From IMG/VR virus record IMGVR_UViG_3300021961_000116, positions 1 through 57,717 of that record: a stretch of DNA of 57,717 nt. One strand, given 5' to 3'. Below, piece by piece: positions 1 to 57,717 of this stretch (its first letter is position 1; each line of letters begins with the position of its first letter). The stretch is from a virus. The translations under genes were made by a program, and so were the position numbers. The notes under the pieces are model-generated. The model saw only the letters and a list, made by a program, of their open reading frames with translations. It was not told the origin of the DNA and made no database searches.

Positions 1-4
1 TTTG

Positions 5-30
5 TTAAGTTTGCCACTTAAAGTAAAGCT
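5..30 (+). promoter_or_regulatory. TAnnTTTG promoter element and small inverted repeat before the first gene
   Basis: TAAGTTTG at 6-13 fits the Bacteroidetes -7 element and lies 17 nt before the first start codon. The same bases carry an inverted repeat, TTAAGT (5-10) with ACTTAA (16-21). Any -33 element would lie across the window edge. If the molecule is circular, this is part of the divergent promoter region between the rightward and leftward genes. Confidence 0.4.
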
Positions 31-447
31 ATGTCAGAAACATTCTATTTAACCTTCAAGATTATGCAAGAGAAATATCCTGTTGCATATGAAGAACTTC
101 TAAAATTTTTAAAGGAACCCTACGATGAGGAAGGTTCTAAGAATATAGAAGTATCTATCTCCGAAGAAGAAGGTGGTATCCTAGAAATTGATTACGAGTT
201 TGAAGGTGAGGAAGATTTAGATATCTGGATGCAAAGGGATCTATATGAGTTCTTTGATTCTTATGGTATCAAAATTAGCATCTTTACAATTAACCATGGT
301 AAGGAGAAAGGACTATTCACTTTTAGCATAGATGACTTTGAGGCTACCAATATGAGCCTAGCATTTAAGCAAAGGATGGAAGCAGAGTTTTGGGCGTTTA
401 TGGATGCAGCAAGAGTATTAACATTAATTATAGAAAATAAAATATGA
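31..447 (+). CDS. hypothetical acidic protein, 138 aa
   Basis: First gene of the rightward series. The product is acidic, with Glu/Asp-rich stretches around residues 30-65, and looks soluble: there is no signal peptide or membrane segment. The start at 31 is preceded by a TAAGTTTG element. The stop overlaps the next start (ATGA), so the two are probably co-translated. I recognise no family. Being first in the unit that ends with the large terminase, it may be an early-middle regulator or a packaging accessory, but that is only context. Confidence 0.75.
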   Translation: MSETFYLTFKIMQEKYPVAYEELLKFLKEPYDEEGSKNIEVSISEEEGGILEIDYEFEGEEDLDIWMQRDLYEFFDSYGIKISIFTINHGKEKGLFTFSIDDFEATNMSLAFKQRMEAEFWAFMDAARVLTLIIENKI

Positions 448-683
448 GCAAAGAGCAAACAGCAGTTGAATTTTTATTAACAGAATTAGATATAGCTAAA
501 TTAATAAGTAGGGAAAAATTAACGATGGCAGCAGAGGTTGTAAGACAAGCCAAAAAAATGGAAAAGCAACAGATTATTGATGCATTTAATGAAGGTGAAA
601 TTAATAGTGTAGATTATTTTAATCCAGAAAATATAACAAAAGAAGAAGCAGAACAATACTACGATGAAAAATTTAATAAATAA
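444..683 (+). CDS. hypothetical helical protein, 79 aa
   Basis: Overlaps the upstream stop by 4 nt (ATGA). The product is predicted almost entirely helical and charged: residues 1-50 are Lys/Glu-rich amphipathic sequence and the C-terminus holds an EEAEQYYDEKF segment. Short helical proteins of this kind just upstream of packaging genes are common in Bacteroidetes phages. No specific family recognised. Confidence 0.7.
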   Translation: MSKEQTAVEFLLTELDIAKLISREKLTMAAEVVRQAKKMEKQQIIDAFNEGEINSVDYFNPENITKEEAEQYYDEKFNK

Positions 684-686
684 AAT

Positions 687-926
687 ATGAATAGGATCAG
701 GAAGATAACTATTGGGAATTATGAATTTGGAATGTCATACCAAAAGAACCAATCGTTTAAATCTAAGGATGGCTCAATTACAATTGTAGAGATATCATTA
801 GATATGGAATACTTAACAAAGTTTAATATTGACAAATACGATATCTATGCTAAAGGTATGGATGGAGAAGCAAAAATATGGAAATCATTTATCCGCCAAA
901 AGGTATTAGTGGAGTTTGAATTCTAA
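687..926 (+). CDS. hypothetical protein, 79 aa
   Basis: Starts 3 nt after the preceding stop, in the same unit. The sequence is mixed alpha/beta with a YDIYAKGMDG segment in the middle and no membrane segment. Family unknown. Confidence 0.65.
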   Translation: MNRIRKITIGNYEFGMSYQKNQSFKSKDGSITIVEISLDMEYLTKFNIDKYDIYAKGMDGEAKIWKSFIRQKVLVEFEF

Positions 927-949
927 GATTACAAGTAAATTATAAATAT

Positions 950-1561
950 ATGTTAAAGGCTAAGAATGAGCATCTTTTTATAGATGTAGATTTTGATGAA
1001 AATTCAAAAAGAAAACTAGGTGATATAGATATCTATATTGAAACCAATCGAGATAATACCCGCAGGCTTATGGTGATGCGTGGTAGAGTCTATTCATGTC
1101 CCCCAAAATTTGCAGCAGAGTATAATATTAAAGATGGTGATTTAGTTTATTGCCATCACTTTATGCTTGATAAAAATAACAGAGTACACGCTGATGGTAA
1201 AGAGCTATGCATGATACATCAAGGACAGGTATTCTTTCGTCTGAATGATGATGGTTCAATGGATGCGTTCAATGAGTATGTTATCTCAGAGCCAGTAATG
1301 GAGCATGAGTCTAATTACATTTCTGCTAGTGGGCTAATGCTTAAAGCAAATCCTGATGAACTTAAATTTATTGCAGATGCTGTAGCTGTAGCACCTAAAG
1401 TAAAAGAGGTAAAGGTAGGCGATAGATTCCGATACTCACCAAACTCAGACTACGATATCTACATTGATGGAAAGAAGTACTACAAAATGAGAGGTAGCAA
1501 CTTTGATATTGATTTCGTTTACTTAAATAAGGAGGATGTATATGACAGTCGACACAAGTAA
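950..1561 (+). CDS. GroES-like beta-barrel protein, 203 aa (tentative)
   Basis: The layout resembles phage GroES/gp31-like co-chaperonin relatives: a 'GRVYSCPPKF...IKDGDLVYCHHF' strand pattern (about residues 45-75), a middle segment ending at VISEP, and a C-terminal 'VGDRFRYSP...YIDGKKYYKM' repeat of the same barrel (about 156-185). GroES-family proteins cap chaperonin cages that fold capsid proteins. A clearer GroES homologue lies at 7433-7702, so the phage may carry two. The C-terminus overlaps the next gene by about 20 nt. The assignment rests on motif pattern only. Confidence 0.45.
   Translation: MLKAKNEHLFIDVDFDENSKRKLGDIDIYIETNRDNTRRLMVMRGRVYSCPPKFAAEYNIKDGDLVYCHHFMLDKNNRVHADGKELCMIHQGQVFFRLNDDGSMDAFNEYVISEPVMEHESNYISASGLMLKANPDELKFIADAVAVAPKVKEVKVGDRFRYSPNSDYDIYIDGKKYYKMRGSNFDIDFVYLNKEDVYDSRHK
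1531..1535 (+). promoter_or_regulatory. Shine-Dalgarno-like GGAGG deciding the next start
   Basis: GGAGG is followed by two ATGs, at 1536 (no spacing) and 1542 (6-nt spacing). The spacing favours ATG 1542. This is unusual here, because most genes in the window have AT-rich leaders with no such site. Confidence 0.55.
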
Positions 1562-2153
1562 GATGAGGTACGACCCTTTATGCAAAGATTCAGTTATAGA
1601 GGAATATCCACAATTAAAAATATATAAAAATCTAGAGGATCCATTTACAGACAAGTTGTTTAGATACGCTTGTTTAGTATACGATTCTAACAGCCCTATC
1701 TTTAGTATACTCCTAAAGGAAAGAAAATCACAAGCATTACAAATACTAGACATTAAAGATGTCGGAAGTGCTATCCAGAGTAATCAGTTAGAAGAGCTGA
1801 GGTGGGCTGTATCATTGTTCTTTACAGTTACTAATAACCCTGTCATTGAAATTTACGTTTCACTTGATGAGGCGTTTAGTAACCTGTTAGAGAAAGCAAG
1901 AACCAAACCTATGGAAGTAGATGAGGCTCAAGAAAAAGTAGCATATGAAGGTATCGCTAAGGCGGCTGAGAATGCATTTGAAATGTACAATAAATTAAAA
2001 ATTATACGTGAAGAATTTGATAAACAATTTGGGGAGTTTGATATTTTGGATCTGGTTAAACAAGGGGAGAAATCTAAACCTTTGGAGGAGAAGATAAACT
2101 TCGCTGAACGCAGAGCACAACGCAATGCAGAAAAAGAAGGTAAAAAGAAGTAA
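1542..2153 (+). CDS. hypothetical protein, 203 aa, basic C-terminus
   Basis: I chose ATG 1542 over ATG 1536 because of the GGAGG at 1531-1535. The N-terminal 120 residues look globular (alpha/beta). The C-terminal third is a charged helical or coiled-coil segment ending in a basic tail, RAQRNAEKEGKKK. Its stop overlaps the next start (TAATG). It sits two genes upstream of the large terminase, which suggests a role in DNA packaging or late regulation, but no family is recognised. Confidence 0.7.
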   Translation: MTVDTSKMRYDPLCKDSVIEEYPQLKIYKNLEDPFTDKLFRYACLVYDSNSPIFSILLKERKSQALQILDIKDVGSAIQSNQLEELRWAVSLFFTVTNNPVIEIYVSLDEAFSNLLEKARTKPMEVDEAQEKVAYEGIAKAAENAFEMYNKLKIIREEFDKQFGEFDILDLVKQGEKSKPLEEKINFAERRAQRNAEKEGKKK

Positions 2154-2641
2154 TGGACTTTGAAAAAAAGTTAAACCGATTTGAACAAAAGTATAAGAAG
2201 GAATACGAGATACGTAAATCGATAGAACGTAAACTTGCTGTTGCTGAGGTTAAGATTAAACAACTTAACAGCGTAAACAATGGAAAGAATATTGTAGATA
2301 TAACAACAACCATATCTGCTATACACGAGCTACGAAGAATTAATCGTAAACTAGATATATACCACGTGGCTACAATTACCTATGCAAAGGAAGTAGGTAA
2401 GTTTACTTCGGCACAATTTATGTCAAGGTTTCACTCAGGAAAGAATAAGTTCTATGAAGTTATTTCCCAAATGAGAGAGTACGGATACATAGATGCTGTA
2501 GAGGTAAGCTATAAAAGGAAAAGAGTTTATTTCTACCTTACAGATAAAGGGGAGAATTTATATACACGACTAGAAGGTGCTATCTATACAGCAAAGAAGT
2601 ATAGTAAAATTAATAGATTAAAAAATGGCAAAACGCAATAG
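2153..2641 (+). CDS. coiled-coil plus winged-helix protein; candidate small terminase subunit
   Basis: Residues 1-42 form a Lys/Glu-rich coiled coil. Residues 65-140 fit a winged-helix fold, with helices around VATITYAKEV, the recognition-helix-like KNKFYEVISQMREYGYI, and a wing KRKRVYFYLTDKG typical of MarR-type or replication-initiator wHTH proteins. The 3' end overlaps the large terminase gene by 17 nt. A DNA-binding, oligomerising protein directly before TerL is the classic position of TerS, so small terminase is the best guess. A transcription regulator is the main alternative. Confidence 0.55.
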   Translation: MDFEKKLNRFEQKYKKEYEIRKSIERKLAVAEVKIKQLNSVNNGKNIVDITTTISAIHELRRINRKLDIYHVATITYAKEVGKFTSAQFMSRFHSGKNKFYEVISQMREYGYIDAVEVSYKRKRVYFYLTDKGENLYTRLEGAIYTAKKYSKINRLKNGKTQ

Positions 2642-4631
2642 AGAAAAGATATATGGGGACTTTGAATATATTTTGCCTGTACAACCAGCTCTAAAAGATA
2701 TTATGAATAATGAGCTGTCTAAAAAGCAGCAGAAGTGGGAACGTACACCCTTACCTGATGGTTGGGATAACCTTGCCGTATCAGATCAGGAGCTATTCGT
2801 AGAAAAAGAATTCGATAAGATTGATAATGGTTTATGGCTAATGATTAATGGTAAGCCGTACTACCTAACCGGGAAACATTATTTCTTTTTACAATGGTGG
2901 GTGCTAGAGGATGGAACATACCCTGACTTTCGTGATGCCGATAGAAGACTATTTTATTTTTGGGATATCTGCGAGAAGGATGATAAATGTTTAGGGATGC
3001 TGTATATGAAGTTCCGTAGACGTGGTTCTTCTTCTGTTGCATCATCTATTGCTGCCTATATTGGTATCTCAGAAAAGTTTCAAAAGATTGGTATTGTTTC
3101 TAAGACAGGAGATGACGCTAGGATGATATTCTCACAAATGGTTGTCAATGGTGTTTATAACCTGCCTGACTTCCTTAAACCTACCGTTGCTGGTAATGAC
3201 AAACCTGTAAGGGAATTAATCTTTGCAGAGCCTCCTAAGCGTTCAAAAAAAGCTGATGGTACTACGACTAAAAAAACTACCACAGGACTGAATACAATTG
3301 TGTCGTGGAAGAACACCGCAGTTAACTCCTATGATGGTCAGCGTATGCGTTTTTTGTTTATTGACGAAACCGCTAAATGGTCAGCAGATGTAGACTTTTC
3401 AAAATACTTTGAGGTAGTAAAGACGTGCTTGACTAAGTTAGGTAAGCGTGTAGGCATTACTTACATTACGTCAACTGTCGGTGAGGTAGATAATGACAAG
3501 ACATCGTCAGGTAATAAAAAAGCAGGGGATGCCTTTAAAGTTATTTGGGAGAAATCTAATCCTAATAAATTATATAATGGGCGTACAGCCTCAGGCGTGT
3601 ACAGATACTTTTCTCCTGCATACGATGGATACAAGATGGATGAGTTTGGTTTCTCTTTAGTAGAGGAATCTAAGGTAGAACTTGAAGAGATCAGGAGGTC
3701 ATACATTGAGAATAATGATATTCAAGGACTAAACGAGCATATACGTCAGTTTCCATTTACTGAGGATGAGGCGTTATCATCAATGAGTGGCGTATGTCTA
3801 TTTGATGAGGAAAGGATTAGGGCACAAGAGAATTTTATTAAATTGCAGCCTACGCCTTTAATGAATATGTATGATTTAATTTGGGTAGAGTATGGTAAGA
3901 GTGTGAAAGCAGTCCCGGTACAGAATGGTAGATTTGAAATACTTCGTATGCCTAAGAATCCTAATGCTCAGAAATTAGAAATGCGTAAGATTAAGCCAAT
4001 GATGCAACATGAATATATTGCAGGAGCCGATCCATTTTCTTCTTCAGACTTTAAGGATAAGCGTGATGCCTCTGACGGATCACTTGTAATTATTAATAAG
4101 TATAACCCTAACGACCCGGAGAATACCGCAATAGTTGATGTGGTATACTTACATAGACCTAAGACGGTAAATGAACTGCATGAGGATTACTTAAAGGCGT
4201 GTGTGTTCTACTCGTGTGAGGTTAATACGGAAACAACACCATCTACAGTAGTCGATTGGTTTATTGAGCAGGGATTTGAAGGGTATTTGAAGGAAACTCC
4301 AGATGCTGCTATTCCCAGATCTAACTTTAAAAATACTAAAGTCACGCAGTCAGGTAAAAACAAGTATGGTGTATCAGGTCAGAATAAATTTGCCGCTAAT
4401 AGGATGAATGAGATTGCTCAGATGTTTATGGATGAGTTTACCGAGCATATCTATAGTTTAAGGCTACTTGACCAATGCAGAAGGTTTGATCCAAACAATC
4501 GTACAGCCTATGACGGATTCATGGCATTTGGCTATGCATTACTTGCGTGGCAGGATAGCGTTAAAAAGAAGGAAGTAGAGAAAAGAGATAAGCCTGTGCT
4601 TAGGATGTATAAGGTAGACCTTAATAATTAA
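2625..4631 (+). CDS. terL: terminase large subunit
   Basis: Packaging motor ATPase and headful/cos nuclease. The N-terminal ATPase has a degenerate Walker A (residues 129-137, KFRRRGSSS, the Arg-rich form found in many phage terminases without a canonical GKT) and a Walker B, FLFIDE, with D247 and E248. The C-terminal RNase H-like nuclease shows the expected acidic residues in GADPF (D469), NTETTP (E536) and YDGFMAFGYAL (D630). At 668 aa it is within the normal TerL range. It is the last gene of the left rightward unit and is followed at once by an intrinsic terminator. The portal gene lies 5.8 kb away, beyond a leftward cassette. Confidence 0.93.
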   Translation: MAKRNREKIYGDFEYILPVQPALKDIMNNELSKKQQKWERTPLPDGWDNLAVSDQELFVEKEFDKIDNGLWLMINGKPYYLTGKHYFFLQWWVLEDGTYPDFRDADRRLFYFWDICEKDDKCLGMLYMKFRRRGSSSVASSIAAYIGISEKFQKIGIVSKTGDDARMIFSQMVVNGVYNLPDFLKPTVAGNDKPVRELIFAEPPKRSKKADGTTTKKTTTGLNTIVSWKNTAVNSYDGQRMRFLFIDETAKWSADVDFSKYFEVVKTCLTKLGKRVGITYITSTVGEVDNDKTSSGNKKAGDAFKVIWEKSNPNKLYNGRTASGVYRYFSPAYDGYKMDEFGFSLVEESKVELEEIRRSYIENNDIQGLNEHIRQFPFTEDEALSSMSGVCLFDEERIRAQENFIKLQPTPLMNMYDLIWVEYGKSVKAVPVQNGRFEILRMPKNPNAQKLEMRKIKPMMQHEYIAGADPFSSSDFKDKRDASDGSLVIINKYNPNDPENTAIVDVVYLHRPKTVNELHEDYLKACVFYSCEVNTETTPSTVVDWFIEQGFEGYLKETPDAAIPRSNFKNTKVTQSGKNKYGVSGQNKFAANRMNEIAQMFMDEFTEHIYSLRLLDQCRRFDPNNRTAYDGFMAFGYALLAWQDSVKKKEVEKRDKPVLRMYKVDLNN

Positions 4632-4660
4632 AAAGCCCCATATTTCTATGAGGCTTTTTT
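4631..4660. terminator. bidirectional intrinsic terminator after terL
   Basis: Stem AAAAGCC (4631-4637) pairs with GGCTTTTT (4652-4659); T-runs lie on both strands. It sits between convergent transcription units and can stop terL transcripts and the leftward Lys-rich cassette. Confidence 0.8.
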
Positions 4661-4667
4661 ACGATGG

Positions 4668-4715
4668 TTAGCAACCTTTCTTGGTTCCTTTACCTTTGGT
4701 CATTTTTTTTGCCAT
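4668..4715 (-). CDS. Lys-rich micro-protein, 15 aa (tentative)
   Basis: ATG at 4715 and TAA at 4668 give MAKKMTKGKGTKKGC. It is very short, but it has the same MAKK-type start and Lys/Gly composition as the six genes upstream of it and fills the space between them and the terminator. It may be the last member of the cassette, or a decayed remnant of one. Confidence 0.35.
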   Translation of the reverse strand: MAKKMTKGKGTKKGC

Positions 4716-4717
4716 GA

Positions 4718-5074
4718 TTATTTTTTTGTATAATTAGGATTTCTTCTACTAGGAGTATTCATCATTTCCTTTCTATCTACAGCTGCTTTTGATCTGTATT
4801 TAGAAACAGAATCGCTTAATGCAGAAACAGCAGGATTTGAAACACCAACTTCTTTTGAAAGTTTTTGTCTTTTTTCTGCAAAACGATTAGCCTTCATATC
4901 ATTATTATATGCAGAAGTACTTAATTTGTCAAATTTTACTGCTGATGCAGATTGTTTTAATTTCGGAGAAGCAGCAGTTGATGCTTTCATTGCACTTACT
5001 TTTTTAATAGGCATCTCAGCCATTTTCTTAGTAGCAGGTTTTGCCACTACAGTTGTTTTTTTTAGGATTGCCAT
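4718..5074 (-). CDS. Lys/Ala/Ser-rich basic protein, 118 aa
   Basis: Strongly basic and low in complexity. The N-terminal 45 residues are Lys/Ala/Ser/Thr-rich and disordered-looking, and the C-terminus ends in NPNYTKK. There is no enzyme motif or membrane segment. It belongs to the leftward cassette of basic proteins at 4668-6181. The composition suggests nucleic-acid binding, such as a capsid-internal DNA-condensing protein, but no family is recognised. Confidence 0.7.
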   Translation of the reverse strand: MAILKKTTVVAKPATKKMAEMPIKKVSAMKASTAASPKLKQSASAVKFDKLSTSAYNNDMKANRFAEKRQKLSKEVGVSNPAVSALSDSVSKYRSKAAVDRKEMMNTPSRRNPNYTKK

Positions 5075-5086
5075 TTTTTCTAGTTA

Positions 5087-5224
5087 TTATTTTTTGTACA
5101 TTTTTTTACCAGCCTTTGTCATTGAGGTAGACTTTTTACCCTCTTTCATTTCTTTAGCCATGTATGCCTTCTTAGGCATTTTCATTTCTTTCATTTCTTC
5201 CTTTTTGGATTCCATTTTTTTCAT
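5087..5224 (-). CDS. Lys/Met-rich basic micro-protein, 45 aa
   Basis: ATG at 5224, TAA at 5087. The product alternates Lys, Glu and Met over residues 1-30 (a KEEMKEMKMPKKA segment) and ends KKMYKK. It looks like a highly charged helix followed by a basic tail. It lies between two other basic-protein genes of the same cassette. Confidence 0.6.
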   Translation of the reverse strand: MKKMESKKEEMKEMKMPKKAYMAKEMKEGKKSTSMTKAGKKMYKK

Positions 5225-5263
5225 AGTTGTATATATTTTAAATTGTTTACCATTTAACCTTGT

Positions 5264-5536
5264 CTACCATTTCACAGAATTACTCCAATGTGCCGCAGAC
5301 ATATTACCTTTAGCAATATTCTTTGCGTGACGAGCCTTAAAAGATTCTCTTCTATTTTTAGCTGCTTCAGATTCTCCAGCTTTCTTTGGAGATCCGCTTA
5401 CGCCTTGCTGACCAAATCTAATAATCTTCTCTTGACCATTAGCACAAGCCTTAACAACATGAGATTTCTTTGGATGAGATGGTGTACTCTTTGGGGAATT
5501 ACACTTCATTTTAGATTTTTCAACTTGTTTTGCCAT
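5264..5536 (-). CDS. small basic phage protein with SFKARH...SAAHWSNSVKW signature, 90 aa
   Basis: After a Lys/Ser/Pro-rich leader, residues 23-90 contain KKSHVVKACANGQEKIIRFG, GQQGV, SFKARHAKNIAKG and a terminal SAAHWSNSVKW. I know this pattern from small proteins of unknown function in many tailed phages, often near virion genes. Its start overlaps the upstream stop (TAATG), so it is coupled to the 126-aa gene. Basic charge and context suggest a virion or DNA-binding protein; no biochemical role is established. Confidence 0.75.
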   Translation of the reverse strand: MAKQVEKSKMKCNSPKSTPSHPKKSHVVKACANGQEKIIRFGQQGVSGSPKKAGESEAAKNRRESFKARHAKNIAKGNMSAAHWSNSVKW

Positions 5537-5916
5537 TACTTCTTCTTTTTAGAATCTTTTAATACTCCTGTCCCTAGTTTATAATTTTTACCAAAAAAAG
5601 TAGCTTCATTATCATCTTTTAATTTAATGTATTGTTTTGTTTTTACAGCATAACTTCTAGCTTTATCACCTAAATTAACAAGTTTGCCACTTTTATTCTG
5701 AACAACTCTAGGATAAGCCATCCCGTCAGAACTTTCCATTAAATGTGTACTAGGACTTTTTTCTCCTTTAACCATTATAGAAGGAGTATTTTTTTGATAC
5801 ATCCTTTTTACAAAGTTTAAATTTTTATTTGCAGGGGCACTTAAAATGCTATCAATTTTAGCACCACCTTGTAACCCTTTTTTAACAGGGACTTTCACTT
5901 CAACTTTCTTTGCCAT
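5536..5916 (-). CDS. phage protein with STHLMES / YAVKTKQYI signature, 126 aa
   Basis: After a basic leader, residues 30-115 match a recurring phage segment: NFVKRMYQKNTPSI, STHLMESSDGMAYPRVVQ, and a C-terminal ARSYAVKTKQYIKL followed by FFGKNYKLG. In other phages this segment occurs as small stand-alone proteins or inside large virion-associated proteins; its function is unknown. The tail DSKKKK is basic. It is coupled by TAATG junctions on both sides. Confidence 0.7.
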   Translation of the reverse strand: MAKKVEVKVPVKKGLQGGAKIDSILSAPANKNLNFVKRMYQKNTPSIMVKGEKSPSTHLMESSDGMAYPRVVQNKSGKLVNLGDKARSYAVKTKQYIKLKDDNEATFFGKNYKLGTGVLKDSKKKK

Positions 5917-6053
5917 TATTTTTTCTTTTTTAAATTTATCTTCTTCTCTTGCTTTAACATAGCTGCTGTAGGTTTCTTTCCAGATCCTTTACTAGCTCTG
6001 ATGTTATTCCATAAAGAATTTTCTACACCTAGTTTATTTAATTTCTTTGCCAT
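5916..6053 (-). CDS. Lys-rich micro-protein, 45 aa
   Basis: ATG at 6053, TAA ending at 5916. It begins MAKKLNKLGVEN and ends with a run of lysines (INLKKKK). Start and stop both overlap neighbouring genes as TAATG, which is strong support that this short frame is translated. Confidence 0.65.
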   Translation of the reverse strand: MAKKLNKLGVENSLWNNIRASKGSGKKPTAAMLKQEKKINLKKKK

Positions 6054-6181
6054 TATCTTCCTTGACGGTTATAAGGTTTCTCTTGTTTATTCTTAGCCTT
6101 AGCAGCCTTGCCGCCTTTACGCTTTCCAAAGTTTACTTTTTCTGCCTTAGCAGACTTTGAGGGGGATTTTGTTTTTGCCAT
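6053..6181 (-). CDS. Lys-rich micro-protein, 42 aa
   Basis: ATG at 6181, stop overlapping the next ATG (TAATG at 6053). The product alternates Lys with Ala, Ser and Gly (KAAKAKNKQEK near the end) and is almost certainly nucleic-acid binding or disordered. TATCTTTG on the minus strand lies only 3 nt before the ATG, so this is the promoter-proximal and probably leaderless gene of the cassette. Confidence 0.65.
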   Translation of the reverse strand: MAKTKSPSKSAKAEKVNFGKRKGGKAAKAKNKQEKPYNRQGR

Positions 6182-6192
6182 ATACAAAGATA
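6182..6192 (-). promoter_or_regulatory. TATCTTTG promoter element, leaderless spacing
   Basis: On the minus strand TATCTTTG (6192 to 6185) is followed by 3 nt and then the ATG of the 42-aa gene. The transcription start expected from this element would fall at or next to the start codon. Confidence 0.55.
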
Positions 6193-6217
6193 CGGAAAAA
6201 CCAAATTTCTTTTTCCA

Positions 6218-7279
6218 CTAGAAGATGTGACAGAAGGATGCAATCCTACCATGTATCTTATGATGTAAAAATGCCTCAACCGCTTTAGGTGCATGAGCAT
6301 AGCCTGATTTCATGTGCCAAGCATCTGCTTCACTAGGACTTCTCATGATCTGGATATTAACTCCCATATAATCCTTAGACCTATTATGGTGTAAGTGGTG
6401 GGTATAAATATACTTGTGTTTACAACTAGCCCAATGTTCTGATGCTTCATGAGCCATCAATAATGGCAAATCTGCTTCTTTAGCCCCATCACCATGTGTA
6501 GAGCCAATAAGATTGTTATGGTACTTATAATACTTACGATGCACGATACTAACGTCAAACGTCACGTTCTCACATTTAGCAAACCAAGAATAAATTGAAT
6601 CAGCCAAGAAGAACCCTGACATATAATCGTGGTTTGATGGATTAAAGATAATATGCACATCTGCTATAGATAATAACCTTTCGATTATATCCACATACAT
6701 TTGTTTAGCTTTAATGAAGTTTTCATACCACATACCATCGGTATCTTGAGATGTACCAGCTGTAGTCGTTCTTTTTGGATTATCGGTATGCAATACATCG
6801 TTACCAATAATTAATAATATCTTATCAATAGAGAATCCTGCTGATTTCTGCACAAGCCCTTCTACGCCTTCATTTACTCTATTAACAGCAATCTCTGCAT
6901 TGTATTCAGCACCAACCTCAAAAGATTTTGAAAGTTTGCCTACATGAATATCCGCAGGATCCACAACAAAAAGGTGTGAATCTGTATTTGTAGATTGTCT
7001 AGAAATCGTTTTATATTCTGGTGCATAGGCTTTCATTTCTGAGATGATGTCATCTCTCATTTCCATATATGTTGGCTGTAAATCATTCTTCACGTGTAGT
7101 GAGAAGTTTTTACCCTTGTGCCAGTAATGGTTCACGTTAGTAAATGGAATTTGATTCTCTTCGCAGTAATTTTTTAATGCTTCGTGTGATTCTTCGCTTT
7201 CTATTTCTTTCCCTCTCAGTTGTTGCAAAAGTTCATATTCTTTTGCTGATAATCTTACTCTGGGTACGTGAATTTTCAT
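6218..7279 (-). CDS. calcineurin-like metallophosphoesterase
   Basis: The five metallophosphoesterase motifs appear in order: DxH (D110, H112 in PADIHVG), GND (159-161) with H164, the NHD variant of GNHE (N216, H217, D218), STHGDG (H262) and the HxH motif in THHLHH (293-298). This is the SbcD/Mre11-like or calcineurin fold that hydrolyses phosphodiesters with two metal ions. The N-terminal 100 residues are a separate helical region. It may process phage DNA ends or remove nucleotides or signals. It is the only recognisable enzyme of the leftward cassette; 36 nt separate it from the first Lys-rich gene. Confidence 0.85.
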   Translation of the reverse strand: MKIHVPRVRLSAKEYELLQQLRGKEIESEESHEALKNYCEENQIPFTNVNHYWHKGKNFSLHVKNDLQPTYMEMRDDIISEMKAYAPEYKTISRQSTNTDSHLFVVDPADIHVGKLSKSFEVGAEYNAEIAVNRVNEGVEGLVQKSAGFSIDKILLIIGNDVLHTDNPKRTTTAGTSQDTDGMWYENFIKAKQMYVDIIERLLSIADVHIIFNPSNHDYMSGFFLADSIYSWFAKCENVTFDVSIVHRKYYKYHNNLIGSTHGDGAKEADLPLLMAHEASEHWASCKHKYIYTHHLHHNRSKDYMGVNIQIMRSPSEADAWHMKSGYAHAPKAVEAFLHHKIHGRIASFCHIF

Positions 7280-7301
7280 ATAATATGTTTAGTTTATAAA
7301 T

Positions 7302-7436
7302 TTACATTGATGATACGGTCTGCCATGTACCTCTACCTGTTCTGCGTTGGATATGCATACGCATTCCTAATACATCAGGGATAAGTCTAGCCTTACCTCT
7401 TCTTAATGATCTTCTAAGTGATTTGAATTGTTTCAT
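7302..7436 (-). CDS. Arg-rich basic peptide, 44 aa
   Basis: ATG at 7436, TAA at 7302. The sequence is Arg/Lys-rich (SLRRSLRRGKARL near the start, QRRTGRGTW later). The start overlaps the GroES-like stop as ATGA, supporting translation. It has the charge of a nucleic-acid-binding peptide and continues the basic-protein theme of the neighbouring cassette. Confidence 0.6.
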   Translation of the reverse strand: MKQFKSLRRSLRRGKARLIPDVLGMRMHIQRRTGRGTWQTVSSM

Positions 7437-7702
7437 ACTAATTTATATAAGATTTGATTTTCTTTAATGATGAATAGCGGTTCGCCCATAATAACAGTTT
7501 CCCTACATAATGATTTTTCAAACACCACCTTGCAGTTGTGCTCTACTTGCTTTACATCATCGCCAGTTGCTAAGATTGTTCCTGTTATGTACTTATCACG
7601 AAGTTTCTCAGGTAAATAGATTCCTGCTTCTGTTTTTTCAATTGGTAGGCTATCTGCTTTAACTAAAACAGTATCACCTAATAATCTAACATTTGGTTCC
7701 AT
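7433..7702 (-). CDS. groES: GroES-type co-chaperonin
   Basis: The product resembles GroES across its length: LLGDTVLVKADSLP (canonical P-x-GDRVLVK strand), a mobile-loop-like segment TEAGIYLPEKLRDK (canonical K-T-x-G-I-x-L-P), GTILATGDD (canonical G-x-V-x-A-x-G) and a C-terminal strand ending ILYKLV. I place the start at ATG 7702 rather than the upstream TTG. It would give 89 aa, close to bacterial GroES. Phage versions such as T4 gp31 replace host GroES so that the capsid protein can be folded. A TTTG-N20-TACCTTTG promoter lies just upstream. Confidence 0.85.
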   Translation of the reverse strand: MEPNVRLLGDTVLVKADSLPIEKTEAGIYLPEKLRDKYITGTILATGDDVKQVEHNCKVVFEKSLCRETVIMGEPLFIIKENQILYKLV

Positions 7703-7740
7703 ATTTAACAAAGGTAAAATAATATTTTATATATATCAAA
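7703..7740 (-). promoter_or_regulatory. complete Bacteroidetes promoter for the GroES-like gene
   Basis: On the minus strand TTTG (7740 to 7737), 20 nt, then TACCTTTG (7716 to 7709), then 6 nt to ATG 7702. Spacing fits the Bacteroidetes consensus, and the short gap implies an almost leaderless transcript. Confidence 0.65.
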
Positions 7741-7750
7741 TAAAAATTTC

Positions 7751-7758
7751 TATATTTG
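7751..7758 (+). promoter_or_regulatory. TATATTTG promoter element
   Basis: TATATTTG lies 17 nt before the ATG of the 39-aa gene, back to back with the leftward groES promoter. No good -33 element is visible. Confidence 0.5.
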
Positions 7759-7775
7759 GGCTTAATGATAAGAAT

Positions 7776-7895
7776 ATGGGAAAATCGGTTAAAGAATTGG
7801 AAACCTTGATGTTAGAAAAAAAAGCATTAGAAAATAAATTAAATTTAATTGTAGCTAAAATTAGAAAAATCGTTTATGAAAGACCTAAAAATTGA
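7776..7895 (+). CDS. small helical protein, 39 aa
   Basis: ATG 7776 to TGA 7895. The product is a single Leu/Lys/Glu-rich amphipathic helix, coiled-coil-like. It overlaps the next gene by 20 nt and follows a TATATTTG element. Unknown function; the overlap and promoter argue that it is real. Confidence 0.5.
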   Translation: MGKSVKELETLMLEKKALENKLNLIVAKIRKIVYERPKN

Positions 7896-8154
7896 AGAAA
7901 TCGCAAAGTTAGAACATTGTGAATGCGAGTCACCTTGTGGTGCTTGTTTAGAAAAGTATGCACACGTATTTGCAAAGGATGAAGAAAATATTGCTTCTGT
8001 GTCTGCAACAAATATGACTGGAGATGCTATTGCTAATTATGTATTAAAATCAAAAGAAGATACTAAAACAGATGCTGAAAATATCGTAGAGATTAAAGAG
8101 CAGATTAAAAAACTACAAGAACAATTTTCAATCATATTAATGAATTTAAAATAA
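7876..8154 (+). CDS. Cys-containing helical protein, 92 aa
   Basis: Residues 14-25 hold a compact cysteine cluster (CECESPCGAC) that could bind a metal. The C-terminal half is a coiled coil (IVEIKEQIKKLQEQF). The stop overlaps the next ATG (TAATG). No family is recognised. Coupling to a lipoprotein-like gene suggests that the two products work together. Confidence 0.7.
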   Translation: MKDLKIEEIAKLEHCECESPCGACLEKYAHVFAKDEENIASVSATNMTGDAIANYVLKSKEDTKTDAENIVEIKEQIKKLQEQFSIILMNLK

Positions 8155-8729
8155 TGAAAAGTATATTAGGTTGGGTAGTTGCTACCATATTAGGATTTAT
8201 TCTTTTACAACAAAGCTGTAATAAAGAAGTTTCTATAGAAGTCGTTAAAACTAAAATAGATACAATGTATGTGGCTAGACCTACCCAAACTAAATATATT
8301 ACTAAGTTAGTCCCGGTGACTAAGTATTATACAGATACCATTATTAATAATGTAGATACCTCACACGTTATTAATGAGTTCTATGCTACTTCAGAGTATA
8401 TAGATACTATTCGTTTTGATAAGGCAACTGTTGCAATAAAAGAAAGAGTTACCCAAAATATGATTATTGCTAGAATGGCTTCTATTGATATTATGGATCA
8501 ATTCATTACCAAGACTGTATTTATTGCACCTAAAGTAAAACCAACCTTTGCAGTAGGTTCTTCTGTGCTATTTAATAGTAAGCAAGTTTCATTATCTGTA
8601 GATGGTTTATTTATCCCAAAGTATTCTAATACTATGTTCTTTGGAGGATATGATGTAATCCAACAAAAAATTAGAGTTGGGGCATATTTCCGATTGAATC
8701 GTAAATCTGAGTTTGAGCCTGTTCTTTAA
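8154..8729 (+). CDS. lipoprotein-like exported protein, 191 aa
   Basis: The N-terminus has a hydrophobic segment (ILGWVVATILGFILL) directly before LLQQSC, a lipobox-like site that would make a lipid-anchored protein after signal peptidase II. The rest is a charged, probably extended central part followed by a beta-rich C-terminus (residues 135-185). A spanin-like role bridging the periplasm is possible, but the gene is far from the lysis cassette. Its last 59 nt overlap the convergent zincin gene. Confidence 0.7.
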   Translation: MKSILGWVVATILGFILLQQSCNKEVSIEVVKTKIDTMYVARPTQTKYITKLVPVTKYYTDTIINNVDTSHVINEFYATSEYIDTIRFDKATVAIKERVTQNMIIARMASIDIMDQFITKTVFIAPKVKPTFAVGSSVLFNSKQVSLSVDGLFIPKYSNTMFFGGYDVIQQKIRVGAYFRLNRKSEFEPVL

Positions 8730-9096
8730 CCCAAGAAGATATATGCTTTGTTTCCCTCATTAGAGTCGCTATAACAAGCTCTGACCAATAAGATATACCA
8801 TAAGCCATATTTTCATCGTAATCGTCTGCTAGGTGCACAAAATGGTACTTCATTACAAACTGAACCATGTGGGTAGTTTCGTGTATAATATCAGATATGG
8901 TAAGATTCGGTTTAAATACTAAATAGCAACAACTTCCTTCTCCTTCTATAAAGGATGCAACCCAAGTAGAATAATCTAAGGTTTCATCATAATCCTTATC
9001 GTAAAGTTTAACAGCTTCTGTTATATCATTGGTAATCACAATGTTAACTTTTGTTCCAAAGGGAATATATCTATATTCTGCTACTATTGTTGTCAT
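8671..9096 (-). CDS. putative zinc metallopeptidase (HETTH)
   Basis: A zincin motif H72-E73-T74-T75-H76 lies in a predicted helix (SDIIHETTHMVQF), followed about 20 residues later by an acidic DENMAY segment (E95) that could be the third ligand. At 141 aa it is a minimal zincin with no signal peptide. ATG 9096 is preferred over the upstream TTG. It is convergent with, and overlaps, the lipoprotein-like gene by 59 nt. Substrate unknown; it may be a proteolytic host-takeover or maturation factor. Confidence 0.65.
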   Translation of the reverse strand: MTTIVAEYRYIPFGTKVNIVITNDITEAVKLYDKDYDETLDYSTWVASFIEGEGSCCYLVFKPNLTISDIIHETTHMVQFVMKYHFVHLADDYDENMAYGISYWSELVIATLMRETKHISSWVKEQAQTQIYDSIGNMPQL

Positions 9097-9107
9097 TCCC
9101 AAATTTA
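9097..9107 (-). promoter_or_regulatory. TAAATTTG promoter element, leaderless spacing
   Basis: TAAATTTG on the minus strand (9107 to 9100) is followed by 3 nt and then ATG 9096. Confidence 0.45.
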
Positions 9108-9142
9108 CTTAAAATAACTTTTTCTAATTCGAATCTTTTTTA

Positions 9143-9150
9143 TATTTTTG
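9143..9150 (+). promoter_or_regulatory. TATTTTTG promoter element before the HNH gene
   Basis: The element fits TAnnTTTG and lies about 55 nt before ATG 9206. The region is very AT-rich, so a chance match is possible. Confidence 0.3.
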
Positions 9151-9205
9151 TTGCATTGAATTAAAAAAAAGTTCGTATATTGTGACCACAAATACAATTA
9201 CAACT

Positions 9206-9634
9206 ATGGAGTTATTTTTCAATAAAATAGAAAAAACGGAAGATTGCTGGTTATGGAAAGCAGCAATTCGTGGTAAATCAAGGTATGGGTGCATTAAAAT
9301 AAGAGGTAAGGTTGTTGATGCTCATAGAATTTCATATCAAATTCATAAAGGTGACATCCCAAAGGGGATGTATGTGTGCCATACTTGCGATAATAGATCT
9401 TGCGTAAACCCTGATCATTTATTTTTAGGAACACCAAAAGATAATTGGCACGATGCCCTTAATAAAAATAAGATTGGTCAAAGTTTTTTTAAAAATCATA
9501 TTAAAAACCACCCAAGCCAAAATTCTTATGCTAGAGGGTGTAGATGCGAAGAGTGCAGAAAAATTCACTCAATAGTTGCAGCGAATTATAGAGCTAGAGT
9601 TAAAGCTAGGACAAAAATAAATTTGGATATATAA
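9206..9634 (+). CDS. HNH homing-type endonuclease
   Basis: The HNH core is clear: [12 protein letters not shown] (H40), [19 protein letters not shown] with a zinc-binding Cys set (C58, C61, C66) and the N68...H71 catalytic part, then a WHDA helix. A further [10 protein letters not shown] segment near the C-terminus could be a second zinc finger. I start at ATG 9206 (142 aa); GTG 9182 would add 8 residues. It is a free-standing, probably selfish, DNA-cutting gene placed beside the structured noncoding region. Confidence 0.88.
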
Positions 9635-9654
9635 AATATTATTTTGTATATTTG
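9622..9654 (+). promoter_or_regulatory. promoter of the structured noncoding RNA
   Basis: TTTG (9622-9625), 21 nt, TATATTTG (9647-9654). It overlaps the HNH stop and points into a gene-free stretch. A start about 4-6 nt after the element would begin an RNA of roughly 105 nt ending at the terminator at 9732-9762. Confidence 0.6.
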
Positions 9655-9658
9655 CAGA

Positions 9659-9768
9659 ACTTATTTCCGAAAATAGTCGCATATATCTTCGGGAACGGTT
9701 TAAATATATTTTATTATTTATTTACTCCCGACCCTAAAGATGCGACTTTAGGGTTTTTTTTTGCCCCA
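9659..9768 (+). ncRNA. candidate structured small RNA, about 105 nt
   Basis: The region has its own promoter and intrinsic terminator and no credible ORF. Complementary arms: TTCCGAA (9665-9671) with TTCGG-GAA (9688-9695) forms hairpin 1, whose loop contains AGTCGCAT (9675-9682). That sequence is perfectly complementary over 8 nt to ATGCGACT (9740-9747), which spans the terminator loop. TCGGGA (9689-9694) can instead pair with TCCCGA (9726-9731), nested inside the 8-bp pairing. The RNA can therefore form either two hairpins with kissing loops, or a long-range pseudoknot or switch competing with the terminator. No known RNA family is recognised. The ends are inferred. Confidence 0.6.
9732..9762 (+). 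terminator. intrinsic terminator with a base-paired loop candidate
   Basis: CCCTAAAG (9732-9739), loop ATGCGA, CTTTAGGG (9746-9753), then nine T. The loop is complementary to 9676-9682 upstream. Confidence 0.8.
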
Positions 9769-10003
9769 AGAAATAAGGTTAGCTTTAAGCATAAACCAAT
9801 TGACTCTATGGGTGTACAAGGTGAGGCTAACGCCATCTGTATATAGCAGTATCTATAATTGACTTTTAAATGTTGAGAAGGGCTGAAAAACATCTTCCCC
9901 ATCGACAGCCATACCCATCCTATTTGATGAGCATTAAGGTAAGTTAAAGTGTTTAATTCCTTTTCTTTGAGGGGGAGGGGGAGTTAAACATCTTTTTCTT
10001 ACC
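9769..10003. other. gene-free region with further strong hairpins
   Basis: No convincing gene. Visible pairings: GTTAGC (9778-9783) with GCTAAC (9826-9831); ATGTT (9870-9874) with AACAT (9889-9893); GGCTG (9881-9885) with CAGCC (9906-9910). A long interrupted hairpin spans 9938-10003: GGTAAG with CTTACC, AAAG with CTTT, TGTTTAA (9950-9956) with TTAAACA (9984-9990) and TTCC with GGAG, about 21 pairs closing on a G-rich loop. It may be a second RNA, a 3' extension of the first, or a protein-binding site before the next promoter. Confidence 0.5.
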
Positions 10004-10016
10004 ACGACCACCAACC

Positions 10017-10048
10017 TTTTGTAAGCATTAATTTAATTGTTATCTTTG
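10017..10048 (+). promoter_or_regulatory. consensus promoter, leaderless spacing
   Basis: TTTG (10018-10021), 19 nt, TATCTTTG (10041-10048), then 4 nt to ATG 10053. It is one of the best promoters in the window and opens the virion block. Confidence 0.7.
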
Positions 10049-10052
10049 TCGC

Positions 10053-10343
10053 ATGGCACGTAACACATTAGCAGGGAAGTCAACAGGTAAGTCTGAGTCA
10101 GCAAAGTATTTTGCTAACAATCCTGAAGCACGTAAAAAAAAGAATGAGTACAATAAAGAGTACCATGCAACACCTGAACGTATTAAATACAGAGATGGTT
10201 TGAATAAAGCTAATAGATTAGCAGGCAGTAAAGTTGGTGATGGTAAAGATATGAGTCACACTAAATCTGGAAAGCTAGTTAAAGAGGCACAAAGTTTAAA
10301 TCGGGCAAGAAACAAAAAAAACGGCAAATCTACTAAAAAATAA
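10053..10343 (+). CDS. small basic phage protein (NPEARKKKNEYN family), 96 aa
   Basis: Highly basic, with the recurring phage pattern AKYFANNPEARKKKNEYNKEY followed by a Lys/Arg/Asn helix (KYRDGLNKANRLAG) and a basic tail. I know similar small proteins beside portal genes in many Bacteroidetes and other environmental phages; their role is unknown, but the charge suggests DNA or RNA contact. It is expressed from a consensus promoter with the ATG 4 nt beyond the -7 element. Confidence 0.7.
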   Translation: MARNTLAGKSTGKSESAKYFANNPEARKKKNEYNKEYHATPERIKYRDGLNKANRLAGSKVGDGKDMSHTKSGKLVKEAQSLNRARNKKNGKSTKK

Positions 10344-10361
10344 CCTTTGACATTTTTTCAC

Positions 10362-10369
10362 TATCTTTG
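10362..10369 (+). promoter_or_regulatory. TATCTTTG promoter element before the portal gene
   Basis: TATCTTTG lies 24 nt before ATG 10394. A TTTG at 10346-10349 is only 12 nt upstream, shorter than the usual 19-21. Confidence 0.5.
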
Positions 10370-10393
10370 TGAATATTAGTAAAATAATAATTA

Positions 10394-12844
10394 ATGGCTG
10401 ACACACCGTATCAAGATTTAGGTATGAGTTTACCTAATCCGTATGCTCCTGATGAAATTAAAAGTTCTAAGGATTACATATTTTCGTTTGCAAAGTATAT
10501 AGAAAGAAAATCTATTGGATTAGACGGGCAGGCTTATAACCAAAGGGTAGCTCGTTTTTCTATGAATAGGCTATATGCTTTAGGTTCACAACCTGTAGAA
10601 CAATACTTACCACGTATAGGTCTTGAGAATAAACCGTCAGCTTTTGCTAATATCTCATGGAAGATTACATCTCCTGCACCTAAATTCGTAGAAATCATTA
10701 CAAATGGTTTTATGAAACGTGATGAGAAAGTTTCCGCTACTAACCTAGACCCTTTAGCTTCTGCTGAAAAGATGGAGAAAAAAGATAAGGCTAAATTCAT
10801 GATGAGGAATAAAGAAGATATTGCTCAATTAGAAGAAATGAGTGGTCTTCAGCTTATGCCGGAAATGGTTAAACAAGCAGAATCAGATACAGAAATTGAT
10901 TTATACTTTGATTTAAATAACAAACAAACTGAAGAGATTGTATTTGAAGAGATTCTTCAATTAATTGTTAATGAGAATAAATACCCAGAACTTAAAAGAC
11001 GTTTGATTAGAGATACCATTGAATGTGGTGTAGCGGGTACACGTACTTTTATTGACTATAAAGGTAGAGTAGCTATTAAAAGGATTAAGCCTGAGAATTT
11101 AGTTACATCTTATAGTGAAGAGTCTGACTTTAGTAATATTGTATATGCAGGGGAAGTTATTCCTATGTCTTTACATGATTTACGTTTAACAGCAGGCAAT
11201 CAGTTTACAGAAGCAGAATACCAAGATATTGCAAATAAAGTAAGATCGGTATGGGGTAATGGGAATGTATTCTATAATAATGCATCTGCATACGCTAACA
11301 ATACATACAGACCATATGATGATTCAAATATCATGGTTTTAAATGGTTATTACATAACTACAAGAAACCAAAAGTTTGAAAAGAAAGAAAATGCTTATGG
11401 TGGATTTACGGTGAATAAAAGAGATGCTTCTTACGAGGCTCCTAAAAACTCTAAGTTCAAGCGTGAGATTATTGAAATGAAAGATAAGGTTGTATATAAG
11501 TTTAGTTTAATTTTACAAACTGACTATATGTTCAACTATGGCTTGGAAACTGATATGATTAAATCTAAGGATGATTTATCAGAAGTACAATTGCCGATTA
11601 CAATATATATGCCTAATAACTATCAAATGAATAATAAGCCTTTGATAGAGTCAATGATACCTACAATCGATCAAATGCAAATGATTAGGTACAAGCTACA
11701 AATCTTAATCGCAAAGGCTAGACCTGCTGGACTTGCAGTTGCTATTGATGGTTTAGAAGATGTAGACTTAGGTTTAGGTAATTCATTATCACCATTAGAA
11801 CTCCAAGAAATTTACGATCAAACAGGTAACTACTACTACAGAGCTATCAATGAAGATGGTTCATATAAGCAGTTTAGACCTATTGAAACTTTACCGAATG
11901 GTATGGGTAACCAATTACAAGAATTAATTGCTACTTATAACTATTTATTAGGTACATTACGTGATGATACAGGATTGAATGAGGCTTCAGATGGGGCAGC
12001 AGTAGATGCAAGAGCTGGTTTTAGAACTACTCAATTAGCATTAAACGCTTCTAATAACGCTACATCATTTATATACGATGCATTTATCGATATTATGAAT
12101 AGAACATTAAAGAAATGTGCTATATTAGTTCAAGACATTGTATGCCTTAAAGGTAAGGCTTATGCAGGTTATGCAAAAGTTGTAGGTGGTGATGATTTAA
12201 AATTTATTGAATTAAATAAAAAAGCTGCTAATATTAACTTTGGTGTATCATTAGAAATGTTACCTGACGATGCTAAAAAAGAAGAATTAGCTAGAGCTAT
12301 TGATATCTCTATTCAGACTGGTGCTATTAAACCTTCTGATAAGTATATGTTAATGTCTATTCCTAATATTAAGGTAGCTTACCAATACTTAAAGGTAACA
12401 GAAAATAAATATCGTAAAGAAAAACAAGAAGACGCACAAAAGAATACTGAATACGCTGTACAGCAACAACAAGGTGCTGCAATGGCTAAGGCTCAAGCTG
12501 ATGCTCAATTAATCCAATTGAAAGAGCAGTTAAAAGGCGAAACAATGATGGGTCTTGAAGAAATGAAAGGTGTAATGGCTCAACAAACTAAGATATTAGA
12601 AGAGATTCTAAAATCTAATGGAGCTATGGAGCAGAAAATATTAGCAGAGGTTCCTTTAGCTGTTATGCTTAATGCACAACAACAACAGCAGCAAGAAGCT
12701 ATGATGCAACAACAAGCTATGATGCAAGAGCAACAAGCAATGGAGCAAGGTATGCAAGAAGGTGGTGAAGAGCAGATGATGAGTGAAGAGGAACAAATGA
12801 TGATGGAACAACAAGGTGGTGAAAACCCAGAAATGATGCAATAA
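10394..12844 (+). CDS. portal protein
   Basis: 816 aa, the large-portal class of podoviruses. The body fits a portal: an N-terminal wing (residues 20-230), a beta-rich middle with GYYITTRNQKF, a long helical region around IPTIDQMQMIRYKLQILIAKA (clip/stem), and the segment LRDDTGLNEASDGAAVDARAG typical of Bacteroidetes podovirus portals. The C-terminal 90 residues are Gln/Met/Glu-rich low-complexity sequence resembling a barrel or tail extension inside the capsid. It follows the 96-aa basic protein and precedes scaffold and capsid genes, the normal order. It would form the dodecameric ring through which DNA passes. Confidence 0.85.
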   Translation: MADTPYQDLGMSLPNPYAPDEIKSSKDYIFSFAKYIERKSIGLDGQAYNQRVARFSMNRLYALGSQPVEQYLPRIGLENKPSAFANISWKITSPAPKFVEIITNGFMKRDEKVSATNLDPLASAEKMEKKDKAKFMMRNKEDIAQLEEMSGLQLMPEMVKQAESDTEIDLYFDLNNKQTEEIVFEEILQLIVNENKYPELKRRLIRDTIECGVAGTRTFIDYKGRVAIKRIKPENLVTSYSEESDFSNIVYAGEVIPMSLHDLRLTAGNQFTEAEYQDIANKVRSVWGNGNVFYNNASAYANNTYRPYDDSNIMVLNGYYITTRNQKFEKKENAYGGFTVNKRDASYEAPKNSKFKREIIEMKDKVVYKFSLILQTDYMFNYGLETDMIKSKDDLSEVQLPITIYMPNNYQMNNKPLIESMIPTIDQMQMIRYKLQILIAKARPAGLAVAIDGLEDVDLGLGNSLSPLELQEIYDQTGNYYYRAINEDGSYKQFRPIETLPNGMGNQLQELIATYNYLLGTLRDDTGLNEASDGAAVDARAGFRTTQLALNASNNATSFIYDAFIDIMNRTLKKCAILVQDIVCLKGKAYAGYAKVVGGDDLKFIELNKKAANINFGVSLEMLPDDAKKEELARAIDISIQTGAIKPSDKYMLMSIPNIKVAYQYLKVTENKYRKEKQEDAQKNTEYAVQQQQGAAMAKAQADAQLIQLKEQLKGETMMGLEEMKGVMAQQTKILEEILKSNGAMEQKILAEVPLAVMLNAQQQQQQEAMMQQQAMMQEQQAMEQGMQEGGEEQMMSEEEQMMMEQQGGENPEMMQ

Positions 12845-12865
12845 AAAATATATTGATTTTTTCAG

Positions 12866-12873
12866 TATTTTTG
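12866..12873 (+). promoter_or_regulatory. TATTTTTG promoter element before the scaffold gene
   Basis: TATTTTTG lies 25 nt before ATG 12899, with TTG at 12853-12855 only 10 nt upstream. Confidence 0.4.
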
Positions 12874-12898
12874 CAAACAGAATTATAAAGATAAATAT

Positions 12899-13975
12899 AT
12901 GTCAGAACTTAACGATTTCCCGTTTGAGGCTTTTGAAGGATCAACAGCCCAAACAACAGATGCATCAACGGATACATCTTTTTTAAATGAATTTAAAGAG
13001 TCAACGGAAAGTGTTCCACATGAAACCGAGCAGGTAGAAGTAACACAGCCGACAACTGAAACTAATCAAACTCCAACTACTCCTGAACAGGAATTAGTAA
13101 ATGAAGTGGTTAACAAAAGTGACTATGAAAAAGTTATTGCTGAAAAGGCAGAGCTTGAATCAAAGTTAACTTCTATGAGCCAATCAGATTTGGATGAGAA
13201 TAGCAAGGTAATATATGACTACATTCGTGAAGGTAAGCTAAAAGAGCTAAATGATTTTTTGTCTGTACAGACTCAAGATTATAGTTCTAAATCTCAAGAC
13301 CAATTGGTTGCTGAGTTTTTAAAAGCACAAAACCCCGAATGGACAACAGAGGACATCGAGGATGAAATGTCATCAACGTATGGATTAGGTTTAGATGAAG
13401 AGCTTTTAACCGATCAGGAAAAAAGAGCTTATAGTCGAAAACTGAAAGCAGATGCTAAGGAAGCATTACAGTTCTTTGAATCAAAAAAATCAGAGATTAA
13501 GTTACCAGACTTAAATCCTAAAAGTAATGAACCTGTAATTGATCAGGTAGAATTACAAGCACAAGCCGAAGAGGCTTATAAGCAATGGGAAAGTTCGGTA
13601 TCAAATTCGATGAAGGATTTTAACAAAATTTCAATTGCATTAAGAGAAAACGAACAGTTTGATTTTGCTGTAGGCGAAGATGTGATGAGTCCATTGATTG
13701 AAGATATGAAAATGCTTGGCAAAGATGTAAGCGTATTTTTTAAACCATATATAAGTGAGGATGGCAAAGTTAATGCTCGTAAATTAGCAGAAGACATGGC
13801 ATTCCTTAGAAATAAAGAAGCTATAGTAAGAAGTGCCGTAACGCAACAAGTTGCAAAAGCACAAGATGACTGGCTTAAAGGTATTAAGAATACTCAAATG
13901 TCACCCAACCCTTCAGCTCCTGTTATTCAAAAAAACGATGATATTGCAGACTTTATTGCAAATAAACTTTTTTAA
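12899..13975 (+). CDS. scaffold-like protein
   Basis: 358 aa, acidic, rich in Glu, Gln, Ser and Thr. The N-terminal 85 residues are disordered-looking (Thr/Glu/Pro repeats), followed by coiled-coil segments around residues 80-105 and 190-240, and a helical C-terminus. An acidic coiled-coil protein between portal and major capsid protein is the expected position and composition of a scaffolding protein that guides capsid assembly and is then removed. Identification is by context and composition; I see no protease motif. Confidence 0.65.
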   Translation: MSELNDFPFEAFEGSTAQTTDASTDTSFLNEFKESTESVPHETEQVEVTQPTTETNQTPTTPEQELVNEVVNKSDYEKVIAEKAELESKLTSMSQSDLDENSKVIYDYIREGKLKELNDFLSVQTQDYSSKSQDQLVAEFLKAQNPEWTTEDIEDEMSSTYGLGLDEELLTDQEKRAYSRKLKADAKEALQFFESKKSEIKLPDLNPKSNEPVIDQVELQAQAEEAYKQWESSVSNSMKDFNKISIALRENEQFDFAVGEDVMSPLIEDMKMLGKDVSVFFKPYISEDGKVNARKLAEDMAFLRNKEAIVRSAVTQQVAKAQDDWLKGIKNTQMSPNPSAPVIQKNDDIADFIANKLF

Positions 13976-13995
13976 TAACTTAAATAACAAACAAA

Positions 13996-15336
13996 ATGGC
14001 GTTAACTAACCCAAGTGCAATTAATCCTACCGCTGTCGTAGGAGCTGCAAATCAGGGATTATTGTCTACATTAGACTTAATTACCCCTAACTACTACGAG
14101 AAATACGTAGACAAATACAAGTGGTGGAATGATTACTACATGATCACAACTACTTTGGCTGGAAAAGAAACTTTCTCTCCTAACCAAGCATTCTCTCACG
14201 TAGAGCCTGCAAACAGACGTGCTCCTTACGTATTGGTAGCTTCAGCTTCAACTGAAACTCCAGCAGCGGGTGCAGCAGTTACTGTTACAATTGATTCTTC
14301 ATTTGTATTTGATTCATCATCTCCATTACGTGTTGGTGAGATCGTTGAAATTGCTAATAACACAGCTACTGCTGCTGCTATTGGTGTTCAAGGTCAAATT
14401 ACAGCTGTTAACTCTGATACAGAGTGTGTAATTAAACCTTTATTATCTACTCAATCATTCTCTTGTAACGGTGCTGAAACAAACTTATTGTTCAGAGGTC
14501 GTGCAGTAGGTGAGGCTTCAGAAGTTGGTGGTTCATTACAACGTCAAGACATTACCGTTAATGGTTTATGTACTGAAGTTCGTGAAGACTACACTACTAC
14601 TGACAGAGCTTTAGCTGAAAGAGTTTTCCCTGAAAACACAGTAGGTGCTTACTCTTACAGAGGTATTCAAACTGCTGATATGCGTTTTATGGATGCTCGT
14701 GAGGCTAAACATATGTTTGGTACAGAGTCTAACAACTCAGGAGTTTCTCAAACTTCAGAAGGTTTACTTCCACAAGTTATTAACGGTGGTATCGCTGTTA
14801 CTTACTCTTCATTTGATGCAACTGCTTTGGATAACATCGCAAAAGGATTAGATAAAGAAGTTGGTGCTAACGAATATCATTGGTTAATGGACACAAATCA
14901 ATACATTGCTGTTCAAAACTTCATCCAAAACAAATACAATGCTGGTGCTATTAACTACGGATCTTTCAATGGTAGCAAAGAAATTGCTATCGCTCAAGGA
15001 TTCACGTCATACACTATCCATGGTCGTACATTCCACATGAAGAAATACATGGGATTCAACGCAGGAGCTCAATACGGTGTTGCTTCATCTAAATGGGATG
15101 ATAACGGAGTATTAATTCCTATGGATTCACAACGTGACGCTGCTAGTGGCGAATCAGTTAATTCATTTGGTTTACGTTACCAATTGTACAATGGTCAAAG
15201 ATTCTACAAATTTGATACTGGAGGACTTGCAAAAGTACCTACTTCAGGTAAAATGGAATTGACTATTTCACACATTGCTAAAGAAGGCTTACAAGTATTC
15301 GGTGTTAACCGTTTTGCTAGAGTTTACAAAGCATAG
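13996..15336 (+). CDS. major capsid protein
   Basis: 446 aa. Placed directly after the scaffold-like gene and followed by a strong terminator, as expected for a very highly expressed protein. Codon choice is visibly more uniform than in neighbours (many AAC, TAC, GGT and GCT codons), a mark of high expression. The N-terminus (residues 20-50, LITPNYYEKYVDKYKWWNDYY) and the alternating helix/beta layout fit an HK97-fold capsid protein without a long delta domain. No -7 element is seen in its leader, so it is probably made from the scaffold transcript. Confidence 0.75.
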   Translation: MALTNPSAINPTAVVGAANQGLLSTLDLITPNYYEKYVDKYKWWNDYYMITTTLAGKETFSPNQAFSHVEPANRRAPYVLVASASTETPAAGAAVTVTIDSSFVFDSSSPLRVGEIVEIANNTATAAAIGVQGQITAVNSDTECVIKPLLSTQSFSCNGAETNLLFRGRAVGEASEVGGSLQRQDITVNGLCTEVREDYTTTDRALAERVFPENTVGAYSYRGIQTADMRFMDAREAKHMFGTESNNSGVSQTSEGLLPQVINGGIAVTYSSFDATALDNIAKGLDKEVGANEYHWLMDTNQYIAVQNFIQNKYNAGAINYGSFNGSKEIAIAQGFTSYTIHGRTFHMKKYMGFNAGAQYGVASSKWDDNGVLIPMDSQRDAASGESVNSFGLRYQLYNGQRFYKFDTGGLAKVPTSGKMELTISHIAKEGLQVFGVNRFARVYKA

Positions 15337-15350
15337 TGATATCAAAACTA

Positions 15351-15380
15351 GGGGGGTGCTAATTGTACCCCCCTTTTTTA
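15351..15380 (+). terminator. strong intrinsic terminator after the major capsid gene
   Basis: GGGGGGT (15351-15357) pairs with ACCCCCC (15367-15373), followed by seven T. The preceding CATAGTGAT...AACTA context is also found at the terminator after the giant gene at 34.3 kb. Confidence 0.85.
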
Positions 15381-15413
15381 ATAAAAGAATTATAAATTAA
15401 ATAACAAGTAAAA

Positions 15414-16286
15414 ATGTCTGAACAAACCCCAAAAAAAGGGAATCCTAACTTCGGTGCGAAGAAAGCCCCTACAAGTAATGTGTATAAAGCACCTACTTCA
15501 AAAGAAAAAAATCACGTAATTTTTGAATTGATTGATAGATCTAATGATCCATTAAGACCTTTTAGACCTTTGCATATTGCATCGTCAAAAGATTTTATCT
15601 ATGACCCTGAAACAGAAACTGAAAGAACTATTAGATATCTATCAGGTTCTTCATCTATTTTTGCTGATGAGCAGAATGTAGATCCTGAGTTTACTAAAGC
15701 TGGAGATATTGAGTTCCATAGAGGTCGTTTAATTGTACCTAAAACGCAAGTTTCATTACTAAAGTTTTTACGTGCAACAAATCAAAATGAAGCTAATAAG
15801 CAAAGAAATACAAATAAACCACCTGTATTTAGAGAATTAAATATCGAAAAAGAAGCAGAAGATAACTTTGATGTTATTACTGGTAGACGTAAAGCGGTAG
15901 AAGCTGCTTGGTACGATGTAGATAATAACTTAGAGGCAATGTATCACTATGCTCGTGTATTAGGTATTGATACCTCTAAATTAACAGAAAAACAAGTAAT
16001 TAACAAGTATATCGATAAGGCTGAAAAACAACCTGAGGTATTCTTAAAATTCCACAAGTCACCTAGAAATGAGTTTAAATACTTCGCTATGACAGCCTTA
16101 GATAAGAATGTTGTATCTTCTAGAGATGTAGCAGGTCAAATCGTTTGGTGTGATACTAAAGGCTTGATTACTATATTACCAGCTGGTAAAGATGCTGCTG
16201 ATTACTTAGCAGACTTCTTAATGGCTACAGAAAACCAAAAGACTTTTGAAGAATTAAAAGAGAAGGTTTTGGAATTGTCAAAATAA
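15414..16286 (+). CDS. hypothetical virion-region protein, 290 aa
   Basis: The N-terminal 30 residues are Lys/Pro/Thr-rich and disordered-looking, followed by a mostly beta segment (LRPFRPLHIASSKDFIYDPE) and a helical C-terminal half ending FEELKEKVLELSK. No known motif. It sits between two terminators, after the MCP and before the connector genes, so it is probably a capsid-associated (decoration or head-completion) protein. It has no TAnnTTTG element of its own and may depend on read-through of the MCP terminator. Confidence 0.65.
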   Translation: MSEQTPKKGNPNFGAKKAPTSNVYKAPTSKEKNHVIFELIDRSNDPLRPFRPLHIASSKDFIYDPETETERTIRYLSGSSSIFADEQNVDPEFTKAGDIEFHRGRLIVPKTQVSLLKFLRATNQNEANKQRNTNKPPVFRELNIEKEAEDNFDVITGRRKAVEAAWYDVDNNLEAMYHYARVLGIDTSKLTEKQVINKYIDKAEKQPEVFLKFHKSPRNEFKYFAMTALDKNVVSSRDVAGQIVWCDTKGLITILPAGKDAADYLADFLMATENQKTFEELKEKVLELSK

Positions 16287-16344
16287 ATACTATTTTTGTG
16301 AGTCTTTGTTTAATATCATAGTAATAGTTTTAGTTTTAGTTAAG

Positions 16345-16379
16345 GAGCTGCCCCTAAAAAAGGTGGCTCTTTTTTTTTG
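16345..16379 (+). terminator. intrinsic terminator after the 290-aa gene
   Basis: GAGCTGCC (16345-16352) pairs with GGTGGCTC (16362-16369) with two G-U pairs, followed by nine T. The T-run runs straight into the next promoter element. Confidence 0.75.
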
Positions 16380-16387
16380 TATCTTTG
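16380..16387 (+). promoter_or_regulatory. TATCTTTG promoter element, leaderless spacing
   Basis: TATCTTTG is followed by 4 nt and then ATG 16392. The element abuts the T-tract of the preceding terminator. Confidence 0.5.
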
Positions 16388-16391
16388 TCTT

Positions 16392-17123
16392 ATGGCAATA
16401 AGTAGTGTTGATTTATATAACTTTGTTAGTGTTTTAGCAAATAAAGCACAAGACGGAGCATTCACTATTCCTGAATATAATATAGCTGCATATGCTGCTA
16501 GTGTTCAGTTATGGGAGGAATACATTGGTGAGATACAAAGATACCAATATGGTAATCCTATACCACCTGTGGCTTATGCTAAAACAAATAAGATTGAGGC
16601 AGATATGGTTCCTTTTAGGATTCCATTAACAGCAGTTACGGCAGATTCTAGCGGAATTATTGACTTACAATTTTTACCAAATTATGGATATACTACAGAT
16701 TTATATAGGTATCAAACAATAAGTGGGCAAGAAGTTGTTTATCCTTCTACTAGAGTAAATGAGCAAAGATTAGCTAAACAATTAAGTTCAAGTATAGCTC
16801 AACCGACATTAGAAAATCCATACTATATGGTTAATAATGCTACTATAAAAGTATACCCTGCGTCATCAAATGTTACATATTCAGCATATAAATTAACATA
16901 TTTAAAAAGACCTGACAATAGGGTAGTTAGATATACTGTATCTGGAGGAAGACCTGTAATTACAGCAGTTGGTATTATACCCGGTGTAAGTTCAGAATTC
17001 TTAGAATGGAATCAACAAAACTTTAATGATTTAGCTGTTAGAATATTATCATTCTTAGGTATTAACCTAAAAGATAATGATTTAATGCAATATTCAGAAC
17101 TTAAACAAAGACAAGGAGTATAA
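16392..17123 (+). CDS. putative head-tail connector / ring protein
   Basis: 243 aa, mixed alpha/beta. Helical N-terminus, a beta-rich middle (MVPFRIPLTAVTADSSGIIDL) and a C-terminal helix with EFLEWNQQNFNDLAVRILSFLGI, a pattern I associate with ring/connector proteins of Bacteroidetes podoviruses. ATG 16392 (MAISS) is preferred to the TTG 15 nt earlier because a promoter element ends 4 nt before it. The stop overlaps the next start (TAATG). Context within the connector block supports a role joining portal and tail. Confidence 0.6.
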   Translation: MAISSVDLYNFVSVLANKAQDGAFTIPEYNIAAYAASVQLWEEYIGEIQRYQYGNPIPPVAYAKTNKIEADMVPFRIPLTAVTADSSGIIDLQFLPNYGYTTDLYRYQTISGQEVVYPSTRVNEQRLAKQLSSSIAQPTLENPYYMVNNATIKVYPASSNVTYSAYKLTYLKRPDNRVVRYTVSGGRPVITAVGIIPGVSSEFLEWNQQNFNDLAVRILSFLGINLKDNDLMQYSELKQRQGV

Positions 17124-17749
17124 TGGCTACAAGAGGAGAATTATCAGAAAGAATACTTAGATTAGCATATAATGGCACTCCGCCAAACGATGCTTCGATT
17201 GATATTCGTGAAGTTGGTCTTCATGTTAATTCAGCTATTGCTTTTTTAGCAAAAGTAAACTATACAGAAAATTATAAATTTGAAGGTACTTCATATGTGA
17301 ACGATCAGTTTGTTTCTACATTTAAAGCTAATGTAGTACACACAGATATTACATTGGGTCTTAAATATTGTGATTTACCAGCTGATCCAATTGGATTACC
17401 TAAAAATAGAGGTATAATTGAGATATTAAAACCTTTAAATAAATCAGTTACACCTGTAATTATTTTACAAGGTAACAAGAAATCTATTTATAAAAACTTA
17501 ACGCCTATACCTAATAGAATTGTAGGGTGGGAAGAGAATGGTAGAATATATTTTGATGGTTCAACTGCTGACTTAGTAACAGTTGTAATTAGAATGGTAG
17601 CATATGGTTCTAATGCAATGGCAGAAGAGTTAATGATGCCTAAAGATATGGAAGAGCAAGTAATTGAAATTGTTCTTAAAAAATTATTGGGAGAAAGAAA
17701 TATTCCTCAAGATAAAGTTTTAGATGGTGTAGATTCAATTAATCGATAA
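17123..17749 (+). CDS. putative head-tail connector protein, 208 aa
   Basis: Starts on the TAATG of the preceding gene. Helical N-terminus (ELSERILRLAYN, then a VNSAIAFLAKVNY helix), a beta middle with DLPADPIGLPKNRGIIEI and a helical C-terminus (PKDMEEQVIEIVLKKLLGER). Similar alpha-beta-alpha proteins form adaptor rings under podovirus portals. Assignment is by position and secondary-structure pattern. Confidence 0.6.
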   Translation: MATRGELSERILRLAYNGTPPNDASIDIREVGLHVNSAIAFLAKVNYTENYKFEGTSYVNDQFVSTFKANVVHTDITLGLKYCDLPADPIGLPKNRGIIEILKPLNKSVTPVIILQGNKKSIYKNLTPIPNRIVGWEENGRIYFDGSTADLVTVVIRMVAYGSNAMAEELMMPKDMEEQVIEIVLKKLLGERNIPQDKVLDGVDSINR

Positions 17750-17751
17750 TA

Positions 17752-18516
17752 ATGAGTATAGCAGGAAAATACGTAGACCTTAATTATATAGTAAACTCTG
17801 TAATGAATCAGATTGATTCTGACGATAGAGATTATGCTAGATTATACCAAATTGGAGTAACTGGATTAAGGGAGCTATGGTTTGACGTTGCAGGTAATGT
17901 TAAAACTGTGCTTCTTGCTAAGAACGCTAATAATACCGTTACATTACCAACAGATTATATCAATTGGTCTAAGGTTGGTATTTTAACTCACGATGGTAAA
18001 GTTTATACTTTAGCTTTAAATAAATCAATCACTTTATATAACGACACAAATACTAATAGAGTTGTATCTCCTGGAACATTTATTGAAGGAGGATTTACTA
18101 GATTAGAATCACCTGACTATCACAACTATTGGACTGAAGGAATGAACTATAATTTATTTGGTTTAGGAGGTTCAGTTGCAGATGTGGCTCAGTTTAATAT
18201 TGACGAAGAAAATGGTTTAATTGTATTGGGCTCGGAGTTTACCAAGTCTGATGTTATATTAGAATACGTTGTAGATCCATTGGCTTGTGAGTGTGATACA
18301 CATAGCATCCATATTTTTTGCCAACAAGCATTAGAAGATTATATCTATTGGAAAGCAGTTTCTAAAAGAAAGGATACTCCTGCTAATGAAAAGATGAGAG
18401 CAAGACAAGAATATTATAACCAAAAAAGAGTTGCTCGTAATCGTATGAAGCCATTTAGAATTGGTGATGCTTACGATACATCAAGAAGAAGTGTGTACAT
18501 GGCTCCTAAATTGTAA
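17752..18516 (+). CDS. putative tail tubular / adaptor protein
   Basis: 254 aa. The pattern fits gp11/tail-tubular-A type adaptors: an N-terminal helix pair (VDLNYIVNSVMNQI, YARLYQIGVTGLRELWFDV), then VTLPTDYINWSKVGIL, the turn typical of these adaptors, a variable loop region, and a C-terminal helix (CQQALEDYIYWKAVSKR) with a basic tail. I know this combination from crAss-like and related Bacteroidetes podoviruses. It would sit between portal ring and tail nozzle. Confidence 0.65.
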   Translation: MSIAGKYVDLNYIVNSVMNQIDSDDRDYARLYQIGVTGLRELWFDVAGNVKTVLLAKNANNTVTLPTDYINWSKVGILTHDGKVYTLALNKSITLYNDTNTNRVVSPGTFIEGGFTRLESPDYHNYWTEGMNYNLFGLGGSVADVAQFNIDEENGLIVLGSEFTKSDVILEYVVDPLACECDTHSIHIFCQQALEDYIYWKAVSKRKDTPANEKMRARQEYYNQKRVARNRMKPFRIGDAYDTSRRSVYMAPKL

Positions 18517-18518
18517 TA

Positions 18519-21500
18519 ATGAATACAGATAGAAAAAACTTTACTGGTCGATTAAACTCGGATATTGATGAACGCTTGTTCTCTCTAGATAAGTTTAGAG
18601 GCGATTACAGCGATGCATACAATTGTTTAATACTAAGTGCCATCGATAGTGGTATAGGTCTTGTAAAAGGATTTAAAGGCACCACAGAAGTGACTACATC
18701 TTATTCAACAGCAGCTGCTAAAAAAGTAATTGGCAAGTGTGTTGATTTACCTAACTATAAAATATATTATTTTGTTAGTTGTTCGTCAAATACAGCTAAT
18801 CATGCAATCTATGAAGTAGATGTTCAAACAAGAGTTGTAACTCAAGTTATAAAAAGTAGCATATTAAAATTCACCGATACAATGCGTATCACAGGTGCTA
18901 ATGTTGTTGATGGTAAATATCTATTATATACAGATACTGTTAATGAGCCTAGGAATATTGATATTGTTAGAGCTAAGGCAGGAGAGTTAACTACAGAGTT
19001 GCAAATATTAGCAGCTAAACAACCTCCTTTAGAAGAACCTAAAGATGTTGAACCTTTAACAAACTTTACATTTGCAGGAAATAATATTAGAGGAAACTTT
19101 TTTCAATTTAAATATAGATACGTTTACCAAGATAATACTAAATCTACATTTTCTCCTATATCTGAGATATCTACAATGGGTGATTTATTTTTCCCAAGTA
19201 CAGAACAAACTCAACCAAATTATATTAATAACGCATTAAACTTCAAATATTTAATTCCTAATACTGAAATTAAACGTGTTGAGTTAGCGTCAAGATTAGG
19301 TAATACTGGGGATTTTGGTATATGTGATATTATTGATACAGATGTACAAAAAAATTATGTTAAAGTGGCTGTTCAAATATTAGCAGCAAGTGAAAGTGGA
19401 GTTACATTAAGAGTTAATTCGGGTTCAGGTTTTGTTACAAAAACAACAACGTCTGCATTTGGTACATATTACGCTGCATTAGATTTAGTTACACAATTTA
19501 ATAGTACTGAAAATATTACTACTGGTTCTATGTCAATTTACGTAGAAGAAAATACTAATATTATTTATTTTGTTGGTAATGCTGGATTTTTATTTGATGT
19601 AGTAGAATCTATTGCAGTAGGAGAAACTGCAAAAACACAACAAATTACATTATCAACACTACCTACAATTAGTATATCTACTTATAATAATTATTTATTT
19701 AGTAATAATAGACAATTAATTGCTCTAGATGTTGCTGAATCAAACTTAGAATATGATAGGGTACCATTAAAATCAGAAGCACAAGAGCTAGTAAATGGTT
19801 CAAATGTAGTGTATGGTGGAATTACAGAAGGTTATGATTTACCTGTAATAGATATGTTAGCATCTATTAATAATACTGATATACCAAATGAGGTTACAAT
19901 AACAGCAAGTAATGTTGTTGCAAACATGGGAGTATATAGGACATATGCTGATTTTTTAACGGATGCCTATGGAGTATCATTTTCGGAAAACCCTTCAGGT
20001 AATGGTGCTAGTTTTACTCTTAGTTCCGGCCCTTATCCAAATTTAGATCAGAGTGTCTATAATGCTTTTTTAGCTGATAATCCAAATTTAAAAATATATA
20101 GACCAAATAATAATATTATTATTATTTTACCTAGATATAATAATGATGTTATTGTTGATGTAAACCCAGAAGTATCTATTACAGGTACAAAATATACAAA
20201 TAGTGGGTCTAATATTACATTTTCAGGAGCTTTAATAAATGCTGTAATCCCAGAAGGGACTTCGTTTTTAGTAAATGTATTATATCAAAGTGAAAGATTT
20301 TTTTATAATTATGATTCTAAGCAAGGCGATACGCTTAATGATTGTATACTTGGATTAATAGCACAAATTAATATTAATGATATTGGTATTGTTTCATACC
20401 AAACAATTGGGGATCCTTATTCTATAAAGATATTTGCAACTAACCAAGAAAGGGATGCAGTAGAAAAATTCTTATCGGCTAGTGCAAGTGTATTAACAGC
20501 GGCAGGTTTTATTAAAAATGGTCTTAAAAATGGTGATTCATATAGATATGCTATTGAGTACTTAGATAGAACAGGTAAACTTTCAACAGTTGTAACGAAT
20601 CAATTATGTGAAGTAAATGTACCATTTGCTCCAGAAAACGGAATACCAAATGCTGTAATAACAGTAAAATCTAGACCTCCTGTGTGGGCTGAAAGATTTC
20701 AAATACTTAGAACTAAAAGAAGGATAGTAAATTCATTCTTGCAGTTTACGGTTAATAATGTTGCTACCAATGGAGTTACATTTGAATTAAATTTTAATAA
20801 TGCATTATCTAATTTAATTGATTATAATAATGTAACAGGCTCTAAGTTGTCTTATGAGTTTGCAGAAGGAGATAGAATTAGATTTATTAGATATGCGAAT
20901 GGTACTTTTATTACAAGCCATGAGGATTTACCAATATTAGGAGTAAATACGAATGGTAGCTTAAAAATCCCTTTGCCAAAAACATTTGCAACATCTCCAA
21001 ATTCTTTGTTTGCAGGAGTAATTGTTGAAGTTTATAGACCTAATTCATACACTATACTAAATGCAGAAAATGAATTATTTTATGAAATTGCAATGGGAGG
21101 GACTATTGGAGATGCAGGCTTATCTACAAGGTATCATATTCCTGATAATAAATCTGGAGTAGATCAAATACAATCATCATCAAGCCCATTAGATATTCCA
21201 TTAGTAATGCAATCTATTGAGGGAGATGTATGGTATAAATCAACACAATTATTAGATCCAAAGGCTGAACCAACTTCTCCAGTAGAATTAGGTAATATAA
21301 CTATATTAGAATCGGATTATCAATCAGATAGATATCCTGTTAAAACCTCTAATATAGGTCGTGCAAATGCATTTGATCAGGATACAAGGCAGTTATTTAG
21401 AAAAGCTACAGCATATCATTCAGATGCATACTATGCAGATTCTAATGTAAATAATATCAATAGAGTATACGCTACTTCATTTAAAGATTATGACCAAACA

Positions 21501-22502
21501 TTTGGGGCTATAAAACTATTTCATCTAGATGGATTTATGCTTTATAACTTCCAAGAAAATAAAACAGGAACAATTCCTGTAAATAGACAAATGGTTTATA
21601 ATCAAGATGGTTCATCAAGTCTTATTTTATCTAACACATTACTAAACGATTGTAGATATTATGATTATGTAGGTGGTATTAATAATAACCCGGAGTCATT
21701 TGCTTACAACCAATTCAATAAATATTTTGTTGACATTAAGAATAATGCAGTTTGTAAAATAGGTGGTAATGGTATTATTAAGATTTCTGATATGAGTATG
21801 AAATCATACTTTACAGATATGTTTAATGCTTATAAAGATGCTAATTTAACATTAACAACTCAAAAGCCTAGATTTTATGGTGCTTGGGATGAAGATAATA
21901 GTTTATATGTTTTATGCCCTGAAGTTTTATCACAAGGGGAAGACCCTATTGTTTACCCATCTATTGTATTTAATGAGGTGGTAAGTGGATGGACAAGTAA
22001 ACTTGAAATATACCCTAGTTGTATTGTTGGAGCTTTTGGAGAATTATTCTCTTGGACAAGCATTAATGCTAAAATGTGGAGGCATAACAATAATAATACT
22101 AGGAATTTATTCTATGGAAATCAAGCAGTTCGTTCAATAGAGTATGTTTCTGCAATAGCACCAGAGATGACTAAGTCATACTTAAATATAACACAAGAGG
22201 CAGCAATGTTGCCTGCTGATAGATACGATGGTATATATACAGGTGTAGACCCATCTATTTGGGCTGTTCCTTATATAACCACTTCGTTAGGTCAACTAAG
22301 TAACTTAATTGTTTCTGACTTTGAAAAAATGGAAGGTATCTACCTTTCAAGATTTTGGAGAGATACAACAACACCTGTAACAGACCCTCTACTTAATGGA
22401 GATACACTAAAGGGTGTTTGGATTAAAATAACATTAACAAATGGTTCTACAGACGATATTGGGCTATACTCAACATCAGTTGGTTTTGTAGTATCTAAAT
22501 AA
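18519..22502 (+). CDS. large tail protein (nozzle or stabilisation protein-like), 1327 aa
   Basis: A very long, beta-rich protein starting right after the adaptor gene. The N-terminus (FTGRLNSDIDERLFSLDKFR, then YSDAYNCLI) is the type found in podovirus tail-tubular-B or 'stabilisation' proteins of Bacteroidetes phages, where an early GRLNxDxDERL-like segment is followed by repeated beta-propeller-like strands. No enzymatic motif seen. Expected role: tail tube or nozzle attached to the adaptor ring, and platform for fibres. Confidence 0.65.
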   Translation: MNTDRKNFTGRLNSDIDERLFSLDKFRGDYSDAYNCLILSAIDSGIGLVKGFKGTTEVTTSYSTAAAKKVIGKCVDLPNYKIYYFVSCSSNTANHAIYEVDVQTRVVTQVIKSSILKFTDTMRITGANVVDGKYLLYTDTVNEPRNIDIVRAKAGELTTELQILAAKQPPLEEPKDVEPLTNFTFAGNNIRGNFFQFKYRYVYQDNTKSTFSPISEISTMGDLFFPSTEQTQPNYINNALNFKYLIPNTEIKRVELASRLGNTGDFGICDIIDTDVQKNYVKVAVQILAASESGVTLRVNSGSGFVTKTTTSAFGTYYAALDLVTQFNSTENITTGSMSIYVEENTNIIYFVGNAGFLFDVVESIAVGETAKTQQITLSTLPTISISTYNNYLFSNNRQLIALDVAESNLEYDRVPLKSEAQELVNGSNVVYGGITEGYDLPVIDMLASINNTDIPNEVTITASNVVANMGVYRTYADFLTDAYGVSFSENPSGNGASFTLSSGPYPNLDQSVYNAFLADNPNLKIYRPNNNIIIILPRYNNDVIVDVNPEVSITGTKYTNSGSNITFSGALINAVIPEGTSFLVNVLYQSERFFYNYDSKQGDTLNDCILGLIAQININDIGIVSYQTIGDPYSIKIFATNQERDAVEKFLSASASVLTAAGFIKNGLKNGDSYRYAIEYLDRTGKLSTVVTNQLCEVNVPFAPENGIPNAVITVKSRPPVWAERFQILRTKRRIVNSFLQFTVNNVATNGVTFELNFNNALSNLIDYNNVTGSKLSYEFAEGDRIRFIRYANGTFITSHEDLPILGVNTNGSLKIPLPKTFATSPNSLFAGVIVEVYRPNSYTILNAENELFYEIAMGGTIGDAGLSTRYHIPDNKSGVDQIQSSSSPLDIPLVMQSIEGDVWYKSTQLLDPKAEPTSPVELGNITILESDYQSDRYPVKTSNIGRANAFDQDTRQLFRKATAYHSDAYYADSNVNNINRVYATSFKDYDQTFGAIKLFHLDGFMLYNFQENKTGTIPVNRQMVYNQDGSSSLILSNTLLNDCRYYDYVGGINNNPESFAYNQFNKYFVDIKNNAVCKIGGNGIIKISDMSMKSYFTDMFNAYKDANLTLTTQKPRFYGAWDEDNSLYVLCPEVLSQGEDPIVYPSIVFNEVVSGWTSKLEIYPSCIVGAFGELFSWTSINAKMWRHNNNNTRNLFYGNQAVRSIEYVSAIAPEMTKSYLNITQEAAMLPADRYDGIYTGVDPSIWAVPYITTSLGQLSNLIVSDFEKMEGIYLSRFWRDTTTPVTDPLLNGDTLKGVWIKITLTNGSTDDIGLYSTSVGFVVSK

Positions 22503-22523
22503 ACGCTATCCAATAAAATTGAT

Positions 22524-22531
22524 TATATTTG
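22524..22531 (+). promoter_or_regulatory. TATATTTG promoter element
   Basis: It lies 19 nt before ATG 22551, starting a unit of internal virion proteins. Confidence 0.5.
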
Positions 22532-22550
22532 TAATATTATTTAAATAACT

Positions 22551-23201
22551 ATGGCTTTACTACCATTAACATTATTATTAGCCCAAGCAGGATTAGGAGC
22601 CGCACAAGGAATTGGCGGTTTATATGCTGCTGGTAAAAATAAAGCTCCGCAATATACAATGCCGGGCGAGTATCAACAAAATTTAGCTGCTGCTCAAATG
22701 AGAGCTGCTGGTGGATTACCTGCTGCATCCAAACAATTAGCAGAACAACAAGCTGCTCGTGGAACTGCGGCAGGATTAACTAAGTTGCAAGATAGAAATA
22801 TGGTGGCTACAGGTGTAGCAGGATTAGCACAAGCACAAGCAGATCAGGCTAATAGATTAGCTGCTATGGATGCTGATGCAAGACTTAGAGGTGACCTTCA
22901 GGTTGCTAATGCTAGAGCTGCTATTGCAGGTGCTAAAGATAAAGAGTTTGCTATTAAGCAACAAGATTATTTAAGAAGAGCACAAGCTAATTCTCAATTA
23001 ATGAGTGCAGGTATTCAAAATATTGTTGGAGCAGGTCAAGCATATAGTATGAATGATATGATGAAACAATATTATGATTTAAATAAAGGTGGAGGTGGAG
23101 ATAATGCTAAAAAATCTATTTTTGGTAATTATCTAGATAGTTATAGCCAAAATAAAATGGGGTTTGGTTTCAATCAAACCGATAACGAATATTCAGTATA
23201 A
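22551..23201 (+). CDS. putative internal virion (ejection) protein, 216 aa
   Basis: Ala/Gln-rich. The first 30 residues are hydrophobic (LPLTLLLAQAGLGAAQGIGGLY), followed by long Ala-rich helices (residues 40-150) and a Gly/Asn-rich C-terminus. Size, N-terminal membrane-like segment, and position before two further internal-protein candidates match the T7 gp14 class of ejected proteins that open a channel in the host envelope. Identification is by composition and context. Confidence 0.55.
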   Translation: MALLPLTLLLAQAGLGAAQGIGGLYAAGKNKAPQYTMPGEYQQNLAAAQMRAAGGLPAASKQLAEQQAARGTAAGLTKLQDRNMVATGVAGLAQAQADQANRLAAMDADARLRGDLQVANARAAIAGAKDKEFAIKQQDYLRRAQANSQLMSAGIQNIVGAGQAYSMNDMMKQYYDLNKGGGGDNAKKSIFGNYLDSYSQNKMGFGFNQTDNEYSV

Positions 23202-23218
23202 TAAGCATTTAAATAATT

Positions 23219-24505
23219 ATGGCATTAGATTCATTACAAGCACCAGCAACCATTATAAATAACGATAGGCTAATTTCTATGGCTGGTAATCTTATGGCCA
23301 AAGAAAAAGCTGATCAAGAAAGAAAGCAAAAGTTACTAACAGATGAAGTAGCTAAACTTGATGCTACTAAATTAAGGCCAGCTGATGTCAAAGAATGGAA
23401 TAGTGTTTATAAAAATATTACAGATCTTGGCATACAGGCTATGAAAAATCCTGATGACATTGATCTTCAGGTTAAATTTAAAGCAGCAATGAATGGCGGT
23501 AGAGGATTTATTACAGATTCTTTAGCTGCTAAGGAGGAATATGATAAGAAGTTTATCGATGTAAAATTAGATAAAGATTATGATCCTCAAGATCAACAAA
23601 GAGCTGCAACTCTATATAATACGCCTACTTCAAAATTGCGTACAATGCAGATTGATGGGTTTGGTAAATTAGATAAGAAAGATTATTTCAGACAATCTCT
23701 TAACGGTTTTGACGGTCAAGTTAAACAGGAGTTTGGTAATGTTACTGAAGAGAATACTCCTAGACTTTATCCTCAAATTAGAAATAAAGCTATTAATTAC
23801 ATTAGTGCAGATTTACTTACAGATGAAGGGGATAAGGCATTTAAACAATTTGTAAAAAATGCTAGAATAGAAATAAAACCTAATGACAAAGAGTCTTTTA
23901 AAAAGGCTATAGAGTCTTATGCAGATACTATGACTGCTTCATTTATAGGAAGAAAAGGTAGTTCTATTACAACAGATGAAACTAAAGCTAAAAATCAGTT
24001 TGGTTTTGATGATATTCAATTAGGCCGTATGTATAAAAGGCTTGAAATGGTAAATAATATATTGAACGGGGATAAGGCTGCTATAGATGAATTTAAATTA
24101 TTATTAGCACCCGGAAGTGATCTAAAGATAGATCCATATAAAGGGCTTATATTAAAGGTTCCGAATGCAGATGGAAATATGTTTACTACTGTAATTCCGT
24201 TTGGAAGAGGAAAAATGTCTTCTTTAAGAGAATTAAATAGATTAATAGAATCAAACAATACAGGTTATTCTAAAATAGCTACTGACGACTTAGAGTTAAT
24301 AGCTCCTCAATTTAACTATAAAGAACCTTCACGTGTAGATGTAAGAGATTTAACAATGGCTGGAATGCAAGGAGAATATGTTAAAACTCCTGCTAAACGA
24401 AAAGCAGTTAGTCCTATTGTATCTAAAAATAAACCAGATATCAATACATCGTATTCTAAAAAAGATGGTACTCGGTTAGATTGGTTTAGAGTAGGCGGCC
24501 AATAA
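23219..24505 (+). CDS. putative internal virion protein, 428 aa
   Basis: Mostly helical and charged (residues 25-75 Lys/Asp/Glu-rich coiled-coil-like), with no membrane segment or enzymatic motif. It lies between the Ala-rich 216-aa protein and the giant protein, with the same direction and tight spacing, as gp15 lies between gp14 and gp16 in T7. A cargo or ejectosome role is the likely reading; no family is recognised. Confidence 0.55.
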   Translation: MALDSLQAPATIINNDRLISMAGNLMAKEKADQERKQKLLTDEVAKLDATKLRPADVKEWNSVYKNITDLGIQAMKNPDDIDLQVKFKAAMNGGRGFITDSLAAKEEYDKKFIDVKLDKDYDPQDQQRAATLYNTPTSKLRTMQIDGFGKLDKKDYFRQSLNGFDGQVKQEFGNVTEENTPRLYPQIRNKAINYISADLLTDEGDKAFKQFVKNARIEIKPNDKESFKKAIESYADTMTASFIGRKGSSITTDETKAKNQFGFDDIQLGRMYKRLEMVNNILNGDKAAIDEFKLLLAPGSDLKIDPYKGLILKVPNADGNMFTTVIPFGRGKMSSLRELNRLIESNNTGYSKIATDDLELIAPQFNYKEPSRVDVRDLTMAGMQGEYVKTPAKRKAVSPIVSKNKPDINTSYSKKDGTRLDWFRVGGQ

Positions 24506-24523
24506 TAATAACTAAATTAGTTA

Positions 24524-24531
24524 TATATTTG
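24524..24531 (+). promoter_or_regulatory. TATATTTG promoter element before the giant gene
   Basis: It lies 20 nt before ATG 24552. Confidence 0.5.
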
Positions 24532-24551
24532 TATAAATAAAATTATACAAT

Positions 24552-27500
24552 ATGCCTGATAATATAGATTTATTATATGAAGCTTTAAAGAATAATCCTA
24601 CAATTAAAGGATTACCTGAAGATATAAACACATTCAGATCGGCCTTAAATACAGAAGGGTTACCCAATAAGTTATTTCAAGCATTAAAAGAAAATCCTAC
24701 TATTAAAGGATTACCTGAAGACTATAGTTCATTTGAAGGTGCATTAGGGTTAAAAAAAAAAGCTACTTCTACAGGGTTTGGGAGTGGGTTGGCTCCTTCC
24801 CCCGTTACTAGTTCTGCTTTCGCCCCTGTACCAGGTATGGGTACGTATAAAGAAAAATCTAAACCAGAAGAAGAGTCACCTTTCCAGTTTGGTAAACAAC
24901 TATTAGCTGTAGGAGCTTCTGGATCTAGAAGAGCAACAGCAAACGTATTAAGTATCCCTGAGTTTATATATGATGCAGCAGGAGCCCCATTTAGAAAAAT
25001 AGGGTTAGATGTTCCTAAATACGATGACCTTTCACAAGGCACTATAGCTAAATATGTTAATGATTATATCCAAGGTACAGAGAAAACAGTAGAACAAATA
25101 AAAAAAGATGCTAAAATAGACCCACAGGTAGAAAAAGGCATTATAGATAATATATCAAAAGGTAACTATAGTAAAGCATTTCAATCTGCTGGATTAGGTA
25201 TTGCTGAATCTTTACCTGCTATGTTTCTGATGGCTTTAACGCCAAGTGCAGGTGCTGGAGCAGGAATAGGAGGTCAGGTAGCTAGGCAAACATTTATGGC
25301 AGCTCCTTTTATGGCTGGTAAATACCAAGAAATTGCAGATGATCCAACTATGAGTGAGTCTGCTAAAATTATGAATTCTATTGTTAATGGATATGCAGAA
25401 ACAATATTTGAAGACAAGTTTGGTAGTTTAGCCTTAATTAGGGATGCTAAGAAAATAATGGCAAAACAAGGTATTGAAGCTGCTAAAGATTTTACTAAGA
25501 AAGGATTTATTGATGCTGTTGAGAAAGGGATGGAGAAATACTTCATTGTTACAGCACCAGTATTAAATGCAATTGAAGAGGGAGCTACTCAATTAACCCA
25601 AAACTTTTCATCTAAAATGACAGGAGAAAAACCTGATCTTGATTTATTAGATGGAGTACCTGAAGCTATGGCTCAAGGTGGAGCATTTGGTTTAGGTATT
25701 AGTGCAATCCCAGCAACAAGTGATGCTAAAAAATGGGTTAATAAAAAGTTATTATCAAATGTAGCTGTATCAGACAACAAAGACTTAATAGTCCCTGTTC
25801 TTATCCAAAAGATAAAAGATGGTGTTGATGCTGGTACTATTACTCAAGAGGAGGCAGATGCTGCTTTAAATGATTTAGATTTATTAGTAACTAATTCACA
25901 AAAAGTTCCGGCTAATATAAATAGGGAAGAAAAAGCTAATGCTGTTGAAATTTTAAACGATAGGAATCGGTTAGAAAATTTACTTGCTCAAAGAGAGGCT
26001 GCTGCTGCTAATTTAGATCCTGCATTCAAAGATACTAAAGCTACAGAAATAGCTGACATAAAAGCACAGATAGAAGAAAAGAATCAGTTACTAAAAAATA
26101 TTGGTAATGGTGAAGCTCCTGTAAGTGCAGAACAAGCAACTACAGATATAGAAGCTCAAAAAGCAGTAGAAGAATTAACAAATAAACAAACAGAAGATGC
26201 CACTAAAATCCTGTTGCCATCTGTTCCTGAGTTTGAAAAACAAATGGAAGAAAAATATGGTATAATATTAGATTTACTTGATTATAAGGGTGGAATTTTA
26301 CAATTATCAAAAATAATTGTTAATAAAGAAGATAGAGGAAGCGGTATTGGTAAAAAGGTAATGCAAGAAATTGTTGATTATGCTGATAAATTTGGTAAAA
26401 AAATAACACTAACCCCTTCAACAGATTTTGGGGCAACATCAGTAAATAGACTTAAAGCCTTCTATAAAGAATTTGGTTTTGTAGAAAATAGTGGGAAAAA
26501 TAAAGACTACTCTACAAAGGAAACAATGTATAGACAGCCTATTGATAATAAAAAAATAAACGAAACAACTAAACCAACAGAAAATGCCACTAAAATCAGC
26601 AAAGAGCCAATCACCCAAGGCGGTGAACAAGGCAGTATCGTTCAACGTGAAGGAGCTCAAGAAGGACAACCTCAAGCAGGGCAAAGAGAAGGGGGCACAG
26701 GGGAAACCACGCAGCCAGAAGCAGATAATCGCAATCGCCCTATCAGCAGCGAAGAAGAACAAAAAGTAGTAGTTGATACCAAACAACAAATTCAAAATTT
26801 TGGAGTAAAGAAAGATATGGTTGAGCCTGTAAATAATGTTATAGGCAATCTATTTGAAGGATTAAAAAAAGCTGGTCTTACTGCTGCTAAAAATATTGGC
26901 GAATGGGTTAATATTGGTAAAGGCGAAGAGAAGCCTTATTCATTAAAAATTAATGGTAATGATGTCCAAGTTAAAAATGTTAATGCAGAAGTAATAGATG
27001 GTTTTTATTCTCCGATTGAAAAAATAATAAATGACAGCAAACAAGATAAGCTTCCTACAAAACAATGGATTGAGAAATATGCTAATAGCGAAGAGGCTCA
27101 ATTTACTGGCTTAAAAGATTGGTTAGCTCAACAAGAGGGGTCTGTATCTAAAGCAGATATACAACAATTCTTAAAAGATAATAGAATTAATGTTGTTGAA
27201 GTGGTGAACAGACAATCACCTGACGTAAAAGAATCTGATTTAAGAGTAATATTTGACGGAGATGGTTTTAGTATTGATGCACCTGATAAAGGAGTTTCAA
27301 GAATATACGTTGGATTAGATGAACTTAGCATAGATTACAACGGTGAAAACTATAAAGAAGTAGAAGATGCTGCTATACAAGATGGGTTATCTCAAATAAG
27401 AAATAGTAAGCGAGGAGATAATACTAGATATTCTCAATATCAACTTGAAGGAGAAAAAGAAAACTACAAAGAGATATTGGTTACGTTACCACCTAAAGGA

Positions 27501-30500
27501 TTACCTGATGGATATGAAATTAAAAAAAGAGATTTAGGTAATGGAATTGTTTTATATAGAGCAAATGGAGATGGAATATCAACTTCTCATGAAAGTTATC
27601 AAGATGCAGAAAATGAGTTAAAATATAGAGCAAGAGAACTTTACGGAACAGGTAAATTAGGTGGGGCTAAATTTAAATCAACTCACTTTGACGAACTAGA
27701 TATTCTTGTTCATTTAAGAATGAATACTCGTACAGATTCAGAAGGTAATAAAGTATTATTCCTTGAAGAAGTACAAAGTGATTGGGGACAAATAGGAAAG
27801 AAAGAAGGGTTTAAGCAGGATTTTACAGCAGAAGAAAAAGAATTTTTAACATTAAGAGAATTATTATATAAAGGTGATTTATCAAAAGAACAGGGTGATA
27901 GATATGATTATCTATTTGATAAAGTTGGTGCATCAATAGTTAAAAATGTAAATAAAGGAAAAACCCCAACAGCTCCATTCGTAACCGATACAAATGCATG
28001 GACTAAACTTGGATTAAAAGTAGCTTTGAAAGAAGCAGTAAAACAAGGTGTTGATAAAATTGCTTGGACAACTGGAGAACAGCAAAATGAAAGATATGAT
28101 TTAAGTAAAAGTGTTGATTATGTAAGAAATAGTGGGAAAACTTTAAATGGAGATACATATATAGATATATCATTACCGGGTGGATTATTAAACCTTCATG
28201 TAAATGAAAAAGGAATTGTAACTAAGCAATTAGGTTCAATGGGGATGGTAGAGGCAGAAGGTAAAAGACTTGATGATATAATAGGAAAAGATATCGCAGA
28301 AAGAATTTTATTATCAGAAGCTAATACAAAACTTGAAGGTGAAGGATTAAAAATTGGTGGGAAAGGTATGAAAGGATTTTACGGCTCACCAACAGAAGGT
28401 AGTTTAGGTATAGTGGGTAATGTTGCTAAGAAGTTATTTAAACAGGAGCCAAAAACAACAGAAATAGAAATTAGTAGAACTGACCAATTTTCTGAAAGTT
28501 ATAATAGCGGTGCTTATACAATAGTTGAATATAACACAAGTAACGGGAAAAAAGAAAAGGCTTTTAATAATGAAGAAGATGCAGAAGAATTCAAAAAAGG
28601 GTTAATATCAAGGCAATTTATGACCCAATACTCTGTAGATATCACACCTGAGCTAAAAGCAACAGTAGGGGAAGGACAACCATTGTTTAAAGATGCAGAT
28701 GCTCAATACCGTATAGAATCAGGTAAGAATATAATAGAAGCAATAAAGAAGTTTAATGGTAAGCCTAAAGCAGTTATAGCCCTTACTCATGAGATTATGC
28801 ATCCAACAGTAGTTGCAATAATTGAAGGAGCAAAACAAGGTAATGAGATAGGCTTAAAGCATTCAAATACTATTATAGCAGAATATAATAAAGCTAACCC
28901 TGATAATCAAATTACGCTTGATCAGATGATGGCTGATAACGATGCATTTAAAGAAGGTAACACTACTGATGCATATCGTTCTATGCAAGAATTTATTGCT
29001 GAGAGCTGGGAGAAATATCATTATGAAGGTAAGCAAGGATTTAGTAAAGCCTTCCAAGAAGTATTAGATATTATTACAGAAGCATTTAGAAAGGTTTATA
29101 AATCACTAAAAGGTGATGAGCTTACTCCTGAATTAAAAGCGATGTTTGATGATTTATTATCTGAAGAACCTGAAGTAACCCAAGAATCTAAACAAGAACC
29201 TATTAAAAAAAGGGCATTTATAGATATCCAAGAGATTAAGGATAAATATCCTAATCTTTATAAATCATTAACAAATAAAAGTTTAAGGTATACTGGAGCT
29301 AATAAATTAACACTATCTAATATTAGGAATTTATTAGTGGAAGCAAGTCAAAAGTTTTTTAATAATGCTGGTTCTGCTACCGATTATTTAAATACGTTTA
29401 TTGATATTGAAAATATTCTTGAAACATTATATGAGCCTAATGCTGAAAATATAACAAAAGAACAATTTAAAAAAAGAATAGCTGAAAGTAAAGATTTTAC
29501 TAAAAATGAATTAGGGATATTTAATGCTTTAATAGATACATTGAATACTGACCAAATGCCAACTTATTTACTTGATCAGGAGTATATTAAAAGATTAAGT
29601 GGTAGGAGTAATGCAAACTTTTATGCATTTTCAAAAAATATTATTGTATCAAAACAGGCAAATGCATTTGTTCACGAAATAGGTCACTTTGCATATTATA
29701 ATATTTTATCTAAAGAAGATAGAATTAATTATTTAAAATATATGATTAGCACTACTTATGATACACCTAATTCAAAAGGCAAAAGCATAGAAAGTAGATT
29801 AGCAAAAACAAGTGATAAAAATAAAGGATTTACTACAAATGTAGCAGATAATTTTGGTGAATATTTTGCAGAACAATTTTCTCAATGGTATTTAAATAAA
29901 AAAGTATTTCCAAAAGATATTGAATATATTTTTAGAAAAGTTCAATATTTTCTTGCTAAGGTTATAGAAAAAATAATATCTGGTAAATATGTAGATGAAA
30001 ATCTTTCTGATTACTTTAATAAAATAGTTGGCGATATAGATAAAATTAGAAAAGAAAATAAACTTCTTTTAGAAGCAAAAGCCAAACCAGAAGTGCCTAC
30101 TGAACTTACCAAGCTAGAAGAAAAATATAACAAGGATAAAAAATCTCTTACTAAGAAAGAACTTAACGATGTTCTTGAGATTAAAAGAGAAAGACGTAAG
30201 AAAGCTATGGCTTCTCTTGAAAAGGGTAACCTTTCAGAAGAAGAAGTTGCAATCAAAAAAGCTGCTATGCAAAAGCTAACAGACACAATGGTTGAAATCA
30301 TTGCTCTTATTGATAAAGGTAAATTTAAAAAGGTAGAAGGAGATAAAGAGCCTACTATAAAACAAAAAATTAAAGCTGTTAATGAAGCTGGTACAACCAA
30401 AACAAAAGCTATGACTTTCTCTGAATATATGAGAGATAGAAAAAGATCTTTTGAAGAAGGATACAAGAAGGGTACTAAAGATAGAGCAGCACAAGAGCAG

Positions 30501-33500
30501 TATAGAAAAGCAATGCTTAATGTAGCTATAGAGTATTTAGCATCTAAGAAATTAGGTAAGTTAAAAGAAGCGGCATTAAGATCATTAATAAGAGCTGCTG
30601 CTAAGGTTTCTAATATGTCTAAGCTAGAAACTTTCATTAAGAGAGTTGACTTAATTATGGCTAAGGCTGATTTTATTGAAAAATACAATGAGGCTAAAAC
30701 TTTAAAGAAAGAATTAGATACGAATAAAAAAGGTGGTGCTACTCAATTAATACAAAGATTGAAAAACATTAATCTTGACTACCTACCAGAAAGTGGTATA
30801 GATAAAGTTATAGCAATTGCTAAGGAGCTTAATTCTAAACGCCCTGATATGTCTACAGTTATTCCAAATATGAAAGAAGTATTGGATCTTGAAGAGGCAG
30901 GCTTTAGAGAAGCTATGAGAGCTAACTACGGTGAGCTTGGATTACTTGGTGGCTCTATATCTAAATTCATGGACAATGAAGAGATTTATAAGAACTTAAA
31001 GAAATTAATTGAATACCAATTGATATCTAAAGAACAAGTTTCTGAAGTTGAATTAGAAAATGCTAAAACAGTATTAAGAAATAAACTTGAAGAAGCTTAC
31101 AAAAAGATAAAAGATTTTGTAGATAATAAAAAGACTATTGATAATCTAGGCGAATACTTAGATATTAAAAAAGCTATTAAGGCATATAACAGAACTGTAA
31201 GACAGATAGATCAAGTGATGCCTGAGTTTGCTCAGAAGTTTGAACTACTTACAGACGCTGACAATGAAATATCTCAACGCTTAGGCAAAGAAATTGAAAC
31301 TTCATTAAAAGAGTTTAAAGAGGAAGTAATTAAAGTATCATTAAATACTTCTGCTAATCTTAGAGAATATGCATTGTCTGATGCCTTTAAAGAAGAGTCA
31401 GGATTAAGCCCAGAATTAAATGAAATCTTATCTAACCACTTAGCAAACTTTGCTAATAATATGGATAGAGAAACGATGAATGATTTATCTGTGGAAGATA
31501 TTGCAGACTATACTTTCTTTGCAGAACAAGCATTACTTGGTTATATATCACCTGAAATCTATGAAACATATAGTAAGGTGGGTGCTATTAAAGCTAAGAA
31601 TGATACAATGCAGGATCTAGAAAGTGTAATGGAAAGCGATTCTAAATTACAAAGAGATATTGCTAAGATTAACGCAAATTATAAAGGTGCTAAATCAAAA
31701 GAAGATTTTGTAAAAATAATGACTGAATACAGAAAACATAATGTTGATTCATTCTTGGGTTCTGGAGCGGTTAGTTTATTCTATAATAATGTTTACTTCC
31801 CATTTGGTACTAACGTAACTAGAATGAGAGCTATTATAGCTGACTTAACTAGTGATTTTCTTAAACTAGATGATGAAATGAATGGTATTAGTTTATCATA
31901 TGGAATCCCTAGTCCTAAAATACTTGGTGGTAAAAAAGTTATTGCAGCAACTAAAATTGGTAAACTACTTGGGTCTGATAAATCTATAGAAGATGTTAAG
32001 AATACCATCATGATTTTATTGCAACAATTAGATTTTATTACTAATCTAGAAAATCCTGAAAAAGCAAAAGAAAAAGTTTATTTTGATGCATTTATAAACA
32101 ATAAAGAAAAGAGAGATGCTCTTATTAGAGGTGCAAAAGATGAACAAGGGATGAAGGATTTAATCAAAAGTTATGAAAATGCTATTGAAATTATTTCTAA
32201 ATTACAAAGTGCTATTAAAGATAAAAATAAAACACTTTCTGAAAAGGCGGCAGGATTAATTACAAGTAAAACTGCTGAAACTTTATCTAAAACTACAGAT
32301 GCGGGAGTTACTTTAGAAACTATTAGCGGAGTAGAAGAAATACTAAATGAATTAGCTAACTCAAATCCTGTTGTAAAAGCATACATAGATGTTATACGTA
32401 AGACAATATCTTCATTTGAAGCTTATACTGAAATGAATACAATGATGAAGGGTGAGCAATATTACTCTTTACCTAACTACATGGCTAGACAGTATGTTTC
32501 AGGAAATTTAAATACAGTAAGTACTTCGGATAAAACAGCTCAATTATTAAAAGGTTCAGAATTATTCCAAAGAATTAAGAAAAATTCATCTGCTACTTAT
32601 AGTCGTGAAGGCGATGGACTAAAACCTAGAATTATTAATCCTAAATCATCTTTAATGATGCACGCAAATGATGTCATGATGGAATACTCTTTAAAAGGTA
32701 TAATGGAGGCATCTCTTGATGGTATTGCTTTAGCTGAACAACAAGCTACAACAAAAGGGGAAAAAGACTTTTTAGCGGCTTGTAAAGAGTCTATGAATCT
32801 AATGTTAGAAACAGAATTTGTAACTTCTAAAACAGAAGGTGTTAGTAAAATGGCACTAGAACTTTTAAACTTACAAACAACATTACTTGTTGGTAACGCA
32901 CTTAGACAGCCTGCCGATTACGGGGGTAACCTTATAAAAGTAGGTACAAGTGTCGATGGGGCTAAAGTACTTATTAATAACATAAAGGAACAATTAGGAA
33001 CATTGCAATTACTTGAGAATGGTAACTCTAATTTAAAGGAATTACAAGAAAGAGATAAAGCTGCTTATGAATTAGCATCAATGCTTGGAGGAGAATTCCT
33101 TTGGGCTGAGTCAGAAAGAAAAGCAAGTCAAATATCTGGTAATATTAGTGGGGAACAAGTAATGGGTAATAAAACAATTAAGTTAGCATGGGCTGATAGA
33201 TTAATTGTATCTAATGTTTACTTGCCATTATTTATTAAATATTTTGAGCAATCTGCTAAGAAGAAATTTAATCCTAAAGAATTTAACGAAAATCCTCAAA
33301 AGTATTATTTAGATAATTTAAAAGCATTACAAACTGCAACTAGAGAAGCGGATAAATTTATAGCAAAAACTCACGTTTCTAAGAATCCATTAACTAAACC
33401 TGAAATTGTTAGTTTACTTGGGATGAAACTAAAAAGAGATGCTGTATCTACTAGACTATTATTTAGTTTAACAGGATATAATGCGAATGACTCTGAGGTT

Positions 33501-34319
33501 ATTAAATCAATTTTAATGGACTTGTATTATGGTAATGGTAATAGAGGCCTTAAATTAGCTCAATTAGCAGGAAGGGTATCAAGATCATCTGTATCAAATG
33601 TTGCATATATGGCATCATATAAAATTATATTTGGTACATTGTCAGTATTAATACAATCTGGAATTGGTTTCTTTGATGATGATGATGATAAAGAATTTGC
33701 TAAAGTATTATTAAAAGAGTGGGAGGAATTCTACCAACAATATTTAACTAAAGAAGGATTACAACAAGATCTATTAGGCTCTATTGCTACTATGTTAACT
33801 GGTCAATACCAAAATATAGTTAGACCTATTGTAAATGTTAGTTTATTTGCAGCTATGAAAGCAGGCTTATTAGGTAAAAACACTAAAATGAGCGAAGAGA
33901 AATATAAGAAGATTATTAGATCAACTAGATCAGCTAATTTCTTTACTAAGCAATATGCACCTAAATATGATGTACCAATGGTAATGGTAAATGAAGCAGC
34001 AGGATTAATTGGATTAAGTTATGTCGCATCAATGGCAGCTGAAAATGCAATGACTATTGGTAAAACATTATCAACTGAAGGTAAAGCTAAAAATATTGAC
34101 TTTATAGCAGCAACTACCGCTGGGTTACAATTAGCTAATGCATCGGCAATGTTAATGGGTGTAGGTTATGGCTCTGGAACATATAATAAGGTTAGTGACC
34201 AAGTTAGAAGTGTGGTTAGAGAGGAGCAAAGAAAACAGAAACCATCTAAAGTTCAATCTATACAATCATTATTAAGACCAAGAAGTACAATTAAAAAATT
34301 CAATCCACTAAAACCATAG
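24552..34319 (+). CDS. giant polyvalent-type virion protein, 3255 aa
   Basis: About 17% of the window. In order: a tandem repeat (residues 8-33 and 41-66, each with an NPTIKGLPED core); a hydrophobic segment near 210-255; a GNAT acetyltransferase-like domain (555-660) with RGSGIGK at 595-601; a Gln/Gly/Glu linker (676-740); a domain with HFDELDILVHLRMN, LFLEEVQSDW and WTTGEQQNERYD (about 985-1290) typical of 'large polyvalent protein' domains; two zincin motifs, HEIMH (1413-1417) and HEIGH (1708-1712); long coiled coils (about 1820-2300); and a helical, partly hydrophobic C-terminus. Such proteins are thought to be packaged and injected to counter host defences and start infection. No DFDID-type RNA polymerase motif seen. 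Confidence 0.8.
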   Translation: MPDNIDLLYEALKNNPTIKGLPEDINTFRSALNTEGLPNKLFQALKENPTIKGLPEDYSSFEGALGLKKKATSTGFGSGLAPSPVTSSAFAPVPGMGTYKEKSKPEEESPFQFGKQLLAVGASGSRRATANVLSIPEFIYDAAGAPFRKIGLDVPKYDDLSQGTIAKYVNDYIQGTEKTVEQIKKDAKIDPQVEKGIIDNISKGNYSKAFQSAGLGIAESLPAMFLMALTPSAGAGAGIGGQVARQTFMAAPFMAGKYQEIADDPTMSESAKIMNSIVNGYAETIFEDKFGSLALIRDAKKIMAKQGIEAAKDFTKKGFIDAVEKGMEKYFIVTAPVLNAIEEGATQLTQNFSSKMTGEKPDLDLLDGVPEAMAQGGAFGLGISAIPATSDAKKWVNKKLLSNVAVSDNKDLIVPVLIQKIKDGVDAGTITQEEADAALNDLDLLVTNSQKVPANINREEKANAVEILNDRNRLENLLAQREAAAANLDPAFKDTKATEIADIKAQIEEKNQLLKNIGNGEAPVSAEQATTDIEAQKAVEELTNKQTEDATKILLPSVPEFEKQMEEKYGIILDLLDYKGGILQLSKIIVNKEDRGSGIGKKVMQEIVDYADKFGKKITLTPSTDFGATSVNRLKAFYKEFGFVENSGKNKDYSTKETMYRQPIDNKKINETTKPTENATKISKEPITQGGEQGSIVQREGAQEGQPQAGQREGGTGETTQPEADNRNRPISSEEEQKVVVDTKQQIQNFGVKKDMVEPVNNVIGNLFEGLKKAGLTAAKNIGEWVNIGKGEEKPYSLKINGNDVQVKNVNAEVIDGFYSPIEKIINDSKQDKLPTKQWIEKYANSEEAQFTGLKDWLAQQEGSVSKADIQQFLKDNRINVVEVVNRQSPDVKESDLRVIFDGDGFSIDAPDKGVSRIYVGLDELSIDYNGENYKEVEDAAIQDGLSQIRNSKRGDNTRYSQYQLEGEKENYKEILVTLPPKGLPDGYEIKKRDLGNGIVLYRANGDGISTSHESYQDAENELKYRARELYGTGKLGGAKFKSTHFDELDILVHLRMNTRTDSEGNKVLFLEEVQSDWGQIGKKEGFKQDFTAEEKEFLTLRELLYKGDLSKEQGDRYDYLFDKVGASIVKNVNKGKTPTAPFVTDTNAWTKLGLKVALKEAVKQGVDKIAWTTGEQQNERYDLSKSVDYVRNSGKTLNGDTYIDISLPGGLLNLHVNEKGIVTKQLGSMGMVEAEGKRLDDIIGKDIAERILLSEANTKLEGEGLKIGGKGMKGFYGSPTEGSLGIVGNVAKKLFKQEPKTTEIEISRTDQFSESYNSGAYTIVEYNTSNGKKEKAFNNEEDAEEFKKGLISRQFMTQYSVDITPELKATVGEGQPLFKDADAQYRIESGKNIIEAIKKFNGKPKAVIALTHEIMHPTVVAIIEGAKQGNEIGLKHSNTIIAEYNKANPDNQITLDQMMADNDAFKEGNTTDAYRSMQEFIAESWEKYHYEGKQGFSKAFQEVLDIITEAFRKVYKSLKGDELTPELKAMFDDLLSEEPEVTQESKQEPIKKRAFIDIQEIKDKYPNLYKSLTNKSLRYTGANKLTLSNIRNLLVEASQKFFNNAGSATDYLNTFIDIENILETLYEPNAENITKEQFKKRIAESKDFTKNELGIFNALIDTLNTDQMPTYLLDQEYIKRLSGRSNANFYAFSKNIIVSKQANAFVHEIGHFAYYNILSKEDRINYLKYMISTTYDTPNSKGKSIESRLAKTSDKNKGFTTNVADNFGEYFAEQFSQWYLNKKVFPKDIEYIFRKVQYFLAKVIEKIISGKYVDENLSDYFNKIVGDIDKIRKENKLLLEAKAKPEVPTELTKLEEKYNKDKKSLTKKELNDVLEIKRERRKKAMASLEKGNLSEEEVAIKKAAMQKLTDTMVEIIALIDKGKFKKVEGDKEPTIKQKIKAVNEAGTTKTKAMTFSEYMRDRKRSFEEGYKKGTKDRAAQEQYRKAMLNVAIEYLASKKLGKLKEAALRSLIRAAAKVSNMSKLETFIKRVDLIMAKADFIEKYNEAKTLKKELDTNKKGGATQLIQRLKNINLDYLPESGIDKVIAIAKELNSKRPDMSTVIPNMKEVLDLEEAGFREAMRANYGELGLLGGSISKFMDNEEIYKNLKKLIEYQLISKEQVSEVELENAKTVLRNKLEEAYKKIKDFVDNKKTIDNLGEYLDIKKAIKAYNRTVRQIDQVMPEFAQKFELLTDADNEISQRLGKEIETSLKEFKEEVIKVSLNTSANLREYALSDAFKEESGLSPELNEILSNHLANFANNMDRETMNDLSVEDIADYTFFAEQALLGYISPEIYETYSKVGAIKAKNDTMQDLESVMESDSKLQRDIAKINANYKGAKSKEDFVKIMTEYRKHNVDSFLGSGAVSLFYNNVYFPFGTNVTRMRAIIADLTSDFLKLDDEMNGISLSYGIPSPKILGGKKVIAATKIGKLLGSDKSIEDVKNTIMILLQQLDFITNLENPEKAKEKVYFDAFINNKEKRDALIRGAKDEQGMKDLIKSYENAIEIISKLQSAIKDKNKTLSEKAAGLITSKTAETLSKTTDAGVTLETISGVEEILNELANSNPVVKAYIDVIRKTISSFEAYTEMNTMMKGEQYYSLPNYMARQYVSGNLNTVSTSDKTAQLLKGSELFQRIKKNSSATYSREGDGLKPRIINPKSSLMMHANDVMMEYSLKGIMEASLDGIALAEQQATTKGEKDFLAACKESMNLMLETEFVTSKTEGVSKMALELLNLQTTLLVGNALRQPADYGGNLIKVGTSVDGAKVLINNIKEQLGTLQLLENGNSNLKELQERDKAAYELASMLGGEFLWAESERKASQISGNISGEQVMGNKTIKLAWADRLIVSNVYLPLFIKYFEQSAKKKFNPKEFNENPQKYYLDNLKALQTATREADKFIAKTHVSKNPLTKPEIVSLLGMKLKRDAVSTRLLFSLTGYNANDSEVIKSILMDLYYGNGNRGLKLAQLAGRVSRSSVSNVAYMASYKIIFGTLSVLIQSGIGFFDDDDDKEFAKVLLKEWEEFYQQYLTKEGLQQDLLGSIATMLTGQYQNIVRPIVNVSLFAAMKAGLLGKNTKMSEEKYKKIIRSTRSANFFTKQYAPKYDVPMVMVNEAAGLIGLSYVASMAAENAMTIGKTLSTEGKAKNIDFIAATTAGLQLANASAMLMGVGYGSGTYNKVSDQVRSVVREEQRKQKPSKVQSIQSLLRPRSTIKKFNPLKP
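24573..24749 (+). repeat. tandem 33-residue repeat at the N-terminus of the giant protein
   Basis: Two copies about 99 nt apart encode near-identical segments: LYEALKNNPTIKGLPED and LFQALKENPTIKGLPED, each followed by a phenylalanine-containing helix ending SAL or GAL. They look like two small helical modules, possibly a capsid- or tail-docking signal. Confidence 0.75.
26584..26769 (+). other. nested out-of-frame ORF inside the giant gene, 61 codons
   Basis: In the +1 frame relative to the giant gene, ATG 26584 to TAG 26769 encodes a basic 61-aa protein that starts MPLKSAKSQ and ends RSQKQIIAIALSAAKKNKK. This resembles small Lys-rich phage proteins with an 'xxKQAIAIALSxAxK' C-terminus (DUF6496-like). 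The region is much more GC-rich than its surroundings, and none of the 61 codons ends in T. It coincides exactly with the Gln/Gly/Glu linker of the giant protein. It could be a true overlapping gene or a fossil small gene overprinted as a linker. Confidence 0.35.
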
Positions 34320-34333
34320 TGATTAGAACTAAG

Positions 34334-34358
34334 GGGGATTAATAATCCCCTTTTTTTT
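34334..34358 (+). terminator. intrinsic terminator after the giant gene
   Basis: GGGGATT (34334-34340), loop of 3, AATCCCC (34344-34350), then eight T. The context upstream resembles the MCP terminator. Confidence 0.8.
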
Positions 34359-34360
34359 GT

Positions 34361-34368
34361 TATATTTG
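34361..34368 (+). promoter_or_regulatory. TATATTTG promoter element
   Basis: It lies 22 nt before ATG 34391. An out-of-frame ATG at 34371, only 2 nt beyond the element, would start a 31-codon frame that overlaps the gene. Confidence 0.5.
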
Positions 34369-34390
34369 CTATGAATAATACCCTTATCAT

Positions 34391-34876
34391 ATGGCATTTG
34401 AAATCAACTTTTCTTGTTCACAAACAGTTAATTGTGAGCTATTTACGCTTACTGATACGTCATTAAATTATAATGAGATAACTCCTACAACAAGGTCTGT
34501 AGAGATTACCTTTTCTGATGCGTCTGTAGAGATTATTAACTTCCCTTTTGTTGACGGAGCTGGCGATACGCTTGAAGTTCCAATTGACAAGGATTACACT
34601 ATGTCTATAAAGATGATAGTAAACGAGATTTACGATATCACAATTGTGTATATCGCTACGTGTAACACAGATGCATATTACAGAAGTTTAGGGGCAGAAT
34701 TAGATGACAAATTAGATAATGGGGGTTGTACAGATTGTATTTTAAATAGAATGGAAAGGATTGACAACTATAGAAATAGTGCTGTATCTTATGCCTCTAT
34801 TAATATATTAGCAATTAGCCAAGAGTTTTTAAATAGAATACCATCAGTATATAGTTTAACTTGTATTTGTAGTTAA
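34391..34876 (+). CDS. hypothetical tail-region protein, 161 aa
   Basis: The N-terminal 90 residues are beta-rich (a small sandwich-like domain). The C-terminal part is helical with a cysteine cluster (GGCTDCILNRM, terminal CICS). First gene of the fibre block. The beta domain suggests an appendage or collar protein; no family is recognised. Confidence 0.6.
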   Translation: MAFEINFSCSQTVNCELFTLTDTSLNYNEITPTTRSVEITFSDASVEIINFPFVDGAGDTLEVPIDKDYTMSIKMIVNEIYDITIVYIATCNTDAYYRSLGAELDDKLDNGGCTDCILNRMERIDNYRNSAVSYASINILAISQEFLNRIPSVYSLTCICS

Positions 34877-34881
34877 TAAGG

Positions 34882-35607
34882 ATGCGACCAATAAATGAGA
34901 TACAGATATACTTAGCTTTTGCAAGGATTGTCCTTGGTGAATATTGGTATAGTATATTGCAAAAATTGAGTAGTGGGGAAGAAATCACAGAATATGAGTG
35001 GCATAGAGTTAGAATTGTAAAGGCTTTAATCAAAACTATTCAGTATAATATTGATTATGTGCCTACGCAAGTGCAGTTGATTAATGAGCAGTTTAATACA
35101 TTGCTAGATTATCTACCTGCAAACTTCCTTTCTACCACCTACGATATTCATAATCCGCAGATGACTCAGCTTATTAACCAGATCTTTATAGGTACGGTTG
35201 ATAAGGCTACTAACTTAATCTTTGGTATTGTGAGATTATCAGCTCCAGCTTTAGATCCTGACGATCCAATTGTAATCGCAGAGAATGATGCTAGGGTTGC
35301 AGAGTGGACGGAGGCTAGTAATAAGATGCTTGTTGATACCAATGTAACATTGGGAGATACTTATATAGTAGATTTAATTAGTAATGATAGTTCGGTATTA
35401 TCATTTGATATACCGCAGTCATACAGACATATACAAAGTGCAAATAGTACAAGTTGGGTAATAACACATAACTTAGGGTTTAGACCCTCAGTAACAGTAA
35501 TAGACATAGAAGGGGATGTGGTGAATGCGAATATATTATATAATACAGCGAATCAATTAACAATAACATTCTCATCTGCAATAAAAGGTGAGGCTTACTT
35601 AAACTAA
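34882..35607 (+). CDS. tail appendage protein, 241 aa
   Basis: The N-terminal 110 residues are helical (IYLAFARIVLGEYWYSILQKL), and the C-terminal 70 form a small beta domain (TSWVITHNLGFRPSVTVIDIEG...). The same C-terminal domain type ends the next protein. A helical base plus a C-terminal beta domain fits a fibre-attachment or short appendage protein. Confidence 0.6.
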   Translation: MRPINEIQIYLAFARIVLGEYWYSILQKLSSGEEITEYEWHRVRIVKALIKTIQYNIDYVPTQVQLINEQFNTLLDYLPANFLSTTYDIHNPQMTQLINQIFIGTVDKATNLIFGIVRLSAPALDPDDPIVIAENDARVAEWTEASNKMLVDTNVTLGDTYIVDLISNDSSVLSFDIPQSYRHIQSANSTSWVITHNLGFRPSVTVIDIEGDVVNANILYNTANQLTITFSSAIKGEAYLN

Positions 35608-35608
35608 T

Positions 35609-36583
35609 ATGCAAAAATTTCTCACCGACATTAGAATGGGTCAAGGTACAAGTATTATAAACCTTGTAGTAGATCCACGTTCAGAAGCACCTTCATCACC
35701 TACGGAAGGTCAAGTTTATTACAACACCGTAGACGATGTCTTGTACTACTACAATGGTACATCATTCGTTACTTTTGGTGATATCACAGCGGTACTTACT
35801 CCTTCTGGATCAGGTATGTCAGGCGGTGGTACGGCAGGTGCAATTACCTTGCAGGTAGTAGTGGATAACTCTACTATTGAGATTGATACAAACACAATCC
35901 GTTTAAAGGATGGTGGTACTACATTTGCAAAGTTAGCTACGGCTGCTTGGGTAGATTCAATCACAGGTAACTCATCAGTAAAGTTAACAACTGAAAATGC
36001 TGTTAAGACTTATGTAGACTCTGCGGTTGCTTCATTAGGTTACTTCGTTGGTGGTTTTGCAGCAGGTTCTGCTACAGACTTCCCTGTTGCACCGGGTGGA
36101 ACAAACAAAGGTGACTACTGGAGAGTAACATCTAACGGAACTATTCATGGTGCTGTGTTAGAAGTTGGGGATGTTATTATTGCGAATATTGATAATCCAA
36201 ATGTTACTACAACTACAGATTGGACAATTTTACAAACGAATGTAACTCAAGCGACAGAAACTGTTGCTGGTATTGCAAGACTTGCTACACAAGCAGAAAC
36301 AAATACAGGTACTAACGATACAACAATCGTTACACCTTTAAAATTAACTACATTATTAGATGCAAGGGTTGGTGGTTACGCTGTTACAATTGGTAACGGA
36401 TCAGCTACATCATTTGCAATTACCCATGGATTAGGTACTTTGGATGTGATTGTACAGATTGCAGAGGTTGCTACAGGTGATACAGTTTACACTAATGTTG
36501 CTAGAACTTCTACATCTGTTGTTACGGTAACCTTTGCGGTTGCTCCATCTGCAAGTCAATATAGAGTGATTATAAAAAAATAA
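35609..36583 (+). CDS. tail fibre / collar protein, 324 aa
   Basis: Contains SEAPSSPTEGQVYYNTVDD, a common fibre N-terminal attachment motif, a Gly/Ser/Thr-rich shaft, a phage-fibre repeat (ATETVAGIARLATQAET followed by TIVTPLKL) and a C-terminal beta domain (FAITHGLGTLDVIVQI) shared with the preceding protein. It would form a trimeric fibre or collar. Confidence 0.75.
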   Translation: MQKFLTDIRMGQGTSIINLVVDPRSEAPSSPTEGQVYYNTVDDVLYYYNGTSFVTFGDITAVLTPSGSGMSGGGTAGAITLQVVVDNSTIEIDTNTIRLKDGGTTFAKLATAAWVDSITGNSSVKLTTENAVKTYVDSAVASLGYFVGGFAAGSATDFPVAPGGTNKGDYWRVTSNGTIHGAVLEVGDVIIANIDNPNVTTTTDWTILQTNVTQATETVAGIARLATQAETNTGTNDTTIVTPLKLTTLLDARVGGYAVTIGNGSATSFAITHGLGTLDVIVQIAEVATGDTVYTNVARTSTSVVTVTFAVAPSASQYRVIIKK

Positions 36584-36595
36584 TTTAAATAAAAT

Positions 36596-39500
36596 ATGAA
36601 TTTTTTATCTGTTTTATACGCAAAGGCGGGGATAATTGTAGATGGTGTTACGACACTAAACAATACAGCTACAGCATTAACGCCTGCAACTAATGATAAT
36701 TCTACCAACATTGCTACAACTGGTTATGTTAAGAATCAAAATTATTATCCGTATCCAACAGGTACAACTTCTCAGTATGTTAGAGGTGATGGCAGCTTGG
36801 CTACGTTTTCCCAAGGAGGGGGCGGGGGCGGATCATCGGTAAATTACTATTTGAATGGTAGTGTTTCTCAAGGGACGATAGGTGGAAATACTTATTATGA
36901 AATGAGTAAGAATGCTATAATAGGTACAAACGCTGATTTTAGTATTAATGCTGATGGTTATGTTGCTCAGTTTGTAACGGATGCGGGTGACCCTGCATTG
37001 TTAAATATACCGGGTGGTAACTGGAACTTTGAGATGTTTTTCTCTGCAAGTTCAGGTGGTGGTACTCCAAGTTTTTATGTAGAATTATATAAATACGATG
37101 GTACTACGCTTACCTTAATTGCAAGTGGTTCTACTGCTCCTGAATCTATTACAGGCGGTACAGCTACAGATTTATATATTACTGCATTAGCAGTCCCTAC
37201 AACTACCTTAACATTAACTGATAGGTTAGCTGTTAGGGTTTATGTTAACCATAGTGGTAGAACGATTACACTCCATACACAGAATGGACACTTGTGTCAA
37301 GTTATCACAACATTTACTACAGGCTTAACAGCGTTAAATGGGTTAACTGCTCAAGTGCAGAACTTTGCTGTTGGTACAAGTGGTAGTGACTTTGCTATTT
37401 CAAGTGTAACAGATACGCATACATTTAATTTACCTACAGCATCGGCTACTAAACGAGGGGCTTTAAGTTCTATCGATTGGTCGGCATTTGATGCGAAGGT
37501 TGACTTTGGTGACTTATCTGCTACATCTCCACTTAACTATAATGGTAGTGGGTTATTTAGTATTGCTCAATCAAGTACTTCAACGAATGGATATTTATCT
37601 TCTACTGATTGGAATACTTTTAATAATAAACAAGATGCTTTAACAAATCCTATCACAGGCACAGGAACAACTAATTTTATTTCAAAATGGAGTGGTACAA
37701 ATACATTAACTGATAGTTTGTTTTTTAGTGATGCAGATGTTGCTAAAACTATTAGAAGTGATGGATATAATGTAGGTTTATACTTAAATCTTGATACTAC
37801 TTTGTTTGCTTTAGGATATACTGAAACGGGGGATTGGGAAAATGAAAATATTGTTGGTTTTAAAGCAACAAATTATGTATTTACAATGGGCGATACGGGT
37901 TTTAATCAAGGTACGCATTTGTTTATAGATGACCAAAATAAAATTATCAAAACAGCAAGTAATAGTACAGACAAAGGTTTATATTTAGATTTTGCAACTA
38001 ATATTCATAAATTTGGTGTAATAAATACAAATGGAATTAAAGTAGGAATTTCAAATACTCAAATAGGAGATTATGATTTTGATGATACGGGAACAATTTT
38101 ATCAGTAAATAGAGGTACTGAAATCATCAAAACATCAAGCCAAGGTACAGACACAGGTTTGTATTTAGATTTTTTAAATGGTATTTCTAAATTAACAAAC
38201 TTTTCGGGTCAAGGCTTTTTTCAACAATCATATGAATCATCAATAGGGGATATTGATGGTAATGTTGAAGGTACTTCATTATATGTTAATGCGAGTGATA
38301 ATTATATTAAAACTAAAAGTGGTGGTTCAGACAAAGGTTTGTATTTAGATTTTGCAAATAATTATTATAAATTAGGAGATTATGATTTATCTAATAATGG
38401 TACTGCTATTGAAATAGATGATGCAAATAGTTATATTTCTACAAGAGGAAATTATGCTTTAAATGGTTTAGAATTAAATTGTTTAACTGAAGTTTATACA
38501 TTAGGAGATTTTAACGGAAATAGTAACAGTACAAAAGTTAGTGTAGATAATGTTAACCAAATTATTAAAACACAAAATCAAGGTTCAGTCAAAGGTATTA
38601 TTTTAGATTTTGCAAGTAATTTTTACCTTTTTGGTAATGCTGATAATGCTCCTAATCAATTAGCAATAAGTGGTAATGAATTAATTTTGGGAGATGCTTT
38701 TAATAATATTAATTCTACCAAATTTATTGTTAATGATAGTGTTCAAATCATCAAAACACAAAATCAAAGTACAGACAAAGGTTTGTATATTGATTATGCT
38801 GCTTATGATAATACCACTACTCATAATGTCCCTCTATTAGATGGTACTTATCAAAATTTTCCAAATGCGTTAGGAATATTTCAAAACAATGATTCTGTAA
38901 CTTTTTCAAATCATAATTTTTGGTCAACCGATGGTTTATCTTCTTTAAAATTTGGACAATATGTTGATACTGCATCTGATGGTGGTGGATATATACTAAT
39001 AAATTTAGATAAAGGTAATTGGGGGCATTTTGATGATAGTTATATGAATTGGAATCCCGAAGAAGGTTTTAATCTTATTAATTATAATAGTATTACTTTA
39101 AACTCAATCGCATATGATAACTCAAATAATTCGAGATTATTTTTAGATGGTTATTCAAGTAGAATAGAATTAAATGCAAATAGAACTAATTATAAAAACC
39201 TTACCACTACTGCAATTAATGCTTTAACTGCAACTGCAGTTGAAGGGGATGTTGTTTATAATAATACAACACACTTATTAAACTTTTATAACGGAACTGC
39301 TTGGCAAGGTGTTGGTACAATCACAGGCACAGGAACTACTAATTATTTACCAAAGTTTACTGGAGCAAGTGCTTTAGGAAATTCTTTAGTTTATGATAGT
39401 GGTACTGCAATAGGTATAGGAACTACTACTCCAAGTGAAATTTTAGATGTAAGAAATATAAATAGAGAAGCAACTAACGGAGAGTTTACTCAATTATTAT

Positions 39501-41608
39501 CTTCAACAAATAGTCAAGATGCAGGAATTGGTGCAAGTTTAGGTTTTGGTGGATTTACAAATGGAACTTCAGGTTATACAACTTTTTCTGGACTAAAAGG
39601 ATTTAAAGAAAATGGAGATGGTGGTAATACGGCAGGTACTTTAGCTTTTTACACAAGATTAAATGGTGGTGCAATTGCTGAAAGAATGCGTATCACATCT
39701 GTGGGTAATGTAGGTATAGGAACTACAAGTCCTGCAAGATTATTAAACATAAGCGGTGCAGGAACTGATGGTACTCAATTACAAATTAATGGAACAGTTG
39801 ATTCAGCAGGTATTAAATTCGTACCATTAACAGGAGATGCTTGGGAAATCCAAGCTAATGATTCAAGTCAGTTTTTTGTTTACAATAGAACAGATTCTGC
39901 TTATAGATTTTTAATTGATACTAATGGTAATGTAGGTATAGGAACAACAAGTCCAAACCATCTTTTTACAATAAATCAAACTACATCAGGCGGAACTTAC
40001 TTTGGATTGTATCAATCTTATGTGGATGGTAACGATTGGAGAAATTGGGTTATTGGAACAAATGACCAAGCATTTGGAGATTTTGTAATTAAACAATCAA
40101 ACGCAACAGGTGGTAATCCAAATTCAGCAGGAACAAATAGATTTTATATTTCAAAAACAGGTAATGTAGGTATAAATACAATTCCTGATGCAGGTTCTAA
40201 ATTCCAAGTTAAAATTGATACTAATCTAAATATAGCTTTTAATAGTGATTCAGGTATTGCAAGAATTAGTACTTTTAATGATGCAGTTACTTCGGTTGTT
40301 CCTTTAATAATTAATGCAGCAGATTTAAGATTTAATGCAAATTATGCTGAAAGAATGCGAATTACCGAAGGTGGTAATGTTTTAATCGGCACAACCACAG
40401 ATGCAGACTTTAAGTTAAATGTATTAGGTAATTCAAGATTTAGTGGTAATGCATTTGGAGAGAATGGAATAAATTCTTTTGGTTCAAATGGAGGAAATGG
40501 AGTTTATGCAGTAGCAGGTGGTTCAGCGGGTTCGGCATTTTATGGATATACAACAGATGCAAGTTCTTTTGGTGGTACTTTTGAAAATACAGGAGGAGGT
40601 ACTGCTTTAAGAGTATTAGGTAGTGCTTCATTCTCAAGTAGTTTAGTCGCAGTTGCATTAGGTATTAGTTCAACCGCTAACGCAACTAATCCTGTTACAG
40701 GTTCAATTGTTTCGGCAGGAGGATTAGGATTAGGTGGAGATATATTCTTACACCAAGCAGCGGCAAGTGGTCAAAACTATTCATATATTAAAACTGTTAC
40801 TACAACAGCCAATACTAATACCCTTATATTAGGTACTACCTATGGGTATAACACAAATGTTGATGCAGTTTCTTTTTATAATGGTACTGCAACTTTTTCA
40901 TCAACTATAACTGCTACTAATGGTATATTTAATAATGCAGCAGGTGGCTCTATTGCTTTTAACTATGGTGGGACAGATGATTGGATAGTTGGAGAAAATA
41001 CAGGTGCAGCAACAAGAGATTTTAATATCTATAATCATAATAGAACATCAATTGAGTTAAGTATAAGCAGAGCAAGTGGAGCTGCAACTTTTGTATCAAA
41101 CGTAACAGCTAATTCATTTATTAAATCAGGTGGTACATCAGCACAGTTTTTAAAGGCAGATGGTAGTGTAGATTCAAGCACATTTGTAGGTGCTAATTAT
41201 GGATATTCTGTACCAATGACCCAAACAGGAGATTGGATGGGTATGACTACATCAAGTGGTATAACGGGTTGGACTCACGTTATTAATATTGCTTGGGATG
41301 CATCTACTCAAAATAATTGGGTAAGTCAGATTGCATTTGCTGCACAAGCAGGGACAGGTGCTTATTATAGAACAACGGCAGGTGCAATTACAAGTGTTGG
41401 TTGGACACAATTAATAGACGGAAATAATATTGGAGGTTATTTAGCAGGATACTTACCTTTAACAGGCGGAACTATTACAGGTGACTTAACGGTAAACAAT
41501 AAGGTTTATGTAGGAACAAATGGTTGCTACTTCCAAGAAGTTTTAATTAGCGGTGTATACGAATTACAAGTAGTAGATTCAGCAGGTAACATAACGGTAT
41601 TATCATAA
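36596..41608 (+). CDS. long tail fibre protein, 1670 aa
   Basis: Gly/Ser/Thr/Asn-rich beta protein, the main host-recognition fibre candidate. The N-terminal part contains NIATTGYVKNQ, then a poly-Gly hinge (about residue 74, encoded by a G-run at 36815-36831). Around 280-380 are TKRGALSSIDWSAFDAK and GYLSSTDWNTFNNKQD fibre motifs. Residues about 455-735 hold five or more 60-residue repeats with a DKGLYLDF core. The C-terminal third has several NVGIGTTSP-type turns. The end (GYLPLTGGTITGDLTVNN) resembles a fibre tip. No S74 chaperone domain seen. It shares a TAATG junction with the next gene. Confidence 0.8.
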   Translation: MNFLSVLYAKAGIIVDGVTTLNNTATALTPATNDNSTNIATTGYVKNQNYYPYPTGTTSQYVRGDGSLATFSQGGGGGGSSVNYYLNGSVSQGTIGGNTYYEMSKNAIIGTNADFSINADGYVAQFVTDAGDPALLNIPGGNWNFEMFFSASSGGGTPSFYVELYKYDGTTLTLIASGSTAPESITGGTATDLYITALAVPTTTLTLTDRLAVRVYVNHSGRTITLHTQNGHLCQVITTFTTGLTALNGLTAQVQNFAVGTSGSDFAISSVTDTHTFNLPTASATKRGALSSIDWSAFDAKVDFGDLSATSPLNYNGSGLFSIAQSSTSTNGYLSSTDWNTFNNKQDALTNPITGTGTTNFISKWSGTNTLTDSLFFSDADVAKTIRSDGYNVGLYLNLDTTLFALGYTETGDWENENIVGFKATNYVFTMGDTGFNQGTHLFIDDQNKIIKTASNSTDKGLYLDFATNIHKFGVINTNGIKVGISNTQIGDYDFDDTGTILSVNRGTEIIKTSSQGTDTGLYLDFLNGISKLTNFSGQGFFQQSYESSIGDIDGNVEGTSLYVNASDNYIKTKSGGSDKGLYLDFANNYYKLGDYDLSNNGTAIEIDDANSYISTRGNYALNGLELNCLTEVYTLGDFNGNSNSTKVSVDNVNQIIKTQNQGSVKGIILDFASNFYLFGNADNAPNQLAISGNELILGDAFNNINSTKFIVNDSVQIIKTQNQSTDKGLYIDYAAYDNTTTHNVPLLDGTYQNFPNALGIFQNNDSVTFSNHNFWSTDGLSSLKFGQYVDTASDGGGYILINLDKGNWGHFDDSYMNWNPEEGFNLINYNSITLNSIAYDNSNNSRLFLDGYSSRIELNANRTNYKNLTTTAINALTATAVEGDVVYNNTTHLLNFYNGTAWQGVGTITGTGTTNYLPKFTGASALGNSLVYDSGTAIGIGTTTPSEILDVRNINREATNGEFTQLLSSTNSQDAGIGASLGFGGFTNGTSGYTTFSGLKGFKENGDGGNTAGTLAFYTRLNGGAIAERMRITSVGNVGIGTTSPARLLNISGAGTDGTQLQINGTVDSAGIKFVPLTGDAWEIQANDSSQFFVYNRTDSAYRFLIDTNGNVGIGTTSPNHLFTINQTTSGGTYFGLYQSYVDGNDWRNWVIGTNDQAFGDFVIKQSNATGGNPNSAGTNRFYISKTGNVGINTIPDAGSKFQVKIDTNLNIAFNSDSGIARISTFNDAVTSVVPLIINAADLRFNANYAERMRITEGGNVLIGTTTDADFKLNVLGNSRFSGNAFGENGINSFGSNGGNGVYAVAGGSAGSAFYGYTTDASSFGGTFENTGGGTALRVLGSASFSSSLVAVALGISSTANATNPVTGSIVSAGGLGLGGDIFLHQAAASGQNYSYIKTVTTTANTNTLILGTTYGYNTNVDAVSFYNGTATFSSTITATNGIFNNAAGGSIAFNYGGTDDWIVGENTGAATRDFNIYNHNRTSIELSISRASGAATFVSNVTANSFIKSGGTSAQFLKADGSVDSSTFVGANYGYSVPMTQTGDWMGMTTSSGITGWTHVINIAWDASTQNNWVSQIAFAAQAGTGAYYRTTAGAITSVGWTQLIDGNNIGGYLAGYLPLTGGTITGDLTVNNKVYVGTNGCYFQEVLISGVYELQVVDSAGNITVLS
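37944..38800 (+). repeat. array of about 180-bp repeats in the tail fibre gene
   Basis: The core ACAGACAAAGGTTT-GTATTTAGATTTT recurs with small changes at about 37967, 38147, 38327, 38585 and 38771; a more diverged unit lies near 38460. Most spacings are close to 180 bp (60 residues). Each unit encodes I-[IK]-T-x-(S/N)-(Q/G)-x-T/S-D-K-G-L-Y-L-D-F. The array suggests lengthening of the fibre shaft by unequal recombination. Confidence 0.75.
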
Positions 41609-42087
41609 TGGGATTATCAACTACATATAAATTAAATACAAATAGGCAGACTTGGCAAGATAATGATGTTAAATCAGATTTTGACAATGTAATAGGTACA
41701 TTCCTTGTATCAAATTATAATAGTTTGATATCAGGTGATTGCCCTATGACTTCTTTTAAAATAAAAGTTGCATATAGACAGGGCAATACAAATGTACTTG
41801 ATGCTGAACTATATGTAATGCTTGTAGACTTAGGAGCAGGCATTCAATTTTTGCCAAGTGGAGTGGATGTAGCTAATGTTTTCCCTATATTAACAGGAGC
41901 TGATATGCTAAACTATCCTCATCTTATATTTAGTGATAACCCTGATATTGTTGCATATTTTTATATTACATTCGTTTATAATTCTACAGTACCTGAAGGG
42001 TACCTTTATGATATTATTATACATAGCCCAAGATTAATGGATGGGGTAATGATTGCAGAGGTTTACAATTATACACTATATCAATAA
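41608..42087 (+). CDS. hypothetical fibre-associated protein, 159 aa
   Basis: Beta-rich with a jelly-roll-like strand pattern, no motifs. It starts on the TAATG of the fibre gene and is followed by two similarly sized beta proteins linked by TAATG or near-abutting junctions. Probably fibre-tip or receptor-binding subunits; no family is recognised. Confidence 0.65.
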   Translation: MGLSTTYKLNTNRQTWQDNDVKSDFDNVIGTFLVSNYNSLISGDCPMTSFKIKVAYRQGNTNVLDAELYVMLVDLGAGIQFLPSGVDVANVFPILTGADMLNYPHLIFSDNPDIVAYFYITFVYNSTVPEGYLYDIIIHSPRLMDGVMIAEVYNYTLYQ

Positions 42088-42449
42088 TGCCTACTAATTT
42101 AATAAGATACAACGGGGTCAACGACCCTCAACAAAATATAGTTGAGATAGATTTATCGGTTATTCCAACTGATTCATTATTTACTATTGATATATTATAT
42201 TCGTGTAGGAATTTACAAAATTCAACAGCAGAACAAACAGCAATATATAGGTATATTATTTTTTGTGTAAAATATGGTATGGGAAGCTATGCTCTTATAA
42301 AATATACCAAACTTGTAGATTTTGGATGGAACCTATCATTATATGATTTATTAATCCCATCTCTTATTCTTGGAGATACATTATATTTAGATTTAGTAAG
42401 TCTTAATGGTGATACAACTGTTTTATTTGATTGTAAATTAGAATATTAA
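42087..42449 (+). CDS. hypothetical fibre-associated protein, 120 aa
   Basis: Beta-rich (EIDLSVIPTDSLFTIDILYS...), coupled to the preceding gene by TAATG. It resembles its two neighbours in size and strand content, so the trio may come from an old duplication, but sequence identity is low. Confidence 0.6.
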   Translation: MPTNLIRYNGVNDPQQNIVEIDLSVIPTDSLFTIDILYSCRNLQNSTAEQTAIYRYIIFCVKYGMGSYALIKYTKLVDFGWNLSLYDLLIPSLILGDTLYLDLVSLNGDTTVLFDCKLEY

Positions 42450-42450
42450 T

Positions 42451-42846
42451 ATGTATAGCTATAGAAAACAAATACAAGTATCTGAAGGAATTTTGCCATT
42501 TTCCCAACAAGTTATTAATACGTTAGATTTATCAACAATTAATCTACAAAATAAAATAGCAGATGTGGAGATAAAGGCTACCTTGTATGATTATGCTAAT
42601 GTGTTATCTTCTTTATTATATTATCGTAATGTTCAAGTAGTAGACCCTTCTGCAACCCCTCAATATACTAACAATTTCCCTTCATCATTTTTAGTAGTTC
42701 CTGACCCATCTTCAGATGGTGCATATTTTGATAGCAATGCTTATTATATCCAATCAACCTCAACTATTAGAATTGTAGGGTACAATAATTCAAGTAACCC
42801 TGTTAATGTATTGTGTATAATAGACTATAAAATAAACTTTTATTAA
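42451..42846 (+). CDS. hypothetical fibre-associated protein, 131 aa
   Basis: Third small beta-rich protein of the series, starting 1 nt after the previous stop. No cysteine or catalytic motif. Likely an appendage subunit by context. Confidence 0.6.
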   Translation: MYSYRKQIQVSEGILPFSQQVINTLDLSTINLQNKIADVEIKATLYDYANVLSSLLYYRNVQVVDPSATPQYTNNFPSSFLVVPDPSSDGAYFDSNAYYIQSTSTIRIVGYNNSSNPVNVLCIIDYKINFY

Positions 42847-42856
42847 AATAAATACT

Positions 42857-42864
42857 TATCTTTG
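42857..42864 (+). promoter_or_regulatory. TATCTTTG promoter element
   Basis: It lies 16 nt before ATG 42881. Confidence 0.5.
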
Positions 42865-42880
42865 CTTAAATTAGAAAAAA

Positions 42881-43159
42881 ATGGAACCAACACCAATGAC
42901 AAATGGCTTAAAGCCTATCGAACCAGTAGTAGTACCGACATTAGGAACAGCTACTCAATTGTATGTACAAGCTAATAGCTTCTCAGCTTCAGCTATAAAC
43001 TGTACATTATATTACTACTTAGCTGACGCTAATGGTATGCAGTTATTACAAGGTAATGTGCAAATGACTGACGAGCAATTCGCAACTTGGGGTACTGATA
43101 ACTCAGTATTGTACGAGATTGTAGCGGATGAAAAAGGCTTAGTCCTTATTGTAGAGTAA
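42881..43159 (+). CDS. hypothetical small protein, 92 aa
   Basis: Pro/Thr-rich start (PIEPVVVPTLG), then a beta-rich core with YYYLADANG and a C-terminal acidic segment. Codon use resembles the well-expressed MCP gene. Small proteins of this type follow fibre genes in many Bacteroidetes phages; their function is unknown. Confidence 0.65.
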   Translation: MEPTPMTNGLKPIEPVVVPTLGTATQLYVQANSFSASAINCTLYYYLADANGMQLLQGNVQMTDEQFATWGTDNSVLYEIVADEKGLVLIVE

Positions 43160-43176
43160 TTTAAATTTAAATCTAT

Positions 43177-43635
43177 ATGAATCAAAAGAAGAAAGCTACG
43201 CTAAAACTTGCTCAAATCATGTCTTTAGAGGCAGAGATTGGCGGGTTACAAAACCAACAGACAGGTGAGTCGATTTTAAAAGGCTTGTTAAGCCATAAAA
43301 TGCCGATGATCGCCAAGTTTAAACTGAAAATGTTACTTAACTCCCTATCAACCATCAAAAAAGCAAACGATGAGTTGAGAGAAGAGTTAATAAAAGAGTA
43401 TGGTACTGAAGGAGAAAATGGTTCTATTTCAATCCCTATGTATGTAGATGCAGAGGCAGAAGTAAAAGAATTCAACCCTAAGTATGTAGAGTTTGCAAAC
43501 AAAATGGAAGAGCTTTTAGCTAAAGAAATTGAGTTTGAATTTGAAGAAATTACTATGGATGAGTTAAAAGAACTAGAAACTGAGGAGTCATATCCTGTGT
43601 TTATGGACTTACTTATCTTGGTAATGGATAAATAA
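43177..43635 (+). CDS. hypothetical helical protein, 152 aa
   Basis: Helical and charged. The layout (N-terminal Lys-rich helices with AKFKLKMLLNSL, ELREELIKEYG, then an acidic C-terminus with FEFEEITMDELKELE) resembles DUF1617-type phage proteins of unknown function, but I hold this lightly. It is the last gene before a terminator. Confidence 0.6.
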   Translation: MNQKKKATLKLAQIMSLEAEIGGLQNQQTGESILKGLLSHKMPMIAKFKLKMLLNSLSTIKKANDELREELIKEYGTEGENGSISIPMYVDAEAEVKEFNPKYVEFANKMEELLAKEIEFEFEEITMDELKELETEESYPVFMDLLILVMDK

Positions 43636-43657
43636 TAGTACTCTCTCGACCCCAACT

Positions 43658-43686
43658 AAGCCACGCAGAAATGTGTGGCTTTTTTA
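43658..43686 (+). terminator. intrinsic terminator before the lysis cassette
   Basis: AAGCCAC (43658-43664) pairs with GTGGCTT (43675-43681), followed by a T-run that leads directly into the next promoter element. Confidence 0.8.
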
Positions 43687-43687
43687 T

Positions 43688-43695
43688 TATATTTG
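43688..43695 (+). promoter_or_regulatory. TATATTTG promoter element of the lysis cassette
   Basis: It lies 17 nt before ATG 43713. A 9-codon frame (ATG 43699, MFNNQCQPF, stop at 43728) begins 3 nt after the element and overlaps the start of the holin-like gene. Confidence 0.5.
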
Positions 43696-43712
43696 TATAT
43701 GTTTAACAACCA

Positions 43713-43964
43713 ATGTCAACCTTTTTAAAAGATATGGATTTCTTCACTCAAGAACTGAGAGATAAGCCGATTATAGGAATAATTAGCGGTGTTTCTTCAT
43801 GGGCAATATATCAAATAAACTTAATACAAATGTCATCATTTTTTGCAGATACAAATCCTTTTTGGAATCTAATTAGTAAGATGGGTATTCTCATCGGTTT
43901 TATGATTGCATTAATGACATTGATGCTAAAGGCTAGAGATTTTTACCATAAAATTATTAAATAA
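43713..43964 (+). CDS. holin-like membrane protein, 83 aa
   Basis: Two hydrophobic segments (IIGIISGVSSWAIYQINLI and a second about residues 50-69, ISKMGILIGFMIALMTLML) separated by a short polar loop, with a basic C-terminus (KARDFYHKIIK). Size, topology and position before a second small membrane protein and an endolysin fit a class II-type holin that permeabilises the inner membrane. Confidence 0.7.
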   Translation: MSTFLKDMDFFTQELRDKPIIGIISGVSSWAIYQINLIQMSSFFADTNPFWNLISKMGILIGFMIALMTLMLKARDFYHKIIK

Positions 43965-44140
43965 TGAAAAACTGGAAAACAACATTAATGGGTGCTACAT
44001 TAGCAGTCCTTACAGCGTGGAGTACAATTTCTTTAGAAGAGCAATTAACACCTAAAACTATTTTAATGTTAGTGATTAGTGGTGGTATCGCTGCTCTTGG
44101 TTATTTAATGAATGACGATATTCTAAAAGGTAAAAAGTAA
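43964..44140 (+). CDS. second small membrane protein of the lysis cassette, 58 aa
   Basis: Starts on the TAATG of the holin-like gene. Two hydrophobic segments (LMGATLAVLTAWSTI and TILMLVISGGIAALGYLM) and a basic tail (KGKK). It may be an antiholin, a second holin or a pinholin partner. Confidence 0.7.
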   Translation: MKNWKTTLMGATLAVLTAWSTISLEEQLTPKTILMLVISGGIAALGYLMNDDILKGKK

Positions 44141-44143
44141 TTT

Positions 44144-44614
44144 ATGCAACTATCTAAATACTTTACGCTAGGAGAGTTAACACCTTCTGCAACTGCAAAA
44201 AGATTAGGCATTAAAAACAATCCAACACCTGCACATTTAGAATGCTTAAAATTACTAGCTACAAACGTCCTAGATAAAGTTCGTGAGCATTTTGGTAAAC
44301 CTATATGGATTTCATCAGGATATCGCTCTAAGGCTTTAAATGATGTAACACCGGGATCTAGTGCAACATCACAACATTGTTCTGGTGAGGCGGCTGATTT
44401 AGATCAGGATGGTAGAGGTACAGGCGTTTCTAATAAGATGGTATTCGATTACATTAAAGACCATTTAACATTCGATCAATTAATCTATGAGTATGGTACG
44501 GATGCTAACCCTGATTGGGTTCATGTAAGCTGGGAATCAACTGGTAAACAAAGAAAGCAAGTATTGCGTTGTACTAGGGTGAATGGTAAGCCTGTCTATA
44601 CTCCGTATAAGTAA
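44144..44614 (+). CDS. endolysin, peptidase M15 family
   Basis: 156 aa. M15 (D-Ala-D-Ala carboxypeptidase / VanY-like) zinc site is complete: SQHCSGEAADLD gives H78 and D85, and WVHVSW gives H127. N-terminal motifs FTLGELTPSATAKR and ISSGYRS are typical of phage M15_3 endolysins. No signal peptide, so it needs the holin to reach peptidoglycan. It would cleave peptide cross-links in the cell wall. Its stop is immediately followed by the stop of a convergent small gene. Confidence 0.9.
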   Translation: MQLSKYFTLGELTPSATAKRLGIKNNPTPAHLECLKLLATNVLDKVREHFGKPIWISSGYRSKALNDVTPGSSATSQHCSGEAADLDQDGRGTGVSNKMVFDYIKDHLTFDQLIYEYGTDANPDWVHVSWESTGKQRKQVLRCTRVNGKPVYTPYK

Positions 44615-44767
44615 TTAGAATAATCTTACATACTTATAGTTACCTTCAGAATCTATATACTGAACCACATATTTACCCCTTATTTTAAGGATTCTAGGTT
44701 GGTATAGGTATATTGCCGTAGATATCATCAGCACACAGAGTGCAAGTATTGCAAATGCTTGTTCCAT
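44615..44767 (-). CDS. small single-pass membrane protein, 50 aa
   Basis: ATG 44767 to TAA 44615. The N-terminal 22 residues are hydrophobic (AFAILALCVLMISTAIYLY), followed by a basic stretch and a polar tail. It is convergent with the endolysin with zero gap, and has its own minus-strand TATATTTG 3 nt before the ATG. It may be a lysis regulator or an early membrane protein (superinfection exclusion); unknown. Confidence 0.6.
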   Translation of the reverse strand: MEQAFAILALCVLMISTAIYLYQPRILKIRGKYVVQYIDSEGNYKYVRLF

Positions 44768-44778
44768 ACGCAAATATA
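44768..44778 (-). promoter_or_regulatory. TATATTTG promoter element, leaderless spacing
   Basis: Minus strand TATATTTG (44778 to 44771), 3 nt, ATG 44767. Confidence 0.5.
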
Positions 44779-44786
44779 ATAAATTT

Positions 44787-44815
44787 TGCATGAAGTTTTA
44801 GTAAAGTTTCATGCA
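44787..44815. repeat. 29-bp inverted-repeat element, copy 1
   Basis: Arms TGCATGAA (44787-44794) and TTCATGCA (44808-44815) around a 13-nt spacer. The same 29 bp with one change recur at 45307-45335. Candidate operator or replication-protein site. Confidence 0.75.
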
Positions 44816-45080
44816 CTTTTATTGCTAGAGTTCCCAATTTGGGAACTTTTAACTTGTAATTAAAGTCACAAAATTGCATATAATTGTGCCTTATAAGACA
44901 CTTTAGTATGCAAATGCGTATAAATATAAATATTTGCGGCTCAAAAAAGCAATATATTGCACCTTATCGGGTATAAAAATGAGCTACAAAGTTATTTTAT
45001 ACCCTATCGGTGTTATCTGTTCACAAATCTTGAACAATCAATTTTAATGAACACTTATCCCATCATTGCGCCTATCATAC
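44816..45080. other. gene-free, repeat-rich control region
   Basis: No gene seen. Contains a 19-bp palindrome with core GTTCCCAATTTGGGAAC (44829-44847); AT-rich tract with GCAAAT...ATTTGC arms (about 44913-44937); and a large inverted repeat GGGTATAAAA (44969-44978) with TTTTATACCC (44995-45004), flanked by CACC (44960-44963) and GGTG (45009-45012). It lies between the late rightward and early leftward blocks, the natural place for an origin or master switch. Confidence 0.55.
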
Positions 45081-45272
45081 TCACGCCCATTTTTCAATTA
45101 AAATTAAATATCCACCTGAGGTATGACCCATAGTACTTCCTGTTGAAACATGTTGTGGTGTTACTGAAGTTATTCTCCATCCCTCATCAAGCCATTTTTT
45201 TATTTGGATTTCCATTGTAAATGCACCTGTGTTAGGTTCAATTACTATAAAATGTTGATTATTATTGCTCAT
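45081..45272 (-). CDS. small protein, DUF4177-like, 63 aa
   Basis: Alpha-beta product with the pattern of DUF4177-type proteins: a strand (HFIVIEPNTG), a helix ending LDEGWRITSV, and a final hydrophobic strand (GGYLILIEKWA). Function unknown. It is flanked by repeats on both sides and its start follows a 12-bp direct repeat pair, so it may be the regulated gene of this region. Confidence 0.6.
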   Translation of the reverse strand: MSNNNQHFIVIEPNTGAFTMEIQIKKWLDEGWRITSVTPQHVSTGSTMGHTSGGYLILIEKWA

Positions 45273-45306
45273 TTGTTAAATGTTCTTTTGGTGCTTGTTA
45301 AATGTT
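45273..45306. repeat. 12-bp direct repeats spaced 22 bp
   Basis: TTGTTAAATGTT occurs at 45273-45284 and 45295-45306, immediately upstream of the minus-strand ATG at 45272. A spacing of 22 bp puts both on the same face of the helix, as for a dimeric or cooperative repressor. Confidence 0.65.
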
Positions 45307-45335
45307 TGCATGAATTTTTAGTAAAGTTTCATGCA
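45307..45335. repeat. 29-bp inverted-repeat element, copy 2
   Basis: Arms TGCATGAA (45307-45314) and TTCATGCA (45328-45335); 28 of 29 bases match copy 1 at 44787-44815, 520 bp away. The conservation of the spacer as well as the arms suggests a protein-binding site rather than a simple hairpin. Confidence 0.75.
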
Positions 45336-45440
45336 TTTTGTCCAGTTAATTCATTAAAAAACAGGACATTACACGCCTTGTAATATTTGCAGGTGTTAAA
45401 TCTTGTCGATTCCACCTATAGATCAAATGTATAGTAGGTG

Positions 45441-46043
45441 TTAATTGTTCCCACTAAGCTCCTTTAAATAAGCCTCCTGATCGACTAACTCCGTCTTAGG
45501 GTATATTTCCTTATAGTCACCATCTTTAATCAAGCAGGCGGTATGTAATGCAGCGACAGCGTTAAATGCTAGTGACCTTAAGTCTACGAAATTTCCTGTC
45601 TTCTTATATTCACAATAGTGCCTCATTAAACTTGCTAAACATTCCTCCACAGGGATACCCTTTAGGTAATTAGTAGCACCAAAATCATTAGCGTTTCCAG
45701 CCAAATGCTCTCCAAGTGCTTCAATTGCTAGAGCAGAAACCCAATCAGGTCTAGGTCTGCCTGTATCATCAGAGCGTACAGCTCCACTAGGAAATCTTCT
45801 TATTTTTTTAGATGATTGGATATCAAATTTAATGCTAGGAGGAGTTGTACCTATAATACCAACACCTGTACCTGTAATGTCAAAAACTTCTACACAATGG
45901 CTTTTCAATATACCAATAGAGTATGTTCTATTACCTATTGTATGGTTAACGATAACATGCTTTGCTTCTTCTTTTAATACTTCATAAATGTTACCTACAT
46001 ATTGCCTGTAAGCACCATCTTTTTCTATAACTTTAATTTTCAT
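45441..46043 (-). CDS. dATP/dGTP diphosphohydrolase-like protein (DUF5664-like)
   Basis: Residues 82-172 match the pattern of this phage family: RRFPSGAVRSDDTGRPRPDW, then ALAIEALGEHL, TNYLKGIPVEECLASLMRHY and a C-terminal SLAFNAVAALHTA helix. Members belong to the all-alpha NTP pyrophosphatase group and are linked to purine dNTP pool control in phages. The N-terminal 70 residues are an extra small beta domain. No purine-modification partner (PurZ-like) is visible here. Last gene of the replication operon. Confidence 0.6.
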   Translation of the reverse strand: MKIKVIEKDGAYRQYVGNIYEVLKEEAKHVIVNHTIGNRTYSIGILKSHCVEVFDITGTGVGIIGTTPPSIKFDIQSSKKIRRFPSGAVRSDDTGRPRPDWVSALAIEALGEHLAGNANDFGATNYLKGIPVEECLASLMRHYCEYKKTGNFVDLRSLAFNAVAALHTACLIKDGDYKEIYPKTELVDQEAYLKELSGNN

Positions 46044-46062
46044 AATCTTTGTGTTTAATTAG

Positions 46063-46086
46063 TAAGCCCCCAATCAAGGGGGCTTA
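46063..46086 (-). other. strong hairpin after the SSB-like gene
   Basis: TAAGCCCCC (46063-46071) pairs perfectly with GGGGGCTTA (46078-46086), 6-nt loop. It starts 4 nt past the SSB-like stop but lacks a T-tract on the minus strand, so it may be a weak terminator or an mRNA stabiliser rather than a full stop. Confidence 0.55.
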
Positions 46087-46089
46087 GTG

Positions 46090-46395
46090 TTAGAAAGGTA
46101 ATACGTCTTCTGTTGGCTCTTGAGGTTTATCTTTTTTGATAGCCTTTTGTGCTACACCATTACTCCAAGTTGTTTTAGCGTTAGCTAAGTACACAGCTTT
46201 TGTAAAAGTAGGCGAGTCCTTCTTTCTTTCTTCTTCCGATCTAGCAATGGTGATCGAGATGTCGTTATCATACTGATCAGGCTCATCATTTGCTGAGATT
46301 GTAATGTTAATCCATTGAGCACCATTTTTGCCCTCAATGATTTTTGATTTGTCAATTTGACTTATGTTAAGTCTTCCGTTTGCAATAAATGCCAT
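46090..46395 (-). CDS. single-stranded DNA-binding protein-like, 101 aa
   Basis: Small beta-rich protein with an OB-fold-like strand layout (ANGRLNISQIDKSKIIEG...WINITISAND) and a disordered Lys/Pro/Glu tail that ends DVLPF, the acidic-hydrophobic tip by which SSBs recruit partners. Position among replication genes agrees. It is shorter than bacterial SSB. Both flanks carry hairpins, so its message may be processed or translated separately. Confidence 0.65.
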   Translation of the reverse strand: MAFIANGRLNISQIDKSKIIEGKNGAQWINITISANDEPDQYDNDISITIARSEEERKKDSPTFTKAVYLANAKTTWSNGVAQKAIKKDKPQEPTEDVLPF

Positions 46396-46418
46396 TTTTT
46401 TGTTGTTTATAACCTTTA

Positions 46419-46440
46419 CAACACACTTAGGGCGGTGTTG
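46419..46440 (-). other. hairpin between nuclease and SSB-like genes
   Basis: CAACAC (46419-46424) pairs with GTGTTG (46435-46440). It begins 2 nt after the nuclease stop on the minus strand. Confidence 0.45.
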
Positions 46441-46441
46441 C

Positions 46442-46909
46442 TTAACCCTTCAAACTTGAAACAAAGGCTAACACTTCTCTTTGGTTCTTACAAATCACAA
46501 TCTGTGGCTTGATTAGTTTTCCTTCGTAAAATAAACCCCCGTTTAAAACACATACGAAGTCAACGACCTCCAAGAAATATTTCTTTATTAGTTTAATCTT
46601 TAAACTCCATTGGTCATTTGCATAACCCTTTGCTTCTAGTACAATGTTATGATCAGGAAGTATAAAGTCTGGAGTCCAACTTATTTCTCTAATCAACTCA
46701 TCGTTATATCTAAATTTATCAAAGATAACTAGTTTATACTTTAACGCAAATTTTATTTTGTGTAATTTTAATTGTGCGTACACATACTGCTCTAACTTAG
46801 AGTCAAATGTTATACCATCGTAGCTAACCTTTGTTGCATTTCTAACAGCACCTGTAGATGGCTTAGATACTTTGCGAACTCGGCTCATATCTTTCAATCT
46901 TGTCCTCAT
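46442..46909 (-). CDS. PD-(D/E)xK endonuclease (DUF1064 / VSR-type fold)
   Basis: Catalytic core residues visible: SKLEQ (E40), WTPDFIL (D81), LEAKG (E92, K94), preceded by the usual YDGITFDSKLE opening and followed by a Lys-rich helix. This family of phage nucleases may resolve branched DNA during recombination or packaging. The upstream ATG gives a 47-nt overlap with the preceding gene; ATG 46888 (MSRVRKV) would shorten it to 26 nt. Both starts are possible. Confidence 0.75.
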   Translation of the reverse strand: MRTRLKDMSRVRKVSKPSTGAVRNATKVSYDGITFDSKLEQYVYAQLKLHKIKFALKYKLVIFDKFRYNDELIREISWTPDFILPDHNIVLEAKGYANDQWSLKIKLIKKYFLEVVDFVCVLNGGLFYEGKLIKPQIVICKNQREVLAFVSSLKG

Positions 46910-47117
46910 TAAACTTGCATTGTATCCCTGCCTCTGATTGACATATCCAATTTTGGTGCGTATAAGAGAAGTACATTACCTCCCAAACCTCTCCGAAGAT
47001 TTCCCTAGCCTCATTGTATTGAGCCTCTGATAAGCCTTCTCTATTGATTTTTAGAACTACTTTATCACCCTTGGTGAATAATGCACTCCTCTTACTATTT
47101 TTATCCGTTATAAACAT
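46863..47117 (-). CDS. hypothetical SH3-like protein, 84 aa
   Basis: Beta-rich with a FTKGDKVVLKIN strand pair and a helix, then VWEVMYFSYTHQNWICQSEAG, like small SH3/KOW-type domains. A -7 element lies 23 nt upstream. It overlaps the nuclease gene. Confidence 0.6.
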   Translation of the reverse strand: MFITDKNSKRSALFTKGDKVVLKINREGLSEAQYNEAREIFGEVWEVMYFSYTHQNWICQSEAGIQCKFNEDKIERYEPSSQSI

Positions 47118-47140
47118 ATTTTAATTATTGTGAACGGTAT

Positions 47141-47148
47141 CAAATATA
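47141..47148 (-). promoter_or_regulatory. TATATTTG promoter element
   Basis: Minus strand TATATTTG (47148 to 47141) lies 23 nt before ATG 47117, giving the distal replication genes (84-aa gene to 45441) their own start. Confidence 0.5.
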
Positions 47149-47165
47149 GCACTATATGGGCTAAC

Positions 47166-47738
47166 CTAGTCTATTTCAGCTAAATACTTTTCCACAATCT
47201 CTTTGAATGTCTTATCGTAGGTAGTAGCAATTGAATCAATTAGCTTTTTAGTATGCGATAATTTAGTTGCCAGAACCTTTGGGTTATCAATATCAAACGC
47301 TGACATCATAGAGAATAACTCTTGCTCACATCTGCTATAGATAGCGTATAGATCAGGATTGTGCTTCTGCAATTGTTGGTCACCAAGTATAGAATTGTAG
47401 TGTAGTATTGTCGAATGATCGAGTCCTAACTTCTTTCCAACCTTCTGCTTTGTCCACAAGGTAAACCTATACATCAAATGCCCAGCAACCATTCGTGCTG
47501 TTTTAATATAACCCTTCCTAGACTTCCCTAGTATTTCAACCTCAGCAACACTTAGTGTATTTTCAATAGCTACAAGGATATGCTTATAGATAGCATCATT
47601 CCACTCGTTGTACTTACTTTCTTCGAGTAACTTATTGATAATGTTTAATCCTCCTGCAAGAATAATAACATCTTCGGTAATTGCCGACACAGGTTTAATT
47701 CCTTTCGGTGTGACGTGGTAGTTTAATTTGTAAATCAT
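47166..47738 (-). CDS. DnaA domain IV-like DNA-binding protein, 190 aa
   Basis: Residues 62-118 match DnaA domain IV: the basic helix GKSRKGYIKTARMVAGHLMYR and the signature LDHSTILH (106-113; DnaA has D-H-S/T-T-V). The AAA+ ATPase of DnaA is absent, so it could bind DnaA-box-like sites but not melt DNA by itself. N- and C-terminal flanks are helical and unfamiliar. It may mark the phage origin or divert the host initiator. It is surrounded by replication genes. Confidence 0.75.
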   Translation of the reverse strand: MIYKLNYHVTPKGIKPVSAITEDVIILAGGLNIINKLLEESKYNEWNDAIYKHILVAIENTLSVAEVEILGKSRKGYIKTARMVAGHLMYRFTLWTKQKVGKKLGLDHSTILHYNSILGDQQLQKHNPDLYAIYSRCEQELFSMMSAFDIDNPKVLATKLSHTKKLIDSIATTYDKTFKEIVEKYLAEID

Positions 47739-48037
47739 AACTCTCTAAAATTAATTTCGTTTTCTAATAACTTTACTTTGTTTCTTAATTGCTCCAGCTC
47801 TACCTCTTGTATTGCTACAACCCTTGATAGGTTTAGGTTATGCTTAGACTCAGCATCAAGTTCATCCACAATCTCAGAAATATATTCGCCAACCTTGCTC
47901 AGAGCTTTGGCGTATCTCTCGTACTCTTCAGACTTTTCGGGGTTAGTCTTCATTGTATCAGTTGCGGCTATGACAAACTTGATGCCTACTAAGTCAATTA
48001 AGTTTAATGCATTTAATTTTTCTAGCATATTCTTCAT
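47735..48037 (-). CDS. hypothetical coiled-coil protein, 100 aa
   Basis: Helical, with a C-terminal coiled coil (VAIQEVELEQLRNKVKLLENEI). It overlaps the DnaA-like start by 4 nt, so the two are coupled. It may be an adaptor for the DnaA-like protein; no family is recognised. Confidence 0.6.
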   Translation of the reverse strand: MKNMLEKLNALNLIDLVGIKFVIAATDTMKTNPEKSEEYERYAKALSKVGEYISEIVDELDAESKHNLNLSRVVAIQEVELEQLRNKVKLLENEINFREL

Positions 48038-48342
48038 GATACGCTGATGGTAAGGATGTCTTCAACAATTTCATTAAGGTACTTATCAATAAACTCATCC
48101 ATCTGCTCGTATACAAAGATAGGCGTGTCGGTATGCTTTACATCGGATACATCTATCTCTATCTTCACCATACCATTAGCACCAACGATCAGGTTCTTTT
48201 CTACCCATTTAACGATGTCTTGTTTCTCTAGGATGCGTTCATGTATCTTATCATCGTAAGCATACGCAACATAGTACTCTGTGTGATTCTTTAATGCGAC
48301 CTTGTCTACATTTAAAATCTGCGGTGTTTTTAGTTTAGTCAT
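48034..48342 (-). CDS. hypothetical protein, 102 aa
   Basis: I start at ATG 48342 (MTKLKTP) instead of the upstream TTG, which leaves an 8-nt overlap with the previous gene. Alpha-beta, with a basic N-terminus and an acidic helix (YEQMDEFIDKYLNEIVEDI). Unknown family. Confidence 0.6.
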   Translation of the reverse strand: MTKLKTPQILNVDKVALKNHTEYYVAYAYDDKIHERILEKQDIVKWVEKNLIVGANGMVKIEIDVSDVKHTDTPIFVYEQMDEFIDKYLNEIVEDILTISVS

Positions 48343-48508
48343 TTTGTGTTGCGATAAAATCAATAATTGTGTCTATACTTTTGTTTGTGATTAATGACTT
48401 GCAGTTTGCGAAATCATTAAAGTAAGTAATTACATCCTCTCTTAAGAATGCGTTCCATACCTTTGTGTGTTCGTTGTAATGGAATAAATAATCTACTAGG
48501 TTTCTCAT
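48335..48508 (-). CDS. hypothetical small protein, 57 aa
   Basis: ATG 48508 to TAA 48335. Helical (MRNLVDYLFHYNEH..., then ITNKSIDTIIDFI). It fills the gap between the helicase-like gene and the 102-aa gene and overlaps the latter by 8 nt, which supports it. Confidence 0.55.
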   Translation of the reverse strand: MRNLVDYLFHYNEHTKVWNAFLREDVITYFNDFANCKSLITNKSIDTIIDFIATQND

Positions 48509-48517
48509 AATTTTTTT

Positions 48518-49582
48518 TTAAAATGGTGGTGGTGAATCAAATTGTGTTGATGGTTTAAGTTCTGACTGCGTTACTTTACTATTTAATACTCGTTGTCTTT
48601 CCTGATCCATTGTCTTATCTCTTTCGTACTGCTCAAATGCGTATGACTTAAACATAGTGTCAAAGGTGTTATGCATTTCGTAGTACCTACTCTTTTCTAC
48701 ATCAAACCATAGCCTTGCAATTCCTACTTTACCTATTCCTTTTGGCTTTGCTTTCTGTATAGCTATTACAACTTCGTTACCATCGTAAGGTCTATTCTCC
48801 TGCACATCCAACATTCCTTTTGGAGGTCGCCAAGCAGCTATCATTGCATCACCTTTTCTGCTCCAGCTTTCTCCACCTGCAATTTGTCGGTATGTAGGAA
48901 GAGGATAGTAAAAGATAGGCTCTCCATTTTGCCCTGTAGCTTCTTGTAACTGCTGACTAGCAACATGGGTGATTAAACAATTGTGTCTATTCTTATCCCT
49001 AGCATTCCTTCTGATTCTACCAAGAATTGATTCAAGGTACATATCTCTAGGCATACCATTTAAGTCATGTCGATACTCGTTTATCGGGTCAGCTAAAGTA
49101 GTTTGTATTTTAACATTATGCTCGGTTTCAATTTCATCTACCAGATCATAAAATTCAGGTATAGTAAAATCATAAGAGCCGGCATCAATAATGTAAAAGT
49201 ATTGGTCAAGTTCTGCCGTTAATCTAAACACTTCTTGCTTTGTTAATCGGTTTATCTTTTGATCCCTATTTAGGTTACTATAAAAAGGTTTCCCTACCCA
49301 CTTATGCATCAACTCAATTGCGATATCCGATGGGTTACCTGTTTCGGGTGAATAGATAGCGTGTTTCCATCCATACTTTTGAGATAGATTAATTAATACC
49401 TCAAACCAAAACTCAGTCTTACCACTAGCACTAGAGCCATACAGGTATGTAGTACAGGCTAACTTAACTGAATATAAATCATGTAAACACTTGAACCCAA
49501 CATCAGAACCTTTACTAACTCCATTGTCATACTTCTCATTTACTTTGTCTGCTAATTCGCTTATCTTAAAATACTTTTTCAT
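48518..49582 (-). CDS. DnaB-type RecA-fold ATPase (replicative helicase-like)
   Basis: 354 aa. Walker A GSSASGKT (49-56), Walker B-like TTLADP (D165), and a DnaB-type HVASQQ segment (H206) after RIRRNARDKNRH. The core spans about residues 35-270. There is no N-terminal DnaB domain or primase, so it is a single-domain helicase or loader. The C-terminal tail is disordered and ends SPPPF. ATG 49582 overlaps the HNH stop as ATGA. It is the only helicase-like gene seen and is probably central to phage DNA replication. Confidence 0.8.
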   Translation of the reverse strand: MKKYFKISELADKVNEKYDNGVSKGSDVGFKCLHDLYSVKLACTTYLYGSSASGKTEFWFEVLINLSQKYGWKHAIYSPETGNPSDIAIELMHKWVGKPFYSNLNRDQKINRLTKQEVFRLTAELDQYFYIIDAGSYDFTIPEFYDLVDEIETEHNVKIQTTLADPINEYRHDLNGMPRDMYLESILGRIRRNARDKNRHNCLITHVASQQLQEATGQNGEPIFYYPLPTYRQIAGGESWSRKGDAMIAAWRPPKGMLDVQENRPYDGNEVVIAIQKAKPKGIGKVGIARLWFDVEKSRYYEMHNTFDTMFKSYAFEQYERDKTMDQERQRVLNSKVTQSELKPSTQFDSPPPF

Positions 49583-50067
49583 TTTATGTGCTTCCAAAGT
49601 TTATACCTCTTTATATTACTAATTGCAGTTGGTGTTACATTATACATTGAAGATAGTTCAACTAATGTTTTTTTGGTGTTCCTAATTTCTATGACATCTA
49701 ATTCAGTTAGTTTACATCTTCCATTCTTAACGCCTTCTTTTGATGGTTGTAAGCCATTAATATAAGCGTGTCTTTCATTCTCTGAATGTGTAGCCCACTC
49801 TAAATTAGAAACATTGTTATTAGTCTTTATACCATCTTTGTGGTTAACGCATCTTTTATTTTCTTTGTTTTCAATAAAAGCAATAGCCACTAATCTATGC
49901 ATAAAAAATCCTTTTCTAACATTGTTTATAGATAATCTTATTTTCATATAACCAAATCTTGTTTTTTGTGGGGTTAATAACTTATAGTTACTCCTTACAT
50001 TTCCTAAATTTGATATCTGATATAATCCCTCATATCCATAAACATCTTTCCAAATTTCATTTCCCAT
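49579..50067 (-). CDS. HNH homing endonuclease with NUMOD4 and HTH domains
   Basis: 162 aa. NUMOD4-type opening (IWKDVYGYEGLYQISNLGNVR), HNH_3 core (MHRLVAIAFI, then CVNHKDGIKTNN and NLEWATHSEN) and a C-terminal helix-turn-helix (ELSSMYNVTPTAISNIKR). A mobile homing gene. It is fitted exactly between two replication genes by a TAATG upstream junction and an ATGA downstream junction. Confidence 0.88.
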   Translation of the reverse strand: MGNEIWKDVYGYEGLYQISNLGNVRSNYKLLTPQKTRFGYMKIRLSINNVRKGFFMHRLVAIAFIENKENKRCVNHKDGIKTNNNVSNLEWATHSENERHAYINGLQPSKEGVKNGRCKLTELDVIEIRNTKKTLVELSSMYNVTPTAISNIKRYKLWKHIK

Positions 50068-50459
50068 TAGTTCCCTATATTAAATCCACTTGCACCTATA
50101 TTCTTTTGAGGCATTATCTTGTTGTTATTTTTTAGCCAAGTTTGCATCCTTCTATTAATATCGAAAACTTTCTCCATCTCGAATCTCATCTTCTTTGAAT
50201 TAGAACTTCTCTCTGACCAATAAGTATAGAAATCTTTTATTGTATTGGTTGATAACTCATCCTTGAATGTATACCAGCACAACTGCTTGAATTCAGCATC
50301 TCTATCCTCAATAGACTCCTTCGATCCAACCATCGAGCCACTTTGCTTCGGACTCTTTGTCTGCATCGCTTGGCTCAGTTGAGAAATTGCCTTGACTAAA
50401 TCCTCTTGCACTAGTCTTATAGCTTGTAGCTCTTGTATAATTATCTTTAATTCGTTCAT
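50067..50459 (-). CDS. replication-associated protein (DnaD/primosome-like C-terminus), 130 aa
   Basis: Start at ATG 50459 (MNELK). The N-terminal 30 residues are a coiled coil. The C-terminal half (FYTYWSERSSNSKKMRFEMEKVFDINRRMQTWLKNN) has the YWxE...MRFExxKxFDxxRRxxTW pattern I know from replication-initiation proteins of Bacteroidetes phages and prophages. Its first half overlaps the neighbouring 135-aa gene in another frame by about 150 nt. Confidence 0.65.
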   Translation of the reverse strand: MNELKIIIQELQAIRLVQEDLVKAISQLSQAMQTKSPKQSGSMVGSKESIEDRDAEFKQLCWYTFKDELSTNTIKDFYTYWSERSSNSKKMRFEMEKVFDINRRMQTWLKNNNKIMPQKNIGASGFNIGN

Positions 50460-50715
50460 TGCTTTTGTATAAATTATCGTAACCAATTATAAGTTTCTGA
50501 AACCAATTTAAATTTTTTAAGTATTCAGTAGTATTGTCAAGCACATCAATATGGACTTCTTCTATATCTAATATGTCTGATAGAAATCCTGCCTTACGCC
50601 TATTTAATACTGCTTGGTGCTTAAAGAAATTCTTTAGTTCTTCTAGCCTTGCAATCTCTTTGTATAATTCTTTTTCTTGCTTTTTCATGTTTTCTATGTT
50701 TTTAAAAGTTTCCAT
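50308..50715 (-). CDS. hypothetical coiled-coil protein, 135 aa
   Basis: Start at ATG 50715 (METFKN). Lys/Glu-rich coiled coil over residues 1-40, then a hydrophobic region (LNWFQKLIIGYDNL) and a polar C-terminus. Operon spacing supports it: without it a 270-nt gap would remain. Its last 150 nt are shared out of frame with the next gene, which is unusual. The start codon lies in a hairpin (50708-50725). Confidence 0.55.
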   Translation of the reverse strand: METFKNIENMKKQEKELYKEIARLEELKNFFKHQAVLNRRKAGFLSDILDIEEVHIDVLDNTTEYLKNLNWFQKLIIGYDNLYKSNERIKDNYTRATSYKTSARGFSQGNFSTEPSDADKESEAKWLDGWIEGVY

Positions 50716-50725
50716 ATTTGGAAAC
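50708..50725 (-). promoter_or_regulatory. hairpin around the start codon of the 135-aa gene
   Basis: GTTTCCA (50708-50714) and TGGAAAC (50719-50725), 4-nt loop. The ATG (50715-50713) sits partly in the loop and stem, so folding could limit translation; alternatively it is a DNA operator. Confidence 0.45.
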
Positions 50726-50731
50726 CTTTTT

Positions 50732-51229
50732 CTATTTAGCAAATGTGACTCTTATAGTTTCACCACCTGTAACGATTGCAGGTCTTACTTCTTCTCCTGT
50801 TTCAGGTAGATACACCGATGACTTCAATGTCTTTAGGAATGCTTCCCTTTCTTTCATCGCAGCCTTCGTAATCTCAAGGTCTTTGTTAAGGGCATCCCAA
50901 GCTGAGTCACCACAAGATGCGTAGTTATATTTAGCAGTTACCGATGGCTCTATCTTTGCTCCAAAGATCTGGGCGTTGCTACCTTTCGATAATCTCAACT
51001 CATCAATTGCTGATGGTCTAATCTCACTAATAACTTCATCCAAGATATCTCTCAACGCCATGAAATGAATCATCTTTCTAGATGGTGACATCTCGCCATC
51101 CAAGATAGGCATAGCAATTGCTTTAGCCGTATTTGCAATACTTGTTTTGGTAATGTTTTCAAAATCGAATGCTTTTGCTTCCTGCATTTCATTCGTTACA
51201 TCAATAATTTTAAATGCTGTCTTTGTCAT
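50732..51229 (-). CDS. hypothetical recombination-region protein, 165 aa
   Basis: Alpha-helical with a recurring phage pattern (RDILDEVISEIRPSAIDEL, a YNYASCGDSAW segment, LEITKAAMKEREAFLKTL, and a C-terminal GGETIRVTFAK). I have seen comparable proteins next to single-strand annealing genes in phages; their function is unknown. It lies in the operon between the Rad52-like and replication genes. Confidence 0.6.
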   Translation of the reverse strand: MTKTAFKIIDVTNEMQEAKAFDFENITKTSIANTAKAIAMPILDGEMSPSRKMIHFMALRDILDEVISEIRPSAIDELRLSKGSNAQIFGAKIEPSVTAKYNYASCGDSAWDALNKDLEITKAAMKEREAFLKTLKSSVYLPETGEEVRPAIVTGGETIRVTFAK

Positions 51230-51234
51230 AATTT

Positions 51235-51492
51235 TTAGTTGTTTAGTGTTTGTTTAATTTCTTTCCAATTGATTTTTTGTTTGCATTCAGGGCAATGTGT
51301 ATACTTTGTTATCCATCCCCTTCTACCATCTAGCTTTTCTTTTGTTGTTAAATGTTCCCCTAGTTGACCTAACTCATAATCTAATGTTGAAATTGTTACC
51401 TCTTCAGATTTGAATCTAGGGTTTACTATTGCTACGGTACAATCGCATCCAGATATATAATTCCAACCATTATATTTAAACATTTTTTTCAT
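51235..51492 (-). CDS. hypothetical protein with zinc-ribbon-like end, 85 aa
   Basis: N-terminus has CDC (residues 16-18) and the C-terminus CPECKQKI; together they could bind one zinc. Mostly beta. Start at ATG 51492 or 51483. Confidence 0.55.
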   Translation of the reverse strand: MKKMFKYNGWNYISGCDCTVAIVNPRFKSEEVTISTLDYELGQLGEHLTTKEKLDGRRGWITKYTHCPECKQKINWKEIKQTLNN

Positions 51493-51496
51493 AATT

Positions 51497-51907
51497 TTAT
51501 TTGCTAGTTATTTTTCTAATCTTTAAAATTAATTCTCTTGGTAATTTCTTTCTTCTGCCGTTGCAAAACCCTACGATTCGTTGATAGTCTTCCATCATAT
51601 CATGTGACTGACACATCTGCAATGCTGAATTATATTTACTTCTGATTAGGTTGTGCGTTTGCTTTGCAAGTTCTCTTACCTCTTCTTTTAAGCGTACATC
51701 TGGATGGTAATATTTAAGCGATTCGTTTAGCGTTTCTATAGATGCCCTAGTAACCATGCAAGATGACGCTCTCATCATTCGGTGGTAAAACTTTGGCTCA
51801 AGGTTATTAAGTTTGCAGAACGCTTGTACACTACCATATTGGTCAATGATTTTTTTAAAGTAGTCCATCACATCAGACGGACTACTTTGTAAATTAAAAG
51901 GCGACAT
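51497..51907 (-). CDS. hypothetical helical protein, 136 aa
   Basis: Start at ATG 51907 (MSPFNL), chosen because AGGAGG lies 9 nt upstream; the longer frame to 51970 overlaps a better small gene. The N-terminal half has an HTH-like pattern (VMDYFKKIIDQYGSVQAFCKLNNLEPKF is a helix-turn-helix candidate), and the C-terminus is basic. It might be a small transcription or replication regulator. Confidence 0.55.
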   Translation of the reverse strand: MSPFNLQSSPSDVMDYFKKIIDQYGSVQAFCKLNNLEPKFYHRMMRASSCMVTRASIETLNESLKYYHPDVRLKEEVRELAKQTHNLIRSKYNSALQMCQSHDMMEDYQRIVGFCNGRRKKLPRELILKIRKITSK

Positions 51908-52028
51908 CTTTAACATCCTCCTGTTTAATTCCCATTTGCGATAAATGCCATTTGACCATCTCCATTCCAATCTTATCTGCTCCTACACCATTCTTCATTA
52001 GCTGAATTAGTTTCTTTGTAGGACTCAT
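51894..52028 (-). CDS. hypothetical small protein, 44 aa
   Basis: ATG 52028 to TAA 51894. Sequence MSPTKKLIQLMKNGVGADKI... is helical with a basic start. Its 3' end contains the AGGAGG of the next gene and overlaps it by 14 nt, which supports the pair being translationally coupled. Confidence 0.5.
   Translation of the reverse strand: MSPTKKLIQLMKNGVGADKIGMEMVKWHLSQMGIKQEDVKDVAF
51917..51922 (-). promoter_or_regulatory. Shine-Dalgarno-like AGGAGG
   Basis: AGGAGG on the minus strand, 9 nt before ATG 51907. One of only two clear SD-like sites noticed in the window. Confidence 0.5.
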
Positions 52029-52035
52029 TATTTTT

Positions 52036-52581
52036 TTACTTGACTTCATTGTATTTTTCGGTTAATAGTTTAACAACTGCTTTATTACTTAATAGATTTG
52101 TGTACTTGGTTTTAACTGCTGAAAGTTCTGCTACACTTTTTACCGCTGATAGTTCAGTAGTAAATTCCGTAGGTACTGATTCAACACCTCTCCATATGTC
52201 AGCACCAATGCCTAAATAAGAGCCTACCTTTGTGATTGCATCGGTAGTTGAACCTTTGTATGCATCACCACAATCATCGTTTGATGAGCCTGCTATACAC
52301 TCGTAATAGATATTGTTTTCCGGTACTGAAAATGTGGTGTGAGTAACGCACATGTAGGTGGTTCTATCTTTACCAGCTTTTGTTACTGATTCGATTTTTT
52401 CCATTGACACTTCTCGTGTTCTGATTTGCCAGCCTCCAACACCAAAAACTTCATTGAGTCTATCAGTTACAAAGATAGCTTTGATGGTTGACATTCCTAC
52501 CTTTGATGGATGGTCTTTGATTGCCTCCGCTGGTAGTGGCTTGTTGATTAATGCGATTTGTTCTTTTGTTAGATTTGTCAT
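52036..52581 (-). CDS. Rad52-like single-strand annealing protein
   Basis: 181 aa. Matches the Rad52/Sak layout: PLPAEAIKDHPSKVGMSTIKAIFVTDRLNEVFGVGGWQI corresponds to the conserved 'rLnevfG.gW' start, then strands with THTTFSVPEN, and the typical end segment GDAYKGSTTDAITKVGSYLGIG. Such proteins anneal complementary single strands and drive phage recombination. Neighbouring SSB-like and nuclease genes support a recombination module. Confidence 0.8.
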   Translation of the reverse strand: MTNLTKEQIALINKPLPAEAIKDHPSKVGMSTIKAIFVTDRLNEVFGVGGWQIRTREVSMEKIESVTKAGKDRTTYMCVTHTTFSVPENNIYYECIAGSSNDDCGDAYKGSTTDAITKVGSYLGIGADIWRGVESVPTEFTTELSAVKSVAELSAVKTKYTNLLSNKAVVKLLTEKYNEVK

Positions 52582-52585
52582 AAAT

Positions 52586-52867
52586 TTACTTGTTTATTTT
52601 GTTTAAAATTGGTTCTACAATATCGTGCATTTCTATTATTAAGTCTTCGATGTCTTCTAAATTCCCTTGATCCTTCAGAAACCTAGAGATTGGAGCAGTT
52701 AGTTTAAGTAGGTTCTTCTCTACATCAGCCATCTTGTTGTACACATACTTGTCATGTGAATTGGTAGTATTACTACTACCTTTTATGCATGATATATGGT
52801 TGATTAACATTTGTGCGTGGATGTAAATCCCTACTACATTGTGCAAGTATGCTTCTTCGTTTTTCAT
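52586..52867 (-). CDS. hypothetical helical protein, 93 aa
   Basis: All-helical, no motifs; C-terminal helix DIEDLIIEMHDIVEPIL. It overlaps the upstream stop as ATGA and lies next to the Rad52-like gene. Unknown function. Confidence 0.6.
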   Translation of the reverse strand: MKNEEAYLHNVVGIYIHAQMLINHISCIKGSSNTTNSHDKYVYNKMADVEKNLLKLTAPISRFLKDQGNLEDIEDLIIEMHDIVEPILNKINK

Positions 52868-53193
52868 TTTACTGAACTATATTTTACTTCGATACAATCT
52901 AATACACCTTCTTGGGCATCTTCATCTGCTGATTCTCTAGTAGTATGTGTATATCTACTGAATCCTTGTTCGTACACATTAACCCAAACGGAATGTTCAA
53001 TAGGTTTCTTTACTTCTACTAAATCATATTCAGATGTATGCGATTCAGATTTTCCATCTTCGGCATTCCATAACATAGGAGATGGTGAGGTACTCGTGTA
53101 TATTAGAATACCCATCACATATTTATCGTGTATTCCCATTAGCTTTATATTATAGCCATTTCTTGTTTTGTACTCTTTGTTTAAGTCTATCAT
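52864..53193 (-). CDS. hypothetical protein, 109 aa
   Basis: Start at ATG 53193 (MIDLNKEYKTRNG); the upstream GTG is less likely because a promoter element would then be too close. Beta-rich, with an N-terminal MIDLNKEYKTRNGY pattern common in small phage proteins, ending CIEVKYSSVK. Function unknown. First gene of the recombination/replication unit. Confidence 0.6.
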   Translation of the reverse strand: MIDLNKEYKTRNGYNIKLMGIHDKYVMGILIYTSTSPSPMLWNAEDGKSESHTSEYDLVEVKKPIEHSVWVNVYEQGFSRYTHTTRESADEDAQEGVLDCIEVKYSSVK

Positions 53194-53216
53194 TTTTTTT
53201 AGTTTTAGTTTGTTCA

Positions 53217-53248
53217 CAAATGTAGTTTATATTAATTTAAATACGCAA
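53217..53248 (-). promoter_or_regulatory. promoter of the recombination/replication unit
   Basis: Minus strand TTG (53248 to 53246), 21 nt, TACATTTG (53224 to 53217), then 23 nt to ATG 53193. Confidence 0.5.
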
Positions 53249-53249
53249 T

Positions 53250-53810
53250 TTATTTTAAAATATTTTTCAATTTATTGATATAATTGCTGTCTTCTGCATA
53301 TCTGCTACCCAAATATGCTATATACTCCGATTCTGATTTGATGTTGGAGGTATACTTGCATGAGTATAGGGCATAATCTAGCACCGACTCTCGCCAAGAA
53401 TTGTAGGTAGCATGGTTATACTGCTCACCTGTAGCAGTAGTTGCCCTAATAGATGGTTGTTTCATGCCGAATAGATTATTATTCTCCTCGAATATTTTGG
53501 ATCGAAAGTTTCCAGATTCTAATTTTGCTTGGGCAAATACGATGTTTGGGTATTTTACATTAAGTTCAACTAGATATTGCTTCAATTTTTGCTCAGTAAA
53601 TACATCTTTTTGGTGTGGAATTGCATAGATTCCATCCGAATTTATAACGATATCGTTAGAAATTATACCGAAACCTAGCCAAAATCCAAGAAAAGAGGAT
53701 AGTAAAAGTAAACCGATGGCCTTCTTCCAAGAGAATAGTTTCATCTCTAGTGTTTTTGTGTCGTTTAAATAGATTCGCTTGCTCATAACTTGAATGTTTT
53801 TAATTTTCAT
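53250..53810 (-). CDS. membrane-anchored glucosaminidase-like protein
   Basis: 186 aa. A hydrophobic segment (residues about 31-52, AIGLLLLSSFLGFWLGFGI) anchors it. The rest matches the GH73/Bax-like N-acetylglucosaminidase fold: AQAKLESGNFRSKIFEENNNLFGMK (catalytic Glu in the LESG motif), TATGEQYNHATYNSWRESVLDYALY and YIAYLGSRYAED. It would cleave peptidoglycan glycan strands from the periplasmic side. It lies in the early region, away from the lysis genes. Confidence 0.75.
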   Translation of the reverse strand: MKIKNIQVMSKRIYLNDTKTLEMKLFSWKKAIGLLLLSSFLGFWLGFGIISNDIVINSDGIYAIPHQKDVFTEQKLKQYLVELNVKYPNIVFAQAKLESGNFRSKIFEENNNLFGMKQPSIRATTATGEQYNHATYNSWRESVLDYALYSCKYTSNIKSESEYIAYLGSRYAEDSNYINKLKNILK

Positions 53811-53875
53811 TTGTAATTTGGTTAAATTGATTAACTTTTATTTGCTATTTTATTGAACATCAGTAGTTTTATAAA

Positions 53876-53968
53876 CTATTTCCTGTTGCTTAATTTCCAT
53901 CTTCTATACATTTCTTTTAGTATAGAAAAGCCATAGACTGCTATTAGCAGATATGCAAAGCCTCTCAT
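53876..53968 (-). CDS. small membrane peptide, 30 aa (tentative)
   Basis: ATG 53968 to TAG 53876, coupled to the 77-aa gene by an ATGA overlap. One hydrophobic helix (GFAYLLIAVYGFSIL) followed by a basic end (YRRWKLSNRK). Short, but topology and coupling are coherent. Confidence 0.45.
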   Translation of the reverse strand: MRGFAYLLIAVYGFSILKEMYRRWKLSNRK

Positions 53969-54198
53969 TTGCTTAAAGATTTAAATAGTGCTTGGCTCAA
54001 TATACCCATCGGTTGATAGGTCTTGCTTCCAATCTTAGCATGTAGGCTTAGTCTACCATTTTGAATAGCAAACAATAGGTTATCTTTATCTGGAATAGAA
54101 TTAATATAATCTACAGCCTCCTTGAATGTGGGATATTGGTATGTCGACTTCATTTGTATTTCTTCTTTTTTATATTTAAATATGAATTGCTCTTCCAT
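53965..54198 (-). CDS. hypothetical protein, 77 aa
   Basis: Small alpha-beta protein; a YPTFKEAVDYINSIPDKDNLLFAI helix-strand core and a LHAKIGSKTYQPMG strand. The start overlaps the preceding gene by 23 nt (ATG near 54162 would remove most of it). Unknown family. Confidence 0.55.
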   Translation of the reverse strand: MEEQFIFKYKKEEIQMKSTYQYPTFKEAVDYINSIPDKDNLLFAIQNGRLSLHAKIGSKTYQPMGILSQALFKSLSK

Positions 54199-54361
54199 TG
54201 CGTAAATCCTCCAAGTATTGTTTCCTAAAATTGTCGTTGTATTGTTTCTTGTTCAGTTCCGTTAAAAGATAATAGCCTTGCATCATCTTGTGTGGGATCT
54301 GGTCAGCGATTGCTTGTTGGTATAGCCTTGCTACCCTTCTAATTCTATTTTCGTAGTTCAT
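54176..54361 (-). CDS. hypothetical basic helical protein, 61 aa
   Basis: Arg/Lys/Gln-rich helices (NRIRRVARLYQQAIADQI, RKQYLEDLRNGR). Its start overlaps the upstream stop (TAATG). Possibly nucleic-acid binding. Confidence 0.6.
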   Translation of the reverse strand: MNYENRIRRVARLYQQAIADQIPHKMMQGYYLLTELNKKQYNDNFRKQYLEDLRNGRAIHI

Positions 54362-54714
54362 TACTTCTTAATTTTAAAATTATATCCAAGTTTAGCAACT
54401 AATTCCTCCATTGTGTATTCGGGAATTGGATTTAGAAACGATTCGTACTCCTCTTTGGTAACAAATGAACCTTTTATTTTATAATAACCATCAGAATTTT
54501 TAAAAGTTAATTTTTTACTATTATCATCGTAGGTTTCTACACTCCAATAACCATCAGAATTTCTATAGGTTAATAATTTACCATTATCATCGTAGGTTTT
54601 TTTAATCCACCTACCATCATAACTTTCCCAATAAGCCACATCCCCTTTCTTATCCTTGATAACGATAGGAAATTCAACATTTGTTCTGTCTGTGATTTTA
54701 AGTTCTATATTCAT
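54361..54714 (-). CDS. YDDNGK repeat protein, 117 aa
   Basis: Contains three or so tandem 20-23-residue repeats of the form TYDDNGKLLTYRNSDGYW (MORN/YwqK-like beta-hairpin repeats), about residues 30-85, then a helical C-terminus. Such repeat proteins recur in phages; their role is unknown, perhaps a scaffold for protein contacts. Confidence 0.65.
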   Translation of the reverse strand: MNIELKITDRTNVEFPIVIKDKKGDVAYWESYDGRWIKKTYDDNGKLLTYRNSDGYWSVETYDDNSKKLTFKNSDGYYKIKGSFVTKEEYESFLNPIPEYTMEELVAKLGYNFKIKK

Positions 54715-54715
54715 A

Positions 54716-54955
54716 TTATTTGCATTTTAAAATTACATTGTAATAGTAATCGTATAGCCAATTAAATATATCTTGTGCCTTTTCAGAATAAGTAGTGATA
54801 CCATCTGTAGCAGATACATATAGAATATCATTTTCCTCTTCCGTTAGTGAATAATATCCAAATAATTGGAATTTTGTTTGTTCGTGTGCTAGTTCCGATG
54901 CAAGTTCTACGATATTAACCAATACCATAGATTCATTTTGTGTTTGTGTCTTCAT
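54716..54955 (-). CDS. hypothetical protein, 79 aa
   Basis: Helical N-terminus (LVNIVELASELAHEQ), then a beta hairpin and aromatic C-terminus (FNWLYDYYYNVIL). Unknown. Confidence 0.55.
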   Translation of the reverse strand: MKTQTQNESMVLVNIVELASELAHEQTKFQLFGYYSLTEEENDILYVSATDGITTYSEKAQDIFNWLYDYYYNVILKCK

Positions 54956-54956
54956 T

Positions 54957-55334
54957 TTACTTATTAAATTTATTGTTTAAAAATTCTACCATGCAATCAT
55001 ATTCCGATTTATGAGCATTATTATAAATACTATTCTCGTATTCCTTTAGCAATTCACATCCCTCTTCAAATTGAATATCGTAAGGCAGTTCTGCAAAATC
55101 TTTATTGCAACATTGTATAAGTTTTAGGAATAAATAAATTTGATATGCATCTTCAGATTCCGTTTCATAGCTATCGAATTGATAGTTATCGGTATTAACC
55201 ATGTCGCAATTAATGCTAGATAAAAACCAAGTTACTGACCATACCATTCCATTATCCTCTGCCCATTGTAATCTTTCTTCTTTTGTTTGCTCTACCATTC
55301 CAAATGGTGATGCAAATATTCTAGTTTCTTTCAT
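54957..55334 (-). CDS. hypothetical acidic protein, 125 aa
   Basis: Acidic and mostly helical, with an N-terminal FASPFGMVEQTKEERLQWAEDNG segment and a C-terminal DCMVEFLNNKF. No motif. Highly acidic early proteins may act as host inhibitors or DNA mimics, but there is no direct evidence here. Confidence 0.55.
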   Translation of the reverse strand: MKETRIFASPFGMVEQTKEERLQWAEDNGMVWSVTWFLSSINCDMVNTDNYQFDSYETESEDAYQIYLFLKLIQCCNKDFAELPYDIQFEEGCELLKEYENSIYNNAHKSEYDCMVEFLNNKFNK

Positions 55335-55335
55335 G

Positions 55336-55560
55336 TTAGTTTGATGCTAAATATAAACCTCTTGGAGTTAATTTACCTACTTCTATTCCAATATCTAATC
55401 CATTTTCTAATGCTTCGCTTAGTTGTGTGAATCCTTCCACTAAACTTTCGCTCTCATCATCATGTAAAATATACAATTCAAATAGCCCATTTAAATAAAT
55501 TTCTTTTGCTTTGTTGGTTACAATTAACCACACAAAACCATCTATTACTTTTGTCTTCAT
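55336..55560 (-). CDS. hypothetical protein, 74 aa
   Basis: Small alpha-beta protein: strands FVWLIVTNKAKEIY and LFELYILHDD, a helix, and a strand ending LTPRGLYLASN. It has the shape of small phage 'DUF' proteins that follow VWLIVT-type starts. Unknown. Confidence 0.55.
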   Translation of the reverse strand: MKTKVIDGFVWLIVTNKAKEIYLNGLFELYILHDDESESLVEGFTQLSEALENGLDIGIEVGKLTPRGLYLASN

Positions 55561-55581
55561 TTTGTTTTAGTTTAATATTGT

Positions 55582-55773
55582 TTATAATTCTTTTTTTTCA
55601 AATAATAAGTTATTAATATTATCCCAATTTGAGTTTAAAAATAATTGGCGTAAAATTTGTTCCTGCATGCCGATTTTTGTTAAAATATATTCAGTTGTTT
55701 CGCCATCAATATCCATGTCTTTGCATAGCTTGATTATATCCAATACTTTTTGTTCTTTAGTTAAATTTTCCAT
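55582..55773 (-). CDS. hypothetical helical protein, 63 aa
   Basis: Helical and acidic with LDIIKLCKDMDIDGETTEYIL; no motif. In the run of early small genes, close spacing on both sides. Confidence 0.55.
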   Translation of the reverse strand: MENLTKEQKVLDIIKLCKDMDIDGETTEYILTKIGMQEQILRQLFLNSNWDNINNLLFEKKEL

Positions 55774-55774
55774 G

Positions 55775-56080
55775 TTATTTTAGTTTAGTTAAATCAAATT
55801 CTTTAAATACTATTTCTGCTTCAATTCTATCTTTGCATTCACCTCCATAGTAATATGCTCGCCACATATCACCATCTTCCTCACCAACACCATGTAAAAG
55901 GAATAATACCTTTGGATGTTTTTTAGATATGGTTTTCATATCCTCATGGTGTTCATACCATTTGCAATCATCATCAAACAGGTGTTCATATTTTACCATG
56001 TCGCATAATTCTTTTTTGTAATCGATATTAGAATCTCCGCCTTGTAAGATTTCTAAATCATATCTAGTGTAATAACCCAT
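55775..56080 (-). CDS. hypothetical phage protein (MGYYT...D family), 101 aa
   Basis: Starts MGYYTRYDLEI and has a later HGVGEEDGDMWRAYYYGGE segment, a pattern shared by many small phage proteins of unknown function. Acidic, mixed alpha/beta. Stop-start junction with the upstream gene overlaps by one base (TAATG). Confidence 0.65.
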   Translation of the reverse strand: MGYYTRYDLEILQGGDSNIDYKKELCDMVKYEHLFDDDCKWYEHHEDMKTISKKHPKVLFLLHGVGEEDGDMWRAYYYGGECKDRIEAEIVFKEFDLTKLK

Positions 56081-56301
56081 TAGTTTCTTTTTTTAGTTAC
56101 CTGTTCAATTATTTGATATTTGTCATTTAATGGTAGGTTATACCAATCATCCCTCAATGTATCTAGCATTAGTTCTACCGCATCATTCTCTAGTCCATGC
56201 AGACTATACCCAAACTGCTCTTCTAATTCATCGAATGTCATTGTTCCAAAGAAGATATGTAAACCTTCTTGTACTTTTGTAATGTTGTCTAATAGTTTCA
56301 T
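56080..56301 (-). CDS. hypothetical protein, 73 aa
   Basis: Helical acidic protein with FDELEEQFGYSLHGLENDAVELML. Next gene starts on its stop (TAATG). Unknown. Confidence 0.55.
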   Translation of the reverse strand: MKLLDNITKVQEGLHIFFGTMTFDELEEQFGYSLHGLENDAVELMLDTLRDDWYNLPLNDKYQIIEQVTKKRN

Positions 56302-56305
56302 ATTT

Positions 56306-56542
56306 TTATAGTTCTAAATTATATCCAATTTCTTCTAACTCTATTTTTAAATCTTTGTACTGCTCGAATGATGCATCTATCAATTCATCTAGCAATTCGA
56401 TTGAACATGCTGAATGCTGTCCTATGTGCATGTATGAATCTACCATTGTTTTACCATACAACTGCTCATTGTACAGGTTGTCGGGGAAGATAGCTATTGC
56501 CTCATCTTGAAGCATCTTAAATACTACTTTTGTCTTTGTCAT
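56306..56542 (-). CDS. hypothetical acidic protein, 78 aa
   Basis: Short alpha-beta protein; residues 5-30 contain VFKMLQDEAIAIFPD, a pattern found in small phage proteins with 'AIFP' motifs. Unknown. Confidence 0.55.
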   Translation of the reverse strand: MTKTKVVFKMLQDEAIAIFPDNLYNEQLYGKTMVDSYMHIGQHSACSIELLDELIDASFEQYKDLKIELEEIGYNLEL

Positions 56543-56558
56543 TTTGTTTTAGTTTAAA

Positions 56559-56945
56559 TTATTGCTCACCTACAAATATTAATATATTGTTAACTAGAAT
56601 ATATTCCATGTCCGAATCGGATTCCCAATGAGTATAATAATTGTCATCTTCTCCCATTTCCATTTCTTTTACTTCATTAGCGGTATACTTTGTGTTTAAG
56701 CATTCATCACTGCAATAATATTCACCACCACCATTAATCACATATCCATCATTCATCCCATCTTCACAACAACTACATTGCCTTGCGAATTTAAATTCCT
56801 TTGGCATAATCATTAACATTATCCTATGGATGTTGTCAATTTGATTTTCTACATCGTATTCGTTTACAGCTTCCGCCAAATCATTTTCGTAATAGTCTTC
56901 TAAAATTGCCTTGCAATTATTCAAAGTTTCAATTAATTCTTTCAT
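56559..56945 (-). CDS. zinc-binding protein candidate, 128 aa
   Basis: Residues 56-82 hold RQCSCCEDGMNDGY followed by EYYCSDECL: paired CxxC/CxxxC-like sites that fit a zinc finger. The N-terminal 50 residues are helical and acidic. It could be an early transcription or takeover factor. Confidence 0.6.
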   Translation of the reverse strand: MKELIETLNNCKAILEDYYENDLAEAVNEYDVENQIDNIHRIMLMIMPKEFKFARQCSCCEDGMNDGYVINGGGEYYCSDECLNTKYTANEVKEMEMGEDDNYYTHWESDSDMEYILVNNILIFVGEQ

Positions 56946-56951
56946 ATCGTT

Positions 56952-57185
56952 TTATTTTTTTAACATTTGTTTTAATTCATTTTTAATCTCTTTTGCTTTG
57001 TCGCCTTTCCATGTGCTAGCATTCGATAAAAAGTATAGCACTATGGTTTTAGCATCATCCATGTAATATTTGTCATGTATGCTATTTAAACTGCCCATAG
57101 CACTTAAGTATGGTTCTGCACCATAGTTTACTTTAGTCCAATTCATTCTAATTTCTTTTGCGATTTGATTTAATGTTCTTTCCAT
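56952..57185 (-). CDS. hypothetical protein, 77 aa
   Basis: Helical; N-terminal ERTLNQIAKEIRMNW resembles small phage helix proteins, and the C-terminus is basic (KGDKAKEIKNELKQMLKK). Unknown. Confidence 0.55.
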   Translation of the reverse strand: MERTLNQIAKEIRMNWTKVNYGAEPYLSAMGSLNSIHDKYYMDDAKTIVLYFLSNASTWKGDKAKEIKNELKQMLKK

Positions 57186-57206
57186 TTTTTGTCTTTTTTT
57201 AATTGT

Positions 57207-57389
57207 TTAATTTATATACTCTTTTTTAAAATAAATGTATGCTTGTTTTCTAGTCATGCTTATGCTATATTGACTGCATTGGCTTAGGTATTCATTAACG
57301 CTAATTTTAATAACATTATCTGATTTTAACCAATTTAAAAAACTTCTATAATTGGTTAAGTTTTTCCTTACTGACAACATAAATCCCAT
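57207..57389 (-). CDS. hypothetical protein, 60 aa
   Basis: Basic, Tyr/Ser-rich, no motif. It overlaps the upstream gene by 22 nt; ATG 57380 would shorten that to 13 nt. Confidence 0.5.
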   Translation of the reverse strand: MGFMLSVRKNLTNYRSFLNWLKSDNVIKISVNEYLSQCSQYSISMTRKQAYIYFKKEYIN

Positions 57390-57655
57390 GCCTCCATAGT
57401 TTTAATATTTCTACCATTTAGCCCAAGCATTTCTACTATAAATTTAGCTAGCTTTTTTTGGCCTTGTTCCGTATCTAATCTATTAGTACCAATTGCTTTA
57501 ACAATGTACGAAGGCTCGCATCCTAATACTCTAGAACAAAATTTTATATCCTGTCCTAAGTAAAACGATTTTTTTGTTTTTTTAGTTTCGCAAGTTAATG
57601 TCCATTCGTAAGAAAAGCCATAACTGCCTTGTGTGATTTCTAGATTTGCTTTCAT
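57368..57655 (-). CDS. hypothetical early protein, 95 aa
   Basis: First gene of the leftward early block. Mixed alpha/beta with SYGFSYEWTLTCETKK (beta) and a helical C-terminus (KKLAKFIVEMLGLNG). No TAnnTTTG element is seen within the 62 nt to the window edge; the promoter may lie across the junction if the genome is circular. Confidence 0.6.
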   Translation of the reverse strand: MKANLEITQGSYGFSYEWTLTCETKKTKKSFYLGQDIKFCSRVLGCEPSYIVKAIGTNRLDTEQGQKKLAKFIVEMLGLNGRNIKTMEAWDLCCQ

Positions 57656-57717
57656 TTTTTTTATTTGTCTAACTTTGTTTAAAATTTTTGTTTTGTTTAA
57701 CGATGTCTAACGATGAT
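57656..57717. other. right-edge leader region
   Basis: AT-rich leader of the early block with runs of T and a direct repeat: AACGATGTCTAACGATGAT contains AACGATG twice (about 57699 and 57710). No gene. Possibly half of a divergent promoter region joined to 1-30 in a circular form. Confidence 0.4.

Follow-up and report, generated by a model that had tools for sequence, protein, structure and literature searches.

Background

The occurrence of multiple MPTases and GNATs in polyvalent proteins, which are encoded by phages and by conjugative elements, has already been described, and these proteins have been proposed to be a delivered multi-enzyme cargo that acts on the host (Iyer et al. 2017, PMC5512222). 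A separate body of work concerns internal overlapping genes of viruses, typified by the E gene within D of phiX174 and by the overlap in the spacer of the hepatitis B virus polymerase, and also supplies the criterion of phylogenetic spread for dating overlapping frames (PMC8227390). The giant protein analyzed here is a polyvalent-type protein with predicted MPTases and a GNAT, and is as such of an already known kind. A limited literature search recovered no description of a DUF6496 gene nested within such a gene, of its antiphase in use as a linker, or of sibling phages that differ in their entire enzyme load.

The carrier phage and the position of the giant gene

The window, i.e. the whole stretch of DNA that was analyzed, comes from a virus; the record comprises 57,717 bp and encodes a portal and virion structural proteins. 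The portal shares 27-30% identity with its counterparts in the Cellulophaga phages phi38:1 and phi40:1 and in the Flavobacterium Elemovirus phages; the carrier is a podovirus related to phi38:1 and Elemovirus, and infects bacteria of the Bacteroidota. A search of a phage collection at megablast sensitivity recovered no DNA relatives. The two ends of the window lie about 5 kb apart on the longer record of a sibling phage, indicating that the window is probably incomplete. The giant gene is the last of the structural module, directly after the portal, capsid and tail genes. This gene order matches that of phi38:1 and Elemovirus, in which the same place is occupied by a last large gene annotated as a structural protein (gp101, 1691 aa, and gp20, 3694 aa, respectively). 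Both of these proteins show little direct sequence similarity to the giant, the match to gp101 being marginal (E 0.03), and a limited literature search found no mention of gp101 in published proteomics. By analogy with these syntenic giants annotated as structural, delivery of the giant together with the DNA is plausible.

Domain architecture of the giant protein

The giant gene (24552..34319, on the + strand like all features described below) starts with ATG and runs without internal stops for 3255 aa. An earlier note, made from the sequence alone, had proposed this frame as a polyvalent-type protein; its codon periodicity and its homology to the giant of the sibling phage indicate that it is real. 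The polyvalent-type reading likewise holds, as the protein matches DarB-like, PLxRFG and LPD23 giants, contains an acetyltransferase domain and has conserved residues in the first of its predicted zincins. Single-sequence scans recovered no close protein relatives of the whole giant, nor of the two zincins taken together as query.

The protein begins with a tandem repeat of two copies (aa 5-67; 24564..24752), followed by KKK; this repeat, also seen previously, was recovered by self-alignment with a score of 93 as against a maximum of 33 in shuffled sequences. Many giants in this position in other loci (L028, L033, L066, L083, L102, L104, L041, L069, L051, L063 and L006, among others) have an N-terminal two-copy repeat, often followed by KKK, and phi38:1 gp101 shares this design. 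The repeat sequence itself is wholly different between phages (e.g. DEFGIP, KPVIVADDGIN, DPLGIL, WTPPxDAVLV and longer types). Outside the giants, the searched stretches of these phages contained no further pairs, only a few isolated short matches to the repeat motifs. With a shared design but not a shared sequence, the repeat is a candidate packaging or docking signal. The region that follows (the N-part, aa ~113-545; 24888..26186) was found by profile search to be common to other giants and to a separate gene in locus L258.

The next domain (aa ~560-663; 26229..26540) is a GNAT acetyltransferase, as the earlier note had suspected from the RGSGIGK motif at position 595, which falls inside both the Pfam and the PHROG matches. 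The Pfam scores are modest (PF13508 with E 1e-5, just below its cut-off; PF00583 with 20.9 bits against a cut-off of 20.7), whereas the match to PHROG 10691 is strong (E 1e-26). The acetyl-CoA loop, R/Q-x-x-G-x-G/A, is present as RGSGIG at 595, and tblastn links the domain to DarB-like giants. Directly behind it lies an acidic linker (aa 677-740; 26580..26771), largely the antiphase reading of another gene as described below; thus, the GNAT domain precedes the linker and the other enzymes follow it.

Beyond the linker is a domain (aa ~818-1380; 27003..28691) marked by EEVQSDW at 1072 and WTTGEQQNERYD at 1172, which had been noticed before and is indeed common to other phage and plasmid giants. 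It has no Pfam match, and its relatives are encoded by 561 among the first 600 candidate stretches from IMG/VR; several of them run on into a zincin resembling zincin 1 of the window. The domain (loci L148-L227) is very common in phage giants, and the giant of Dolichospermum phage Dfl-JY45 (L002:5868-13031) possesses two domains of this type along with four ART-PolyVal stretches. The segment-wise AlphaFold modeling advocated earlier was informative for aa 800-1550 (mean pLDDT 76) and yielded an unusable model for the zincin 2 region (pLDDT 47.6). A PDB sequence search with the region spanning this domain and zincin 1 returned no match, and Foldseek alone gave no significant PDB match for the model of the domain, with 24 matches to viral giants. 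Upon structural realignment, the matches listed were GNAT or GNAT-like chains (best Z 9.7, rmsd 3.2 over 143 residues), and the model thus suggests a probable divergent GNAT-like fold. EEVQSDW marks a widespread unnamed phage domain, which may be a second effector with the acetyltransferase fold.

Two HExxH sites follow at the positions given earlier: HEIMH spans 1413-1417 and HEIGH, 295 residues further on, spans 1708-1712; for the composition of the giant, 0.005 such sites are expected by chance. The putative zincin 1 (aa ~1385-1545; 28704..29186) belongs to a family in which the HExxH and a downstream glutamate are invariant across 13 aligned sequences, corresponding to H1413, H1417 and the proposed third ligand E1480. 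Its part of the aa 800-1550 model consists largely of helices, and the stretch preceding the HExxH helix is weak; no zincin stood among the structural matches listed for that model, an absence that carries no verdict on the fold. In the second region (aa ~1547-1826; 29190..30029) the HExxH (H1708, H1712) and a proposed third ligand, E1770, are conserved in MW202828 and L088 only, and an alignment search found one distant locus; it is a putative zincin-type peptidase region. The giant thus carries several effector-type domains in one chain, namely the GNAT, the EEVQSDW domain and the two HExxH regions. The remaining C-part (aa ~1941-3169; 30372..34058) is common to the sibling and to four other fused giants in profile and BLAST searches, and ends in hydrophobic segments at about 3016-3041, 3089-3107 and 3141-3162, in agreement with the hydrophobic C-terminus reported at the outset.

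Replacement of the enzyme load in a sibling phage

The sibling phage, IMGVR_UViG_3300042541_000805 (G001; loci L009, L091-L094, L098 and L228), is about 91-98% identical in DNA to most of the remaining window, with lower values toward the far end, and its tail protein is 91% identical to that of the window in the best segment. Its giant is largely different, with 28% protein identity in the N-part and 43% in the C-part, and no match to the GNAT, the EEVQSDW domain or either zincin region of the window. The single HExxH of the sibling giant, HEVGH at 1555, belongs to a different block that is common to L104 and MW202828. Thus, the enzyme-bearing middle of the giant has been replaced wholesale between near-identical viruses. 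The second stretch replaced between the two is the tail-fibre region (36596-42823), variable at 37.7-42.8 kb. Otherwise dissimilar giants also have cargo blocks in common, such as Elemovirus gp20 and L105 (57% over 850 aa).

A DUF6496 gene nested within the giant gene

Inside the giant gene a sole stretch is well conserved, a 192-bp island at 26581-26772 with 86% DNA identity to the sibling. The earlier note was drawn up without the out-of-frame gene at 26584-26769 and without the replacement in the sibling giant. The island contains, in the +1 frame, a small gene of 61 codons (26584..26769) with the product MPLKSAKSQSPKAVNKAVSFNVKELKKDNLKQGKEKGAQGKPRSQKQIIAIALSAAKKNKK, which is basic (pI 10.6) and matches DUF6496 (PF20106) with 29.8 bits against a Pfam gathering cut-off of 24. 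Between sibling and window, 18 of the 19 changed codons are non-synonymous in the frame of the giant, while the +1 frame is identical at 61 of 64 positions. What keeps the island conserved is evidently the DUF6496 gene that the giant gene encloses in its +1 frame.

The same nesting in the same relative frame was recovered in 11 IMG/VR contigs, which are partly non-independent, since DUF6496 identity reaches 95-97% in some pairs; about 35 further loci possess DUF6496 as an ordinary standalone gene. Across the 11 contigs the mean identity is 71% in the nested frame and 45.5% in that of the giant, and the summed differences at positions 1, 2 and 3 of the nested codons are 834, 758 and 1460. The frame of the giant is open in all 11, whereas with random synonymous codons for the nested gene no more than 0.02% of draws for each contig leave it without a stop. 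A codon-periodicity scan of the whole gene in four pairs of giants showed a strong shift only around the nested region, along with a few weaker windows elsewhere in which the positions were nearly equal. These computed comparisons show dual coding of the nested DNA, with selection on both frames. The 20 bases upstream of the 11 nested start codons, which also code for the giant, contain 62% A as against 40% in the giant gene. Such A-rich bases are compatible with translation initiation in Bacteroidota.

In the pairs L101/L105 (aa ~924-1013 of the L101 ORF) and L102/L104 (aa ~766-855 of the L102 ORF), conserved DNA with lowered third-position change seemingly starts before the nested start codon, and perhaps represents a regulatory element. 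An antisense ORF at 26439-26795 was ruled out as the conserved frame (55/63 identical as against 61/64 for the +1 frame of the + strand). Diversity-generating or directed mutation was likewise rejected as the source of the E/K and G/R changes in the giant, since these are changes at third positions of nested codons.

DUF6496 had no match in INPHARED phages at E 0.01 or in the phi38:1 and Elemovirus records, and a scan of a genome collection recovered a single short contig of a Flavobacteriales MAG; a limited search found no literature on the domain. As a guess from its small size and basic pI, its product is perhaps nucleic-acid-binding.

Probable origin of the fused giant

Profile searches provide clues to how the nested arrangement might have arisen. 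In L258 the N-part profile matched a separate gene of 755 aa (E 1e-12) and the C-part profile a separate gene of 1273 aa (E 2.4e-8); the two are separated by one cargo gene and by a standalone DUF6496 gene that immediately precedes the C-part gene. L099 has its nested DUF6496 toward the end of an ORF of 760 aa, which is followed by separate genes, the first of them ferritin-like by eye. Split and fused forms thus agree in the order N-part, cargo, DUF6496, C-part. The separate genes of L258 in this order suggest that a fusion across DUF6496 probably gave rise to the giant, the direction being read from synteny and from weak-to-moderate profile matches. By the criterion of phylogenetic spread (PMC8227390), DUF6496 appears to be the older frame and the linker of the giant the newer one. 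More generally, giant polyvalent phage proteins might form by read-through of a gene in another frame, with the engulfed DUF6496 gene continuing to work, its antiphase serving as a hinge and the dual-coding block staying fixed while the surrounding enzyme load is exchanged; we consider the case for this evenly balanced.

Functional implications and alternative explanations

With the anatomy, the dual coding and the load replacement established computationally, we infer packaging, substrates, processing and the order of fusion in the following scheme, which we consider fairly likely: the giant would be a virion-cargo polyvalent protein with an exchangeable enzyme load, fused across a still-selected DUF6496 gene in dual-coding DNA. 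The conserved N- and C-parts would carry as this load the GNAT, the GNAT-like EEVQSDW domain and the two zincin-type peptidases. Separate N-part, cargo and C-part genes would have become one reading frame across the small DUF6496 gene. Since selection continues to act on DUF6496 in the +1 frame, this DNA codes in two frames, and the acidic linker would be a by-product. The giant may be packaged and enter the host with the DNA. There, at least one zincin might free the domains of the giant or cleave proteins of the host, and the GNAT might acylate host proteins. The transcript of the giant would also yield the DUF6496 protein, basic and of 6.6 kDa, which perhaps binds nucleic acid as a virion component or as an early protein.

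Several other readings of these data deserve consideration. If the giant were simply an ordinary polyvalent protein and the +1 ORF no gene, the island might have been kept for the linker or for the DNA itself, for instance as a recombination site, and its being the best-conserved stretch in a replaced gene is what would be expected of a recombination anchor. This is highly improbable, given that it is the third positions of nested codons that change, which preserves the DUF6496 protein while altering the linker, that the Pfam match exceeds its cut-off and that standalone homologs exist. A rather better case, albeit still an unlikely one, can be made for descent of the split forms from an ancestral giant, in which DUF6496 was nested first and freed later; the shortened 760-aa ORF of L099, still holding the nested gene, fits this history. 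However, many unrelated loci have DUF6496 as a gene of its own, and their range extends well past the phages with fused giants, which makes the overlap unlikely to be its first state, even if it could have been freed again in this one lineage.

The scheme of a cargo acting on the new host also has to be set against a role of the zincins in virion assembly, where they would process the giant or head proteins before packaging. The P1 protein DdrB, which is processed before packaging (PMC5512222), offers a precedent, and the giant gene closes the structural module. We regard this role as doubtful, slightly less so than the ancestral giant: near-identical phages have swapped their enzyme load but kept their assembly genes, which suggests a role in an arms race over a fixed role in assembly.

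The giant locus thus offers a testable route by which very large phage effectors could be assembled from separate genes. It also illustrates that a gene nested in another gene can escape notice if the longest frame alone is read.

Comparison with known systems

The giant is closest to the polyvalent, DarB-like and PLxRFG giants (PMC5512222), which are likewise very large late-gene proteins combining a GNAT with more than one zincin-type MPTase, the MPTases of the giant being predicted ones. It differs from them in the dual-coding DUF6496 gene, in being much replaced between siblings and in possessing the EEVQSDW domain, which is absent from Pfam. DUF6496 in turn is normally a separate gene, whereas the copy in the window is enclosed by another gene, whose +1 frame it occupies. 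The overlap is complete and on the same strand, as in phiX174 E/D and the overlaps of hepatitis B virus, and in the polymerase spacer of the latter a de novo frame serves as a domain-joining linker, much like the linker of the giant (PMC8227390). Unlike these viruses, the window represents a tailed dsDNA phage, in which the small gene is apparently the older one and the de novo frame would be the linker of a giant fusion.
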